64,000 nt of DNA from Bhargavaea sp. CC-171006 (GTDB lineage Bacteria; Bacillota; Bacilli; Bacillales_A; Planococcaceae), in the NCBI RefSeq assembly GCF_009761675.1, contig NZ_QUZH01000007.1, positions 1 through 64,000 on the forward strand, given 5' to 3'. The translations under genes and the position numbers were made by a program. Below are positions 1-64,000 of the stretch, in pieces. The notes beneath the pieces were generated by a model, which did not search any database, was not told the origin of the DNA, and was given only the letters and a program-made list of their open reading frames with translations. Each line of letters starts with the position of its first letter. Position 1 is the stretch's first letter.

Positions 1-62
1 TTTCAGGAATAGAAAAAACTGCAGACCAAGGAGTAGTTCACTCACTTTGTCTACAGTCTGAA

Positions 63-96
63 CGGCCTGACGCATTTTGCGTCGGGCCGTTTTTTG
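63..96 (+). terminator. Rho-independent terminator
   Basis: A GC-rich stem with a short ATTTT loop (63-89) is followed by a T run on the plus strand. The T run suits a plus-strand gene ending before the window, convergent with csbA. On the minus strand no U tract follows, so it would terminate csbA only weakly. Confidence 0.75.
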
Positions 97-354
97 TCAT
101 TCCTGATTTTGCTCTTGCCCCTGCTTTGTCCTTTCCCTCATCCTGCCGGCAATGTAGAATCCGGCGGTCAGAGAAAGTGCGTCAATCGTGTACAACAGCC
201 AGGTATGCGTATATCCCGCATAGACAGAGGCTGCGATCAAAGCCACAGTCAGGACCAGCCCGACCACATGGTGGTAGGTCACCCGGGTGAACAGGATGAC
301 CAGTGCCGCCGGCAGGAATAGCGCCAGAATAACTTTAAGTGCATAAGATTCCAC
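97..354 (-). CDS. csbA: CsbA-like small membrane protein (DUF2198)
   Basis: This 85-residue protein has about three hydrophobic segments and a charged C-terminal tail rich in Q, E and R. The stretch LFTRVTYHHVVGL resembles Bacillus CsbA, a small membrane protein of unknown biochemical role. In B. subtilis csbA is a sigma-B gene near minJ, and here it lies 30 bp after minJ. The start is GTG with a GGAGAGGGGG ribosome site 8 nt upstream. I did not find a sigma-B promoter directly before it, so it may be read from minJ. Family assignment rests on recalled similarity plus synteny. Confidence 0.85.
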   Translation of the reverse strand: MESYALKVILALFLPAALVILFTRVTYHHVVGLVLTVALIAASVYAGYTHTWLLYTIDALSLTAGFYIAGRMRERTKQGQEQNQE

Positions 355-384
355 AGGCCGATCCCCCTCTCCTGCGAATACCGG

Positions 385-1554
385 TCAGCGGACGACAAGC
401 AGGCCCATCCGGTGATGGTCATGCCGGAAGATGACATGCTGGCAAAGCCGCAGTTCCCCTTCCCTATTGAGCACCTCAACGCGGCAATGTGCCGCATTGA
501 CCTGGATGGCCTCGTACAATTCCCGCTCATCCGTCACGGTAACGCCATTGACCTTCCGGATGGTCTCGCCGGGAAGGATACCCATTTTATCGGCCGGAGA
601 TCCCGGAAGGACCGCTGCCACCACTACTCCGTCACTTCTTGGAGAGACAGCCAAGTTCCCTTTGCTATCCCGCACCGCGGCCATGATGGTGATGACCATC
701 CTCACAATGACTCCAAGTGCCAGAACTGCCCATCCGGCCAGCGGTTCCCAAAGGCCGAGAAAAGCGGCTGCCGTGACACCCAGTCCGGTTACAAAAACCG
801 ACTTGCCATATTCCGCGTAGATCCGTCCCGGCAGATCATGCTTTGCCGTATGTTCAAAGCCGATCACAGCAGGGATGAAGATCAGATAGTAAGAAGATTC
901 GCCGAGACTGAACTGCGGCCAATAAGGGAACATTTCCGAAAGCGGGCCGCCCGGGACCGCAAATAGAAGCGGCAGAAGCCAGAGGCGCTTGGTCCGGTAG
1001 ACGGCTCCCTGCAGGCCTCTTCCTGTCTCTTGGAGGAACGGAGAGGCGTCACGCGCGCCGTACTTGCGGATCAGAAGTCCCTCGGCAGCCGTGAGCAGGC
1101 CGGCAATCACCGTGATAGTGACAGCCTCATCGCCCGTCATACCCGCATAGTTCCATCCGATGACCGGCCAGTCCGTAACGACATCGTAGCGGCCCAGAAG
1201 CCAGTAGGCAAGTGCAGCAAGTCCGGCAGCATAAATCGGAGCCCCTGCCTGGTAGCGGAATAAAAGCACAGCCGCCAGCATAAATCCGCAGAACAGCACG
1301 AGCCAGCCCTTCGGCACGACAAGTCCGGCACCTGCAATGATCAAAGACAGGACGAGAGCGGCCAGCCAGGACTCCTTGATCAGCCTGCGGAATTCAGCAA
1401 GGCCTTCATCCACCCTTACCCGGAAATGCTTCCGCTCCCGCTTGACTCTCGTGTATCCCAGCAGTACTGAGAACAGCATAGTGATATAAAACAGCGGGTT
1501 CATGAAAAACTTTCCCGCGCCATGCAACAATTCAACCATAATTTCCTGGAACAT
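385..1554 (-). CDS. minJ: MinJ-like division topology protein with PDZ domain
   Basis: The 389-residue protein has a short N-terminal anchor, a cytoplasmic linker and then some six to eight hydrophobic segments (about residues 45-290), ending in a cytoplasmic PDZ domain (about 300-389) with the carboxylate-loop-like VVVAAVLPGSPADKMGIL. This is the layout of MinJ (YvjD), which in B. subtilis bridges DivIVA and MinD at the division site. It sits between ctpB and csbA as in Bacillus. The ATG at 1554 has only a weak ribosome site (GGTGA). PDZ position and membrane count are by eye. Confidence 0.85.
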   Translation of the reverse strand: MFQEIMVELLHGAGKFFMNPLFYITMLFSVLLGYTRVKRERKHFRVRVDEGLAEFRRLIKESWLAALVLSLIIAGAGLVVPKGWLVLFCGFMLAAVLLFRYQAGAPIYAAGLAALAYWLLGRYDVVTDWPVIGWNYAGMTGDEAVTITVIAGLLTAAEGLLIRKYGARDASPFLQETGRGLQGAVYRTKRLWLLPLLFAVPGGPLSEMFPYWPQFSLGESSYYLIFIPAVIGFEHTAKHDLPGRIYAEYGKSVFVTGLGVTAAAFLGLWEPLAGWAVLALGVIVRMVITIMAAVRDSKGNLAVSPRSDGVVVAAVLPGSPADKMGILPGETIRKVNGVTVTDERELYEAIQVNAAHCRVEVLNREGELRLCQHVIFRHDHHRMGLLVVR

Positions 1555-1634
1555 CAGACTGTCACCATCCCCGGTTCTAAAAAAACAAACTTCATTACTT
1601 CATTCTATCAAACCCGGGGTAGGATGAGAATGTT

Positions 1635-3068
1635 TTAGTTGCCGGACTTCAATACGTGTTTCATATATCCGACGGCAAGCTGCAGCTGATCGTCATTTTT
1701 ATCGTCCGCCTTGTAGTCGATCACTTTGGCGCGCAGGGCCCGGAAAAAGGCATCGTCCATGGCATCACCGGGATTAAGTTTCTCATTGTCACGGAACCGC
1801 TCTACCGCTTTCAGCGTTGTTTCGTCATAGTAGCCGTCCTCGCGTGTCACATCATAGCCAAGCGCCGCAAGCACCCGTTGGGCGTATCCCACATCTTCAC
1901 CGTAATCACCTGGTTGGAAGCTGCCTTCCACAGGCATGACGGGCAGACCGTACAGCGTCTGTTGCTTGGATTCCAAATCCGGCTTAATTCCCTTGCCGTG
2001 GATCCACTCTCCTGACGGTGTCAGCCACTTATGCGTCGAGAGCTTCATCTCACCGCCATTGGAGAGCGGCCACGTTTCCTGCACCGTTCCCTTGCCGAAG
2101 CTGACGGTGCCGATGATAAACGCCCGCCCGTTATCCCGGAGGGCACCGCTCAGCACTTCGCTTGCGGAAGCACTGCCCTTGTCTTGTAGAAGCACAGCTT
2201 TCATACGGCGCATCGCCTTCCCGTATTCCTCATCCTCAGGCTGTTCGGAACGGACCGGTTCCTTGACCCCTTCCGCATTCTGCATAAAGGCGAAGACCGT
2301 CCCCTCCCGCAAGAGGCTGCCCGCAATTTTGGACACACTGAACAGGTACCCGCCGGGATTGCCTCTCACGTCGATGATGAATCCGTCCGCCCCCTGGCTG
2401 ATCAGTTTTTTCGTGTGTTCCTCCCACTCAGCGGCCGTCTCCTCTCCGAACATCGAGATGGATACGACGCCGACATGATAGCCGTCTTTCTCAATCATCC
2501 GGCTGCTTACTGTTTTGACAGGGATTGCGCTTCTCTTCATCGCCACTTCCAGATGCCTGTCTTCGTCCGGCCGGAAAATGGTCAGCGTGACATCCGTCCC
2601 TTCCTCCCCCTTGATCAGGGAAAGAAGTTCCTTCATCGTCTTCCCGTCCACACGCTCCCCGTCGACACGGACGATTTCATCATACGGGAGTATGCCGGCC
2701 TTTTCCGCCGGCGAATGACGGACCGGAGCAACGATAATGAATCGTCCTCTGGATTCCGTGATTTCCGCTCCGATTCCGACACGCTCGTCCGAGAGCGATT
2801 CCTCATGGGCAGCCGCTTCCTCTTCGGTCATGTATGTACTGTACGGATCGTTCAGCACATCGGCCATCCCCCTGACAGCCCCCTCGACCAGCTCGTCCCC
2901 GCCGACACGGTGAACGGCCTTTTCCAAGATCAGGTCATACGCCTCATCAATCGGCTTTTTTCCGCTGACGGACTCCGCCGATTCGCCTTTCCCGTTCTGG
3001 ACGAAGTAAAAGATTCCGCCCGCTGCCGCGCAGACCGCCACAAACATTAAAAATCGGCTCATGCGCAT
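1635..3068 (-). CDS. ctpB: Carboxy-terminal processing protease CtpB (S41)
   Basis: This 477-residue secreted serine protease has an N-terminal signal anchor, a PDZ domain (residues about 90-180, GIGAEITESRGRF), the S41 catalytic core and a C-terminal peptidoglycan-binding-like domain (GYAQRVLAALGYD). The catalytic serine lies in KGSASASEV and the general-base lysine in SFGKGTVQ. In B. subtilis CtpB cleaves SpoIVFA during sporulation to trigger sigma-K activation. The frame is open to 3149, but ATG 3068 has a GGAGGG site 7 nt upstream and begins directly with the signal anchor, so I chose it. A second ATG lies two codons on. Confidence 0.93.
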   Translation of the reverse strand: MRMSRFLMFVAVCAAAGGIFYFVQNGKGESAESVSGKKPIDEAYDLILEKAVHRVGGDELVEGAVRGMADVLNDPYSTYMTEEEAAAHEESLSDERVGIGAEITESRGRFIIVAPVRHSPAEKAGILPYDEIVRVDGERVDGKTMKELLSLIKGEEGTDVTLTIFRPDEDRHLEVAMKRSAIPVKTVSSRMIEKDGYHVGVVSISMFGEETAAEWEEHTKKLISQGADGFIIDVRGNPGGYLFSVSKIAGSLLREGTVFAFMQNAEGVKEPVRSEQPEDEEYGKAMRRMKAVLLQDKGSASASEVLSGALRDNGRAFIIGTVSFGKGTVQETWPLSNGGEMKLSTHKWLTPSGEWIHGKGIKPDLESKQQTLYGLPVMPVEGSFQPGDYGEDVGYAQRVLAALGYDVTREDGYYDETTLKAVERFRDNEKLNPGDAMDDAFFRALRAKVIDYKADDKNDDQLQLAVGYMKHVLKSGN

Positions 3069-3159
3069 CTGGCATCCCTCCTCTGTCCAAGTGTATGAAC
3101 AGACTGGTAAGCATACGACACGCATGGCCGATTTTTCTCTCCCGGACACCGGGATTCAC

Positions 3160-3789
3160 TCAATCAATATTGGCCGTCAGGCTCCTCATCATCTCCGCAT
3201 CCATCGGTCCCCGGACCACGTGGCGGATGATGCCGGATGTATCGATGACGTAGGTGGTCGGGATGGTGATGACCCGGTAGATGTCCATCTGTTCCCCCTT
3301 CTCATCAAGCGGGATCGGGAATGTCAGGCCAAATTCGTCCACAAACGACTGGATGTTCTCCATCACCTTTTCCTTGTCGCCGCGTTCAGAAGTTGAAAGG
3401 TTGACTGCAATCACCCTGACACCGGCCTCCTCGGCCTCCTCCTCGTAGTACTCCTGCATATGCGGCATTTCCGCACGGCAAGGCCCGCACCATGAAGCCC
3501 AGAAATTCAGGATCACTTTTTCGCCGCGGAGCTTCGACAGTGTCAGTTTTTCTCCATCAAGCGTCTCCAAGGTGAAGTCGGGAGCCGCCTCTCCTTTGGC
3601 AATCCCCTCCTCAGGCTCGCCCCCGTTGCCGGAATCCGCCTCTGCCTGCATCTCCGACTGGGTCAACTCACGCTCGAGCTGCTTTTTTTGTCCGCTGAGG
3701 CCGTCATCCGCAGTGTTTTTCAACATGATGCCGACCATCGCCGCTATCACGGCCAATGCAACAATTGAACCGAACCACTTTTTATTCAT
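3160..3789 (-). CDS. TlpA/ResA-type membrane-anchored thiol-disulfide oxidoreductase
   Basis: The 209-residue protein has one N-terminal membrane anchor (residues about 7-25), a charged linker, then a thioredoxin fold with the active site WASWCGPCRAEMP and the cis-proline region ITIPTTYVID. Proteins of this type reduce or oxidise extracytoplasmic thiols, for example in cytochrome c maturation (ResA) or spore coat formation (StoA). Its ATG overlaps the TGA of the upstream membrane gene by 4 nt, so the two are probably translationally coupled. I cannot separate ResA, StoA and YneN types from sequence alone. A cytochrome c gene, cccB, lies nearby. Confidence 0.9.
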   Translation of the reverse strand: MNKKWFGSIVALAVIAAMVGIMLKNTADDGLSGQKKQLERELTQSEMQAEADSGNGGEPEEGIAKGEAAPDFTLETLDGEKLTLSKLRGEKVILNFWASWCGPCRAEMPHMQEYYEEEAEEAGVRVIAVNLSTSERGDKEKVMENIQSFVDEFGLTFPIPLDEKGEQMDIYRVITIPTTYVIDTSGIIRHVVRGPMDAEMMRSLTANID

Positions 3790-4406
3790 AAGTTATTCCT
3801 CCTGCCTGCAGATAAAAAGATGAATTGATAAATAATCAGGATAACGGTCGCGGCAAACGGCAAACCGCCAAAACCGTCAGGCTGAAAAGTTGCCACAATC
3901 AGATGGGCTGCCAAAAACAACACAGTCAGCTGCCTCTGCCAAAGGATAGAGCCATTTATCTGAGAAACGGTCAAAAAGAGCAGGATGCCGAACACAGTCA
4001 CTGTCACTGCCTCCGCCATCCGTCCATTTTCGTTCAATAACGCCATCATGGTCTGATAGACGCCTTGAACAGCAACGGCTGCCATGAGGACGGCTGGAGT
4101 TCCGGCCATGCCCTTCCTCCAAAGAAAGAAGAGGGCCGCCAGGAGACCTGCCAGAGCTCCCGTCAGTCCGCCATTGTAATACAGAAGAGACAGCGGAGCT
4201 TTCATGAAGTTGTCAAAGTCAGTCAGAACATAGCTGCCTTTCCAGATCAAAACAAAATAAAACACGGCATCCCCATACAACCCGGCCTGCCGGCTGCCAA
4301 ACATGACCCGTAGCAGTATATAAGCTGCAGCCAGTGCAGCCAATGCAGAGAGATGGGACGATGGCACAGATAATTTAAAGATGGTAATGGCTTCTGTTAC
4401 TTGCAT
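3786..4406 (-). CDS. Polytopic membrane protein, function unknown
   Basis: The 206-residue protein has about six hydrophobic segments and no soluble domain. The ATG at 4406 has a GGAGG site 7 nt upstream. The longer open frame to 4562 is rejected because it begins inside the terminator of the neighbouring M23 gene. Its stop overlaps the start of the TlpA-like gene (ATGA), which suggests a joint role, perhaps passing electrons to or anchoring the thioredoxin. It lacks the paired membrane cysteines expected of CcdA, so I do not call it a CcdA homologue. Confidence 0.75.
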   Translation of the reverse strand: MQVTEAITIFKLSVPSSHLSALAALAAAYILLRVMFGSRQAGLYGDAVFYFVLIWKGSYVLTDFDNFMKAPLSLLYYNGGLTGALAGLLAALFFLWRKGMAGTPAVLMAAVAVQGVYQTMMALLNENGRMAEAVTVTVFGILLFLTVSQINGSILWQRQLTVLFLAAHLIVATFQPDGFGGLPFAATVILIIYQFIFLSAGRRNNL

Positions 4407-4524
4407 GTGCGCGCCTCCAGCCGGATGTTTTCCATCTTCAAGATTAGAGGATGGGACGCCACGCCGTCCACCTTCCGAGACAAGACCGGAACAGATTCTT
4501 GTCCATTCTATGACACGGCAACAT

Positions 4525-4556
4525 AAAAATCCCGCCTTTTGAAAGGCGGGATTTTT
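4525..4556. terminator. Bidirectional terminator
   Basis: A perfect CCCGCCTTT / AAAGGCGGG hairpin has A and T runs on both sides. It ends the M23 hydrolase transcript and separates it from the membrane protein/TlpA pair. Confidence 0.9.
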
Positions 4557-4564
4557 ATTCATGC

Positions 4565-5953
4565 TTATAGAGGTACGTAACTCGCCGGGTTGACCGGGTT
4601 GCCGTACGATCCGATATGGAGTTCAAAATGAAGGTGAGGTCCGCTTGAACGTCCCGTTGAGCCCATCTTGCCGATCAGCTGGCCTTTGCCGACTTTCTGG
4701 CCTTTGCTCGTATTGATGGAGGACAGGTGTGCATAAAGCGTCGTGAAAGTTTTTCCGTCCATGTGGTGGGTCACCATGATGACATTGCCATACGTTCCGA
4801 ATTGGCCGGTATATGAGACAACGCCGTTACCCGCCGAGACGACAGGTGTGCCGGTGGAATTCGCGATGTCCACACCTGCGTGGTTCGACGATGCCCAGCT
4901 CAGATTACGATAGCCATAATTCGACGATAATCTGCCTGATGCTGGCCGTGTCCAATTGCCTCCGGATACCGATGGGGCTGGTGCGCTCGTCTGGCTTACA
5001 GAGCTCGATGGGGAAGAAGTCTTTCCGGATGAAGAAGAAGTCTTTCCAGCTGAAGAAGACGTACCCTTCCGGTTATTTTCTACTTGCTGCGCCGCTGCGG
5101 CAGCTGCAGCCTTACGGCGTTCTTCAGCTTCCTTGCGCTTCCGCTCTTCTTCGGCTTTTCGGGCAATCTCAGCAAGACGTTCCTGTTCAGCCACAATCTT
5201 CTGGGTAAGCTCTTGGCTGACTTCGTGTACTTCCTCGTACTCAGCCTCCAGGTTGGCCTGCTCTTTCTGCAGACGTGCCTGTTCCTCTTCAAGTTGAGTC
5301 ACCAGGCCATCGAGTTCGGCTTTCTGGCGATCAAGTTCAGCTTTCGCTTCCTCAAGCTTTTTCTTGTTTTCTTCTTGGGCGGCGAGCTTGTCCTCGACCT
5401 GCTGTTTCTGGTCTTCAAGAGTCGCCTTGTCCGCTTTTTGTTCAGCGATGATCTGGCGGTCAGCTTCTCTTAGCGTATTGACCGCTGAAACCCGGTCAAT
5501 GAAATCGGAGAAGCTGCTTGCACCCAAAAGTACATCGATATAGCCCGTAGACCCGCCGGTTACCTGCATGGCACGGACACGATCACGAAGCAAGGCATCG
5601 CGATCTGCTATTTTCTGTTCCAGATCTTTGATGGAGGCGCGGAGAGCTTCGATCTCTGCTTTTGTCTCCTGGATCTCTTGCTCGATCTCGGCGATTTCAC
5701 TTTGTTTGGTCTCGATCTTTCCGTGAAGGTCTTTGATCTGAGCAAGAAGCTTGTCCATTTTCTCGGAATTCACTTTTATATTGGATGCTTTCTCCTGGAT
5801 TCCCTGGTTCAGCTCGTTTTTCTTTTGTTCCATCTGCTGCTGTTCGTTCTGGAGATCATTGAGCTTGCTGGCCGACGCGCCGGTCGTGCCGAGCCCAAAG
5901 CTCAGGGCCATCGTGGCTGCCACGGCGGCGATCAGTGGCTTAGACTGCTTCAA
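4565..5953 (-). CDS. Coiled-coil M23 (LytM) murein hydrolase, probable FtsEX partner
   Basis: The 462-residue protein has a signal peptide ending near ASA (residues about 1-29), a long coiled coil of EnvC/PcsB type (about 30-280) rich in E, K and Q, a low-complexity Ser/Thr/Pro linker (about 295-335) and a C-terminal LytM endopeptidase domain. Zinc ligands are visible in HAGVDIA and HLHFEL, so it should be active. It follows ftsX by 65 bp with no terminator between. FtsEX is known to activate such coiled-coil hydrolases (PcsB in Streptococcus, CwlO in Bacillus, EnvC in E. coli), so this is very likely its cognate hydrolase. Confidence 0.88.
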   Translation of the reverse strand: MKQSKPLIAAVAATMALSFGLGTTGASASKLNDLQNEQQQMEQKKNELNQGIQEKASNIKVNSEKMDKLLAQIKDLHGKIETKQSEIAEIEQEIQETKAEIEALRASIKDLEQKIADRDALLRDRVRAMQVTGGSTGYIDVLLGASSFSDFIDRVSAVNTLREADRQIIAEQKADKATLEDQKQQVEDKLAAQEENKKKLEEAKAELDRQKAELDGLVTQLEEEQARLQKEQANLEAEYEEVHEVSQELTQKIVAEQERLAEIARKAEEERKRKEAEERRKAAAAAAAQQVENNRKGTSSSAGKTSSSSGKTSSPSSSVSQTSAPAPSVSGGNWTRPASGRLSSNYGYRNLSWASSNHAGVDIANSTGTPVVSAGNGVVSYTGQFGTYGNVIMVTHHMDGKTFTTLYAHLSSINTSKGQKVGKGQLIGKMGSTGRSSGPHLHFELHIGSYGNPVNPASYVPL

Positions 5954-6018
5954 CTTGTCATTTCCCCTTTCAGGACATTACGTTTCTATCTGTCTGATCG
6001 TGCTGCTTTATGCGTAAA

Positions 6019-6903
6019 TTATACTTTCAGGAATTTGCGGACCGACATGAAGCTGCCCCATATACCGATGAAAACTCCCATCGAGAACAGTATGCCTGTC
6101 ACTATATAGAGGAACGGGACAGGCGCCAGGATCTGGATCATTTCACCCCGGAGCCTCGGTTCCGCATAGTCGTAGAATTGGAGATAGCCGAATACAACGG
6201 CCAGGATCGGGATGATTGATCCGAGGATTCCCATCCAGATCCCTTCAAGAACAAATGGGATTCTGACAAAGCTATTCGTAGCCCCGACCAGCTTCATGAT
6301 TCCAATTTCAGTCTGTCTCGCCACAATGGTGATGCGGATCGTATTGGAGATGAGGAACATCGCGGTGAAGAGAAGTGCGAGGATCAGGATCAGTCCCGCA
6401 TTCCGCCCGAAGTTCAGGAAGTCAAATAGTTTTTCGATCTTTCCTTCCCCGTAGACCACTTCATAGGTGTTCGGGTACTCATCAATCGTCTGTGCGACTT
6501 TCGCCGTCTGCTGAGGTTCTGTCGCCTTTACATAAAAAGCTTCACGCAGCGGGTTGCTCTGTTCATAAAGCTTCAGGTCCTCACCGAAGTCCTGGACCAT
6601 CCTCTCCAACTCCTGGTCTCGGGTTGAATAAATGACTTCAGCTACCCCGGGCGTCTCTCTGATCTGTTCTGCAAGAGCGGTTGTGGAGGCCTCATCTGCT
6701 GCAAGCTCAACATAGACTTTCATTTCAACATCATGTTCAAGGTCGTCCGCAATTTTATTCAGGTTCAGCATAATAGCCACGAACACGCCTACTAGAAGCA
6801 GTGTGACCGTGACCGCACTGACGGATGCAAAGGTCATCCATCCGTTCCGGCCGAGCGTCTTGAAGCTTTCACGGAAGTGGCGGCGAAGGGTCCTAAATTT
6901 CAT
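6019..6903 (-). CDS. ftsX: Cell-division ABC transporter permease FtsX
   Basis: The 294-residue protein has the FtsX layout: an N-terminal transmembrane helix (about 22-45), an extracytoplasmic loop (about 50-165) and three C-terminal helices with the core TEIGIMKLVGATNSFVRIPF. FtsX passes ATP-driven conformational change from FtsE to a wall hydrolase. The ATG at 6903 follows AAGGAG by 9 nt and overlaps the end of ftsE by 11 nt, so the pair is translationally coupled. A longer frame from 6936 is rejected because it would lie deep within ftsE. Confidence 0.95.
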   Translation of the reverse strand: MKFRTLRRHFRESFKTLGRNGWMTFASVSAVTVTLLLVGVFVAIMLNLNKIADDLEHDVEMKVYVELAADEASTTALAEQIRETPGVAEVIYSTRDQELERMVQDFGEDLKLYEQSNPLREAFYVKATEPQQTAKVAQTIDEYPNTYEVVYGEGKIEKLFDFLNFGRNAGLILILALLFTAMFLISNTIRITIVARQTEIGIMKLVGATNSFVRIPFVLEGIWMGILGSIIPILAVVFGYLQFYDYAEPRLRGEMIQILAPVPFLYIVTGILFSMGVFIGIWGSFMSVRKFLKV

Positions 6904-7582
6904 AGCCGTATACTCCTTCCGCTTCATCCCGCACAATCAGCCCGCCCTCAATGGCGATGACCCTGTGTCTGATCCGGTTGACGATATTCTTATTATGGGT
7001 TGCCATGACGATCGTCGTCCCGAGCTGTTCATTGATGTCTCTGAACACATTCATGATGTCCCATGAAGTTTCCGGGTCCAGATTGCCTGTCGGCTCGTCT
7101 GCAATCACCACTTTGGGACGGTTGACGATCGACCGGGCGATTGACACCCGCTGCTGCTCGCCTCCCGACAATTCGGTCGGCAGCATCCGGGCCTTGGCCT
7201 TTAGCCCGACCAGGTCGAGCACTTCAGTCACCCGATCGCGGATCGTGTCGGACGGGGCCTCAATGACCTCCATTGCAAAAGCGACATTTTCGTACACCGT
7301 CAGCTTGGGCAGCAGTTTGAAGTCCTGGAAGACAACCCCGAGTTTTCTCCGAACAAACGGAACCTCCCTGTTTTTCAGCGTGGCCAGGTTGGTCCCGTCG
7401 ATATATATTTCTCCAGAAGTCGGTTTTTCTTCACGATACATCATTTTGATGAATGTCGATTTGCCTGCACCGCTCGGCCCGACGACATAAACAAACTCCC
7501 CGGGAGCGATTTGGACATTGAGTCCGTTCGCAGCAACGACACCATTGGTATATTTCTTGTAAACGTCTTTCATTTTAATCAT
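6893..7582 (-). CDS. ftsE: Cell-division ATP-binding protein FtsE
   Basis: This 229-residue ABC ATPase has Walker A GPSGAGKST, signature LSGGEQQR, Walker B VVIADEPTGNLDP and the switch histidine in MATHN. It powers FtsX at the division or elongation site. The ATG at 7582 follows AAGGTG by 8 nt. A possible -10 element (TATAAT, minus strand, 7634-7639) lies upstream but without a good -35. It forms a likely operon with ftsX and the M23 hydrolase. Confidence 0.96.
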   Translation of the reverse strand: MIKMKDVYKKYTNGVVAANGLNVQIAPGEFVYVVGPSGAGKSTFIKMMYREEKPTSGEIYIDGTNLATLKNREVPFVRRKLGVVFQDFKLLPKLTVYENVAFAMEVIEAPSDTIRDRVTEVLDLVGLKAKARMLPTELSGGEQQRVSIARSIVNRPKVVIADEPTGNLDPETSWDIMNVFRDINEQLGTTIVMATHNKNIVNRIRHRVIAIEGGLIVRDEAEGVYGYEI

Positions 7583-7811
7583 TAAAAAATCACCTTACGC
7601 CCTTAAATCGGGCTAAATTTTTCCGGCACGCTAATTATAACACTCTAAATCTCTTATTTTATTACAAGTATATTTCATTTTGACTACAGAAAATCGTTGA
7701 TATTACTGGATTCTTGTCGCTTGACAACGAAGTATGAAGTTTTTTTGTAATGTCTGTATAAAATGGGTAAACTGAAAGCACCAAGAAGAGATCGAACTAT
7801 CAAAAAAATGA

Positions 7812-7849
7812 CAAAAAAAGACCGTTTCCCCGATTCAGCGGGAAAACGG
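7812..7849 (-). terminator. Terminator after cccB
   Basis: A stem of about 10 bp pairs CCGTTTTCCC with GGGGAAACGG on the minus strand. A U run follows (7813-7819). Confidence 0.85.
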
Positions 7850-7857
7850 CAGCATGA

Positions 7858-8223
7858 TTATTTCTTTTCTGAGAGCCATTTCGCAACGGCATCGAGTTCT
7901 TCACCTTCGATGAGGCCGCCAGGCATTGCGCCTTTACCATTTGCAATGGTATCGCGGATTTCATCTTCCGACAGGCGGGAGCCGACATCATTCAGTGCAG
8001 GGAAATTCCCCTGACCTTCGAGGTTTTCACCGTGGCAGGAAATACATTTCTGCTGCACGACCTTTTCAGGATCTACACCGGCTGTGTTCTCACCTGCAGA
8101 TTCTTCTGTGGCTGTGTTGTCATTTCCTGTATCGGCCGCATCGTCGGCTGTATCATTTCCACCGCCGCAGGCACCCAGAATGAGTGCAGAGCCGAACAGC
8201 ATTGCCAAGAGTTTCTTTTTCAT
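7858..8223 (-). CDS. cccB: Lipoprotein cytochrome c-551 (CccB type)
   Basis: The 121-residue protein has a lipoprotein signal with lipobox ILGAC, an acidic Asp/Thr/Glu linker and a small cytochrome c domain. The heme site is CISCH, with the axial methionine probably in GAMPGG. It is a membrane-tethered electron carrier, usually feeding a terminal oxidase. The ATG at 8223 has GGAGGG 8 nt upstream; a longer frame upstream overlaps the prfB terminator and is not used. Its position between ftsE and prfB matches B. subtilis cccB. Confidence 0.94.
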   Translation of the reverse strand: MKKKLLAMLFGSALILGACGGGNDTADDAADTGNDNTATEESAGENTAGVDPEKVVQQKCISCHGENLEGQGNFPALNDVGSRLSEDEIRDTIANGKGAMPGGLIEGEELDAVAKWLSEKK

Positions 8224-8426
8224 TCTCTGATCCCTCCTGTTTCTACATGCGTTCCCCATTAGTATACCAAACCGTCCCGTTTTCAAACATAAAACGCCGA
8301 GTCTTACTGGCTTTTCATGACAAAGGGATGAGTTTGATGGAAATAACTGTGTTTTTGTAGATCTGACGACAAAAAGATTTTTCATCGGCATCCACAAAAA
8401 CCGTGTGTTCATGCACAGTTTGACAC

Positions 8427-8472
8427 AAAAAAAGATGGAGCTGCACCATTGAAGTGCTGCCTCCATCTTTTT
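8427..8472 (-). terminator. Terminator after prfB
   Basis: GATGGAG and CTCCATC arms are separated by a second imperfect stem. A U run follows on the minus strand. Confidence 0.8.
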
Positions 8473-8479
8473 CTGTATT

Positions 8480-9584
8480 TCAGGAAAGCCGGGATCGCAG
8501 ATAGGCGTTGATGAACAGATCGATGTCGCCGTCCATGACGTTCTGCACATTGCCTGTTTCCGTGTCCGTCCGATGGTCTTTTACCATCGAGTACGGGTGG
8601 AATACGTAGGAGCGGATCTGGCTGCCCCAACCGATTTCCTTTTGTTCACCGCGGATTTCAAGGAGTTCTTTTTCCTGTTCCTCGATTTTCAGCTGATAAA
8701 GCTTTGCCTTCAGGAGCTTCATCGCCTGATCGCGGTTTTTGATCTGTGAACGTTCGGATTGGCAGGTGACGACCGTATTGGTCGGAAGGTGCGTGATCCG
8801 GACTGCGGAGTCGGTCGTGTTGACGTGCTGTCCGCCCGCACCGCTTGAACGGTACGTATCGATTTTCAGGTCTTCCGTACGGATGTCCAGCTCGATTTCG
8901 TTGTCGAATTCCGGCATCACTTCACACGAAACGAAGGATGTATGCCGACGGCCAGACGAATCAAACGGCGATATCCGGACAAGCCGGTGCACGCCTTTCT
9001 CGGCCTTCAGGTAACCGTAGGCGTTATGGCCCTTGATGCTGATGGTGACCGACTTGACGCCCGCTTCATCACCGGCCAGATAGTCAAGTGTCTCCACCTT
9101 GTAACCGCGCTTTTCTCCCCAGCGGGTATACATGCGGAGAAGCATCGATGCCCAGTCCTGGGACTCTGTTCCGCCCGCGCCCGCATGAAGCTCGAGAATG
9201 GCATTATTTTTGTCGTACTCCTCACTCAATAGCATCCCAAGTTCGAATGCTTCCAGATCTTTGCCGAACGAGTGAAGTTCTTCCGAAAGTTCTTCGTGGA
9301 GGTCCGGGTCATCTTCCTCCCGGAGCAGTTCCAGTGTCATTTCAAGGTTCTCCTGGGTTTCTTCCAGACGGCGGTATTCGTTCACGACGTCTTTCAGGCC
9401 ATTCGCCTCGGAGATGACTTTCTGGGCTTCATCCTGATTGTCCCAGAACCCCGGCTCGAGCATGCGCTCGTCGAGTTCCTGGATCCGTGCCTCTTTGTTT
9501 TCTAAGTCAAAGAGACCCCCTGAAGCCCGCCAGTTTCCCGGCTGTAGTATCGAGCTGATTTCTTGCGTCAGCAAGTTCCATCAT
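8480..9584 (-). CDS. prfB: Peptide chain release factor 2, expressed through a +1 frameshift
   Basis: RF2 ends translation at UGA and UAA. The main frame has the GGQ motif ([10 protein letters not shown]) and the recognition tripeptide region RISPFDSSG. The true start is ATG 9584 (or 9581), 8 nt after AGGAGG. Twenty-five codons later the frame meets TGA at 9507-9509, and a +1 slip at CTT TGA C continues into the long frame. The combined product is about 367 residues, normal for RF2. The slip site is autoregulatory: low RF2 slows UGA termination and favours slippage. It lies just downstream of secA as in Bacillus. Confidence 0.96.
9506..9520 (-). promoter_or_regulatory. prfB: RF2 programmed +1 frameshift site
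   Basis: On the minus strand the sequence reads AGGGGGTCTCTTTGAC: an internal Shine-Dalgarno-like AGGGGG, the slippery CTT codon, the in-frame TGA and the following C. This is the conserved bacterial prfB recoding element. The SD-like element is in the usual position just before CTT. Confidence 0.95.
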
Positions 9585-9653
9585 AATGATTTCCTCCTAA
9601 ATATGTCGGACTGCACTCAGATCATGCGGGACGGCTGTCTGCCGTCCGGGCTG

Positions 9654-12164
9654 TCACGCCGTGCTGCCGTGGCAGTTTTTGAACTTCTTGCCGCTTCCGC
9701 AAGGGCAAGGATCATTTCTTCCGACGATCACTTTTTTGCGGATCGGTTTTTTCTTGACTTCGCCGCCGCCCTCTTTCGGATTGACGGCCTCACCCTTTGC
9801 GACTTCTTCACGCTGCAGATTCTGGCGGATTTCAGCCTTCATCGCATACTTGGCAACATCGTCACGGATCGCATCAACCATGTCTTCGAACATCCGGAAT
9901 CCTTCGTTCTGGTATTCGCGGAGAGGATCATTTTGGCCATATGCCCGGAGGTGGATCCCCTGGCGAAGCTGATCCATAGCGTCGATGTGGTCGATCCATT
10001 TGGTGTCGATGGACCGGAGCAGGACAACTTTCTCGAATTCCCGCATCCTGTCAGGAGTCATTTCCTCTTCCTTCTCATCGTAGCGCTTCCTCACCGCTTC
10101 CTTCACCATCGCGATGACATCGGCCTGTGTTTTGCCTTTCAGGTCGGAGATAGTCAATGCCCCTTCAGGAAGCAGATTGGCGGCAAGGAAATCTTCCAGG
10201 CCTTTCAGGTTCCAGTTTTCGCTGTTATCGTCGGCTGTATACACAGGGATCATGCGTTCGATGACATCGTCGATCATCGATTCCACGAGCTCGCGCATGT
10301 CATCTGTTTCGAGCACATCGTTGCGCTCCTTATAAATGATTTCGCGCTGCTGGCGCAGGACATCATCATACTGGAGCAGGCGCTTCCGCGCGTCGAAGTT
10401 ATTGCCCTCTACCCGCTTCTGGGCGGATTCAACCGCACGGGAAACCATTTTCGACTGGATCGGCTGGTTGTCGTCCATGCCGAGCCGGGACATCATGTTC
10501 TTCATGTTGTCAGAGCCGAAACGGCGCATCAGGTCATCCTCAAGCGACAGGTAGAACTGTGTGATGCCCGGATCTCCCTGACGGCCTGAACGACCGCGAA
10601 GCTGATTGTCAATCCGCCGCGATTCATGCCTTTCCGTACCGATGACAGCGAGTCCGCCGGTTTCACGGACGCCTTCGCCGAGCTTGATGTCGGTCCCGCG
10701 GCCCGCCATGTTCGTCGCAATGGTGACTGCGCCTCGCTTGCCGGCTTCCGTGATGATTTCGGCTTCCCGTTCGTGGTTTTTCGCGTTCAGTACATTATGC
10801 GGAATGCCGTATTTGCGGAGATAGGCGGAGATGACCTCCGATGTCTCAATCGCAACCGTGCCGACAAGAACCGGCTGGCCCTTCTCGTGGCGTTCCTTGA
10901 TCTCTTCCGCGACCGCTTTATATTTCCCCTCGGTCGTCGCGTAGATCAGATCCGGCCGGTCGTCCCGGACAATCGGTTTGTTTGTCGGGATGACAATGAC
11001 ATTCATGTTGTAGATGTTGCGGAGTTCCTCTTCTTCCGTTTTGGCAGTACCGGTCATGCCGGACAGCTTGTCGTACATCCGGAACAGGTTCTGGAACGTG
11101 ATCGTCGCCATGGTCATCGATTCGTTCTGGATCTCGAGTGCTTCCTTCGCCTCGATCGCCTGGTGTAGGCCGTCACTGTAGCGGCGGCCTTTCATCAGCC
11201 GTCCTGTGAACGAGTCGACGATGACGACCTTGCCTTCTTCGACGACATAGTCGACATCTTTATGCATGCTCGCATGCGCCTTGAGCGACTGGTTGATCGC
11301 GTGATTCAGTCGGACGTGGGTCAAATCGAACAGGTTATCGATCTGGAACGCCTTTTCGGCCTTCTCGATTCCCGTCTCGGTGAGCGTGACGCCCTTTGAC
11401 TGCTCATCGTATGAGTAGTCCTCATCTTTCTTGAGCGTGCGGACGAACGCATTTGTCTGAATATAAAGCCTTGCATTTTTCTCGGCCTGGCCCGAGATGA
11501 TCAGCGGTGTTCTCGCCTCATCGATCAGGATGGAGTCGACTTCGTCAATCACGGCATAATGGAGCGGCCGCTGGACTCTTTCTTCTTTGTAGAGAACCAT
11601 GTTGTCGCGCAGGTAGTCGAAGCCAAGCTCGTTATTTGTGCTATACGTGATATCCGCATGATAAGCTTCGCGCTTTTCATCTTTGTCCATGCTGTTCAGG
11701 TTCAGGCCGACCGTAAGGCCGAGGAACTCATAGATCTGTCCCATTTCGGATGCATCACGGCTTGCAAGGTATTCGTTGACCGTCACGACGTGGACACCCT
11801 TGCCTTCCAATGCATTCAAATAAACAGCCATCGTCGAGGTAAGGGTCTTCCCTTCACCGGTTTTCATTTCTGCGATATTCCCGTCATGCAGTGCAGCAGC
11901 ACCCATGATCTGGACGCGGAACGGGAACATACCGGTTACGCGCTTTGCCGCCTCGCGGACAACGGCGAATGCTTCGGGCTGGATCTTATCAAGAGACTCT
12001 CCTGAATCGATCCTGCTTTTAAATTCTAAAGTTTTTGACTGGAGTTCGGCATCTGACAGCAGTTCCATTTCAGTAGCATGGGATTCAACAGCATCAGCAA
12101 TCTTTTCAAGCTTCTTGACATCCCGTTTATTCGGGTCGAACATTTTATTTAAAACGCCTAGCAT
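9654..12164 (-). CDS. secA: Preprotein translocase ATPase SecA
   Basis: The 836-residue motor of the Sec pathway drives preproteins through SecYEG. Visible are the DEAD-type motor with MKTGEGKT (Walker A) and [12 protein letters not shown] (Walker B), the preprotein cross-linking region, motif [15 protein letters not shown] and a C-terminal zinc finger [14 protein letters not shown]. Length and ends match SecA1. The ATG at 12164 follows GGAAG by 7 nt. It lies between prfB and hpf as in Bacillus. Confidence 0.98.
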
Positions 12165-12351
12165 GTCGTCACTTCCTAACTAGTCTCAAAGTCCATTTTA
12201 ACACCCGCCATGCACCCGTTGCAAACATACACGAGTGGCATATACGCACGGACGCTGTCGGACTTTGAAAGTTTCCGGTATCCTTTCTGCTTTCATACCC
12301 GCCGCCTTCATATTTTCCCAGCCCCCCGGGATCCCTTTCACGGCCCCAAAC

Positions 12352-12380
12352 GAAAAGAGGCCCGCCGAAGAGGCGGGCCT
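12352..12380 (-). terminator. Terminator after hpf
   Basis: AGGCCCGCC pairs with GGCGGGCCT, and TCTTTTCG follows on the minus strand. Confidence 0.85.
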
Positions 12381-12397
12381 TGGTAAGCCAATGCAGG

Positions 12398-12967
12398 TTA
12401 TTCGACCTCAGTTTCAATCAGGCCGTATTTTCCATCCTTTCGCTTATACACGATGTTCGTGCCGTTAGATTCTGCATCCGTGAAAATATAGAATGAATGT
12501 CCCAGCATGTTCATCTGGAGGATAGCCTCTTCTTGGTCCATCGGCTTGAGGCTGAATTGTTTGGTACGTACAACATCGAATTCCGTGTCGCTCTCCTCTT
12601 GTGCAGCAGCCGTTTCGTTCCCTTCTGTCACAGTGGCAAAGAAAGAAGCCACACCTTCCCGCTCACGGAATTTGCGGTTCACCCTTGTCTTGTACTTCCG
12701 GATCTGGCGCTCGAGTTTTTCGTTAATCAGATCGATTGCCGCATACATATCGGAGTTCCGTTCTTCCGCCCGGAGGGTCAGGTTCTTCATCGGGATCGTC
12801 ACTTCAACCTTTGTCTGGCGGTCGTTGTACACCTTCAGGTTGACATGTGCCGTCGCGTTCACCTCATCCGTGAAGTACCGCTCGAGTTTCTGGATTTTCT
12901 TTTCCGTATACTCGCGGATGGCGGGCGTGACCTCGATGTTTTCACCGCGGATATTGAAATTCAGCAT
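12398..12967 (-). CDS. hpf: Long-form ribosome hibernation promoting factor
   Basis: The 189-residue protein has an N-terminal HPF/RaiA domain (about 1-105) that sits in the ribosomal decoding site, a linker, and a C-terminal dimerisation domain (about 130-189, [17 protein letters not shown]) that joins two 70S ribosomes into 100S. This is the YvyD type of Gram-positive bacteria. It has AAAGGAGG upstream and a sigma-B-like promoter at 13011-13036. B. subtilis yvyD is likewise a sigma-B/sigma-H gene next to secA. Confidence 0.96.
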
Positions 12968-13010
12968 ACGAACTCCTCCTTTGTCAGGCTATATATGTTC
13001 TATTCTACAT

Positions 13011-13036
13011 CTTCCCTCGATATCCCTCTAAGAAAC
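13011..13036 (-). promoter_or_regulatory. hpf: Sigma-B-like promoter of hpf
   Basis: On the minus strand GTTTCT, 14 nt, GGGAAG approximates the sigma-B consensus (GTTTAA, 12-14 nt, GGGTAT). It lies about 45 bp before the hpf start. Confidence 0.5.
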
Positions 13037-13064
13037 AAAGCCGAATTTGTCGATTGGGAGGCAT

Positions 13065-13694
13065 TTAAGCGCGGATCAGCGTCAGGGCTGCGACCGAGCG
13101 GGCTCCGGATTTTTTGAGTACATGGGCTGCATGGTGAAGCGTCGTCCCGGTCGTGTACAGGTCATCGACAAGCACGTAGTCTATACGGCGGATTTCCGCA
13201 TCTTCCGCCAGGCAGAAAAGCAGATCAGACGCCATCCGCTCCTTCCGTCCCATCCTGCCCAGATTCCGGGCAGTCGTCTTTTCAAGGAGCGGGACGAACG
13301 GGATTCCCGCACGCACGAGCAACTCCTCCACCTGCGGAAACGTGCGCTCGGCAAGGCGCTCGGGGTGCATCGGCACGGGCACCGCCGTGCGTCCCTTCAG
13401 GATGGGGGCGTGCCGCAGCGCTTCAGAAAACACGCCGGCCAAAGCCGCGTCCTTAAGAAATTTATACTGGCGGAGGTAGGTTTTCATCACATCGTTATAA
13501 GAATAAAGCGAGACGGCGGCATCCAGCGCCCCCTCATATGGTGTCCCCTTCCAGTCACTGATAGGGGGCTTGCCTTCAGCCGGAACAAATCCGCCCTCGC
13601 ACCGGGGACAAAGAGGGCTTTGCCCCCGGTCGGTAAACAGTCCCATCCATGTCGGAGGCCGCGAGAACGGGCTGTTACAGAGCAGACATTCCAA
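13065..13694 (-). CDS. comFC: ComFC-type phosphoribosyltransferase-fold competence protein
   Basis: The 209-residue protein has an N-terminal zinc-ribbon-like cysteine set (CLLC and CPRC) and a C-terminal PRTase fold with the PRPP loop VLVDDLYTTGTT. ComFC is needed for DNA uptake and transformation and is thought to act with the ComFA helicase on single-stranded DNA. It overlaps the end of comFA by 20 nt, so the two are probably coupled. No comFB gene lies between them, unlike in B. subtilis. Confidence 0.93.
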   Translation of the reverse strand: MECLLCNSPFSRPPTWMGLFTDRGQSPLCPRCEGGFVPAEGKPPISDWKGTPYEGALDAAVSLYSYNDVMKTYLRQYKFLKDAALAGVFSEALRHAPILKGRTAVPVPMHPERLAERTFPQVEELLVRAGIPFVPLLEKTTARNLGRMGRKERMASDLLFCLAEDAEIRRIDYVLVDDLYTTGTTLHHAAHVLKKSGARSVAALTLIRA

Positions 13695-15129
13695 AGGCCT
13701 TTCCCCCTTCCCTGTTCAGACGGCGAATCTCTCGCACTGCCGCATCCATCTCGGGAGTGATTCCGTGATGGAACAGCACGACATCCCCGTCCGGATACTC
13801 CGGCGACCTGCCTGCCCGGCCGCTGATCTGGATGATGGCCGAGCGGTCAAACACCGCATTCTCCGAGCCCACGACGGCAATCTGTAGACGGGGAATCGTA
13901 ATTCCCCGCTCAAGGATGGTCGTTGTCAGAAGGCCTGGAATGCGGCCCCCACGGAGTGCCAAGACAAGACTCCGCCTGTCCGGATGTGATGCATGCACCG
14001 CCCCGATTTCGGCGCTTAGCTGCGAGAAAAGCGGATGGCACTGCTCCATGAGCGGCACCGAAGGGAAGAAAATGAGGAAAGGCTCTTTGTTCCTCAGCCG
14101 CTCTTTCGTCCAAGCCTTCAGCCTATCCGGCATCTTCCCCGCGGATATCTTTTTTCGGTAACCGAAAAGCGGTACCGTGCGGGGCACCGGAAGCGGATGG
14201 CCGTGGAAACGCACCGGAATCACCGATCTGCCGCCCTCCCTTCCGATCTCCGACAGGATGGCAGGGGATGGAGTTGCCGTGACGACAGCCAGCACCCCCC
14301 GGGGCTTCAGCGCTTTTTTGACTGCCAGCCGCAGCGTCTTGTCGAACGAATAGGGAAATGCGTCAGCCTCGTCGACAATTACTGCATCAAATGCTTCCCT
14401 GAACCGATAGAGTTGATGGGCGGTCGCTATCACCAGTCCGGCGAGACCTTCACCGTGCCCCGAACCGCCGTAGAGTCCATGAATGACCGTCCCGCCGATC
14501 GCCTTATCGAATCGCGGCAAGAGTTCCAGCACGACATCGGTGCGCGGTGTCGCAATGCACACCCGCTTCCCTTCAGATAACAGGCGATGGACCGGCCTGA
14601 AAAGGATTTCTGTCTTGCCCGCCCCGCAAACGGCATGGAGCAGGTGCGGCCTGCCGGAAAGAAGGCTTTCTTCCAGTTCTACGGACGCCCGCTCCTGCAG
14701 CAGAGTGAGCCTGCCCTCCCATGTCAGTGTCGGACTTCCCGCAGGCAGACGGTCGGGTCCCCGCCAATAAATCAGTTCATCACACTCTGCAACACGCCCC
14801 ATGTTCAGGCAATGCCGGCAATACCTGCAGACCTTCCCGCACTTTCTGCAGTTGAACGCATGAAAGTGCCTTTGGTCTTCAGACAGACACCTGTTGCACA
14901 GGAAAACAGTTCCCCCATGCCACCTCCGGAATGTGGTCACTCCGGGAATTGTCCCGATGAGACCGTCCCTGATCAGATCTTCTACTGCCTCTTCCCCAAA
15001 CGGCAGAAGTTCACGTAACCATATCCGTCCCTGCAGGAATTCCTGCAATTCGTCCTGAATACTTATTCCCCACTCCCCCGTTCGAACAGAATATTCCGAA
15101 TTGACTTCCTGTAAAAAAAGCGACCTCAC
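13675..15129 (-). CDS. comFA: DNA-uptake helicase ComFA
   Basis: The 484-residue superfamily-2 helicase carries a four-cysteine zinc region (CNRC, CRKC, CRYCRHC), Walker A AVCGAGKTE, the Walker B/DEAD-like box VDEADAFP, TATP and motif VI QISGRAGRS. It powers import of transforming DNA strands at the membrane. The GTG at 15129 lacks a clear ribosome site and lies inside the degV terminator hairpin, only 6 bp after degV. The start could be further in, near residue 22, where GGGGGAGTGGGG precedes an ATT codon. Only the start is uncertain. Confidence 0.93.
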   Translation of the reverse strand: MRSLFLQEVNSEYSVRTGEWGISIQDELQEFLQGRIWLRELLPFGEEAVEDLIRDGLIGTIPGVTTFRRWHGGTVFLCNRCLSEDQRHFHAFNCRKCGKVCRYCRHCLNMGRVAECDELIYWRGPDRLPAGSPTLTWEGRLTLLQERASVELEESLLSGRPHLLHAVCGAGKTEILFRPVHRLLSEGKRVCIATPRTDVVLELLPRFDKAIGGTVIHGLYGGSGHGEGLAGLVIATAHQLYRFREAFDAVIVDEADAFPYSFDKTLRLAVKKALKPRGVLAVVTATPSPAILSEIGREGGRSVIPVRFHGHPLPVPRTVPLFGYRKKISAGKMPDRLKAWTKERLRNKEPFLIFFPSVPLMEQCHPLFSQLSAEIGAVHASHPDRRSLVLALRGGRIPGLLTTTILERGITIPRLQIAVVGSENAVFDRSAIIQISGRAGRSPEYPDGDVVLFHHGITPEMDAAVREIRRLNREGGKAFGMSAL

Positions 15130-15140
15130 ATACGGTCACT
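15113..15140 (-). terminator. Terminator spanning degV end and comFA start
   Basis: AGTGACC and GGTCGCT arms are followed by TTTTTTT on the minus strand. The stem covers the annotated GTG of comFA, so it would separate degV from comFA transcripts. Confidence 0.7.
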
Positions 15141-15975
15141 TTTTCACCCACCCAAGTCCCATAGCACCTTCTCCCAAATGGGTTCCGATCACAGGGCCGA
15201 AATAACTGATCCTAAAATCCACATCCGGAAATTTCAGGCTCAGTTCCGTCCGCCATTCTTCCGCCTCTTGATTGCGGTTCGCATGGATGATGGCCGCTTC
15301 AAGCGGGCCATTGCCGGTATCCTGTGAGAGCAATTCGGCAATGCGGTTCATAGCTTTTTTTCGGGTGCGGATTTTCTCAAACGGGACAATCACTTTGTCC
15401 TTGAAGTGCAGCAGCGGTTTTACCTGCAAAAGTCCGCCGATCAGTGCCTGTGCACCGGAAAGACGGCCTCCTCGCTGCAGGTGGGCCAGATCATCCACCA
15501 TGAAATAGGCACGGAGTGATTTCTTCATCTCTTCCAGTTCCGCCAAAATCGCCGCTGGCACAGCTCCATCCCGGGCCATTTCTGCCGCCCTCAACACGTA
15601 AAATCCCTGGGGCATGCATGCGATTTCGGAATCAAACACATGGACTTTCAAACCGTCCACGAGGTCTGCGGCCTGACTTGCAGATGTAAACGTTCCGCTG
15701 ATGCCGCTTGAGAGAGTGACGACGACAACCGCCTCAAACCCATCATTCTTCAGATCCTCAAAACAATCTGCAAATTTTCCGATCGGAGGCTGGGAGGTTT
15801 TAGGGAGATCCCCTTCCCTTACAAGATCATAGAACTTGTCCGCTTCGAGGTCGACTTCTTCCTCGTAGGTATTCCCGTCGATGATGACACTTAGCGGAAC
15901 CATACGGATGCCCAGCCGGTCCCGTTCAGGCCCGGGCAGGTAAGCGGTGCTGTCGGTCACAATGGCCGTTTTCAT
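15136..15975 (-). CDS. DegV-family fatty-acid-binding protein
   Basis: The 279-residue protein has the DegV start MKTAIVTDSTAYLP, the central TSQPP motif and LSSGISGTFTSA, which contact a bound fatty acid. DegV proteins (FakB type) present fatty acids to the FakA kinase for phospholipid synthesis. I chose ATG 15975, with GGAGG 8 nt upstream, over an upstream in-frame start at 15999. It is the counterpart of B. subtilis yviA, between degU and comFA. No fakA gene is in this window. Confidence 0.92.
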   Translation of the reverse strand: MKTAIVTDSTAYLPGPERDRLGIRMVPLSVIIDGNTYEEEVDLEADKFYDLVREGDLPKTSQPPIGKFADCFEDLKNDGFEAVVVVTLSSGISGTFTSASQAADLVDGLKVHVFDSEIACMPQGFYVLRAAEMARDGAVPAAILAELEEMKKSLRAYFMVDDLAHLQRGGRLSGAQALIGGLLQVKPLLHFKDKVIVPFEKIRTRKKAMNRIAELLSQDTGNGPLEAAIIHANRNQEAEEWRTELSLKFPDVDFRISYFGPVIGTHLGEGAMGLGWVKK

Positions 15976-16036
15976 TCTATCTACCTCCGTTGTCCCCATT
16001 CTACTAAATCCCGTTAAAAAACGGAATCAATATCAA

Positions 16037-16062
16037 AGCCCGGACGGAATTCCGTCCGGGCT
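16037..16062 (-). terminator. Hairpin after the lipoprotein gene
   Basis: AGCCCGGACGGAA and TTCCGTCCGGGCT form a perfect inverted repeat. The U tract after it is weak. Confidence 0.65.
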
Positions 16063-16070
16063 TCAGGAGA

Positions 16071-16652
16071 TCATTGCCCCGGCGCATTGCCGACGTAATA
16101 GACTTCCTTTACTTTCCATTTTTCATCTTGCTTTGTAAACACGGTGACTTGCCGGCCTTTTTCAGTTTTGGACTCACCGCTTTCCTTTTCGACAAGTGTC
16201 GTCTCCAGGTTCGCGAACAGCTGCGCTTCAGATTCTTCATAAGACACGACAGTCATATCGGACGGCGTCCGCTCGACCTTCTCAAACTGGGCGGCCATCT
16301 GTTCGAACGCCGCACGTTCCTGATCCGGATCGTATGCGTCTTCTCCTGTTGCGAGGACGTCCAGATAGCCATCAATGTCTCCATTATTGAATGTGTCGAT
16401 ATAGCGATCAAACGATTCCAGGATTGCCGCCTTTTCTTTTTCCGGGATACCGGATGCTTCTTCGATCGAGCCGTCATCCGTCATCTCGAAACCAATTGCC
16501 CCATCTTCCGTACCATGTCCGATGGCCGACTGCTGTCCAGCGGGCGCATTGCCATCATCAGCCGAATTGCTATTTCCTTCTTCCGCCCCACCACAGCCCG
16601 CCAAAAGCAGCAGAGCCGCAGCAGGGGCCAGAAACCATTTTAGTTTTTTCAT
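16071..16652 (-). CDS. Lipoprotein with NTF2/SnoaL-like domain, function unknown
   Basis: The 193-residue protein has lipobox LLAGC, an acidic, asparagine-rich linker and then a domain (about 95-190) that reads as an NTF2-like fold: AAILESFDRYIDTFNNGD followed by beta strands ending WKVKEVYYVGN. Such folds bind small ligands or act as wall-side adaptors. The fold call is by pattern, not by search. ATG 16652 has GGAGGG 6 nt upstream. It lies between degU and degV but has no obvious tie to either. Confidence 0.7.
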   Translation of the reverse strand: MKKLKWFLAPAAALLLLAGCGGAEEGNSNSADDGNAPAGQQSAIGHGTEDGAIGFEMTDDGSIEEASGIPEKEKAAILESFDRYIDTFNNGDIDGYLDVLATGEDAYDPDQERAAFEQMAAQFEKVERTPSDMTVVSYEESEAQLFANLETTLVEKESGESKTEKGRQVTVFTKQDEKWKVKEVYYVGNAPGQ

Positions 16653-16774
16653 GTAATTCCCTCCTCGGATAGTTTGGCACAGGAAGCGATTCCGATGCAA
16701 TTAATTGACTATCCGATACCTTGACGAAACGGTGAACAAAAAGGTTCGGCAACTGTGGTTCCATTTCAGTGCAA

Positions 16775-16799
16775 CAAAAAAACCCGGATAAGTCCGGGC
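16775..16799 (-). terminator. Terminator after degU
   Basis: CCCGGACT / AGTCCGGG-type stem followed by TTTTTTT on the minus strand. Confidence 0.85.
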
Positions 16800-16814
16800 T
16801 GTTGTTTGATCTTA

Positions 16815-17489
16815 TCAGCGAACTTCCACCCAGCCATTTTTGATGGCGGTAACTACGGCCTGAGTCCGGTCGTTGACGTTCATTTTCTGCAGAATGCTGG
16901 AAACGTGGTTCTTGACCGTCTTTTCGGAGATATAGAGAGATTCCCCGATAGCCCGGTTGCTCTGTCCATCCGTCAGAAGTTGAAGCACTTCGCATTCCCG
17001 CTTTGTAAGAAGGTGATATGGCCGGCGGATTTCCGCCTGGTGGAATGAGCCAAGGTGCTCTTTCGCGCTAAGCCGGCGGAATTCTGCCACCAGATTCTTA
17101 GTGACTTTAGGGTGAAGGTACGAACCGCCTGCCGCAACTACTTTGATGGCCTGGACGATGGCGTCGGCATCCATTTCCTTCAGCATGTAGCCGAGCGCGC
17201 CCGTCTTCATTGCGTGGGTCACGTAAGATTCGTCGTCGTGGATTGAGAGTATAATGATCTTTGCTTCCGGATGGGAGGCCATCAACTCGCCGGTCGCTTC
17301 GATTCCGCTTTTCCCAGGCATGTTGATGTCCATCAGGACGACATCAGGATGGTGCTGCTCGTACAATCCGATAACTTCGTCCCCGTCAGAGCCTTCCGCC
17401 ACTACATTGAATGTTTCCTCAAAATCCAGGATCCGCTTCACGCCTTCGCGGAAGAGCTGGTGATCGTCGATGATAATGATGTTTGTCAT
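16815..17489 (-). CDS. degU: Two-component response regulator DegU
   Basis: The 224-residue regulator has a receiver domain with acidic pair DDH near the N-terminus, the phospho-aspartate in [10 protein letters not shown] and the conserved lysine later. A NarL/LuxR helix-turn-helix (about 155-215, [15 protein letters not shown]) follows. DegU controls degradative exoenzymes, motility and competence. Its start overlaps the degS stop by 4 nt. The large subtilase at 27.2-31.0 kb is a plausible target, but I did not identify DegU boxes. Confidence 0.96.
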
Positions 17490-18664
17490 CCTGATTTCCC
17501 CCCTGCGTCTTTATCTGTTGCATGTTGATCATGCGGAAGGGTCAGGATCACTTCGGTCCCTTCCCCTTCCTCTGTTCTAATTTCAAATTCGCCTTTCAGA
17601 AGTGCCACACGTTCTGTCATTCCCTGAAGGCCGAAAGAAGAATCGCCGGTCTTTGACGGGTCAAATCCACGTCCGTCGTCTGTGACCGAAGCCCGGATCC
17701 AGTTTTCACAAATCTCTATCCGGATATCGATCACTTTCGCTCCGCTGTGCTTGATGGCATTCGTAACGCCCTCCTGGACCAAACGGAAAACAGCCACTTC
17801 CGTGCTCTGCGGAATCCGGGCCATGATGCCTTTTGATTCGAATGTGAAACGGATATACGGATGGTAATCCTGCATCTTTTCCACATACTTGCTGAGTGCG
17901 GGCACAAGCCCGAAATCATCGAGTACCATCGGCCTGAGATCATAGATGATCCTTCGGATTTCAGACAGTGTGTTCCTGGCAAGTTCTTTCGTGAACCCAA
18001 GCTGATCCAGCCCGGCATCCATGCCCTTGTCATTAAACACTCGCTCGACAAGCCCCAGCTGCATCACCAGGTTTGCCATCATCTGGGCGGGACCGTCATG
18101 GATCTCACGGGAAAGCCGCTTTCGTTCCTCTTCCTGAGCCTCCAGCACTTTCATGCTGAAATGCTTTCGCATCTTGGCCGACTCCAGTGCCGGCCCGACA
18201 TCCTTCAGTTCCGAAGTGAGGTACTTGGTCACGATGTTCACATGGCCTGCCAGATGATCCGCCCTATCCATCGAATCCTCATATGTCCGGATGCGGTTTT
18301 CGAGATGAATCTTCAGGTCATTCAGCTGGCGGACTTTCGTGCTGTTCAGCATGAATTCCAACTGAACTTCGTGCGCTGAATCATAAGCCTCGCGCACTTC
18401 GTCCTTCGTATAATCAGCGAAATGGACAGAAACATGCTGGAGTTTTTCCCGTGACTTAAGGGAGGCTGAAGACAGCTTTTCCCCTTCCATTATTGCCCGG
18501 GAAATTTCCTCATTGGTGCGCTTAAGATCCTCCCTCAGCTCTTCAAGCTGACGGCGGCTTTCTTCATTAATAATGAAAATATCGCTTTTAGACTGGTCCA
18601 GCGACCGGACCATTGAACTGAAAATGGCGTCAAGTGCATGTATGTCTACTTTATCTACAGGCAT
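17486..18664 (-). CDS. degS: Cytoplasmic sensor kinase DegS
   Basis: The 392-residue kinase has an N-terminal signal-sensing coiled coil (about 1-180), a HisKA_3 domain with phosphorylated histidine in [14 protein letters not shown], and a HATPase domain with DDGRGFD and GLQGM. It has no transmembrane segment, as expected for DegS. It phosphorylates DegU, directly downstream and coupled. A TATAAT-like element near 18727-18732 may be its -10. Confidence 0.96.
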
Positions 18665-18787
18665 TTCTTCAATCCCCTCATCATCCGGAACCGGTAATTT
18701 CCGGCATTTGAGTTTAGACTGTGTTTATTATAGCATTACAGCGGTTGAAATATATTAAAATTACATTACAGCAGGGAGGCTGACGAC

Positions 18788-19420
18788 ATGAGAGACGACT
18801 ACCGCACAGTGAAAGGTAACGGTGAAAGCGAGCTGATCATTAAAAAGTCCAGATTCATCGGCCACGTCGCCCGTGCCGAATCAGAAGAAGATGCGATGTC
18901 CTTCATCGCTGAAATCAAGCAGGCCCACCATTCGGCCACCCATAACTGCTCGGCCTATCTGATCGGCGAGCACGATCAGATACAGAAAGCGAATGACGAC
19001 GGAGAACCGAGCGGAACCGCCGGTGTTCCGATGCTAGAAGTGCTGAAAAAGCAGAATCTGAAGGATACCGTCGTCGTTGTTACACGCTATTTTGGCGGCA
19101 TCAAATTGGGTGGCGGCGGGCTGATCCGCGCATATGGCAGCTCTGTCTCGGACGTGCTGAGCCAAACGGGAATTGTCGAACGACGGCTTCATCACCTCAT
19201 GAAAGTGACAATTGACTACACATGGCTCGGAAAAGTCGAAAATGAACTTCATTTGTCGGCCTATCCCCTGGACCGCCTGGATTACGCAGAAGCCGTCTCG
19301 GTTTTTGTCTATGTGCCGGCCGCAGAGGAAGACAAATTTCGCGACTGGATCGCCAATCTGACAAACGGCCAGGCAGTTGTCGACCTGGAGCGAAAGGAAT
19401 TTCTGGAGTTTGACGTATAA
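18788..19420 (+). CDS. yvyE: YigZ/IMPACT-family protein YvyE
   Basis: The 210-residue protein has an N-terminal IMPACT (UPF0029) domain with HHSATHNCSAYLIG and the ribosomal-S5-like stretch TRYFGGIKLGGGGLIRAYG, then a small C-terminal domain. Its cellular role is unresolved; relatives are linked to translation stress. GGGAGG precedes the ATG. It lies divergent from degS as in B. subtilis. Confidence 0.93.
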   Translation: MRDDYRTVKGNGESELIIKKSRFIGHVARAESEEDAMSFIAEIKQAHHSATHNCSAYLIGEHDQIQKANDDGEPSGTAGVPMLEVLKKQNLKDTVVVVTRYFGGIKLGGGGLIRAYGSSVSDVLSQTGIVERRLHHLMKVTIDYTWLGKVENELHLSAYPLDRLDYAEAVSVFVYVPAAEEDKFRDWIANLTNGQAVVDLERKEFLEFDV

Positions 19421-19433
19421 ATTGATTTTGAAT

Positions 19434-19462
19434 TTTACGTAGGAATATGAAGGTAGTATAAT
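19434..19462 (+). promoter_or_regulatory. Sigma-A promoter of the LCP gene
   Basis: TTTACG (19434-19439), 17 nt, TATAAT (19457-19462). It lies about 85 bp before the LCP start. Confidence 0.65.
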
Positions 19463-19545
19463 AAAAGACATTGGCAATTTTACCAGAGTTGTTTTCAGGT
19501 ATTTACACGGGGCCATAGAATTTGACTTTCCCGGAGGAAAAATTA

Positions 19546-20568
19546 ATGAAAAGAAAAGAATACAGAAAAAGAAGGTATGCCTCAAAAAGAAAGATTACGT
19601 ACAAGATATTCGGTGTGCTTCTTGTAACTGTTTTGCTTTTTGCCGGCGTCTACACTCTTTACCTGTATAAAAAAGCTCAAAATGCCGCAGATAATGCATA
19701 TCATGCCCGTGAAGGCTCATCTCTTCGGGATGAACAGATTGAACCATATAAAGACAATGTCTCCATATTGTTCATTGGCGTGGATGATAGTGAAACTCGA
19801 AATGGTGGTAAGAATAGCCGATCAGATGCATTGATGCTGGCTACTCTGAATAATGATGACAAGAGCATTAAACTTTTGAGTATTCCAAGAGACTCACTTG
19901 TGTACATTCCTGAAGTCGGTTACCAGGATAAAATCACACACGCTCATGCCTTTGGAGGAGTAGAAGCCTCGATTGAAACTGTAGAGGAATTACTTGATGT
20001 GCCGGTCGATTACTTTGTCAAAATGAACTTCAACGCATTCATTGATGTAGTGGACGCTCTAGGCGGCATTACAGTAGACGTTCCTTATGAGCGCATTGAA
20101 TTAGATGAAAATGACAAGAAAACCATTCACCTTAAACCTGGGCTGCAAAATCTTGATGGACGCCATGCTTTGGCTTTGGCAAGGACCCGAAAGGCGGACA
20201 ACGATATTGAAAGAGGCAAGCGCCAGCAAGTAATCCTTAAAGCGATGATTGAAAAAGCCGGTTCGGTTACATCGGTCGGCAAATACGGAGAGGTCATCGA
20301 TGCCCTCGGAAACAACATGACGACGGATTTAACATTCAATGATATGAAGGCGATGATTGCCTATTTGAACAACGGTTCGCCTCTCATTGAAACCTATACA
20401 CTCGAAGGCACTGATGATAGTTCCACTGGAGTATATTATTGGAGAATAAATCAAGAAAATCTTCAGAACCTTTCTGCCGATTTAAGGAGCCATCTGGAAT
20501 TAGATACAACCCTCGGCATTCAGCAAGACGATGACAAGTCAGAGTTGCATCAAGAAGAAAATCGCTAA
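19546..20568 (+). CDS. LytR-CpsA-Psr (LCP) wall-polymer ligase, TagU type
   Basis: The 340-residue protein has a basic N-terminus, one membrane anchor (about 22-42) and an extracytoplasmic LCP domain. Conserved residues are visible in RSDALMLATL, SIPRDSLVYIP and LARTRKADNDIERGKRQ. LCP enzymes move wall teichoic acid or other polymers from undecaprenyl phosphate to peptidoglycan. It lies next to tagO, which supports a teichoic-acid role. ATG 19546 has GGAGG 8 nt upstream. This gene and tagO look more AT-rich than their neighbours. Confidence 0.93.
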   Translation: MKRKEYRKRRYASKRKITYKIFGVLLVTVLLFAGVYTLYLYKKAQNAADNAYHAREGSSLRDEQIEPYKDNVSILFIGVDDSETRNGGKNSRSDALMLATLNNDDKSIKLLSIPRDSLVYIPEVGYQDKITHAHAFGGVEASIETVEELLDVPVDYFVKMNFNAFIDVVDALGGITVDVPYERIELDENDKKTIHLKPGLQNLDGRHALALARTRKADNDIERGKRQQVILKAMIEKAGSVTSVGKYGEVIDALGNNMTTDLTFNDMKAMIAYLNNGSPLIETYTLEGTDDSSTGVYYWRINQENLQNLSADLRSHLELDTTLGIQQDDDKSELHQEENR

Positions 20569-20584
20569 TTCCCATCATTAAACA

Positions 20585-20626
20585 GACGAGCTGCGGACAA
20601 TGAAAAATGTCCCGGCTCGTTTTTTC
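20585..20626 (+). terminator. Terminator after the LCP gene
   Basis: ACGAGC and GCTCGT arms enclose an inner GGACA/TGTCC stem, followed by TTTTTT. Confidence 0.85.
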
Positions 20627-20761
20627 TGGCAATTTTAAATGGACTTCCGAAGCTTCCAAGTTCATATCAAACTTACAAAGCAGTAATCCGGCCCACTCTT
20701 TTAAGGTATTACTAATAAATCGGTAACCTGATGAGCTGCAAGATTTTCTCCTTGAGACATT

Positions 20762-20790
20762 AAAAAAACTCCGGCAAATTGCCGGAGTTT
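20762..20790. terminator. Terminator after tagO
   Basis: ACTCCGGCAA and TTGCCGGAGT form a near-perfect hairpin, with U runs on both strands. Confidence 0.9.
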
Positions 20791-20819
20791 TATTTCTATA
20801 TAGGTTGCACATCGAATAT

Positions 20820-21857
20820 TCATTTTCTTTGTCTGACTAACCCCAGAATCGGGCGATAATTTCTGCCGGCCAAACCTAAAAACTCAACAATCAGTTCCAT
20901 TGCCAAAAGGATAATAACCGTTATAACAAGAGCACCCCATACGGTTGCTTGGGAAAATAAAATGGCTGCACCTCCAAGCATGATTGAACCCACATAAATC
21001 AAAAGTACGGATTGACGGTGTGAGAATCCGGTATTGATCAGGCAATGATGAAGATGAAGCATATCCGGCGCTGAAATCGGCTGCTTATTCTTAACCCTGC
21101 GGACAATGGCAAAAAGTGTGTCCAAAATAGGGATGCCCAGAATAAGTATCGGAATGACCAACGATATGATCGTGACGTTTTTGAAGCCAAGCAATGCCAA
21201 AACAGAAATCATATATCCCAAAAACAGTGAGCCGGAGTCACCCATAAATATCTTGGCAGGATAGAAATTATAAAACAAAAAACCGGCACAAGATACAGCT
21301 AGGAGAACGGCCATCACGACAACGAATGAGTCTTGCATGATCACCGCCATGACTGCCAGTGTACATGAAGCTATCATTGAAACTCCGGCGGCCAAACCAT
21401 CGAGCCCATCAATCAGATTAATCGCGTTTGTAATTCCGATAATCCAGATTATTGTAAGCGGAACACTTAAATATCCAAAATCCAACTGGCCCCCGAATGG
21501 CAAGTTAATGAATTCGATATGTAGTCCGCCGTATACCACGACAACGCCAGCTGCTATCAGTTGAAAGAACAGCTTGGCTTTCGCAGTGATATCAAGTATG
21601 TCATCCAGTACACCCGCCACTGTAATAATGAGTGCACCGATCAGTATAGGCAAAAGATCCTCGTTATCCGGTTTTGCCACAATCAATCCAGTCATGAAAG
21701 CCGCTACAATCGCAAGGCCTCCCATCCTGGGGATATTCCGAGTATTAATTCTTCTATAATTCGGCTTATCAATAGCTCCCAGTAAAACGGCTGCCCGTTT
21801 TACAACTGGAGTATAAAGCAATACCGCGATCAGCGTTACAAGTATTGCTATTATCAT
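20820..21857 (-). CDS. tagO: Undecaprenyl-phosphate GlcNAc-1-phosphate transferase TagO
   Basis: The 345-residue, roughly 10-11-helix membrane enzyme of the MraY/WecA family makes the first lipid-linked intermediate of wall teichoic acid. Visible motifs are NLIDGLDGLAAG, KIFMGDSGSLFLG and the histidine loop LHLHHCLI. GGAGG precedes the ATG. A TATAAT (21897-21902, minus strand) gives a probable -10. Along with tagA, mnaA and the LCP gene it builds the linkage-unit pathway in this window. Confidence 0.95.
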   Translation of the reverse strand: MIIAILVTLIAVLLYTPVVKRAAVLLGAIDKPNYRRINTRNIPRMGGLAIVAAFMTGLIVAKPDNEDLLPILIGALIITVAGVLDDILDITAKAKLFFQLIAAGVVVVYGGLHIEFINLPFGGQLDFGYLSVPLTIIWIIGITNAINLIDGLDGLAAGVSMIASCTLAVMAVIMQDSFVVVMAVLLAVSCAGFLFYNFYPAKIFMGDSGSLFLGYMISVLALLGFKNVTIISLVIPILILGIPILDTLFAIVRRVKNKQPISAPDMLHLHHCLINTGFSHRQSVLLIYVGSIMLGGAAILFSQATVWGALVITVIILLAMELIVEFLGLAGRNYRPILGLVRQRK

Positions 21858-21896
21858 TTTACCTGCCTCCCGCGAATCGCTTTAAACGTTTCGTTT

Positions 21897-21923
21897 ATTA
21901 TACCACAATCTCTCAAATGTTAA
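21897..21923 (-). promoter_or_regulatory. tagO: Probable tagO promoter
   Basis: On the minus strand a consensus TATAAT lies at 21897-21902. The -35 is weak (GTTAAC, 16 nt upstream). About 40 bp separate it from the ATG. Confidence 0.5.
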
Positions 21924-21967
21924 CCCAGTGTAAATAGACGATTAAGGACGTAAAAAGTTTCTTTTCA

Positions 21968-21992
21968 GTTTCAATTGTGCGATACAGGGGAA
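21968..21992 (+). promoter_or_regulatory. Sigma-B-like promoter
   Basis: GTTTCA, 13 nt, GGGGAA resembles the sigma-B consensus. It lies about 40 bp before the hydrophilic stress-type gene at 22031. Confidence 0.55.
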
Positions 21993-22030
21993 ATAATCAA
22001 TATAACTAAAGCGTCAAGGAGGCAAATTCA

Positions 22031-22588
22031 ATGGGACAGGACAATCAAGAATTCATCAACAAGGCCAAAAACTCCCTTGAAGAACTGGCCGGCAAAACAA
22101 AGGAGATTTTTGGTGACGTGAAAGACCGAAACGAAGCACGGATGGGCGAAAGCACCTCCAGCAAGGACAGCGGAAGCAACGAGTGGAGCAGCCAGGATCG
22201 GAAACATGCAGCCGGCGAATTTGAATACCAGACACGCAACCAATATCAGAATGGCGTGCAGCTTGATGCCGTTCCGGATTTAAGCAGCCAGTCAACAGGT
22301 GACCAGGAATACACCCAGGATCAGACCTCCCGCTACTCTGAGCAGCAGCCTGTTTCCGACTTTACGGAACTGGGTGCCGTAGGGGGAGAAGCTGCCGTTG
22401 AAGAAGTAACCGAAGGCAGCCGCGCCGACTATGGAACTGAGGCGGTCTATGGTGATCCGACAGGCCGCTATGACGGAAGTGAAGGGAACCTTCTGAGCGA
22501 AGAGGAGCGCCTGACACGCTATGACGAACAGGAGCCGCTTGATGATTTCTTTGATGACCTGGAAGGTCCGGGTCAGCCAAGACTCTAA
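22031..22588 (+). CDS. Hydrophilic acidic protein, probable general-stress protein
   Basis: The 185-residue protein has no signal peptide or membrane segment. It is rich in D, E, Q, S and Y, has few aliphatics and is probably disordered in large part. The N-terminal KAKNSLEELAGKTKEIFGDVKD reads as a short amphipathic helix like those in CsbD-type stress proteins, but I cannot assign a family. AAGGAGG precedes the ATG and a sigma-B-like promoter lies upstream. It resembles the gene at 26311 in composition but not clearly in sequence. Confidence 0.75.
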   Translation: MGQDNQEFINKAKNSLEELAGKTKEIFGDVKDRNEARMGESTSSKDSGSNEWSSQDRKHAAGEFEYQTRNQYQNGVQLDAVPDLSSQSTGDQEYTQDQTSRYSEQQPVSDFTELGAVGGEAAVEEVTEGSRADYGTEAVYGDPTGRYDGSEGNLLSEEERLTRYDEQEPLDDFFDDLEGPGQPRL

Positions 22589-22599
22589 GAAAAACAAAA

Positions 22600-22637
22600 A
22601 AGGATCCCGCAGCAGGCTCTGCTTTGCGGGATCCTTT
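22600..22637. terminator. Bidirectional terminator
   Basis: AAGGATCCCGCA and TGCGGGATCCTT form a 12-bp stem between convergent genes (22031 and nagB). A and T runs lie on both sides. Confidence 0.92.
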
Positions 22638-22640
22638 TTA

Positions 22641-23351
22641 TTATGGCTGAATGCCATCGAGGTCGGTGATGATGGTGACATCTGGATGTCTTAGGAGTGC
22701 CGTGACCGGAAACTCGGTAGTCTCCTCACCTTTCGCGAGTTGGTTCAATGCATGTCTTTTTTTCTCTCCGAAAGCGACCAGGATAATTTTCTTCGAAGAA
22801 AGGATCGAGGCGATTCCCATCGTCAGGGCGGTTTCAGGAATCGTGGACCTGTCTTCGAAATACTGGCTGTTGACGCCTAACGTTGAATCGGTAAGTTGTG
22901 TCACATGCGTGATCGAAGTGAAAGGCGTTCCCGGTTCATTAAATGCAATGTGGCCATTTTCACCGACACCGAGGAACTGCAGGTCGAGTCCGGCGTCACG
23001 GAGACGTGCCTCATACTCCTCACATTCCTCTTTGAGGTTATCTGCGGTTCCATCAGGAATGTTTGTCTCTTTGAAGGGCTTTTTGCTGAACAGATGATGG
23101 TCCATGAACCAGGCATAGCTGTTCGGATTATCCGCTTCCAGACCGACGTATTCGTCCAGGTTGAACGATGTGACGCCTGAGAAGTCAAGGTCCGAGCTTG
23201 CCCATGCCGCATAGATCGGTTCCATCGTGCTGCCTGTCGCAAGGCCAAGCACTTCCAGGCCACCTGCCAATTCCTTGCGCATCCGCTCGAGAACGACTTC
23301 CGCGCCCTCTTTTTTGTCCGCCACCTTCACATACCGAATGTTGTTTGCCAT
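22641..23351 (-). CDS. nagB: Glucosamine-6-phosphate deaminase
   Basis: The 236-residue enzyme converts glucosamine-6-phosphate to fructose-6-phosphate and ammonia, linking amino-sugar use with glycolysis. Visible motifs are LATGSTMEPIY (phosphate site), FNLDEYVGL and the catalytic VGENGHIAFNEPG. Length is normal for the short Bacillus form. No nagA gene is adjacent here. It may counterbalance UDP-GlcNAc supply to murA and tagO, by inference only. Confidence 0.95.
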   Translation of the reverse strand: MANNIRYVKVADKKEGAEVVLERMRKELAGGLEVLGLATGSTMEPIYAAWASSDLDFSGVTSFNLDEYVGLEADNPNSYAWFMDHHLFSKKPFKETNIPDGTADNLKEECEEYEARLRDAGLDLQFLGVGENGHIAFNEPGTPFTSITHVTQLTDSTLGVNSQYFEDRSTIPETALTMGIASILSSKKIILVAFGEKKRHALNQLAKGEETTEFPVTALLRHPDVTIITDLDGIQP

Positions 23352-23386
23352 CTATTCACGTCCTTTTATTATGGTCGTATGAACCG

Positions 23387-24706
23387 TCACTGAACCAGCC
23401 CGGTGTTTGCTGCCCGTTCCACTGCTTCTGTCACCGCCACATGCACGTTCGGATCAAGAGGATGCGGAACAAGGTCTCCATCGCGCGTGCTTTCCACTAT
23501 CGCCTGTGCTGCGGCAATCAGCATCGGGTATGTGATGTCTTTCGCACGGGCATTCAGAGCTCCCCTGAAAATGCCCGGGAAGCCGAGCACGTTATTGACA
23601 AGCCGGCCATCCGCCGCAAATGCAGCTCCTGCCTCGAGCGCGTCATCCGGTTTGATTTCCGGATGAGGATTGGACAGCGCCAGGATGATTTGGCCTTCCC
23701 TGACCTGCTCTTTCTTGATCAGACCTTGCACACCCGTAGTCGCGACGACGATATCGCTTTTCTCCATGATTTCGTCGATGGAAGAAACAACTGTCCCTCC
23801 ACTTTTTTCAAGGCGGTCCTTGGCATCGTCGCTCAGGTCGCTGCCATACATTTCTTCCACACCATATGCCATAAGCATCCGGCAGATGGCAAGGCCTGCT
23901 GCGCCGAGTCCGATTTGGCCGACCTTCGCCTTTGCGAGGTCGACTCCTGCTGTCCGGCAGGCGGACAGGATAGCCGCAAGGGTGACAACAGCCGTGCCGT
24001 GCTGATCGTCATGCATCACCGGGATATCAAGCTCCGCCTTTAGACGGTCCTCGATTTCAAAGCAGTGCGGCGAACCGATGTCTTCGAGGAGAATCCCGCC
24101 GTATCCTTTATGGATATGCTTGATCGTCTCGACCACCTCATCCGGATCACTTGTATCCAGCAGGATCGGAACGCCACTGATGCCGACAAACTGATCGAAC
24201 AGTACAGCTTTCCCTTCCATGACCGGCATGCCTGCGACTGGCCCGATGTCACCGAGACCCAAGATGGCTGTGCCGTCTGTTACGATGGCGACGCTGTTGC
24301 CGATGCTGGTAAAGTAGTTCGCCTTCTCGGGATCTTTCTCGATCGCTTTGCAGACGTTTGCCACACCGGGTGTATAGACACGGCGAAGGTCTCCGAGAGA
24401 GCGGATTTCCCTGCGGCTGCCCATATGGATCTTTCCGCCTTCATGTGCCTTCAGTACATCGTCCGATACGGCATGGATTGTGATACCCCCGCCAAGCTGG
24501 TTGATTTTCTCAACGACACGATCGATGTGTGTTTCGTCTTCAAATTGGACCGAAATGTCCCGGATTGTTGAATGTGTTCCGATTTTCAGCGTTTCAATGT
24601 CTCCAAGATCGGCCTGTTCAGAACCGATCACAGAAACGACTTTTGCGAAATTTCCCGGCACTTGCGGGATTTCGACGATGAGATTTCTGATGATGCTATA
24701 TTCCAT
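23387..24706 (-). CDS. ACT-domain NAD(P)-dependent malic enzyme
   Basis: The 439-residue enzyme has an N-terminal ACT domain (about 1-80, starting [19 protein letters not shown]). The malic enzyme core includes the catalytic tyrosine in [10 protein letters not shown], the metal-binding HDDQHGTA and the Rossmann motif GLGAAGLA. It oxidatively decarboxylates malate to pyruvate. The ACT domain suggests an amino-acid effector, as in B. subtilis YtsJ-like enzymes. Cofactor preference cannot be told by eye. It lies 35 bp upstream of nagB. Confidence 0.94.
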
Positions 24707-24793
24707 TGATGAGTTTCCCTCCTGCTGTCAACAGTGCCTACTTATTTTACTATTGTGTCCCCTCAACGTAAACCGGAAGCTTCTGCTGCATAT

Positions 24794-26200
24794 TTAGCCT
24801 TGTTCTCTGTCTTCCCAGCATTCAGCGCCATTGAGGCCCGGAATAGCCGACGCATGGAAGTCAGGGTTCAGCCCCCGACTCCTCTGCACAGTGAAGTCTT
24901 CAAGCACCTTATATGCCACTTTCCCCAGCAGGAGGATTGCGGCCAGGTTGATGATTGCCATCATTCCCATGAACAGGTCCGCCATGTTCCAGATCAGCTG
25001 GACTTGTGTCAGTGAGCCGAACATGACCATGGCAAGGACACCGATGCGATACGCTGTCAGCCAGCCCCTGTTTGCATTGATGAATTCAATATTCGATTCG
25101 CCGTAATAATAGTTCCCGAGAATCGAGCTGAAGGCGAAGAAGAAAATCGCAACCGCAATAAAATAAGGGGCCCAGGAACCGACCAGCACGTCCAGGGACG
25201 CCTGTGTCAGGACAATCCCCTCCTGTTCGGTTGTGCCATAGACACCTGCAAGAATGATCATGAAAGCAGTCGCCGAACAAATGACGATTGTATCGAAAAA
25301 GACACCAAGGCTCTGAACGAGTCCCTGTTTGGCGGGGTGTGAGACGCTGGCGGTGGCAGCAGCATTCGGAACACTGCCCATCCCGGCCTCATTGGAGAAC
25401 AATCCGCGGCGGACGCCCTGCATGATGGCTGCTCCGACTGCGCCTCCAGCTGCTTCCCGCAGACCAAATGCTTCTGAAAGGATAAGTGAGAACATCGCAG
25501 GAACTTCCCGGAAATGGATGACCAGTACGACAAGCACGACGAGCAAATAAATCACTGCCATGATTGGAACCAGAAACTGTGTCACACTCGCAATCCTTTT
25601 GACCCCGCCAAAGATGACCACTGCAGTGAGTCCGATCAGTATCAGGCCAACCGCCCAGTCAGGAATGGCAAACACACTGCTGAATGACTCCTTGATGGTG
25701 TTTGCCTGTACCGCATTAAAAATGAATCCGAAAGACAGAGTGAGGAGGATGGCAAACACGATGCCCAAAGAACGGTTGCCAAGAGCCTTTTGCATATAAT
25801 AAGCCGGTCCTCCGCGGAATGTATCCCCGTCCCGTACTTTGTATACCTGCGCCAACGTACTTTCAATAAATGCCGTCGCCATGCCGACCAGTGCGACCAC
25901 CCACATCCAGAACACCGCTCCGGGTCCACCGATTCCGATTGCCAGGGCAACGCCTGTCACGTTCCCTGTCCCGACTCGTGAAGCGGCACTGATGGCAAAT
26001 GCCTGAAACGGAGAAATTCCGTCTTTGTCATCTTTTTTCTCTGTAATTAGCCTGAACATTTCCCCAAACAGCCGCACCTGCACAAACCTGGTTCTGATTG
26101 AGAACCACACCCCCACGCCAAGGAGTACGTAAATCAGGACAAATGACCACAGAAGGTCATTCCCCTTTCCGACGATCCATTCAAGTGTTTCCTGGAACAT
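24794..26200 (-). CDS. Alanine/glycine:cation symporter (AgcS family)
   Basis: The 468-residue protein has about 10-11 membrane segments and family signatures GTGNVTGVALAIGIGGPGA and RRGLFSNEAGMGSVPNAAA. It imports alanine or glycine with sodium or protons. B. subtilis relatives are AlsT and YrbD types. It lies upstream of the malic enzyme with an 87-bp gap and no clear terminator, so co-transcription is possible but not evident. Confidence 0.93.
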   Translation of the reverse strand: MFQETLEWIVGKGNDLLWSFVLIYVLLGVGVWFSIRTRFVQVRLFGEMFRLITEKKDDKDGISPFQAFAISAASRVGTGNVTGVALAIGIGGPGAVFWMWVVALVGMATAFIESTLAQVYKVRDGDTFRGGPAYYMQKALGNRSLGIVFAILLTLSFGFIFNAVQANTIKESFSSVFAIPDWAVGLILIGLTAVVIFGGVKRIASVTQFLVPIMAVIYLLVVLVVLVIHFREVPAMFSLILSEAFGLREAAGGAVGAAIMQGVRRGLFSNEAGMGSVPNAAATASVSHPAKQGLVQSLGVFFDTIVICSATAFMIILAGVYGTTEQEGIVLTQASLDVLVGSWAPYFIAVAIFFFAFSSILGNYYYGESNIEFINANRGWLTAYRIGVLAMVMFGSLTQVQLIWNMADLFMGMMAIINLAAILLLGKVAYKVLEDFTVQRSRGLNPDFHASAIPGLNGAECWEDREQG

Positions 26201-26261
26201 ATTTACGTTCCCCTTCCACTATGTATTTATTTACTGGCACGCGGCCGCTTTTTGTCCATGC

Positions 26262-26296
26262 GAAAAGATGCCGGCTGCCTCGCACAGCAGCCGCCA
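26262..26296 (-). terminator. Probable terminator after the 26311 gene
   Basis: GGCGGCTGC / GCAGCCGGC arms on the minus strand are followed by ATCTTTTCG. Confidence 0.6.
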
Positions 26297-26310
26297 TCCA
26301 TTTATCCTAT

Positions 26311-26997
26311 TTACAGGAAACGTTCACGGTGGCGATCATCAATCCGGTCCCGCGTAATATTGGACTCGTAATTATCAATGACCGGTTCCACTTCCTCACC
26401 GAACGGTGCAGGGCCAAGATTCGGGTCCGCACCAGGGGCAGGCACTCCACCGTCATAGTAATTTTCATCCACAAGTTCAGAGGGAATCCTGCCTTCCGCG
26501 GCAGCATTGCTTCCGCTCCGGTTCAACTGTTCTTCTTTAAACTCCCTGGCGTCCGGACCAACGCTGACGGATCCTTCATCAGGTTCACGGTCAACTCCCG
26601 GGGAATTCACGCTGCCGTCCTCTACCCCGATAACATCGCTGTCCCCGTTATCCGGATCACGGAATGTATTATACACATCCCGGTCCCCGCCGGTAACAGC
26701 GACACCATCTTTCGTTTGCGCCTCTCCCACATGGCCGTCTTCTTTAAGCCGTCCTTCCCTGACCGCTTCTTCGCGGTCTTCCGCATTATAGAAACCTCGC
26801 TGTTCCGACGGGTGCAGATTATCTTCCAGCAGAGCATCGGATGGCATCGTTGCACTCGCCAGATCCCCATCCAGCTCCGGTGACGGCGGATCGGTCCGTC
26901 CGGTTTCCATGAACGGGCCGGCTTCTTCCGGCAGTCCCGCATAGTGGGCGTCTTCCAGTGGTTGCTTGTTTTTTTTCTGCTCAAATTCTCGGTTCAT
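26311..26997 (-). CDS. Hydrophilic low-complexity protein, probable general-stress protein
   Basis: The 228-residue protein lacks signal peptide and membrane segments. It is very rich in D, E, G, P and N, is probably disordered, and ends in the basic tail DDRHRERFL. No family is recognised. GGAGGG lies 8 nt before the ATG, and a good sigma-B promoter is found at 27031-27056. Together with 22031 and 37489 it suggests a set of sigma-B-driven hydrophilic proteins in this region. Confidence 0.75.
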   Translation of the reverse strand: MNREFEQKKNKQPLEDAHYAGLPEEAGPFMETGRTDPPSPELDGDLASATMPSDALLEDNLHPSEQRGFYNAEDREEAVREGRLKEDGHVGEAQTKDGVAVTGGDRDVYNTFRDPDNGDSDVIGVEDGSVNSPGVDREPDEGSVSVGPDAREFKEEQLNRSGSNAAAEGRIPSELVDENYYDGGVPAPGADPNLGPAPFGEEVEPVIDNYESNITRDRIDDRHRERFL

Positions 26998-27030
26998 GTC
27001 GTTTCCCTCCTGTCGGGTCGTACTTTAAAA

Positions 27031-27056
27031 GTACCCGATAAAAGAAACACTAAAAC
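27031..27056 (-). promoter_or_regulatory. Sigma-B promoter of the 26311 gene
   Basis: On the minus strand GTTTTA, 14 nt, GGGTAC closely matches the sigma-B consensus. It lies about 35 bp before the ATG. Confidence 0.65.
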
Positions 27057-27130
27057 AGACCGGATCGGCAAAGCACCCGAGTGCAGCGGCTTGACTCTCA
27101 CGCCGTACTCTTTGAGTCGCAAGATCCCAC

Positions 27131-27172
27131 AAAACAAAAGCGGGCAATCCCATTATTCTTGGGATTGCCCGT
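27131..27172. terminator. Terminator after the large subtilase
   Basis: CGGGCAATCCCA and TGGGATTGCCCG form a 12-bp perfect stem. On the minus strand CTTTTGTTTT follows. Confidence 0.9.
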
Positions 27173-27203
27173 TTCTGTATTTCTTTATAGAATTTGCTCC
27201 CGG

Positions 27204-30200
27204 TTATCTTGCCTGATCTGGCTTACCTGGTTTCTCAGGTTTACCCGGTTTCTTTGGTTTACCCGGTTTCTCAGGTTTACCCGGTTTCTCAGGTTTACCC
27301 GGCTTGCCCGGTCCAGGTGTTTCGCCCTTTACCGGTGTACGCTCGATTGTGACGGTCTCAGTCGTTTCGTGTCCGCCAAGATCAACCACTTTGAATGTGT
27401 AGTCGAACTTGCCTTCAACGAGCGGAACATCCACTTCGACTGTCTGGTCGAAGTTCTTGCTGCCGTAAGGTTCGCTCAGGTCATTGGCGAACACTTCGCT
27501 ATCATTTACATAGAGTCGGATGTCATCGAAGTTGTCTTTCACTTGTACCTGAACAGTGACAGATTCTTCTTCGGTCTTTTTAGGAAGCTTCGACTTGATG
27601 GAGAGCTGTGCCGCTGTCGCATCAACAAAGAATCTGCGGGCGATGGACATCTCGTTGCCGTGTTCGTCCGTCGCGCCAACTTTCACTGTCTGGAATCCGT
27701 CTTCCAGCGTGATTGTGTGGGAGAAATTGCTGCCATCGAATTCCGAAACAGCTTCCCCATTGACCGTAACAGAAGCGATTGCGGATTCATCTTCCACATG
27801 ACCGCTGACCGTGACTTCATTTGTACCGTATACAGAGAAGTTGGTCGGCTCATCGATATAAATCACCGGCCGGTTCTGTTCTGCCGGTTTCATTGAAATG
27901 TCATACTCAGAAACGTTTTTGGCTGCGTCATAGACACGCGCTTTCAGCTCATCATCCTCATCCGCTGCAATCTCGAATGTGGTTTCGCTGACCGGAAGCG
28001 TCTCGACTGTCTCGCCGTTCAGGATGACTTCCCAGACATCTGCGCCTGTTCCTTCATCCGTGAAGTTGCCGGCAGTGACGACATCCGTTTCAGGATTGTA
28101 GGAGAATTCGGCTTCAGGTGCTATAGTGTCCACCTTCACAGGGAACTTGATCGACTGCCATTCGGCGTCTTCAAAGTCGATGACCGCCTTGAGTTCGATA
28201 AAGTACTGGCCATCTTCAGCAGGCTGGCCATTGATCTTGCCGTCCCAAGCGTAGTTCATGCTGTACGTGTACGGCAGTGCAGTCGCAGAAGCGATGTAGT
28301 GCTTACGAAGATCTGAAGCAGTACGGATTGTCCGCACTTTCTTGCCGTCCGCATCAAGGACATTCACTTCCATCTGCTTGGCGTTCCGGAACAGCGAGTA
28401 GACCGGGGTTACCTGGTCACGGAGTCCGTCACCGTTCGGAGAGAAGCCGAAGCGGTCTGTTTCGAAGTTTCCTCCGCCGTCGACAAACTCACCTTGCTCA
28501 TCCGCAAGGGCAGTGTAGCCCCAGTACGTACGCTCGTCCCATGCAAAGTAATCAAAGATCGGAGCGTCATCCCAGCCGCCGTTGAATCCGAAGAACGGAA
28601 CGGAAAGAGGGACATTGCCTGAGATTTCTTCATTCGGGTCTTCAAGGAAGACAAATCCGTCCACGAAGTAGCCGTTCGTAAAGATTGACTTCAGGCTATC
28701 TGCATTGGAAAGGTCGACTGTGACATCAATGGTGGCTGTGCCGCCGGCCGGAACCGTGACGGTTTCAGGTGCATCGATTGCCACATCTTCTGTGAGAACC
28801 ATGGAGCCCATAAGGTTAGAAGCTGTTACCAGTGTTCCACCCGCATTAACCGGCTGGTCCGCCTGGACTGCAGTGGAGACATTGTACGTCTTCTCTTCAT
28901 CGGAGAAGTTTTCTGCAGTCAGCGACAGGGTGATTGTATTGTTCTTGATTTCCTTCAGCGCCACTTTCGCTTCGTCTGTTGCCGAGTCAGTGACGACAAC
29001 ATCCGTATGGAGTGCATTGGCCAGTTGCATCAGGCCTGCACCCTGACGGCGAGGAGAAACATAATCGCCGTTTCCTTCATCGAAGACGACCGGATTGGCC
29101 GTGTTCATGAGAAGTTTCTTGGCGAATTCGGAACGCTCGCGTCCCGTCAGGCCGAACTCTTCATCAACACGCTCGAACAGGAGTGCTGCCCCGCCCGCCA
29201 CGTGGGGTGCCGCCATCGACGTACCGCTCATGATGCCGTACTGGTCATTCTCGAGTGTCGAGAAGATGTTGCCGCCTGGAGCAGTGATTTCCGGCTTGAA
29301 GTCCAGGTTCGGAGTCGGACCCCAGGACGTGAAGTCGCTCATCTGTCCTGCGTTGGCATTTGGCGTATCAACATATTCACCGTCGAATGTGACTGTGACA
29401 GTCTCGCCTGCCTTTGCCGCTTCAGACATTGCCAGGCCATCAGATTGGAGGATCGACATGTATGGAATCCGGATCGCAGGGTCGGATGCCATGTTGATTG
29501 TGCCAGCCGTGTTGTTGTAGATGATAACGCCTGCAGCACCGGCTGCCTGCGCGTTGAGGCCTTTTTCTGTGAATGCAATGTCACCGCGGGAGATGAGGGC
29601 ATACTTACCCGTAAAGTCTTTGCCTTCAAAGTCTTCCGGATGGCCGAAGCCGGCATCCACAATTTCAAATGTTTTTTGTTCCTGGGCCAGCGGATCCACG
29701 TCGTTCGCGAGCATATAGCCGCTCCGCTGCTCTTCACCGCCGCCGATCTTATAGCCGAAGCTCATCGAACGGACCATGTCGTTTTCGAACGATGCAACCC
29801 CTAGGGAATCCTTCGAGACACTCGGAGACCCTGTTACGCCGTAGTCCTGGTTTTCCACATAGTTATAGAAGTAACCATCACCGAAGAGAGCAGAGTTCCC
29901 AGCCGAGATGGCGACAAGGATCCCGTTCTCGACAGCGCGGGAGACCGCCTGCTGTTCCGGGCTTGTCTCATCGACGTAACCTGCTGTAGAGCCGAGGCTC
30001 AGGTTCAGGACGTCAGCGCCAAGCTGGATGGCATCATCCATCGCCTTGACGTAGACATCCCCGTAAGTGGACGGATAAAGCGGATCGTTCCCGAACACTT
30101 TCAGCGCGAGGATCTGGGCTTCAGGTGCGACGCCTTTCACTCCGCCGTTTTCTTCGTCACCATTGGCCCCTACCGTGCCGGCCACGTGCATGCCGTGCAT

Positions 30201-30977
30201 GGAAGCGTCCGGCGCGATGTCGCCGATGATGTCGTTTTCATCCATATAGTTGTAGCCGAACGGAACTTTAGGCGTGTAGTATTTCCCGCCCTGAAGGGTG
30301 CCCGCTGCCAGTTCCTTCTGGACTTCCGCTTTCGTCAGCTCACCCGTGGACGGATCGGTAAGAACCATATCCCGGTGCTTCGGATCCATGCCGGTGTCGA
30401 TGACGCCAACGATCATGCCTTCACCCTTGAATCCGTACTCTTCCCAGAAACGCTGGGCCTGTACGAGATCCTTCGAAGAAATCATTTCAGGCTTTTCCGC
30501 AGGGCGTTCATATTCAGCCGCTTCATAAACAGCTTTGACCCCGTTCAGAGAAGAAAGCGCCTTCACTTCTTTCGCTTTCACATTGGCCGAGAATCCATTG
30601 AAGACCGTGGTGAACTGGTTCTTCACTTTCATGCTCGGTGCTTTAGCCTTTGCGTTTTTCAGCACATTTTGCTGAGCACTTTTCAGTTTCTCTTGAGTGC
30701 TTTCTTTCTGGAATTTGGAGAGGTCCTTGTAAAGGATTCCTCTGTTCGTCGCTTCCTCGATCGCCGGCTTTTCAGTCAGCTCGACGATGACCCGCACCTC
30801 TGCCTCCGGTTTTTCCGGATCTGCCAGCCGCTCAGACAGCTTTGGCGCAGACTTTTCCAGCGCCAGCTTGCCCGAAGACGGTACATTGCCGGCCGACGGG
30901 ACAGCCGCAAAGGCCGCGGTGCTGAATGAAAGGACGAACGCGAGTGCCAAAAGCAATGCACGCTTCATCGTTTTCAA
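27204..30977 (-). CDS. Large secreted subtilisin-like protease (S8, Vpr-type) with Lys-Pro tail
   Basis: This protease of about 1257 residues has a signal peptide ending near AFA, an I9-type propeptide (about 50-140) and an S8 domain. The catalytic Asp lies in VGVIDTGMD, His in MHGMHVAGT and Ser in GTSMAAPHVAGG. A PA domain is inserted (YALISRGDIAFTEKG). After the protease come Fn3-like and Ig-like beta domains, including a FlgD-type FSPNGDGLRD, then a tail of GKPEKP repeats. The tail is basic and lacks LPXTG, so it may bind anionic wall polymers. TTG 30977 with AAGGGGG upstream best fits the ribosome site; ATG 30968 is three codons on. Confidence 0.92.
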   Translation of the reverse strand: MKTMKRALLLALAFVLSFSTAAFAAVPSAGNVPSSGKLALEKSAPKLSERLADPEKPEAEVRVIVELTEKPAIEEATNRGILYKDLSKFQKESTQEKLKSAQQNVLKNAKAKAPSMKVKNQFTTVFNGFSANVKAKEVKALSSLNGVKAVYEAAEYERPAEKPEMISSKDLVQAQRFWEEYGFKGEGMIVGVIDTGMDPKHRDMVLTDPSTGELTKAEVQKELAAGTLQGGKYYTPKVPFGYNYMDENDIIGDIAPDASMHGMHVAGTVGANGDEENGGVKGVAPEAQILALKVFGNDPLYPSTYGDVYVKAMDDAIQLGADVLNLSLGSTAGYVDETSPEQQAVSRAVENGILVAISAGNSALFGDGYFYNYVENQDYGVTGSPSVSKDSLGVASFENDMVRSMSFGYKIGGGEEQRSGYMLANDVDPLAQEQKTFEIVDAGFGHPEDFEGKDFTGKYALISRGDIAFTEKGLNAQAAGAAGVIIYNNTAGTINMASDPAIRIPYMSILQSDGLAMSEAAKAGETVTVTFDGEYVDTPNANAGQMSDFTSWGPTPNLDFKPEITAPGGNIFSTLENDQYGIMSGTSMAAPHVAGGAALLFERVDEEFGLTGRERSEFAKKLLMNTANPVVFDEGNGDYVSPRRQGAGLMQLANALHTDVVVTDSATDEAKVALKEIKNNTITLSLTAENFSDEEKTYNVSTAVQADQPVNAGGTLVTASNLMGSMVLTEDVAIDAPETVTVPAGGTATIDVTVDLSNADSLKSIFTNGYFVDGFVFLEDPNEEISGNVPLSVPFFGFNGGWDDAPIFDYFAWDERTYWGYTALADEQGEFVDGGGNFETDRFGFSPNGDGLRDQVTPVYSLFRNAKQMEVNVLDADGKKVRTIRTASDLRKHYIASATALPYTYSMNYAWDGKINGQPAEDGQYFIELKAVIDFEDAEWQSIKFPVKVDTIAPEAEFSYNPETDVVTAGNFTDEGTGADVWEVILNGETVETLPVSETTFEIAADEDDELKARVYDAAKNVSEYDISMKPAEQNRPVIYIDEPTNFSVYGTNEVTVSGHVEDESAIASVTVNGEAVSEFDGSNFSHTITLEDGFQTVKVGATDEHGNEMSIARRFFVDATAAQLSIKSKLPKKTEEESVTVQVQVKDNFDDIRLYVNDSEVFANDLSEPYGSKNFDQTVEVDVPLVEGKFDYTFKVVDLGGHETTETVTIERTPVKGETPGPGKPGKPEKPGKPEKPGKPKKPGKPEKPGKPDQAR
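27220..27313 (-). repeat. 18-bp tandem repeats encoding the Gly-Lys-Pro tail
   Basis: About five imperfect 18-bp units encode six-residue GKPEKP-type repeats at the C-terminus of the protease. Such runs can change copy number by slippage. Confidence 0.85.
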
Positions 30978-31114
30978 GCCATTTTCCCCCTTATGATGCA
31001 ATTTTTCACCCGATAATAGAGTGGCAATTATGAATTTATCATTATATTCAAAATTCAGGAATATGCCAGAAGAATCTATTTAGCAGAAATTGGAGTGGGT
31101 AAATGGTCGCACAC

Positions 31115-31157
31115 AAAAAAAGTCCGGCAGTCTTTCGTTCTACGAAGGAATGCCGGA
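31115..31157 (-). terminator. Terminator after tagA
   Basis: TCCGGCATTCCTTCG and an imperfect complement form a long stem, followed by a seven-U run on the minus strand. Confidence 0.85.
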
Positions 31158-31181
31158 GCACATCAAATATTCATTAACTTA

Positions 31182-31919
31182 TTATTCATTGGGCGGCTTT
31201 CTCTTCAGGCTGTCTCGGATAACAGCCAGCAGATAGGTAGGCAACAACATCATTCTCCTCCATCTGGAGGGTTGCCGTAAAAGCCGATAGAGCCATTCAA
31301 GGTTCAATTTCCTCCAGATTACAGGTGCACGTTTAACCGTACCGGAAAGAACATCAAAACTCCCGCCGACGCCTACAAAGATCCCTTTACTGTAATTCTT
31401 AAAGTGACGATAAATCCATTCCTCCTGTTTTGGAGCACCCATTGCTACAAAGACTATGTCCGGGGATTTAGATTCTATCTGTTTTGCCACAGCTTCCGGA
31501 GAACTTGTATAACCGTCACTTGATCCGGCAACCCGGATTCCGGGGTATTTTTTATTAACTGAATCTAACAGCCTTTTTAATACTTCCGGCTTCGCCCCGT
31601 AGAAGTAGACCGCCAGATTATTTTCGTCCGAGATCTTCAGGAGCTCTTCCACCAATTCAACACCTGGTATACGTTCCTTCAATGGATGTCCGATAATACG
31701 TGAGCCTATAATCAGTCCGATACCGTCCGGGACTACATAATCAGCTGATTGTATAGCTCCCGCAAATTCCGGATTCTGCCTGGCCATCATAATGATTTCG
31801 GGGTTGGCAGTAACCAGAAATCTTTTCCGGTTATTTTTGACTGATTCCAGAAGCTCAATCAATAATTCTTCTTTTGTGTAATTATCCAGTTCTATATTCA
31901 GTACTTCTATTTTTTCCAA
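31182..31919 (-). CDS. tagA: WecG/TagA/CpsF glycosyltransferase, TagA
   Basis: This 245-residue enzyme adds N-acetylmannosamine to undecaprenyl-PP-GlcNAc, the second step of the teichoic-acid linkage unit. Signature stretches are TANPEIIMMARQNP, YVVPDGIGLI and FVAMGAPKQEEWI. The donor UDP-ManNAc comes from MnaA, whose gene at 62675-63804 looks broken. The start is TTG with GGTGG 7 nt upstream. It lies about 9 kb from tagO. Like tagO and the LCP gene it looks more AT-rich than its neighbours. Confidence 0.95.
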   Translation of the reverse strand: MEKIEVLNIELDNYTKEELLIELLESVKNNRKRFLVTANPEIIMMARQNPEFAGAIQSADYVVPDGIGLIIGSRIIGHPLKERIPGVELVEELLKISDENNLAVYFYGAKPEVLKRLLDSVNKKYPGIRVAGSSDGYTSSPEAVAKQIESKSPDIVFVAMGAPKQEEWIYRHFKNYSKGIFVGVGGSFDVLSGTVKRAPVIWRKLNLEWLYRLLRQPSRWRRMMLLPTYLLAVIRDSLKRKPPNE

Positions 31920-31974
31920 TAATCATCCACCGTCCGGATCATGTTTTCAAGTTAATCATACCACTATCCGGTTT

Positions 31975-33171
31975 CTATTTAACAGGCGGATCCGGAACGC
32001 CGGTGCGCATGTCTCCCCGAACCTTCCGGACAAACGTGCCGAGCCGCTCCATTCCCTTCTCCAACTGGTCCATGCTGGCGGCATAGGAGATCCGGATGTG
32101 TCCCTCTCCGTACATGGTGAACGCACTGCCGTGGACGACCGCCACGCCCTCTTCCTCGAGTGCCCGGATGGCGAAGTCTTTTGAGGTGAGCGGAAATTCC
32201 TCAATTGAGGGAAATGCGTAGAAAGCACCGGTCGGGCGGACGAGAGGAAGATTCATGTCTTTCAGTGCTGCGGTGATGAATGCCCTTCTCTTGATATAGG
32301 TCCGGTTCATTTTACCGGGTGCATCAGTGTCTCCCGTATACGCCTCGATTGCCGCATACTGAGACGGGGTCGGTGCACAGATAGCATTGTACGCGTGGAT
32401 CTTCACGATGTGCTGCATCACCTCTGCCGGCCCGAACAGCACCCCGATCCGCCACCCTGTCATCGAATGGGACTTTGAAAGGCCATGGATCAGGAACAGC
32501 CGGTCCCGGAGCGCCGGGTAGACTCCGAATGATTGATGTGGTGCGTCGAACGTATTCTCGGAGTAGATATCATCAGACAGGATAAAGACCTCATGCCTGC
32601 CGAGCACCTCGGCGAGCCGGTCCATCTGGTCTTTCGGGATCGCGACACCGGTCGGATTTGACGGGTTGTTGAAGATGACGACCTTCGTCCTCGGCGTGAT
32701 CAATGTTTCAAGCGCTTCCGGGTCCGGGATAAACCCGGTCCGCCGGGTATCCAGATAAACCGGAGACGCACCGGCCAAACGGATCAGCGGTTCATAGCCT
32801 GCGTAAATCGGTACCGGGATAATCGCCTCATCGCCCGGTTCCAGAATCGACCGAAGCACTGCATCCATCGACCCGCTCCCGCCCGCTGTGATCACCGTCT
32901 CGGTTGACGGATCATAAAGGAACCCATACTTTTTGCCATAGTACTCGGCAGCCGCCCTCCTCAGCTCCGGCAGCCCAGCATTCATCGAATACCCCGTCCC
33001 CCGCTGTGCAATGGCCTGCCGCGCCGCCTCTTTCACCTCATCCGGAGGCGGAAAATCCGGCTGTCCCACCGTCAGATTCACCGCCCCCGGATGCTCCGCA
33101 AGCCGGTTCGACATCTGACGGATCCCCGAAAGCGGCGTCTGCTCCACCAGCGGATTGATCCTGAGTGCCAT
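31975..33171 (-). CDS. Class I/II PLP aminotransferase (PatA/AspC-like)
   Basis: The 398-residue PLP enzyme has the substrate-arginine and cofactor regions GGSGSMDAVL, FNNPSNPTGV, the Tyr in LSDDIYSE and the Schiff-base lysine in HGLSKSHSMTGWRIG. It resembles the PatA branch, whose substrates include N-acetyl-diaminopimelate or other amino acids; the exact substrate cannot be told. I chose ATG 33171 with AAGGAAAGG upstream. The frame stays open to 33345 only because it runs through the 21-bp repeat array, which encodes heptads of QRLNEI type; that extension is not believable. Confidence 0.9.
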   Translation of the reverse strand: MALRINPLVEQTPLSGIRQMSNRLAEHPGAVNLTVGQPDFPPPDEVKEAARQAIAQRGTGYSMNAGLPELRRAAAEYYGKKYGFLYDPSTETVITAGGSGSMDAVLRSILEPGDEAIIPVPIYAGYEPLIRLAGASPVYLDTRRTGFIPDPEALETLITPRTKVVIFNNPSNPTGVAIPKDQMDRLAEVLGRHEVFILSDDIYSENTFDAPHQSFGVYPALRDRLFLIHGLSKSHSMTGWRIGVLFGPAEVMQHIVKIHAYNAICAPTPSQYAAIEAYTGDTDAPGKMNRTYIKRRAFITAALKDMNLPLVRPTGAFYAFPSIEEFPLTSKDFAIRALEEEGVAVVHGSAFTMYGEGHIRISYAASMDQLEKGMERLGTFVRKVRGDMRTGVPDPPVK

Positions 33172-33227
33172 AGTGATCATCCTTTCCTTATCAGTCAGTT
33201 TATGATGGCCTCCGCGACGGATAGAAG

Positions 33228-33332
33228 AGTGGCGTTGCGTAATTAGGGTGAAACGTTGCGTTATTATATTGAGACGTTGACATATTTCATTGAGACATTG
33301 ACATATTTCATTGAGACGTTGATATATTCTCA
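33228..33332 (+). repeat. 21-bp direct repeat array 1
   Basis: Five tandem 21-bp units read on the plus strand, starting at about 33228, 33249, 33270, 33291 and 33312. The core is TGAGACGTTGA followed by CATATTTCAT-like sequence. Units 3 and 4 differ at one position, and the first unit is the most degraded. The array lies upstream of the aminotransferase and overlaps the last codons of the NERD gene. No spacers separate the units. Confidence 0.93.
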
Positions 33333-34408
33333 CCAGGTACCTCAATCCCCTGTTCTTCCGCCCACATCAGCGGACCGTTGCCCAATTTAGCGTAACGGGT
33401 TGCAGGAGGCTCACCATATTTGATCAGAGTCAGGGACTTCAGGACTCTTGTCGCCTGGGAACTATGCCGGAGCCGGAGAAATTCTCTACATTGCTTGTTC
33501 GTGATTTCCGGCCCGATCAAGATCAGGCGGTCTTCAACCGCCTGGCGCACCGCTTCTCTTCCCGGCAGGTCGCAGGTTTTACAGTACCAGCTTCGCTTAC
33601 GGACGTTGTGGATCAGCCGGTGACATTTGAGGCAGAGCACACCCGTTCGAAAAAGCTTCGGGTTTAGTTCCAGTTCTTGACGTAGAGGAAGTCTGGCGCT
33701 GTCGGGGACCTGAGATCCGATCAATTCGGCTAAACGGGCAAATATCTTCGTAGCAAGTGGCAGCCCATCTGCCACAAGTGACCGGAAATAACGCGCAAGC
33801 TGTTTCCGGTACAGGAGCGTGTACGTGGCCGGCCGCTTCTTCACGACTGTGTTCTGGTTCGCCAAGACGATGGCCCCATAGACTGGCAATGAAATCTGAA
33901 GGGTGGACAGAAACTGATTAAGGCCGTTAATCTGCCGATCCAGCTGATTTACATAGCAATCAAACTCATCGGTTTGACCATTCTCCCGGATGCGGACGGT
34001 CTTCCCTTCCCCTTCATTGAAAAAGAGAGTCCCGGCAATATTCTTCACTTCAAGGACCAGTACAAAGCTTGGCGTGAGAATCAGGACATCGATTTCAATC
34101 CGGTAGCCTTTCCTGATCAGTAGCGAGACGTTTCTAAATACATGTGTCCCTTCTGGAAAAATCACTTCCGAAAGTGTCTGCTCTACCGCCTCTTCCCCTG
34201 CCCTCCCTGCTCTTTTCCGATAAAGGATGGTTTCAATATCTTCCAACGCCTGCCTTCTCTCCCGTTCAAACTTCCCATCGTTTGAGGCGATGCCCAGCAT
34301 CGCTTCAACTGTCGGCACGTCTGTCCGGCCCACCTCTTCCAATTCCTCAGGCTGAAGACGAACAACGGCGCGTTCCAGGCGATGAACCTCCCAGTCAGTC
34401 GTATCCAC
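33308..34408 (-). CDS. NERD-domain protein with zinc ribbon
   Basis: The 366-residue protein has an N-terminal helical region, a NERD (nuclease-related) domain at about 70-190 with PD-(D/E)XK-like residues in RIEIDVLIL and VLEVKN, and a C-terminal zinc-ribbon-like CLKC/CKTC pair (about 270-295). NERD proteins are predicted nucleases of unknown role. GTG 34408 follows GAGGAG by 6 nt. The last residues, ISTSQ, and the stop are encoded inside repeat array 1. Arrays 1 and 2 bracket the gene in opposite orientation. Confidence 0.85.
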   Translation of the reverse strand: MDTTDWEVHRLERAVVRLQPEELEEVGRTDVPTVEAMLGIASNDGKFERERRQALEDIETILYRKRAGRAGEEAVEQTLSEVIFPEGTHVFRNVSLLIRKGYRIEIDVLILTPSFVLVLEVKNIAGTLFFNEGEGKTVRIRENGQTDEFDCYVNQLDRQINGLNQFLSTLQISLPVYGAIVLANQNTVVKKRPATYTLLYRKQLARYFRSLVADGLPLATKIFARLAELIGSQVPDSARLPLRQELELNPKLFRTGVLCLKCHRLIHNVRKRSWYCKTCDLPGREAVRQAVEDRLILIGPEITNKQCREFLRLRHSSQATRVLKSLTLIKYGEPPATRYAKLGNGPLMWAEEQGIEVPGENISTSQ

Positions 34409-34534
34409 TTGAGTCTCCTCTCCGGCCGGAGGGGGATCGCAAAATAAAAAGCGTCCGGCTTCGTTTCCTTTACCATAGGGGAAGGAGAGCCGTGACGCAA
34501 TAACTGAATTTTTAATTTTATGAATTCTGCATCA

Positions 34535-34618
34535 ATGAAGTTAATCAACATTTCTTTAAACTTAGTCAACGTTTCAGCGAAGATAATCAACGTCTCACAA
34601 CAGATGGTCAACGTCTCA
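34535..34618 (-). repeat. 21-bp direct repeat array 2
   Basis: Four tandem 21-bp units read on the minus strand, from 34618, 34597, 34576 and 34555 downward. The first two begin TGAGACGTTGA, the third TGAAACGTTGA and the fourth AGAAATGTTGA. The TGA of the first unit (34616-34618) is the stop codon of the EamA gene. The orientation is opposite to array 1. Confidence 0.93.
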
Positions 34619-35530
34619 CCCCGACTCGTCAGCACTCCGCTGTTTCCGCTTCTTCCACAAATCCTCCGCCGCTCCGGATCCGAAGAGGACGCCGGTGACG
34701 ATCAGGACGAGGCCGAGCAGGTGACGGTTGGTAAGGGGTTCGCCGAGGAAGACGGCGGAGCCGAGAAGTGCGATTAAGGTGTTCAGGTTCATGAAGATGG
34801 CGGCTTTGGTCGGACCGGCCTGGCCGACCGAGTAGTTGTAGAGCATATGGCTGATGGCGGTTCCGAACAGGGCACTGAGCCCGAAGATCAGCCAGAATGT
34901 CGGAGGGACCTGTCCAAACGCGGCAAGTTCGCCTGGTTCCGCGAACAGGCCGATCACAAACAGGGTGGAGCCGCCGATCAGAAGCATATAGGCTGTCAGC
35001 AGCCTCGGATCGAGTGTCGCCGCAGCTTTAGCAACTATCAGGAAACTGAGCACCTGTACGGCGATGGACAGGAAGATGAAAACGTCACCCTGTGAGATGT
35101 CCGACAGTCCGCCGCCTGCAAGGACAACCGAGCTGACACCAATCAGTCCGAGAAGGACACCGAGCCACTGCAACCTGGACGGGAACACCCGGATGAGCAG
35201 CGAAGAGAACACTGCGGTCAGGAACGGTCCTGTCCCCAGGATGAGTGCGGCATTGGTGCCGGAGGTCATGGTCAGTCCCGCATTCAGGAAGTAGTGATGT
35301 GCCACGACGTTCAGCAGCATTCCCGGGATGATATAAATCCATTCAGAACGGCGCGGAAGACGGATGATTTTCATGGCCGAGAGGATGATGAAGACGGCTA
35401 CCCCAGCGGTGGAAATACGGAGGGACGTCATCGTGACGGGCCCTACAAACTCAAGCAAATACTTCAGCATCGGGAGGTTCAGTCCCCACATGAACATCAC
35501 GAGCGTCAGCATCAAATAAATCTTCCACAT
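34616..35530 (-). CDS. EamA-family (DMT) transporter
   Basis: The 304-residue protein has ten hydrophobic segments as two EamA repeats (about 5-140 and 150-290), with motifs MWGLNLPMLKYLL and a conserved GTAISHMLYNYSV. Members export amino acids or metabolites; the substrate is unknown. The final codons DESG and TGA run straight into repeat array 2. The C-terminal tail after the last helix is basic (WKKRKQR). Confidence 0.92.
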   Translation of the reverse strand: MWKIYLMLTLVMFMWGLNLPMLKYLLEFVGPVTMTSLRISTAGVAVFIILSAMKIIRLPRRSEWIYIIPGMLLNVVAHHYFLNAGLTMTSGTNAALILGTGPFLTAVFSSLLIRVFPSRLQWLGVLLGLIGVSSVVLAGGGLSDISQGDVFIFLSIAVQVLSFLIVAKAAATLDPRLLTAYMLLIGGSTLFVIGLFAEPGELAAFGQVPPTFWLIFGLSALFGTAISHMLYNYSVGQAGPTKAAIFMNLNTLIALLGSAVFLGEPLTNRHLLGLVLIVTGVLFGSGAAEDLWKKRKQRSADESG

Positions 35531-35614
35531 GGGCCGGTCTTCCTTTCCTCAGCCTGCAAGGCATGTTCTTTCATAGCTGTAAGTATACCAGACCGGGAGG
35601 AAGTCGCCGCATAT

Positions 35615-35639
35615 AAAAAAGCCTGCCAGGCGGCAGGCC
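35615..35639 (-). terminator. Terminator after the exonuclease gene
   Basis: GCCTGCCGCC / GGCAGGC stem with TTTTTTATA on the minus strand. It lies between the exonuclease gene and EamA. Confidence 0.85.
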
Positions 35640-35641
35640 GT

Positions 35642-36259
35642 TCAACCGATGACGCCAAGGCAGTGCTGATAAAGTTTGGCCGTGACCAGGCAGTCCCCGA
35701 TGGCATTGTGCGCATCGTGCTCAAGCTTCAGGTAACGGCTCAGCGTGGTGAGTTTGTGATCAGGTGTTTCAGTGATGACTTTTCTGGACAGCTGTACCGT
35801 GTCAATCACCGTATACTCCGGGATCTGGATGCCGTACAGGTCTTCGATGGCATAGAGGAAGCCCATGTCAAATGATGCGTTATGCGCGACAATCGGGAGG
35901 TCGCCGATAAAGTCGATCAGTCCGCCGATGACCTCGTCGATCATGGGGGCGTTTTTCACGGCGTCGTTTGTGATGCCGGTCAGTTGGGTGATTCTAGGCG
36001 AGATATGCCGCTTCGGATTGATGAGCGTCTCGAACGTGCCGGTTTTCTCATGGTCCTTGTATTTGACTGCACCGATCTGTATGATCCGGTCCGCACCCGA
36101 GCGGAATCCGGTCGTTTCAAAATCCAGGACTACATAGCTTGCGGCTTTTCTCACAGAAGTCTTGTATCGTCTTGGCCGTCTCGGCGGCCGTGCCTGTTTG
36201 CGTTGCTGACGGATCTTCTCTTCCAGCAATATTTCCACTTCCCGCCTCGGGTTTACCAT
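35642..36259 (-). CDS. DnaQ-type 3'-5' exonuclease (DEDDh)
   Basis: The 205-residue protein has a basic N-terminus and an exonuclease domain with all DEDDh motifs: VVLDFETTG (Exo I), VAHNASFDMGFL (Exo II) and HNAIGDCL (Exo III). It resembles the epsilon-like domain of PolC but stands alone. It may act in DNA repair or nucleic-acid turnover. The basic leader (RQQRKQARPPRRPRR) could bind nucleic acid. Start is ATG 36259. Confidence 0.92.
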   Translation of the reverse strand: MVNPRREVEILLEEKIRQQRKQARPPRRPRRYKTSVRKAASYVVLDFETTGFRSGADRIIQIGAVKYKDHEKTGTFETLINPKRHISPRITQLTGITNDAVKNAPMIDEVIGGLIDFIGDLPIVAHNASFDMGFLYAIEDLYGIQIPEYTVIDTVQLSRKVITETPDHKLTTLSRYLKLEHDAHNAIGDCLVTAKLYQHCLGVIG

Positions 36260-36343
36260 TGGTATCCACCGCCTTCTGTCTAGTACTCTTCTATTTCCGT
36301 TTTCCCAGTGATGTAATCATATTGTAATCTTTATTTCCGATAG

Positions 36344-36376
36344 CAAAAACCCGTTCCGGAAGATTTTCCGGAACGG
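36344..36376 (-). terminator. Terminator after the decayed gene end
   Basis: CCGTTCCGGAA and TTCCGGAACGG pair, and TTTTTGC follows on the minus strand. It is an intact terminator serving only a gene remnant. Confidence 0.8.
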
Positions 36377-36388
36377 AACTTGTAATGA

Positions 36389-36553
36389 TCATCTCTTTGC
36401 CGTGAAGGTCCCCGGGCCGTCCGCCTTGAACGTGCTGGTGCTTTCTTTCGCTTTCAGTTTGTACGTGTTGCCGCTGTCACTGTCCGCAACCGTCAGCTTA
36501 TTTGTCTTTTGAATGCTATCGAGATTTACCTGAATGGAATCATCTATCTTGGG
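36389..36553 (-). pseudogene. 3' remnant of a lost gene
   Basis: This minus-strand frame of 54 codons plus stop has no start or ribosome site and is closed upstream by TAG (36554-36556). The translation is strongly protein-like, for example VNLDSIQKTNKLTVAD and GNTYKLKAKESTSTF, suggesting the last strands of a secreted or surface beta-rich protein. A good terminator follows. The likeliest history is loss of the 5' part by deletion next to the DUF421 gene. Parent family not recognised. It fills most of the 380-bp gap between the exonuclease and DUF421 genes. Confidence 0.6.
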
Positions 36554-36594
36554 CTACATATTTGGAGCAGACACCTTATCGTTTTCATGAGGTA

Positions 36595-36639
36595 CAAAAA
36601 AAGACCTTGAGACCCGTTAAATCTAACAAGTCCCAAGGT
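36595..36639 (-). terminator. Terminator after the DUF421 gene
   Basis: ACCTTG and CAAGGT arms bracket a long imperfect stem. On the minus strand TCTTTTTTTG follows. Confidence 0.75.
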
Positions 36640-37368
36640 TCATTTTTTTAATTTAGGCTGTTTCAGAGTGACATCGAGGGTGCCGTCTTCCAATAGTTGC
36701 GCAAAAAACACTTGATCTGAGCGGGACACCCCATGCTTTCTGATCTCCTCCAGCAGCCAATCCTCGCTCAGTCCGTATTGCTTCAGATTTTTCCGGTTGA
36801 CCCTTCCGTCAGCGATGACTTCCGACGGCATGTACTGAGGAGGGCCCCCGCCTGCCTTGACGTCTTTTTTGGTTGCGGGAAGTTGGGGAACTTTCTGAAG
36901 GATGCTCAGCGCGCCGTTGGTTTCCAGGACGGCATACTGTACATCTTTAATCGTAAAGACTCCCCCTTCGCGAAGCATCATGTTCAGGTCATCCAAGTGC
37001 AGCTGAACTGATTTCATCGCCTGTTCGTCAAGTCGGCCATCCCTGATCACAATGGTCGGCTGGTTGTCGAGTATCATCCTGCTACCGCCCCATTTAAGGG
37101 TGATGAAGCTCAGAAGAACGACAAGCAGCACCCAGACGACCAGTGAAACAAGGCCGTTCCAGAATGGTGTCTCGCTTTCACCGGCGATATTCGCTGCGAT
37201 TGAGCCGATCGTGATTCCGGTAATGTAATGAAAAAACGTCAGCTGGCTCATCTGCTTTTTGCCGAGAAGCCTTGTCAGAAGCAGGAGTGCCGCGAACGAT
37301 ACGGTTGTCCGGAAGACCATTTCCCAAAAGTGGACATCTCCCCACCCTTCTCCCCAGCCATCAAACAT
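36640..37368 (-). CDS. DUF421 membrane protein (YetF family)
   Basis: The 242-residue protein has three N-terminal transmembrane helices (about 18-95) and a cytoplasmic DUF421 domain with RLLGKKQMSQLTFFHYI, GSRMILDNQPTIVIRDG and LREGGVFTIKDVQYAVLE. The YetF group is common in Bacillaceae and sometimes linked to spore germination membranes or stress; the function is unresolved. It follows the decayed gene and may have come in by rearrangement there. Confidence 0.92.
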   Translation of the reverse strand: MFDGWGEGWGDVHFWEMVFRTTVSFAALLLLTRLLGKKQMSQLTFFHYITGITIGSIAANIAGESETPFWNGLVSLVVWVLLVVLLSFITLKWGGSRMILDNQPTIVIRDGRLDEQAMKSVQLHLDDLNMMLREGGVFTIKDVQYAVLETNGALSILQKVPQLPATKKDVKAGGGPPQYMPSEVIADGRVNRKNLKQYGLSEDWLLEEIRKHGVSRSDQVFFAQLLEDGTLDVTLKQPKLKK

Positions 37369-37435
37369 AAGGACGCATCCTTTCCTTCTTCATTCACTTC
37401 TTTCATCGTGCCACTCCCGCTGCGGCTTTATTCAT

Positions 37436-37466
37436 AAAAAAAGACCGCTGCACTTAAGTGCAGCGG
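37436..37466 (-). terminator. Terminator after the YflT-type gene
   Basis: CCGCTGCACTT and AAGTGCAGCGG form a perfect stem with a U run on the minus strand. Confidence 0.9.
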
Positions 37467-37488
37467 AGTGATGCGTCCGAAAATCGAT

Positions 37489-38088
37489 TTATAGGGGATC
37501 GTTGAACCGGTCACGGTTTGCAGGATCCACCGTGTCATCAAGCATTGTACGATCAGTTGTGGCGGCCGATTCGTCAATCCGGTCGCGGCCGGTAGTGAAT
37601 GTCGTTTCATCGGCAAGTGAGCTTCCCACCCCGAAGGATGTGTCTTCTACGCTGGCATTGCGGTCGACAAGGACAAGAATCTTGCCTTCGTTAAAGTACG
37701 TTTCGTAGCGCTCCGCCTCGTCTTCCGGCACACCCATGCCGATCAGTGCGCCGGCAAGTCCGCCAACGCCCGCACCTGCAGCCGCTCCGGTCAGTCCGGC
37801 AACGACCGGACCCGCGGCGACAATCGGCCCGATGCCCGGGATAGCCAATGCTCCGAGACCGGCAAGCACGCCGCCGAGGCCGCCCAGTACGCCGCCTGTC
37901 GCAGCACCGGTCGCCGCGCCTTCGGCAGCCTGTGTGCCTGTCTCATCCTCGATAGCTTCCACGTCTTCATTGTTCTTCGAGATGACGGAAATGTCATCCG
38001 ATCCGTACCCCTGGCGTTTCAGATCCTCGATTGCATCGATTGCTTGCTGTTCGTTGTCATAATAACCTACTACTCTACGTTCAGTCAT
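37489..38088 (-). CDS. General stress protein with YflT/GSP17M domain
   Basis: The 199-residue protein starts with a YflT-type domain (RRVVGYYDNEQQAIDAIEDLKRQGY), then a Gly/Ala-rich hydrophobic middle (about 58-120) that may insert into membranes, and an acidic, Thr/Asp-rich tail. This is the family of B. subtilis GsiB/YflT-like general-stress proteins. AAAGGAGG precedes the ATG, and a near-consensus sigma-B promoter lies at 38125-38149. The biochemical role is not known. Confidence 0.88.
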   Translation of the reverse strand: MTERRVVGYYDNEQQAIDAIEDLKRQGYGSDDISVISKNNEDVEAIEDETGTQAAEGAATGAATGGVLGGLGGVLAGLGALAIPGIGPIVAAGPVVAGLTGAAAGAGVGGLAGALIGMGVPEDEAERYETYFNEGKILVLVDRNASVEDTSFGVGSSLADETTFTTGRDRIDESAATTDRTMLDDTVDPANRDRFNDPL

Positions 38089-38124
38089 GTTTCCTAACGC
38101 CTCCTTTAGCAGTCTAGTTTGAGG

Positions 38125-38149
38125 TTACCCGCTGCACATAGGGATAAAC
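38125..38149 (-). promoter_or_regulatory. Sigma-B promoter of the YflT-type gene
   Basis: On the minus strand GTTTAT, 13 nt, GGGTAA is close to the sigma-B consensus. It lies about 37 bp before the ATG and is the best of the four sigma-B-like sites in the window. Confidence 0.75.
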
Positions 38150-38151
38150 AC

Positions 38152-38178
38152 GAAAAGCCGCCCGCAATTCGGACGGCC
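38152..38178 (-). terminator. Terminator after the HlyD-type gene
   Basis: GCCGTCCG / CGGGCGGC arms on the minus strand are followed by TTTTCG. Confidence 0.7.
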
Positions 38179-38193
38179 TCGCTGCAGTTGAGC

Positions 38194-39504
38194 TTATCGG
38201 AATAACATGAAACGCATATAATCGCGCCAGTCATGGGCTTTCCATTCGTCTTTGGACGGCCATTCTAGCGGCATCGGAAGGATGATAGCCGGAGGCGAGA
38301 TATTCCGGTCATAGATCGGACCCGTAATCACGAAGTCACCCGCATACAGGTTGTCCGTGATGACGCTCTGCCCTTTCCAGTCAAACGGCGTGATGACCGG
38401 CACGTCCACAGCATATCCATCACCGTTGATCACCGTGGCAATCGCTTCATCCCTGTATCTGCCGGAGAGGGCGCCGGACTTCACAGCGACCGCGTCGAAC
38501 GCTTCTTCAGTGTAGATCACGGCGTTGACATTATTCGCGAACGGGAGCGTGACGACGTTCTCATTCGGCAGGATCCTCACCTCGTAATAGGCCAGCGGGT
38601 TGCTGACATCACGTTTGTCGAGGCTTTTGTAAGTGTCCAACCACTTCGATTCCGGTGCCTCGACCTCCGAAACAGAATACACACTGCCTTCGATGGCGGC
38701 ATCAAGGCCGGGCGCCTGGATGAACACACGGTCTTCCTGCTGGATGTCCTGCCACTCTTCGCCGGCTGCAAATGTCAGGATCGTCCGCTCTGATGAATAC
38801 AAATCCACGGCAAGCTGCTGCCCCTGCCTGTGGACCTTGGCGACCGTTCCTTCCACCGGGCTGACAAGTGAAGGTGAGTCCCCGCTTTGCTCCAGCTGGG
38901 CCTGGACGACCGTCAGCTGCCGCCTGATGTCCGCTATTTGGTTTTTCACCGCGGCAATGGCATGGGCATAGGCCCCTTCCTGAGGAACATCAACATTGAC
39001 ATCAACACTCAGGTCGACAATCGGATTGTCGTTCCCGGGACTGCTGTTTCCAAACCGTTCGTCAGCGTTGGTATTGGAGCCCGACCCGGATTCCGCAGAT
39101 AGGCGTTCCTGTTCGAGCTGGCTCAGCGTGGACTCCAGTTCGCGCTCCTGGGCTTCAAGTGCACTCTGTTCGGCCTGCCAGACCGAACGCTGGCCTTCCA
39201 TCCGGCCCGAATCCAACTTTGCGATCGGTTGTCCGGCGGTGACCGCTCCCCCTTCTTGGACAAGCCACTCCTCCACAGTCGCATCGTTGTCCACATACGC
39301 TGTGTAGACCGTATCGGGAATGACAAACGCTTCCTTGGCCATCTTTTTCGCATAGTCAGCAGCGACCATGCGCTCGGTTTCGGGCGCATAGACATCTTTC
39401 GGAATCAGGCTTTTCCCGCCGTACAGCAACATAAGATTTGTCGCGATAAAAGCGGTGACGGCAACCGAGACAGCGATATTCACAAACTTATTCAACCGAC
39501 CCAC
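38194..39504 (-). CDS. HlyD/RND-type membrane fusion adaptor
   Basis: The 436-residue protein has an N-terminal membrane anchor (about 10-30), a lipoyl-like half motif (VEEWLVQEGGAVTAGQPIAKLDSG), a coiled-coil hairpin (about 105-215) interrupted by a Ser/Asn/Asp-rich loop, and beta-barrel domains. It is an efflux adaptor of the YknX/HlyD type. No ABC transporter genes are adjacent; instead its start overlaps the end of an upstream membrane gene by 17 nt. The partner pump must be elsewhere or be that membrane protein. Confidence 0.85.
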   Translation of the reverse strand: MGRLNKFVNIAVSVAVTAFIATNLMLLYGGKSLIPKDVYAPETERMVAADYAKKMAKEAFVIPDTVYTAYVDNDATVEEWLVQEGGAVTAGQPIAKLDSGRMEGQRSVWQAEQSALEAQERELESTLSQLEQERLSAESGSGSNTNADERFGNSSPGNDNPIVDLSVDVNVDVPQEGAYAHAIAAVKNQIADIRRQLTVVQAQLEQSGDSPSLVSPVEGTVAKVHRQGQQLAVDLYSSERTILTFAAGEEWQDIQQEDRVFIQAPGLDAAIEGSVYSVSEVEAPESKWLDTYKSLDKRDVSNPLAYYEVRILPNENVVTLPFANNVNAVIYTEEAFDAVAVKSGALSGRYRDEAIATVINGDGYAVDVPVITPFDWKGQSVITDNLYAGDFVITGPIYDRNISPPAIILPMPLEWPSKDEWKAHDWRDYMRFMLFR

Positions 39505-40180
39505 CTCCTCCGAAAAGCTCCGTGAACAAGCTCTCGGCCGGTATCATCCCAAAAAGGGACACGGCAAGCGCCATCAGCACCTGGAGGCCGATGATGATCC
39601 AGAGAAGGCTCCGGCCGGCTTCCGGAAGGAGCTGGCGGATAAAACGAAATTGGTATGCAACAACAAGCGCAGTTCCAAGACTTAGCTGGTTCAGAAAGTA
39701 GATCAGGACCGGATGCGTCAGGAATGTCGAGGCAAGCGGGCCGAACGACAGCGGCGAGACCGGCGTGGCGGCTCCGCTGGCCAGGAAAATTGCAAAAACG
39801 ACTGCTTTCTCCAAAAGCAGAATCGCTGCCACGAACAGCTGCAGGACAATGAGTTTCCGGTATCCGGCATTTGTGAGCTTATGTAGGATGAACGAAACGA
39901 CATACACATGAAACGCTGTATAAATGACAGACCAGAGGACCGCGGCTGCGAGCGACAAAATCCGCCTGAGGGCGAACGTTTCCTCCGCGCCGCTGACGGC
40001 GATTGGCGTGAGGCCCCTCGACCCAAGTCCCCACATGTCCATCAGGGCATACAGGACGGCCGCGGAGATGAACAGTCCGGCTATCCGCCATCTGAAGCCC
40101 TTCATCACAAACACGTCCATCCGGTCCGTCAGTTTCCGCTGATTCAGCAGGAAACGCCAGAATTTGAATTCAATGAACAT
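39488..40180 (-). CDS. Membrane protein coupled to the HlyD-type adaptor (Yip1-like)
   Basis: The 230-residue protein has about five hydrophobic helices in a Yip1-like arrangement and ends in a short Gly/Glu tail. I compare it, cautiously, with YknW, which works with YknX and an ABC pair in B. subtilis. ATG 40180 has AAGGGG 9 nt upstream. It overlaps the HlyD-type gene, so both are translated together. No yknYZ-type ATPase or permease gene follows. Confidence 0.65.
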   Translation of the reverse strand: MFIEFKFWRFLLNQRKLTDRMDVFVMKGFRWRIAGLFISAAVLYALMDMWGLGSRGLTPIAVSGAEETFALRRILSLAAAVLWSVIYTAFHVYVVSFILHKLTNAGYRKLIVLQLFVAAILLLEKAVVFAIFLASGAATPVSPLSFGPLASTFLTHPVLIYFLNQLSLGTALVVAYQFRFIRQLLPEAGRSLLWIIIGLQVLMALAVSLFGMIPAESLFTELFGGGGSVE

Positions 40181-40355
40181 ACATCCATACCCCTTCAAGC
40201 CCGATAGGTTAATAGCTTCTCTCCAACTTTACCAAATAAAAGCTGTTTTGTATTCATTCAAACGACACAGGTCCTGAGGATTATCCAAAAGGTGCGATTA
40301 TTCGTACGCTGATGCTCGAAGTACTCCATCATCTGTGAAGTCTTATCCCAAACGC

Positions 40356-40392
40356 CAAGAACCCGCCGGAAACCATACGGCGGGTTCTTTAG
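40356..40392 (-). terminator. Terminator after the IDEAL-domain gene
   Basis: AGAACCCGCCG and CGGCGGGTTCT form a perfect 11-bp stem. On the minus strand it is followed by a weak U tract (TTGGCGTTTGG). Confidence 0.7.
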
Positions 40393-40404
40393 ATTTCATC
40401 TATT

Positions 40405-40857
40405 TTATAAAGTTCCATTCAACTGACCGGTCAGATGGTGGAAGAGGTCCCGGTCTCCTGTTTCGAGTGCGCGGTCAATCAGGTTCAACAGGTTCATCCG
40501 TTCAAGTTCTTCGATCAGATTTTCCGCTTCACCGGGTTCGAGCAGCAGCGGGTCATTTTCCATAATGTCCGCCCCCTGCAGGATTTCTTTGAGATGGGTG
40601 TGTATATCTGAAATGAGCAGCAACTGATAAAGCGGGAGGCGGATGAAGCGGCTGCCTTTCTGGAAAACGAAAATGTCACCGAGATTTTCGACTTGAAGGT
40701 TCTGGAGGTTGATGTGGATCTCTTTCCCCTCCGCCGGAATGAAATGAAAAAGCTCTTCACCTTTTTTGATCGTGAAATACTGATACTCAAAGACCAACTT
40801 CACCTTCGCCTGTTCCTGCGTAACGTAAAATGGCTTCATTCGTTGGATGTGCAGCAT
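40405..40857 (-). CDS. IDEAL-domain protein
   Basis: The 150-residue soluble protein has a beta-rich N-terminal part and ends with an IDEAL-like helix (NLLNLIDRALETGDRDLFHHLTGQL region, about 120-147). The IDEAL domain is a short module found in Bacillales proteins of varied function. The start at 40857 follows AAGGAGG. The N-terminal domain is not recognised. It may be monocistronic, as both sides carry terminators. Confidence 0.75.
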   Translation of the reverse strand: MLHIQRMKPFYVTQEQAKVKLVFEYQYFTIKKGEELFHFIPAEGKEIHINLQNLQVENLGDIFVFQKGSRFIRLPLYQLLLISDIHTHLKEILQGADIMENDPLLLEPGEAENLIEELERMNLLNLIDRALETGDRDLFHHLTGQLNGTL

Positions 40858-40923
40858 GGGGCTCCCTCCTTTTCTAAATATTCCGTTATCGACAGTTTAC
40901 CATAATTATATGAAAGCGCATAC

Positions 40924-40950
40924 AAAATAATCCGGGCTTGAAGCCCGGTA
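40924..40950 (-). terminator. Terminator after the 40956 gene
   Basis: CCGGGCTT and AAGCCCGG form a stem; ATTATTTTG follows on the minus strand. Confidence 0.7.
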
Positions 40951-40955
40951 TCTTT

Positions 40956-41324
40956 TTATTCCTTGTGGCCCGGACTTTTCCGGCTCTTTTTCCGGGGTCT
41001 GCTGCTGGCGTCCACGAAGAAACCAAAGCCGTCCTTCCCGAATTCCATGACATAGGATGACAGGAAGGCATGTCCGGTCTCACGGAAAAGCTGGCGGTCC
41101 TCGACCGGCTTATAGAAGACAATGGCCTGCTCAGTAAAATCCATGCTGACATTGCTGAGGCGGAATGGCCCATAATCCATTTCCGGAAGCCGGATATAAT
41201 CTCCGTCTCCTTCCATGACCACCTTGTAGCCGGTCATCCCTCCTCCCTTTCTCTCGATGAGCCTCCACTTCCCCGGCCTGATTCCGTCCTTTTTTCCGAT
41301 TACCCTTATTTCATACCGCGTCAT
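40956..41324 (-). CDS. Conserved-looking small soluble protein, function unknown
   Basis: The 122-residue protein is beta-rich and soluble, with a basic C-terminal tail (SRPRKKSRKSPGHKE). The alternating pattern in YKVVMEGDGDYIRLPEM suggests a small barrel. AGGAGCGG lies before the ATG. No family is recognised and no partner is evident. Confidence 0.6.
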   Translation of the reverse strand: MTRYEIRVIGKKDGIRPGKWRLIERKGGGMTGYKVVMEGDGDYIRLPEMDYGPFRLSNVSMDFTEQAIVFYKPVEDRQLFRETGHAFLSSYVMEFGKDGFGFFVDASSRPRKKSRKSPGHKE

Positions 41325-41501
41325 CTCAACCGCTCCTTTCTCCCTGATCCATTGCTATCATCATATTTACAATATTCGTTAATTCAAAGACTTAAATCGA
41401 CAAAATGACGATTTATCATCAACGTTTTGTTGATTAAGCACGATGGTTCCTTTCCAACCGTTAATTTGGGTCCATGACAGGCCCGAAGGGGGAATGGAAT
41501 C

Positions 41502-41939
41502 GTGGCAATTCAAGATAAGTTCCGGGAATATCGGGAAGATGTGCTCGGCATCAAACAGAGAGAAATGGCTTACCGGCTTGGCGTGGAACCGGCCGTGCTC
41601 TCCAACTATGAGCTCGGGAAGCGGGACTTTCCGAATGATCTGCTGGTCAGGGCGAAAGAAGTGTTCGGAATGACAGATGAGCAATTCCTGGCCATGATGC
41701 TTGGCAGGCCATACGGTGGTGGTGGCCGGGACACGGCCAGGCTGCTCGAGGAGGCCCGGGAGGCACAAGCCCGATACTATGCCTCGTTCGCAGAATCGTA
41801 CGGTGAAGTTATCGAACAGTCGGCAGAGTTGCGGGAGCTGATTTCATTTGTCTCCGGGCAGGATCCCAAGACACGGAAAGAGATGCTGTCAGTCACCAGG
41901 CGCATGCTGGATATTTTCAAAGACATGAGACTCGACTGA
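41502..41939 (+). CDS. XRE-type helix-turn-helix regulator
   Basis: The 145-residue protein has an N-terminal Cro/CI helix-turn-helix (about 8-60): KQREMAYRLGVEPAVLSNYELGKRD region. A helical C-terminal part with a small Gly-rich turn (PYGGGGRD) follows and probably dimerises. GTG 41502 follows AAGGGGG by 9 nt. It precedes ywqB-ywqA but is separated by a strong terminator, so it is a separate unit. A degraded 21-bp repeat-like sequence lies just before it at about 41420-41440. Its targets are unknown. Confidence 0.85.
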   Translation: MAIQDKFREYREDVLGIKQREMAYRLGVEPAVLSNYELGKRDFPNDLLVRAKEVFGMTDEQFLAMMLGRPYGGGGRDTARLLEEAREAQARYYASFAESYGEVIEQSAELRELISFVSGQDPKTRKEMLSVTRRMLDIFKDMRLD

Positions 41940-41959
41940 CATCCTAAAGAGAATCGGCA

Positions 41960-42014
41960 GTCCCTCCGTTTACGATTGTTTCCAGTCATCGTATAATGGA
42001 GGGACAGCCTTTTT
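41960..42014 (+). terminator. Terminator after the XRE gene
   Basis: GTCCCTCC (41960-41967) pairs with GGAGGGAC (41998-42005), with an inner ACGAT/ATCGT stem, then TTTTTT. Confidence 0.9.
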
Positions 42015-42079
42015 TAGTTTAAGGGCATTTCCGGGCGCCCGGCGTTCCTTCCTGCCAGGAAAACAGCCCAGAGAAAGCG

Positions 42080-43669
42080 GTGTGTTCATTGATCGATCAG
42101 CTTACAGAAGTTGCCGATATATATAGAACGGAAATAATTGATGCGATGGAGCAGCAGAAGCGGCTTCCTGTCACACTTGAAGTGAGGGAACGGCGGTTCC
42201 GCCAGGCGGCGATGATGGTCCGGAATGACTGGTTGCGGCTTCTTCAGTCCGATCAGACCGGGATTGTCCGGTTCGCCTTCCCCGGCTATCCCCAGCCGGA
42301 AGCGGAAATCCGCCTGTACAACCCGCGGGCATTATGCAGTGTCCATGGTGATAAGGGGTGCGAGCATACTACGGCCGCCTATTTCGCGCTATATCAGCGT
42401 TTCGCCTCCCTGTCGGACTGGCTTGCGGAGTGGCGCCACTCCGCAAGCCATACCGCTGCTCCATCCCGTACGGCGGAAAAAACACCGGAAGCATGGCGTG
42501 AGTTTTTCGGTCAGCTGACGGGAACTTTCCCTCCGATGGGGGACAATGTCCCCTTTCATATGATTTCGTCTGCAGTCACTCTTTACCGCCAGCAGGTGCG
42601 GGAAGCGGAGCCTCTCGAACAGGAGTGGAAGCCGCTTTTCCGGCTGTATGCCGGGCTGTTCGGCTTTCATGCAGTCACTGCCGGTGCGCCGGCGGGAGGC
42701 TTCTCAATCGGATATGATCGGTGGCAGTACGGGCGCCTGCTCGATTCACTCACAGACGGCATCAGAGACGAACTGAAGCTTCTATCCACCACCCGCCGCC
42801 TGTTTGCCGCCGACCCGTTTTATCGGGATCTGGAGGAGCTGATCCGGTCGCTGACCCTTTCCGCTGAAAATGCCCAGGGCAGGTGGCTGAGCATTTACCG
42901 TGAGATGTGGGAATCCCTTTTCAGCGGAAGCGATGCCGGAAAACGTGAGCTTGATAAGCTTCGCCAGATGAATGAGGAGGATGAAGAGCGGCCTGCCCTT
43001 CGGCTCATGACCGCTTATCTGGAAGTGCTTATCGGAGTTCCGGCCACGGGTCTGGATACACCGCTCGGCCAAAGCGACCTGCCGCTTTTCCCTTCCTATC
43101 TGGACATGGCATCGAGCCTTGCAGAAAATGGACAATCCGATGAGGCAAGGAACCTCCTTATGTCGCTTGTTCCGCAGATCGGAAACTACATGGAATCTGT
43201 ATCATTTCTGGACCAGCGCACCGCAGCCGGGAGACTTGCCGACCTATGCCGTGAAACAGACGTACCAGATGAAACGGCGGCCGATATCCTGTTCCGATGC
43301 GGCAGCGCCGCAGAGGCTGAATATGCAGAATTTCTCCTCAGCAAGGGCCATTACAGGGAATGGGCGGCGTACCATCACCTGAACCGTTCCAGCCTCGAAA
43401 GGATTGAGCGGACCGGTCTGAAGACGATGATGGACGAAGCCCCTATGGAGGCTGTCTTCCTCATGAATATTCATGTGGAGGAACAGATCGCCCAGAAGAA
43501 CAGGCAGAATTACCGGGAGGCTGTCCGCATCCTGAAAAAAATGAAGCGCGCTGCGAAAAAAGCCGGACGGTCAGAATGGTGGTCCGGCTACGTCGGAGCA
43601 CTGCGTCGGCGCCACCAGCGGCTCCGCGCACTCATGGAGGAACTTGAGAAAGGAGGACTGCTGTCATGA
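42080..43669 (+). CDS. ywqB: SWIM-type zinc-finger protein YwqB
   Basis: The 529-residue protein has an N-terminal SWIM-like motif region (about 60-100, LCSVHGDKGCEHTTAAYFAL) that lacks the first CxC of the usual CxC-CxH, followed by a long helical, TPR-like body. B. subtilis YwqB sits in the same pair with the SNF2 helicase YwqA. Start is GTG 42080, with TTG 42089 possible; no strong ribosome site is visible. The stop overlaps the ywqA ATG (ATGA). Confidence 0.88.
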   Translation: MCSLIDQLTEVADIYRTEIIDAMEQQKRLPVTLEVRERRFRQAAMMVRNDWLRLLQSDQTGIVRFAFPGYPQPEAEIRLYNPRALCSVHGDKGCEHTTAAYFALYQRFASLSDWLAEWRHSASHTAAPSRTAEKTPEAWREFFGQLTGTFPPMGDNVPFHMISSAVTLYRQQVREAEPLEQEWKPLFRLYAGLFGFHAVTAGAPAGGFSIGYDRWQYGRLLDSLTDGIRDELKLLSTTRRLFAADPFYRDLEELIRSLTLSAENAQGRWLSIYREMWESLFSGSDAGKRELDKLRQMNEEDEERPALRLMTAYLEVLIGVPATGLDTPLGQSDLPLFPSYLDMASSLAENGQSDEARNLLMSLVPQIGNYMESVSFLDQRTAAGRLADLCRETDVPDETAADILFRCGSAAEAEYAEFLLSKGHYREWAAYHHLNRSSLERIERTGLKTMMDEAPMEAVFLMNIHVEEQIAQKNRQNYREAVRILKKMKRAAKKAGRSEWWSGYVGALRRRHQRLRALMEELEKGGLLS

Positions 43670-46395
43670 AGCCGCTCACACTGAACCGCGACATCCGTCT
43701 GTCCGTCAGCGAATCACCCGACGGCAGGTTTCTGTTTGCCGGATTCGATTCGTCCGGCGATTTTATCGGAAGCCGGCCACTGAAGGAACTGCTCTTTTTC
43801 AGCCACACGCGCTCTTATATGGGACTCCTCATCGAAGACAGTGACGGTGCTGTCCGGGCAGGAAGCCGTGAAGTGGTCGAATCGTTCGGCGATTCCCACC
43901 CGTTTGTCCGCTATCTCGGAAAGTCGGATGAAGACGAGCGGTGGATCGGCATCTTCAAAGAAGCCGCGGCCATTTACCGGGAACCGGGCCTGCCCAGGAT
44001 CATCGGGGCACCGGGCGGCTCGCTGCAGGTAGCGGAAAGCGTGTCAGCGGAAGCAGCCCGCCTCCTCGACAGGGTCTTTGCTGAAATCCTGGCTGAAGGG
44101 GGAATCGGGCAGGAACGTTTGGAAGACGTCATCCGCTTCCGCCGGTCGGAGGCCGCCAAAACAACGGACGCCCCCCTCCCCTTCCGAATGGCGCTCCGTC
44201 TGTCGGAGCCGGAAGATGAGGATGACGGGTGGATGCTGGAGAGCATCCTTGTGAACCCGAAAACCGGCACGCACTGGACACCGGCAGCAGGCAAGGTCTC
44301 AAAGCCCCCATCGGAGTCTCTGCCGAAAAAGTGGAAAACGCATGCCGGCCCCGTTTCCAGGATGCAGTCCAGCATCCGCACCGTCCTCTCCGTAGAACAT
44401 GGCGTCGGGGACGGCTCATTTATCGCTCTTTCACTCGAGGACCATGAGGTTCGGAAATTCCTGAAAGACGATCTGCCGCTCCTGCAAGCGCTGGATATCG
44501 ACGTCATCCTGCCGGGCTGGCTCCGGGAAGCCGCGGAGCGCCGTGTACGGGTGCGGGCATCCGCCTCCGCCGGCTCTTCAGGCAATGCCCGCCTTGAGGA
44601 TGCACTCAACTTCAACTGGACGTTTTCTCTAGGCGGTTCCGACATTTCCGCCGAATATTTCAAGCGGCTCGTCGAGGAAAAGCGTGAGTTCATCCGTGCG
44701 GGCGATGAGTGGTTCCGGCTGGACGCCGCATGGCTCGCCCGCATCAGGGAGATGATGGAGACGGCGGAGAAAAGCGGCTGGACCGTCAAGGACCTCCTGT
44801 TCAGGGACCTTGAAGAGGAACTCGGTACGGGCCGGGAAGAAGCGGAGGACGAGGACGAAGATGATCCGTTGTTTGATTTCCTTCTCCAGCATTCGCTGAA
44901 AGACGCGGTGGAAAGGATCCGCAGCAAGGAAGGCATCCCGGAAACCCCTGTACCTTCCGGACTGCAGGCGGAACTCCGGCCCTACCAGCAGAAAGGGTTC
45001 GACTGGCTCGTATTCATGCGGAATCATGGATTCGGGGCGGTGCTTGCGGACGACATGGGGCTCGGCAAAACCGTTCAGCTTATCGCCTACCTGCTGCATG
45101 CCCGGGAATCCGGGAACGCGGAAGCCCCTTCCCTCATCATCTGCCCTACCTCAGTTATCGGAAACTGGCAAAAAGAACTACAGCGGTTTGCACCGGAACA
45201 CCCGGTCCTTATCCACTACGGAATTTCCCGCCTGAAGGGCGGTGATCTGGAAGCCGCACTGGAATCACTCGGCAACGGCCTTGTCCTGACGACTTACGGC
45301 ACGTTCATGCAGGATCATGAGGAACTGACTGCGATGGAGTGGGACGCCGTCTCGCTGGATGAAGCTCAAAACATCAAGAACATGCAGACCAAACAGTCCA
45401 GGGCGGTTAGGAAACTCAGGGGCAGGCACCACATCGCCCTGACAGGCACGCCTATCGAAAACCGGCTCGCAGAACTATGGGCGATCTTCGATTTTATCCA
45501 CAGAGGTTACTTGGGCCGCTTCTCGGAGTTCCAGGAAGCATTTATCGGGCCGATCGAGCGGGACGGTTCGGAAAAACAGATGCAGCGTCTGCGAGCAAAA
45601 ATTTCCCCATTCCTTCTGCGGCGGATCAAATCAGACCCGGCGCTAAAGCTCAACCTTCCCGACAAGCTCGAGGAAAACGAGTTCGTGCCGCTCACCGAAG
45701 AGCAGGCCGCACTTTATGAAGGTTATATCAGCGAAACAAAAGCGACTCTTATGGAAGCGGAAGGATTCCGCAGGCGCGGCATCATCCTTAAAATGCTTAG
45801 CCGGCTGAAGCAGCTCTGCAACCATCCTTCCCTTTTCCTGAAGGAGCCGTTCGCGGAGCCGGATGAGATGATTGCCCGGTCCAAGAAGCTCGAGCGGATC
45901 ATGACGCTCACAGCGGATATTGTCGACCGCGGCGAGCAGGTGCTCATCTTCACCCAATACATCGGCATGGGGGAACTGATCCGTCACTGCCTGTCCAGCC
46001 TTTATGACATTGAAGCACCATTCCTGACCGGCAGCATGCCGAAGGGCCGCCGCGACAGTCTCGTCGAGGAATTTCAGGACGGCGGCTTCCCGGTGTTCAT
46101 CCTGTCGCTGAAGGCCGGCGGTACCGGGCTGAATCTTACGGCAGCCAACCATGTGCTGCATGCTGACCGATGGTGGAACCCGGCTGTCGAAAACCAAGCG
46201 ACCGACCGTGCCTATCGGATTGGCCAGGATCGCTTTGTGCATGTCCGCAAATTCGTGACCATCGGCACAATCGAAGAAAAGATTGACAAGATGATCTCCG
46301 AAAAAGCTGCTCTCTCCGCCGACCTCATCCAGTCCGGCGCCTGGATCACGGAACTCACTGACGAAGAACTGAACGACCTGTTCATGATCGGGTGA
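43666..46395 (+). CDS. ywqA: SNF2-family helicase YwqA
   Basis: The 909-residue protein has a bacterial SNF2-associated N-terminal region and a SNF2 ATPase. Motifs are DDMGLGKTVQL (I), LTTYGTFM (Ib), DEAQNIKN (II), LTGTPIENR (III), LKAGGTGLNLTAA (V) and ATDRAYRIGQ (VI). SNF2 enzymes translocate on duplex DNA; YwqA is linked to DNA repair or recombination by family. It is translationally coupled to ywqB. Repeat array 3 begins right after its stop codon. Confidence 0.96.
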   Translation: MKPLTLNRDIRLSVSESPDGRFLFAGFDSSGDFIGSRPLKELLFFSHTRSYMGLLIEDSDGAVRAGSREVVESFGDSHPFVRYLGKSDEDERWIGIFKEAAAIYREPGLPRIIGAPGGSLQVAESVSAEAARLLDRVFAEILAEGGIGQERLEDVIRFRRSEAAKTTDAPLPFRMALRLSEPEDEDDGWMLESILVNPKTGTHWTPAAGKVSKPPSESLPKKWKTHAGPVSRMQSSIRTVLSVEHGVGDGSFIALSLEDHEVRKFLKDDLPLLQALDIDVILPGWLREAAERRVRVRASASAGSSGNARLEDALNFNWTFSLGGSDISAEYFKRLVEEKREFIRAGDEWFRLDAAWLARIREMMETAEKSGWTVKDLLFRDLEEELGTGREEAEDEDEDDPLFDFLLQHSLKDAVERIRSKEGIPETPVPSGLQAELRPYQQKGFDWLVFMRNHGFGAVLADDMGLGKTVQLIAYLLHARESGNAEAPSLIICPTSVIGNWQKELQRFAPEHPVLIHYGISRLKGGDLEAALESLGNGLVLTTYGTFMQDHEELTAMEWDAVSLDEAQNIKNMQTKQSRAVRKLRGRHHIALTGTPIENRLAELWAIFDFIHRGYLGRFSEFQEAFIGPIERDGSEKQMQRLRAKISPFLLRRIKSDPALKLNLPDKLEENEFVPLTEEQAALYEGYISETKATLMEAEGFRRRGIILKMLSRLKQLCNHPSLFLKEPFAEPDEMIARSKKLERIMTLTADIVDRGEQVLIFTQYIGMGELIRHCLSSLYDIEAPFLTGSMPKGRRDSLVEEFQDGGFPVFILSLKAGGTGLNLTAANHVLHADRWWNPAVENQATDRAYRIGQDRFVHVRKFVTIGTIEEKIDKMISEKAALSADLIQSGAWITELTDEELNDLFMIG

Positions 46396-46399
46396 GCGG

Positions 46400-46462
46400 C
46401 GGAACGGTGATGATCTCTGGTGAGATGTTGATGATCTTTTGTGAAACGTTGACGATCCTTCC
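46400..46462 (+). repeat. 21-bp direct repeat array 3
   Basis: Three units read on the plus strand at 46400-46420, 46421-46441 and 46442-46462. The second and third begin TGAGATGTTGA and TGAAACGTTGA. The first is degraded. The array starts 4 nt after the ywqA stop (46393-46395). Confidence 0.85.
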
Positions 46463-46493
46463 ATTTCATATCAAGCTGTCCTATGTAGCAGAC

Positions 46494-46527
46494 GGCCCGG
46501 CCACCCCCATGGCCGGGCCATCTTTTA
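46494..46527 (+). terminator. Terminator after ywqA
   Basis: GGCCCGGCCA and TGGCCGGGCC form a 10-bp perfect stem. CATCTTTTATC follows on the plus strand. It is convergent with the 53-residue gene on the other strand. Confidence 0.75.
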
Positions 46528-46556
46528 TCCTGTATTCTCCACCATTTTTCACTCAT

Positions 46557-46718
46557 TCATCGCTTCATGACGAATTTCAGAACATCCGATTCTTGCCAAT
46601 GACGATCACTCAGCTTTTTCTCCAGATAAATGACACGCTCGTTAAGATGGGCGACAATCCGGATCAGCTGCTCAATCTGCTGCTCGGTCCGGCCGAGCTG
46701 CTGCTTAATGTGCTCCAT
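46557..46718 (-). CDS. 53-residue coiled-coil protein, unrecognised
   Basis: ATG 46718 is preceded by AAAGGAAC, giving an SD spacing of about 9 nt. The product is MEHIKQQLGRTEQQIEQ... followed by LIRIVAHLNERVIYLEKK and a tail ending VMKR. Heptad pattern and charge indicate one long amphipathic helix, so a dimeric coiled coil is likely. It lies between ywqA and ssb, downstream of ssb on the same strand after a 118-bp gap. It is too short for common gene-finder cutoffs. Codon use looks natural and the frame is closed cleanly. Confidence 0.65.
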   Translation of the reverse strand: MEHIKQQLGRTEQQIEQLIRIVAHLNERVIYLEKKLSDRHWQESDVLKFVMKR

Positions 46719-46836
46719 GCCATAAGTTCCTTTCTGAAGGGTGGCGTTTCCTGATCAAAGGGTGTGTGGGATGGCCCTAATGGGTCCGGTTAGCGATCCG
46801 GGCTTTCCGGCGTTGCGGTCCCGCCGGATTCCCGGG

Positions 46837-47367
46837 TCATGGCCGGATCGGTTCTTCTTGGTCTTCTTCTTTCCGGTTTTCGAATACCAGCTCGGGCGGA
46901 AGGGTCTGTCCCCTGACAGCCGGACTTCCGTGTCGGTCATGATGGTAGTCCTGCTTTACCCGTTCTTCCGGCCCTGTGTTCTGATATGGTCCGGCATTTG
47001 TCCCTGCTGCATTGCCCCCTTGCGGACTGTCGGCCACAACAGTCGTGCGGGCAGGCGGTTTTGTAGCAAGGAAGCGGACTTCCTCACTCACCACCTCCGT
47101 GACATAGACCCGGTTGCCGTCTTTTTCATAGGATCTTGCCTGCAGGCGGCCTCCGATGCTGACAAGCGATCCCTTGCCGCAGTACTTCACGGTGTTGATT
47201 GCCGCTTTTCCCCAGGCCGTGCACAAAACAAAATCCGCGTCATTGTCCCGGTCATTCCTGAACCTTCGGTTGACGGCCAGCACAAAACTGGTCTGGACCC
47301 GCCCTTCCGAAAGGTTCTTCAGTTCGGGATCCTTCGTAAGACGCCCGACCAATGCCACCTGATTCAA
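46837..47367 (-). CDS. ssbB: Single-stranded DNA-binding protein (SsbB position)
   Basis: The 176-residue protein has an OB-fold (about 1-110, NQVALVGRLTKDPELKNL and FVLCTAWGKAA) and a long disordered, polar C-terminal tail. The usual acidic tip (DDDLPF type) is not present; it ends KEEDQEEPIRP. The start is TTG 47367 behind a perfect AAGGAGGTG site. Synteny next to ywpF and fabZ matches B. subtilis ssbB, a competence gene, although that one is shorter (113 residues). The frame upstream of 47367 is open but has no ribosome site. Confidence 0.9.
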   Translation of the reverse strand: MNQVALVGRLTKDPELKNLSEGRVQTSFVLAVNRRFRNDRDNDADFVLCTAWGKAAINTVKYCGKGSLVSIGGRLQARSYEKDGNRVYVTEVVSEEVRFLATKPPARTTVVADSPQGGNAAGTNAGPYQNTGPEERVKQDYHHDRHGSPAVRGQTLPPELVFENRKEEDQEEPIRP

Positions 47368-47425
47368 TCGTTCACCTCCTTCACTGTAGTTGAGCCAAGC
47401 ATACTTGAGCAGAGAGGCAGGAAGC

Positions 47426-47477
47426 AAAACGCTATTTTTGAAGATTGGACCCGTATTTTGCGGCAAAATTGATTTTT
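47426..47477 (-). promoter_or_regulatory. Possible ComK AT-boxes upstream of ssb
   Basis: Two copies of AAAA-N5-TTTT occur at 47426-47438 and 47465-47477. This is the shape of ComK AT-boxes. The 26-bp gap is not one of the classic spacers (8, 18 or 31), so I hold this weakly. Confidence 0.3.
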
Positions 47478-47644
47478 GCCCAAAATGAACTCCGGTTAAG
47501 CAAATAGCTGCATCCTTGTCATAACTGGGTTTTCTGTTTTTTTCGGTCACCTCTAAAATCGAATTTTGGCAGTTACGAAAGAATATTTCTGCAAGGTTCC
47601 GGTATGGTATACTGGGCGTACAAAATACCGGGGGGTGAAGCCCT

Positions 47645-48091
47645 GTGAAATCATTTAAACTGCTGTCTGTCCATTTTGAGAGGAATGACGGAGAATTCTT
47701 TTCCTGCCCACTTTTCGACGGAATCATCATCAATGAAGAAAACAGCCGCCGCTCCTGGATCCTGGAGATGTTCATCGATAAAGAGCACAAGCCGGTGTTT
47801 GATGAATGGCTTGAATCGGGTGAAGTTCTTAACGCAAAGGCTGTCATTTCCTACCCTGAAAACGAACCTGCCGGATTCAGGCTCGCCGTTTATGCGGTAA
47901 AAGAAATCGGCGACCATATCTCAATCCTTCTGAAAGGACCGCTAAAGCGGGTCCGTTCCCAGTACGCCGAACACCTCCTCGAGGAACTGATCGCCGAAGG
48001 GCTGCAGGGAGACGAAATGCTTGACCGTTTCAGGTCAGACATGAAAAACCGGCCGCAGCTTAAGCGCGACCGGGATAAACAAAATTCCTGA
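47645..48091 (+). CDS. ywpF: YwpF-family protein
   Basis: The 148-residue soluble protein starts MKSFKLLSVHF and has the patterns SCPLFDGIIINEENSRRSW and LEMFIDKEHKPVF of the YwpF family. Its function is not established. GTG 47645 lies behind GGGGGGTGAA. Divergent from ssb, matching the ssbB-ywpF-fabZ region of B. subtilis. The C-terminal tail is basic and polar. Confidence 0.85.
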   Translation: MKSFKLLSVHFERNDGEFFSCPLFDGIIINEENSRRSWILEMFIDKEHKPVFDEWLESGEVLNAKAVISYPENEPAGFRLAVYAVKEIGDHISILLKGPLKRVRSQYAEHLLEELIAEGLQGDEMLDRFRSDMKNRPQLKRDRDKQNS

Positions 48092-48126
48092 GCTTGCCGC
48101 CTCTGCAGGCGGTTCTTTACATGACA

Positions 48127-48165
48127 AAACCCGGCCGGGCGCCTGCCCGAGCCGGGTTCTTTTTC
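48127..48165 (+). terminator. Terminator after ywpF
   Basis: AACCCGGC and GCCGGGTT arms with an inner CGGGC/GCCCG stem, followed by CTTTTTC. Confidence 0.85.
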
Positions 48166-48166
48166 A

Positions 48167-48514
48167 TCAGCCGCCGCCCATGCCGCCGCCATTGCCGTTT
48201 CCATTGCGGTTAAGATCATCTTCTATGATATCTTTCCGCTGTTCGACATCCGTTCCTCCGCCGTTATCATTTCCGAACTCACCGAATCCCGGTCCCGTAC
48301 CATCTCGGTCGACGGGGCCGTTTGTCCCGTTCCCGTTCATGCCGTCACCGTTTCCGTCATTGATCCGGTCTTCATCGTACATCCGGTTATTGCCGTCCTG
48401 GATGTCCTCCATCGGAGTTTCGTTGTTTGCCGGGAGTGCGTCCTGGTTGTTCCCGTTGCAACCCGCAAGTATGACAGCGGTGGCAAACAGTGTCGGTGCC
48501 GCTTTTTTCAGCAT
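48167..48514 (-). CDS. Small Asn/Gly/Asp-rich lipoprotein
   Basis: The 115-residue protein has a lipoprotein signal with lipobox ILAGC, then a low-complexity body of N, G and D ending in GNGNGGGMGGG. It has no folded domain I can name. GGAGG lies 7 nt before ATG 48514. Such lipoproteins are common in Planococcaceae. It is convergent with ywpF. Confidence 0.75.
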   Translation of the reverse strand: MLKKAAPTLFATAVILAGCNGNNQDALPANNETPMEDIQDGNNRMYDEDRINDGNGDGMNGNGTNGPVDRDGTGPGFGEFGNDNGGGTDVEQRKDIIEDDLNRNGNGNGGGMGGG

Positions 48515-48711
48515 TAAAAATCCTCCCCTCCGGCTTTTGTGCAAGGCTTCAGCACGGCCGTCCGGACGGCCACTCTGCCTCGGTCATCACGCAGGCCTGC
48601 GCGATGGTCTTAGCTTGGCCGTTTGGGGAGGAACGATGATTAAATTCTCATTTCCTATTTCAGCCTGCACTTCCCGCATGAAGCGGACTTTCCTGCACAT
48701 GCTAAATGAAG

Positions 48712-49158
48712 TCAGGCTTCTGACGCTTCGGCCTTGGGGCCGATGGCGAACAGGATATCCGCTTCGCATGCGATTTCGCCGTCGACCCGGGCGATGGCAT
48801 GGCCCTTGCCCATCGTGCCCCTGAGGCGCGTGAGCTCGACTTCCAAATCCAGCCGGTCACCAGGCTTTACCTGCCGTTTGAAGCGGCAATTGTCGATGCC
48901 GGTGAAAAACGCAAGCCTGCCTGCATTGTCTTCAATCGAAAGTACTGCAGTCGCCCCTACCTGCGCCAGCGCCTCGACGATCAGGACACCCGGCATGACC
49001 GGATAGCCGGGAAAATGTCCATTGAAGAAATCTTCATTGATGGTCACGTTCTTATAGCCTGCTGCCCGCTTGCCCTCTTCCAGTTCCGTTATCCGGTCGA
49101 CCAGAAGAAACGGATAGCGGTGCGGCAGGATTGCCTGAATCTGTTCTGTCGTCAACAT
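48712..49158 (-). CDS. fabZ: 3-hydroxyacyl-ACP dehydratase FabZ
   Basis: The 148-residue hot-dog-fold enzyme dehydrates 3-hydroxyacyl-ACP in type II fatty-acid synthesis. The catalytic His lies in [13 protein letters not shown] and the Glu in [22 protein letters not shown] 49158 has GGAGG 7 nt upstream; the longer frame from 49203 reaches into the epuA 3' end and is rejected. It is in the known mbl-fabZ neighbourhood. Confidence 0.96.
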
Positions 49159-49195
49159 ACGTGCTCCTCCTTCAATATGGCCTGCCTGATGGCGG

Positions 49196-49672
49196 TCATA
49201 CATCGCCTTTGATCATTTTCCAGATGTGCTGCCATGTCTCCGGCTTCAGTGCATCAAGTGCCTTGCCGTCACCGATGACACCGTAGCCGAACATCACGCC
49301 CAGCACGGCGGCCAGCACGACACCTATCAGAAACAACAGTACGCGCAGCCAGATCGGAATGAGCCGGATCTGGACCCAGCGGCCGACCTCCTGCCGGCCG
49401 CCTTCCGTTGCAGCCTGTTTTCCCGCCGTTTTTTTTCGTGCACCTGCAAGCGCCTTTTCCCGCTCCGCGGTCCGGTTGGTTGCCTTGAACACTTTGCCTG
49501 CTGTACGCTGCGGTGGAGGAACTGCGGCCACGGAGGCTTTATTCCGTCCGGCAGTTTTTTGCCGCTCAGCCGTCCGGTTTGTCGCGCGGAATGTCCGTTC
49601 ACCTGAGCGGCCGGTTATCCCGTTTTTTTGCCGTTTGCCGGTATTCTGTTCGGTCTTTTCTTTTCCAGTCAT
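49196..49672 (-). CDS. epuA: EpuA-like RNA polymerase beta-associated membrane protein
   Basis: The 158-residue protein has a long basic, disordered N-terminal part (about 1-95) and one membrane helix (about 103-128, [19 protein letters not shown] region) followed by [17 protein letters not shown], the EpuA signature. EpuA is annotated as an RNA polymerase beta-subunit family protein, but its role is unclear. The basic part holds an internal repeat, [13 protein letters not shown] and [13 protein letters not shown]. It lies between mbl and fabZ. Confidence 0.85.
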
Positions 49673-49699
49673 TGCAATCTCCCTAATCCGTGCATTGAT

Positions 49700-50695
49700 T
49701 TAGCGTTTGACGAATACCGGCCGCTGACGGTCCAGCATGATGCCTGTCCCCGTCACTACACATCCAAGCGGATCGTCTGCCAGATAGACAGGCACCTTCA
49801 CCTGTTCAGACAGCAGGCCGTCAATTCCGTCAAGAAGCGCGCCTCCGCCCGTCAGGATGATGCCCCGGTCGATGATGTCCGCCGAAAGCTCCGGAGGTGT
49901 CTTTTCCAGCACGTTCCTGGCTCCCTGGACGATCGCCATGACAGATTCCCTTATGGCACCGGCTACTTTGTCGGAATCCACTGTAACGGCACGGGGAAGG
50001 CCGCTGACGAGATCCCTGCCGCGAATGTCGATCGTCTTCTTTTCCGCACCCGGAAGCGCCGTCCCGATCTCTTGTTTGATCAGCTCCGCTGTCCGTTCCC
50101 CGATCAGCAGCTGCTCATGTTTCTTGATGTACTGCAGTATGTCCGCATCAAACGTGTATCCTCCGATTTTGACGGACTGGCTTGTGACGATCCCCCCCAT
50201 CGACAGGACCGCAATGTCGGTCGTGCCTCCGCCGATGTCAATGATCATATTGCCACTCGGCTGGAAGATATCCATACCGGCGCCGATTGCGGCAACCTTC
50301 GGCTCTTCTTCTATGTATACACTGCGGGCACCAGCCTTAAGCGCAGCATCCTGGATCGCTTTCTGCTCGACAGCGGTCACCTCGACCGGGCAGCAGATCA
50401 GAATTCTCGGTTTTCGGAGAAATCCTTTTACACCGAGACGGTCAATAAACTTGGTCAGCATGGCTTCGGTCATATCAAAATCGGCGATGACGCCGTCTTT
50501 CAGCGGACGGATGGTCTGGATGGTCCCCGGCGCACGTCCGAGCATCCGGTATGCCTCGTCCCCTACAGCCAGCACCTGTTTTGTTTTCGGATCAATCGCG
50601 ACGACCGAAGGCTCGTTCAGCACGACGCCGCTCCCCTTCACGTGAATCAGCGTGTTCGACGTGCCGAGGTCGATTCCGATATCCCTGTAGAACAT
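49700..50695 (-). CDS. mbl: MreB-like cytoskeletal protein Mbl
   Basis: The 331-residue actin-fold ATPase guides lateral wall synthesis. Phosphate-1 motif GIDLGTSNTLIHVKG, phosphate-2 NMIIDIGGGTTDIAVLS and the adenosine motif ILTGGGALLDG are visible. It lies between spoIIID and epuA as in Bacillus, where this position is Mbl rather than MreB. Confidence 0.95.
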   Translation of the reverse strand: MFYRDIGIDLGTSNTLIHVKGSGVVLNEPSVVAIDPKTKQVLAVGDEAYRMLGRAPGTIQTIRPLKDGVIADFDMTEAMLTKFIDRLGVKGFLRKPRILICCPVEVTAVEQKAIQDAALKAGARSVYIEEEPKVAAIGAGMDIFQPSGNMIIDIGGGTTDIAVLSMGGIVTSQSVKIGGYTFDADILQYIKKHEQLLIGERTAELIKQEIGTALPGAEKKTIDIRGRDLVSGLPRAVTVDSDKVAGAIRESVMAIVQGARNVLEKTPPELSADIIDRGIILTGGGALLDGIDGLLSEQVKVPVYLADDPLGCVVTGTGIMLDRQRPVFVKR

Positions 50696-50798
50696 ATCCG
50701 TGCTCCCTTCGTCCGTCTCCCATACGTTTTTCTGTCTTGTCCCATTTTATCATAGCAGCCGGACAATGAACATATGGGAATCACGGCTGCTCTCCCAT

Positions 50799-50852
50799 GA
50801 AAAAAGCGCCCCGTCGGTCCGGCAGAATGCCGGACGCGGACCGCTTTTTCAG
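50799..50852 (-). terminator. Terminator after spoIIID
   Basis: A compound hairpin with an inner GTCCGGCA/TGCCGGAC stem and an outer GCGGTCC-like stem is followed by TTTTTT on the minus strand. Confidence 0.8.
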
Positions 50853-51142
50853 GATTTCGGGGCCGCCGGTTCCTTGCACCCTTCCGACCCGGTGCGGGTG
50901 CGGCGCCACTTGTCGCGCGTCGCCTCGCCTCCGCGCAGGTGCCGGATCGCCTTGTGATAGGCGAGCACCTCCGCGACTTCACGTGCCAGCTCCCCATCCA
51001 CGTTCGGGAGCCGCTCCGTCAGATCCTTGTGGACGGTGCTTTTGGAATATCCCGTCGATCGGGCAAGCGCCCGGACGGTCGCCCTCGTCTCCAGCAGCAA
51101 TTCCCCCAACTTCAGGCATCGGCGCCGGATATGTTCGTGCAC
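50849..51142 (-). CDS. spoIIID: Sporulation transcription regulator SpoIIID
   Basis: The 97-residue DNA-binding protein matches SpoIIID with the helix-turn-helix GYSKSTVHKDLTERLP and YHKAIRHLRGGEATRDK. It regulates mother-cell genes with sigma-E and sigma-K. GTG 51142 is behind AGGAAAGGAAG. It is about 10 residues longer than usual, with an extra Pro/Ala/Ser tail. Its presence supports endospore ancestry. Confidence 0.95.
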   Translation of the reverse strand: MHEHIRRRCLKLGELLLETRATVRALARSTGYSKSTVHKDLTERLPNVDGELAREVAEVLAYHKAIRHLRGGEATRDKWRRTRTGSEGCKEPAAPKS

Positions 51143-51277
51143 GTTCTCTTCCTTTCCTCATGTAGGAACGCTTTTCACAACATATGCCGCCAATCGGGGA
51201 TTCAGACCGGATGAAGGAAAATCGTCTTTGGGAAGAAAGGCGGTGACCGCACTGTTCGGGAGGATTGTCGTTTGCAA

Positions 51278-51319
51278 CGCTTCTTTAGCAACGTCTCAAT
51301 ATACTTTGTTAACGTCCCC
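51278..51319 (-). repeat. 21-bp direct repeat array 4
   Basis: Two units read on the minus strand: 51319-51299 (GGGGACGTTAAC...) and 51298-51278 (TGAGACGTTGC...). They lie between the spoIIQ terminator and the spoIIID start. This is the shortest and most degraded array. Confidence 0.7.
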
Positions 51320-51343
51320 CCCTCACCGGATCCCCAAAACATT

Positions 51344-51382
51344 AAAAACCGGGCAGCACGACACTTGGTCGGCTGCCCGGCT
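51344..51382 (-). terminator. Terminator after spoIIQ
   Basis: CCGGGCAGC and GCTGCCCGG arms are followed by TTTTTAATG on the minus strand. Confidence 0.9.
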
Positions 51383-51386
51383 GAGA

Positions 51387-52049
51387 TCAGAATGCCAGGT
51401 AATTCCCCGGATTCACCGCGACACCATCTTTTTTCACTTCGAAGAGCAGGTGATTGCCTGCCGTCGGGTTCCACTCGTTGGCGGCAGTAGTGGCGATCGT
51501 CTCACCCTGGGCAACCTGGTCGCCCTTTTCCACTTGAATGCCCGTGACCGAGCCATAAGTCGTCTCCAGGCCATCAGCATGCTTGATGGTCACCTTGTTG
51601 CCCATGAATTCGTCGACAACCACGTCTTCCACCGTGCCGCTCAGCACTGCCTTCACCTCGAACGGCTCATCACCGTTCGAGAGTGACACGCCGCTGTTTG
51701 TCACATACGTCTGACTAAAGACGAGAAGAGCTTTCTCTCGCTGCTCTGAATCTGCTTCCATGTCATAGTATTCCTGAATAACAGATACGCCATCGAGAAG
51801 CGCTTCATCGAACGGGAATTTCATGGTTTCGTTCGAGGCATTGGTTTCCACAGTGACGTTTCCGCCTCCACCTGCGGGACCGGATTGTGATACTTCAGCT
51901 TTTTCACCTGCATCGTCATTCGTTACTGCCTGATAGGTCCAGACCATCCCTACGAATAAGACCGCGAATCCTGAATAGATGGCCGGCCACAACCAGCTTT
52001 TGCGATTCTTGTTCTTCTGAGAAGGATTATTCGGTTTCTCTTCTCTCAT
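51387..52049 (-). CDS. spoIIQ: Stage II sporulation protein Q (degenerate LytM)
   Basis: The 220-residue protein has a membrane anchor (about 22-43), a linker and an LytM domain (about 125-215, VTIKHADGLETTYGSV and GNHLLFEV). The first HxxxD-type metal ligand is missing, as in SpoIIQ, which forms the forespore side of the SpoIIQ-SpoIIIAH channel. ATG 52049 is chosen with GAGG 8 nt upstream; two upstream in-frame starts overlap the SD. It is shorter than B. subtilis SpoIIQ (283). It follows spoIID by 30 bp. Confidence 0.88.
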   Translation of the reverse strand: MREEKPNNPSQKNKNRKSWLWPAIYSGFAVLFVGMVWTYQAVTNDDAGEKAEVSQSGPAGGGGNVTVETNASNETMKFPFDEALLDGVSVIQEYYDMEADSEQREKALLVFSQTYVTNSGVSLSNGDEPFEVKAVLSGTVEDVVVDEFMGNKVTIKHADGLETTYGSVTGIQVEKGDQVAQGETIATTAANEWNPTAGNHLLFEVKKDGVAVNPGNYLAF

Positions 52050-52079
52050 TATCATCACCTCAACCGCATTGTTGGCAGG

Positions 52080-53060
52080 TTAAGGGGATTTTAAACACTC
52101 CGGATCGTCCGCTTCCAATTTTTTTATTGTTGTTCCCTCATAATAGTGGAATAAAATCTTTTCAGCAGGCCACCCTTCGCGCGCGTAGGCTTCTGCCCCG
52201 TATTGGCTCATGCCGACACCATGGCCGTACCCTTTCGTAAAAACATGAACGATTTTCTTGACCGGATCGAATGCGATGTCAAAGTCCGTGGAGCGGAGTC
52301 CCAGCTTTTCCCGCATCTCCCGTCCTTCCATCGTAAATCCGTTCGCCTCCGCCTGCTGAACACGTCCGGTCTCGTTCCGCTTCAGACGGAGCGTCCCGAA
52401 TTTGGCCGCATTCCAATCTCCCCCGAGCTTCTTGTTCCATTGGCTGAGTGTGAAGGTCTCCGAATCCTCAAATCTTGGAGATACCTTGGCATCCTCTGGG
52501 CTTTCAACACTCTGAAGATACGGAATATCAGTGCCTCCGTAATTTTTCGCCGTTTCAGTCTTTCCGTTGCTGGTGGAGTGGAACATGGCAGAGATGAGCT
52601 CACCTTCATGGATCAGCACTTTGCCTTCCGTCTCGGTCACCGCTTCCCTCACTTTCCGCTCGTTATCCGAATAGGCCTTGTCCCACTCTTTTTTCCGCTC
52701 CGCCTCAGGCTTATACACCTGGTGTGCGGTGTCTTTGCCAATCGGTTGCTTGCCGCCGGACGTTACTCGCAGGGCGTACGTGCGGGCAGCAATAGCCTGC
52801 GCCTTCAGTGCTTCCTTGCTGAAGCCGGTCGGCATCTCGCCCGAAACCACGCCGACTACGTACTCCTCAAGCGGGACCGGTTCAGGCTCTCCCTCTACTG
52901 TCAGGAAAACTTGGCACCCCGCTCCTTCTTCCGTGACAGCGACTTCTATCGGCGCAGTTGCCGCGGGAAGCTTGTCCCCCGCCATACCTTCAGTTTTTTT
53001 CAACAGAATCGGCATGCAAAACAAGAAGATGATCAGTCCGAGTGCAATTATTTTTTTCAT
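52080..53060 (-). CDS. spoIID: Stage II sporulation protein D (lytic transglycosylase)
   Basis: The 326-residue protein has an N-terminal anchor (about 1-25) and the SpoIID domain. The catalytic Glu lies in VSGEMPTGFSKEALKAQ and the conserved GHGVGMSQYGAEAYA is near the C-terminus. SpoIID cleaves peptidoglycan during engulfment together with SpoIIM and SpoIIP. It is directly upstream of spoIIQ and downstream of murA, the usual Bacillus order. Confidence 0.96.
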   Translation of the reverse strand: MKKIIALGLIIFLFCMPILLKKTEGMAGDKLPAATAPIEVAVTEEGAGCQVFLTVEGEPEPVPLEEYVVGVVSGEMPTGFSKEALKAQAIAARTYALRVTSGGKQPIGKDTAHQVYKPEAERKKEWDKAYSDNERKVREAVTETEGKVLIHEGELISAMFHSTSNGKTETAKNYGGTDIPYLQSVESPEDAKVSPRFEDSETFTLSQWNKKLGGDWNAAKFGTLRLKRNETGRVQQAEANGFTMEGREMREKLGLRSTDFDIAFDPVKKIVHVFTKGYGHGVGMSQYGAEAYAREGWPAEKILFHYYEGTTIKKLEADDPECLKSP

Positions 53061-53093
53061 ACCCGATTCTATGTGCCGGAAAGAAGAGATATG

Positions 53094-53127
53094 AAAAAGC
53101 GGACCGGCTCACAGCCGGTCCGCTTTG
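53094..53127 (-). terminator. Terminator between murA and spoIID
   Basis: AGCGGACCGGCT and AGCCGGTCCGCT are near-perfect arms, followed by TTTTTC on the minus strand. A second GGAGGGC/GCCCTCC hairpin without a U run lies at 53201-53226, just after murA. Confidence 0.85.
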
Positions 53128-53232
53128 CTTATAGATAGATAAGGATAAGATGAATGCATTGGCGGTGTGGCAGCCGGCCTTGCAGACCATTCCACAATCT
53201 TCAGGAGGGCTGTAGCCGCCCTCCCGAAGAAA

Positions 53233-54534
53233 TCATACCAGTTCCTTTTCCTTTTCGTCTGCTGTTTCGTCGTCATTCACACGGATGATATCCGCTCCGA
53301 GACGTGCAAGCTTCCCATGGAAGTCGACATAGCCGCGATCAAGGTGGATAAGTTCAGTCACGCGTGTGATGCCTTCTGCCGCAAGCCCCGCCAGAATCAG
53401 CGCAGCAGCAGCACGCAGGTCAGTGGCCGCCACTTCGGCGCCCTGCAGGCTGGACGGGCCGTTCATGATGACGGAACGCCCCTCGATCTTAACGTTTGCG
53501 TTCATGCGCCGGAATTCTTCCACATGCATGAAGCGGTTTTCAAATACGGTTTCCGTAAGGACTCCTGTGCCTTCAGCCGTCAGCATGAGCGCCATCACCT
53601 GGGACTGCATGTCTGTCGGGAAGCCAGGGTATGGCATCGTCTTGATATCCACCGCACGCAGAGGCTGATCAGCGCGGATGCGCAGGCCGGCATCGGTGTC
53701 TTCAATTTCGATGTTCATTTCCTTAAGCTTTGCGATCAGTGCGGCATTGTGCTCAGGCACCGCATTCTCGATGATGACATCGCCCTTGGTGATCGCTGCG
53801 GCAACCATGAACGTGCCGGTTTCAATCCGGTCCGGAATGATGTGGTGGGTTGCTCCGCGCAGTGACCTGACGCCTTCGATCCGGATCGTATCCGTACCGG
53901 CACCGATGATTCGGCCACCCATCTCATTGATATAGTTCGCAAGGTCGACGATTTCCGGTTCCTTCGCCGCGTTTTCAAGAATGGTCGTCCCTTCGGCCAG
54001 CGCAGCCGCGGACATGATATTCTCCGTTGCGCCGACGCTCGGGAAGTCCATGTAAATGCGGGCGCCCTTCAAGCGACCTTCCACTTTTGCTTCGACGTAG
54101 CCGTTGCCCGTCTTGATCTTGGCACCCATCGCCTCAAAGCCCTTCAGGTGCTGTTCTATCGGCCGGGACCCGATTGCACAGCCGCCCGGCTGCGCAACAC
54201 GCGCGTAACCGTTACGTGCAAGCAGTGGCCCCATGACAAGGATGGATGCCCGCATCTTGCGCACATATTCGAACTGTGCCTCGCTTGACAGCGGAGCAGA
54301 TGCGTCAATCCGCACTTCATTGCGCTCCGCGTCGAAATCGACCGTTGCGTTCAAACTCCTCAATACCTCATTGATGGTGTATACATCCGTCAGAATCGGG
54401 ACATCCTTGATGATGTTCGTCCCTTCAGTTGAAAGGAGTGCCGCGGCAAGAACAGGAAGAACCGCGTTCTTTGCCCCTTCGACACGAACCGACCCTTTCA
54501 GCGCCTGACCACCCTTAACAATAATCTTTTCCAA
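53233..54534 (-). CDS. murA: UDP-GlcNAc 1-carboxyvinyltransferase MurA
   Basis: The 433-residue enzyme starts peptidoglycan synthesis by adding enolpyruvate to UDP-GlcNAc. The catalytic, fosfomycin-reactive cysteine lies in [11 protein letters not shown]. Other motifs are [13 protein letters not shown] and [12 protein letters not shown]-type substrate loops. The start is TTG 54534 behind GGAGGG. Synteny (next to spoIID) matches murAA. A strong sigma-A promoter lies about 145 bp upstream. Confidence 0.97.
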
Positions 54535-54673
54535 TATAAGTCCCTCCGGCTTCTCTCTCGTATCCGTGTGTTCCGTGATCTGATTTTCAAGTAGTATCGT
54601 AAGGTACGGCCCGCCTCTGAAGCCCTGCAGTCAGGAATTCTGCGGGTCCGCTATAAAAACACAAACCATTAAC

Positions 54674-54702
54674 ATTTTACAATGCTTCCGTCGCCGTTTC
54701 AA
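54674..54702 (-). promoter_or_regulatory. murA: Sigma-A promoter of murA
   Basis: On the minus strand TTGAAA (54702-54697), 17 nt, TAAAAT (54679-54674). Confidence 0.75.
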
Positions 54703-54878
54703 GATTTGCGCCAGTCATCGGCCACTTAGCAGCGTAAATTTTACACATTCGTCATACTATACGTCGATTCTTCTGTTTTTGTGTCGGTAAGCGCCCACCG
54801 GCCGGCACGGGTCTTCATACCTAATTTGTTCATTCCCTATGAAATTTGTGTTAAACAGCTTCCTGTCTTTTTTCTTAT

Positions 54879-54947
54879 CTGTCCTTCATGGACGGAGACA
54901 GGAACACACCACAACGGATGCTCCGCGCGCCCGTCCATGAAGGACAG
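54879..54947 (-). repeat. 17-bp perfect inverted repeat after ywzB
   Basis: CTGTCCTTCATGGACGG at 54879-54895 is exactly complementary to 54931-54947, with a 35-nt loop. It starts 3 nt after the ywzB stop. No U run follows, so it is not a standard terminator. Confidence 0.85.
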
Positions 54948-54950
54948 CCC

Positions 54951-55187
54951 TCAGCCGAAAAGGCTGGGGAGCTGCCTTGACCAATAGGATATGTCCAGGA
55001 AGAAATTCGATACAGCGGAACCGATGGCGATACTTAGCAGAATATACAGGAGCTGTGCCTGAAACACTTTGTTCTTCCGGATCCAGCTTTCGGGCATGAG
55101 CGCCTGCAGTGCATAAAAAGCGACTGCGATGAAAAAGATATGGGAAATAAGCCCTGTCACAGACTGGAAGGCAAAATATTGATCCAA
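54951..55187 (-). CDS. ywzB: DUF1146 membrane protein YwzB
   Basis: The 78-residue protein has two hydrophobic helices and the family end SAVSNFFLDISYWSRQLPSLF. The function is unknown. Start assigned as TTG 55187; the ribosome site AAAGG is at a loose distance, so the N-terminus is uncertain. It lies between the atp operon and murA, as in Bacillus. Confidence 0.85.
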   Translation of the reverse strand: MDQYFAFQSVTGLISHIFFIAVAFYALQALMPESWIRKNKVFQAQLLYILLSIAIGSAVSNFFLDISYWSRQLPSLFG

Positions 55188-55281
55188 CTCCGCAAACCGC
55201 CTTTCTGAATAGGTTCTTCTGAAAAATCCGGATTTCTCAGTCCTTCATGCCAAAAATTAATGCTCTGTTATAGAGTGTTGT

Positions 55282-55385
55282 TGCTTTCCGTTCCGGGCGG
55301 ACGCTTTCCGCGGGGAAGGCATCGAGCCTCCTGCGGAGTCTCTCCGCACTTCCTTTCCCGCTGGAGTCGCCGCCCTTCACTCCAC
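55282..55385. repeat. Bacillales-type GC-rich intergenic repeat element
   Basis: About 100 bp of CCGCGG- and CTCCTGCGGAG-type palindromes (CGGACGCTTTCCGCGGGG, then CCTCCTGCGGAGTCTC) recalls a dispersed intergenic repeat common in Bacillaceae and Planococcaceae genomes. It lies between ywzB and the atp terminator. It is not a reading frame. Family recall is from memory. Confidence 0.6.
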
Positions 55386-55426
55386 AGTTAAATATCAACA
55401 TTATCCGCTAACAAGCAAAAAAATAA

Positions 55427-55461
55427 AAAGAAAGCGGGCAGATCGATTCTGCCCGCTTTTC
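55427..55461 (-). terminator. Terminator of the atp operon
   Basis: AAAGCGGGCAGA and its complement form a stem; the minus strand then reads CTTTCTTTTTATTTT. Confidence 0.92.
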
Positions 55462-55476
55462 TCTGTGAGGATATCG

Positions 55477-55896
<420 letters not shown>

Positions 55897-55905
55897 TCAG
55901 GATAA

Positions 55906-58254
<2,349 letters not shown>

Positions 58255-58273
58255 TTATTGGATCTGCCGGAAC

Positions 58274-59803
<1,530 letters not shown>

Positions 59804-59811
59804 TCAAAAGA

Positions 59812-60351
59812 TTATGCATTCACGAGATCACGCTTGAGGTGATCCAGTTTTGTTCTGAGGCTGTTGTCGTAGATCCGGTTACCGATGCGGATGCGAAGTC
59901 CGCCGATCAGCGACGGATCCACGATGTTCACAATGCGGAGCGACTGCTTGCCGACCTTAACGGCGAATGCAGCGGAAAGCTCCTGCTGTTCCGTATCGGA
60001 GAGCGGCCGGGTGGAGTACACTTTCGCTTCCGCGATGCCGGCTGCCTCGTCCACAAGGGAGATGAAGTCGTTTGCGACATTCACCGTCTCGTTGAGGCGG
60101 CCTGCATCGGAGAGAACGTACAGTGTATTGAGCGTCAGCTGGTCCGCGCCGTTGAACAGCTTGGCCAGAAGCGCCTTTTTCTCCCGGTTCGAAAGTTTTG
60201 GGGAAGTCAGGAGCGTACGGAGCTCACGCGTCCCGGCGAATACCTTGCGGATCTCGCCCATTTCGGTGCTGATCACTTCCGTCTTCCCTTTTTCGCGGGC
60301 CACTTCAAACAGCGCGAGCGCATAGCGCTTGGCTACAGTGGACTCGCTCAT
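59812..60351 (-). CDS. atpH: ATP synthase delta subunit
   Basis: The 179-residue peripheral-stalk subunit opens [20 protein letters not shown] and ends with the conserved [19 protein letters not shown]. It joins F1 to the b dimer. Its ATG overlaps the atpF stop by 4 nt. Confidence 0.97.
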
Positions 60352-60884
60352 CGGCTTTCCCCTGCCTTCTGGATTGTCTCCTCGATGAGGGCACGGTTGT
60401 CCTCTTCAGAGACTTCCTTGCCAAGAACCTTCTCTGCGGCCAAGATGGACATCGAGACGAATTCTTCGCGTACGGCCTGGATGGCCTTTTCTTTTTCGTT
60501 GGCGATTTCTGCCGCTGCATTTTCTTTCAGGCGGGATGCTTCCGCGCGGGCGGTTTCCATGATCTCCGCACGCTGGGCGTCACCCTGCTGCTTTGCGTTC
60601 TCCACAATCGCCTGTGCTTCAGTACGCGCTTCTTTGAGGAGCGCGCGCTGCTCTTCCAGCAGCTTGGCGGATTCGGCGCGGCTCTTTTCAGCTTCGTTGA
60701 TTTCGGAAGCGATCAGTTCGGCGCGCTGGTCCATGATGCCCATAAGCGGGCCCCATGCGAATTTCTTGAGGAGAATCATGAGCAACGTGAAGAAGAAGAG
60801 CGTGGCGAGGATATCACCGGTGTTCAGTTTATCCAAAATTCCATCGCCGGCTGATGCCGCCAATACGAACTGGTCCAAAGACAC
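60348..60884 (-). CDS. atpF: ATP synthase b subunit
   Basis: The 178-residue stator subunit has one N-terminal membrane helix (about 22-42, [15 protein letters not shown] region) and a long right-handed coiled coil. It tethers F1 to Fo. A 139-bp gap separates it from atpE. Confidence 0.97.
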
Positions 60885-61023
60885 GATTGTCTCACTCCCT
60901 TCGGAAACTAGGGAAGCCGGCGGACCGGCTCCCGTCAGATGGTGTTGCCTTCAATATCCGTACATAAAGGAATGGCGAAGGGATTCAATAGATGCTCTTC
61001 GCCATTTTTGCTTTGCCCTATGA

Positions 61024-61290
<267 letters not shown>

Positions 61291-61298
61291 TTATATGA

Positions 61299-62409
<1,111 letters not shown>

Positions 62410-62539
62410 TTTTCGAGGTCCTCCGCATCATGTATTCCGGACGGTTTCTGACTGTCGGAGCGAGTATGATAGAATGCAGTCAAAGCAAGTGGACAAGCGC
62501 ACAAAACGCCTGAAACCCTTGTCATTCTTACCCTTAAAA

Positions 62540-62568
62540 AGCATACAATAGGGGTATTTTGATGTCAA
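62540..62568 (-). promoter_or_regulatory. atpI: Sigma-A promoter of the atp operon
   Basis: On the minus strand TTGACA (62568-62563), 17 nt, TATGCT (62545-62540). It lies about 130 bp before the atpI ATG, so a long leader is expected. A perfect -35 with optimal spacing. Confidence 0.8.
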
Positions 62569-62674
62569 TTGATTCCCGTGAAATTATTCACAAGCGACTA
62601 CGTTTGTCAAAGATTCGACAAATTCATGACAGGCATCCGCAAGTGGCCCATTGAGCCTTTTGCGGATGTTTTTA

Positions 62675-63804
62675 TTAGCCATTTTGCTTAAGAAAATCCT
62701 TCAGGGCATCGACAATCCTCTCCGATGCATGACCATCACCATATGGGTTCGACGCCTGCGCCATGCGATTGTAGGCTTCCCTGTCGCTGAGGAGTTCATG
62801 CGCCAGGCCGAAGATTGTCTCCTCGTCCGTACCTGCCAGCTTCAGCGTGCCCGCCTCGATCCCTTCCGGACGCTCCGTTGTATCCCGCAGGACAAGCACC
62901 GGCTTGCCTAGCGACGGGGCTTCTTCCTGGATGCCGCCGGAATCGGTCAGGATGAGGTGGGATCGGGCCGCGAAATTGTGGAAGTCCACCACTTCGAGCG
63001 GTTCGATCAGGCGGACGCGCGGATGGCCCGCCAGGATTTCATCGGCCACTTCCCTGACCGCGGGGTTCAGGTGGACCGGATAAATCACCCGGGTGTCTTC
63101 ATGCTGGTCCAGCAGCCGGCGGATCGCCCGGAACATGTGACGCATCGGCTCGCCAAGATTTTCCCTGCGGTGCGCCGTCATGAGATCAGGCGACCTTCGG
63201 TTGCCCATTCGAGGAGCGGATGTTCGTAGTCGTCACGCACCGTCGTCCGGAGTGCATCGATCGCCGTGTTCCCTGTGATGACAATACGTTCTTCCGGCTT
63301 CCCTTCCGCTATGAGGTTGGCGGCGGACTTTTCAGTCGGCGCAAAATGGAGGTCTGCCAAGACGCCCGTCAGTTGCCGGTTCATTTCTTCCGGATACGGC
63401 GAATACTTGTCCCATGTGCGGAGTCCTGCCTCCACATGGCCGACCGCGACATGGTTGTAGAACGCTGCAAGCCCCGCGATGAAGGTCGTCGACGTATCCC
63501 CGTGGACAAGGACAATATCGGGATCCGCTTCCTTCATGACGCGGTCGAGACCCTCGAGGCCCCGGGCCGCGACATCGGTGAGTGTCTGTCGTGCCTTCAT
63601 GATATCCAAGTCATGGTCCGGCGTGATGTCGAACGCTTTCAGGACCTGATCCAGCATTTCGCGGTGCTGGGCAGTAACGGTGACAATCGATTCAATCGTG
63701 TCGGGATGCTTTTCCAGTTCAAGGACAAGCGGCGCCATTTTGATGGCCTCCGGGCGTGTTCCGAAGATCGTCATCACTTTCCACCGTTTTTCCAATTCAG
63801 TCAC
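62675..63804 (-). pseudogene. mnaA: Frameshifted UDP-GlcNAc 2-epimerase (MnaA/WecB)
   Basis: The first part (63804-63178) has [24 protein letters not shown] and [10 protein letters not shown], then ends LIS-stop. The second part (62675-63208) continues in another frame with [31 protein letters not shown] and LVLRDTTERPEG. Together they make one 376-residue epimerase. The break lies at about 63184, where CTGATCTCATG would read through as CTGATCCTCATG: one C is missing. MnaA makes UDP-ManNAc for TagA. Either the gene is inactive, a second copy exists, or this is a sequencing error. Confidence 0.9.
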
Positions 63805-63809
63805 ACACC

Positions 63810-64000
<191 letters not shown>

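Follow-up and report, generated by a model that had tools for sequence, protein, structure and literature searches.

A NERD-domain gene of Bhargavaea and its private family of 21-bp repeat arrays

The NERD locus and its protein

The window is a 64,000-nt stretch of Bhargavaea sp. CC-171006 (Bacilli), positions 1–64,000 of NZ_QUZH01000007.1. It contains a gene for a NERD-domain protein whose neighbors are an aminotransferase gene and an EamA transporter gene, with no cas genes adjoining (Table 1). An array of 21-bp repeats lies on each side of the NERD gene. The first-pass annotation described five and four units that point inward with a strict 21-bp period, and this architecture was confirmed, the end units being weak or degenerate. 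The cores of array 1 start at 33228, 33249, 33270, 33291, and 33312, and the first of them, AGTGGCGTTGC, has 4 mismatches to TGAGACGTTGA. Array 2 has cores at 34608–34618, 34587–34597, and 34566–34576, and a weak fourth at 34545–34555 (3 mismatches). The unit spacing is exactly 21 in both arrays, and the arrays face each other. Both touch stop codons: the last part of the NERD frame lies within array 1, and array 2 starts with the EamA stop codon (34616–34618), which is its first TGA.

Table 1. Positions of features in the window and core sequences of the NERD genes of the source genome
Feature	Position	Strand	Description
NERD gene	33308..34408	-	366 aa from GTG 34408; open frame extends further upstream; stop at 33308-33310
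Predicted nuclease domain (NERD)	33863..34207	-	Pfam and structural aligner matches
Zinc ribbon, C259-C279	33572..33634	-	Invariant cysteines
Predicted winged-helix domain, residues 283-345	33374..33562	-	VIA-align matches, middling
Array 1	33228..33332	+	Five 21-bp units, core TGARACGTTG(A/C), unit 1 degenerate; antisense to NERD
Array 2	34535..34618	-	Four 21-bp units; sense to NERD
Hairpin, then T run	34451..34498	-	Between array 2 and NERD; separate from the array
Solo array, same unit as arrays 1 and 2	46400..46462	+	Two clear units, one degenerate; after the stop of the SNF2 helicase gene (46395)
Single unit of the window's array family	51288..51298	-	Relative G003 has a full array at the same site
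Core of L002			GAATGACGARAC
Core of L003 (window gene; core A)			TGARACGTTGA
Core of L004			CTTGGACTCTC
Core of L005			GAATGTCTCGATAC
Core of L006			AATCTTCAAACTC
Core of L008 (core B)			GAAAGTGAYGAA

The window was scanned for tandem repeats with periods of 15–30 at 29 of 42 identities. Period 21 was found at four places, three of which have the unit of the NERD arrays, and periods 18 and 27 were found at one place each, both in a single coding repeat at 27.2 kb. The 18-bp coding repeat at 27223–27302 is the lysine-proline-glycine rich tail that ends a subtilase gene and is unrelated to the NERD arrays. Another period-21 repeat, at 4996–5071 within a long coding frame, belongs to a different family. 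A reading of the arrays as RNA elements was rejected: a search of 33150–34750 against Rfam found nothing at E up to 1, and three arrays taken as single-stranded DNA folded no better than their shuffles (z of −0.02, 1.27, and 0.19). The hairpin between array 2 and the NERD gene has a predicted RNA fold of −22.4 kcal/mol, with a z of only −1.4 and 18 of 200 shuffles equally good; it is perhaps a terminator or leader. It contains a CCTATGGTAAAGGAAA stretch, and five Bhargavaea genomes keep the motif at the locus, including two that lack the NERD gene.

The window protein matches Pfam NERD (PF08378) with an E of 2.9e-14, its 53.9 bits lying above the gathering score of 22.1. Eleven residues (G68, G71, E72, D107, E120, K122, Q155, and the cysteines C259, C262, C276, and C279) are invariant in 23/23 aligned relatives. 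A Pfam scan of 23 members found NERD in all 23 and listed 15 families in all; Transposase_17 is absent from these 15, and no replication initiator family was found in the 23 members, although the fold is nevertheless predicted to be winged-helix. The predicted structure has a pLDDT of 88.8. Model residues of about 65–216 match Cdn1, Can2, XisH, McrC, and BstEII with middling VIA-align Z scores of 7.5–9.3, and residues 283–345 match Zalpha (6.2), IclR (5.8), and MarR (5.8), also middling; the two domains are told apart by this aligner only. Foldseek found no match to the model in the PDB at E ≤0.001, and a profile search of PDB sequences gave matches over the zinc-ribbon stretch only, with a best E of 0.0087. 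By fold and motif only, the protein is predicted to combine a PD-(D/E)xK nuclease with two DNA-reading domains, a zinc ribbon and a winged helix. Its identity to three orthologues is 72, 67, and 51%, compared to 91, 87, and 71% for the aminotransferase and 92, 93, and 81% for EamA. Judged by these identities, the NERD gene is evolving fast relative to its neighbors.

Arrays beside NERD genes and their cores

The source genome has nine NERD matches. L007 is a NERD-UvrD helicase fusion without arrays, and the match on C26 is a fragment. The remaining seven are full NERD genes with a zinc ribbon, and all seven have arrays beside them, six of period 21 and one of period 20. Period-21 arrays are on both sides of L002, L003 (the window gene), L004, and L008; L005 has a single one, downstream, and L006 a single one, upstream; L001 has a 20-bp array on its downstream side. 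The pair is inverted at the window gene, L002, and L004, and direct at L008; L215 and L232, which are not among these seven genes, also have direct pairs. Each paralogue has its own core (Table 1). In the four families that were profiled, the unit consists of 11–14 conserved positions and 7–10 freer ones.

The association was measured in eight Bhargavaea genomes using NERD frames of at least 300 aa, with the start set 60 residues before the AGxxGE motif. An array lies within 300 bp of 47 of the 64 NERD genes and, with the same detector, of 18 of 302 other genes. Arrays on both sides were found at 25 of the 64 NERD genes compared to none of the 302 others. The first-pass annotation had proposed looking for 21-bp arrays at the NERD genes of related Planococcaceae, and they are there. 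A relative of the window protein was found in 131 of 151 genomes of the bacterial family (E 1e-10). Among the 30 family loci listed, 29 have a period-21 array with the four-unit detector and 27 with the three-unit detector; leaving aside the window gene and three congeners, which are counted among the 30, the four-unit detector gives 25/26. The 30 loci hold 56 period-21 segments, and each other period from 15 to 30 gives 0 or 1.

Beyond the family, we hand-picked 20 long NERDs from 16 genomes of the class, representing 12 families outside the window's own. Thirteen have a period-21 array, in every case within 1.2 kb of the domain, and one more has a 20-bp array; seven are without a period-21 array, which counts against a strict pairing. 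Short NERDs of the class rarely have arrays, with period-21 arrays at 1 (three-unit detector) or 2 (four-unit detector) of the 30 loci listed. The zinc-ribbon motif follows the NERD domain in 19 of the 20 long proteins and in none of the 30 short ones. Arrays therefore go with the C-terminal domains.

A set of 68 distinct NERD loci was assembled from eight genomes, counts leaving out masked runs. A period-21 array is present at 52, a 20-bp array at seven (L001, L253, L254, L256, L258, L259, and L260), a 22-bp array at one (L226), and none at eight. Of the eight loci with none, one adjoins a masked run, one lies at the edge of a contig, and one is a fragment. The 16 loci that lack a period-21 array count against the proposed pairing. 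Full-length zinc-ribbon NERDs without an array at periods 20–22 are L222, L228, L233, L235, and L239. In the L001 clade, six of the seven members have 20-bp arrays; therefore, the period goes with the protein.

Usable arrays at 50 of the 68 loci allowed the cores to be compared with the proteins. Between genomes, array similarity is 0.34 for proteins less than 30% identical (n = 648) and rises to 0.84 for those at 75% or more (n = 30). For the 46 genes that have a relative of at least 45% identity in another genome, the best-matching foreign array belongs to such a relative in 40 cases; in 2000 shuffles this number averaged 5.3 and reached 14 at most. These cases are not independent because orthologous loci are syntenic where checked, and shared descent of the flanks contributes. 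The enrichment, the two-sided pairs, and the co-variation with the protein bear out the original impression that the arrays belong with the NERD gene.

Dispersal, gene loss, and comparison of sites

The unit is not restricted to the surroundings of the NERD gene. A third array follows the SNF2 helicase gene within the window (Table 1), and the window core at up to 3 mismatches gives 54 pairs in 20 places of the genome, two at the NERD gene and 18 elsewhere; the reversed pattern gives 0. The L008 core gives 58 pairs (control, 0), spread over 15 places of which two are beside its NERD gene and 13 elsewhere; two of the 15, on C4 and at the end of C6, share an identical stretch and may be one. A random scatter without enrichment at NERD loci, or array pairs in this strain alone, had been named in advance as speaking against the association. 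The unit does occur near many unrelated genes, but NERD loci are strongly enriched, and in many strains.

A sample of 400 kb was stepped along four contigs, chosen regardless of arrays, with no NERD gene inside. It contains 14 period-21 arrays, and the core of 12 of them is that of a NERD gene from the same genome. The same assignment rule applied to arrays of other genera assigned 4/40 and 1/15. The two arrays outside the rule, one in a long frame and one intergenic, resemble by eye the cores beside L234 and L220 of sister species. In about 800 kb, periods 17, 19, 23, and 25 gave 0 arrays, 18 and 24 gave 4 each, 20 gave 10, and 22 gave 1. By eye, at least one 20-bp array in the sample has the L001 unit. 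Period-21 arrays are common here, with 19 in 464 kb including the window, as would be expected if ordinary tandem repeats lay beside the gene by chance. The controls with other genes, other periods, NERDs without a zinc ribbon, and reversed patterns argue against chance, and we give it practically no weight.

The aminotransferase-NERD-EamA locus is syntenic in all seven other Bhargavaea genomes. The NERD gene is intact in G003, G056, and G086, carries an internal deletion in G040, is deleted with an array remnant left in G022, and is absent from G077 and G067. The deletion in the G040 orthologue (L262, on C17) is of ~770 bp, and core-A pairs are fewer in that genome. Mobility had been one of the first suggestions, with the arrays as the ends of a mobile cassette, and the inverted pairs at the window gene, L002, and L004 have the expected form. 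The direct pair at L008 does not, the locus holds its place in eight Bhargavaea genomes, and no relative was found in phages or plasmids (two queries, E 1e-5) or in one viral-contig scan. No target duplication was noticed by eye at the compared sites. A cassette is therefore very improbable. An insertion sequence or transposon was also considered and rejected on the shared position in the eight genomes and the lack of relatives in phages or plasmids at E 1e-5.

The abundance of core A follows the gene. Genomes with an intact NERD gene have 54 (G000), 81 (G003), 71 (G056), and 100 (G086, a variant core) core-A pairs, and those in which it is broken or absent have 23 (G040), 11 (G022), 7 (G077), and 0 (G067). 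Among the matches listed, those of G022 have 1–3 mismatches and those of G077 have 2–3. The core-A pattern gave 0–2 in 12 genomes of other genera, where the reversed control was matched in three (1, 7, and 1), which counts against it. Two further cores were used for predictions, both set before testing. The prediction for core D held, with counts of 19, 15, 29, and 27 in genomes with the gene, 7, 0, 0, and 0 in those without, and 0 in four other genera. For the second core, the two genomes in which it was expected gave 66 and 68, and the others gave 22 (G077), 21 (G022), 9 (G040), 8 (G056), 2, and 2; many of the matches in these six are variant cores, as are most of those in G077 and G022, and this prediction held only in part. 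Neither G003 nor G056 has an L008 orthologue, yet they carry as many as 28 and 37 core-B arrays, which speaks against a strict gene-array rule.

The site 3' of the helicase gene, which was assigned by Pfam as SNF2, was compared in eight genomes. Arrays are present in G000, G056, and G003, degenerate remnants are visible by eye in G040, G022, and G077, and there is nothing in G067. In G086 the site (L296) has an array of a different family, TTGCAATTAGA, with more than 12 units. The spacing of the L296 array seems by eye to alternate between 20 and 21 bp. At two further sites mapped in G077 the detector found no array, and decayed units are visible at one. At one site the unit subtype and number differ between species with the cores intact. 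Two of the three compared sites are common to the three NERD-bearing species tested. The compared sites are mostly shared between species, and therefore any spread to new places would be slow or past.

Placed arrays are mostly in gene gaps, 17/36 convergent and 5/36 divergent (two with a neighbor out of reach were dropped). In core A, 27 intergenic arrays have a sense gene upstream, and 16 of these begin within 60 bp of the end of its frame. Between tandem genes core A is 12 sense and 2 antisense, and all families are 8/6; hence, a fixed orientation to the upstream gene is not claimed. This placement, together with the two sites common to three species, suggests that the arrays could be host regulatory or architectural sites, such as 3'-end insulators, roadblocks, or nucleoid anchors. 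NERD would then be their DNA-binding protein, the cores would be kept by host selection, and the nuclease would be secondary. We consider this unlikely: the nuclease residues are invariant in all 23 relatives, sister species lose the gene and the arrays together, a different array family occupies the same site in one genome, and the unit subtypes at one site vary by species.

A proposed mechanism and its relation to known systems

We think it probable, with modest confidence, that the NERD gene and its arrays form a two-part chromosomal element in which a site-specific NERD nuclease maintains and rewrites recognition arrays of its own that are in phase with the DNA helix. The suggestion of a binding site in the first-pass annotation stands to the extent that the arrays look like protein-binding sites. 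The core of 11–14 bp would be read by the winged helix and the zinc ribbon. The 21-bp spacing would equal two turns of B-DNA (20 or 22 bp for some proteins) and would align the protein copies along the same side of the helix. At arrays occupied by the protein, the PD-(D/E)xK domain would nick or cut, and repair using sister arrays would lengthen, shorten, or rewrite the arrays in place. New arrays would be seeded occasionally, mostly in intergenic gaps. Subtypes and unit numbers differ at one site while the cores are intact, which points to replacement from other arrays and not to slow drift. The breaks for such replacement could be supplied by the nuclease nicking at its own arrays.

The nearest system in behavior is RAYT/REP. 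According to passages of PMC2817692, a RAYT gene is flanked by its own dispersed repeats, which are often inverted, gene and repeat co-vary, and repeat abundance follows the gene. The same passages describe RAYT genes as evolving faster than their neighbors with orthologues that stay in place, relate them to IS200/IS605 transposases, and describe REPs as palindromes with a GT(A/G)G head (PMC2817692). The NERD system is alike in its dispersed repeats, its fast-evolving gene, and its orthologues in place. The gene and repeat co-vary and abundance follows the gene, with core B and the second predicted core as exceptions. The inverted pair is shared at the window gene, L002, and L004, but is not general, being direct or one-sided elsewhere. 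The enzyme differs in that the NERD protein, as predicted, is a PD-(D/E)xK nuclease with a zinc ribbon and winged helix and lacks Transposase_17. The repeat differs in that its units are non-palindromic, direct, and of strict period, with no folding beyond shuffles. Membership in RAYT/REP thus fails on both enzyme and repeat. By analogy, the NERD gene may sustain its own repeats in the way that RAYT sustains REP, though neither the enzyme nor the repeat is related.

A rather improbable alternative is a defence nuclease that cuts incoming DNA and for which its own arrays would be self marks that it leaves uncut or sinks that titrate it. To our knowledge, the known NERD defence proteins need no array, which counts against this, as does the position of the window gene between aminotransferase and transporter genes. 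In its favor, Bhargavaea genomes have 7 to 12 NERD matches each, fragments among them, and NERD domains are part of the defence proteins PglW/BREX, MAD6, Mokosh, and TALON, in passages that leave arrays unmentioned. A table in PMC10952713 gives a NERD domain in the Mokosh defence system. The window protein shares with these proteins the NERD nuclease domain and only that. Its profile matches are weak, at 17 bits against a cut-off of 460 for MAD6 and at 35–149 of 1403 for PglW, so it matches their NERD part and not their full length.

Our literature search, limited largely to open papers, found no report linking NERD genes with such arrays. The relevant passages of PMC4057527, PMC10910872, PMC12802215, PMC10952713, and PMC12458937 contain nothing that ties the two together; the passage in PMC4057527 describes an IS-flanked toxin cluster with a NERD domain nearby and mentions no arrays. 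The partnership of protein and repeat is apparently undescribed, in agreement with the first-pass statement that no element of such a form was known. The proposed mechanism leads to a broader suggestion that we make tentatively, namely that these genes represent an undescribed class of genome-resident repeat system. In such a class, each PD-(D/E)xK (NERD) nuclease would use nicking and ectopic repair to propagate and continually rewrite direct-repeat arrays of its own, in phase with the helix; a genome would have several pairs, each of independent specificity, and the protein would set the period at 20, 21, or 22. If so, the RAYT/REP way of life would have arisen a second time, from an unrelated nuclease that is usually filed as a 'NERD domain protein' without a substrate. 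It would give NERD proteins a testable target and would explain most of the sampled period-21 intergenic arrays of the source genome. It would also offer dozens of naturally occurring protein-site combinations from which to work out the specificity code of a winged-helix nuclease.

Two other kinds of regular repeat resemble the arrays. Plasmid iterons are direct arrays of about 20–22 bp that are read by a winged-helix initiator. The NERD system has similar direct arrays of ~21 bp and a predicted winged-helix protein, but its arrays are chromosomal and come in several families per genome, and its protein has a nuclease domain and no Pfam initiator family. CRISPR repeats are about 23 bp or more and alternate with longer unique spacers. 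The likeness lies in the regular repeats with variable stretches between them; the NERD unit differs in being 21 bp with 7–10 variable positions, in its many places and both orientations, and, at the window gene, in the lack of adjoining cas genes. A figure legend in PMC10910872 names NERD among putative CRISPR auxiliary genes. Our guess is that arrays like these might be mistaken for CRISPR by an array finder.
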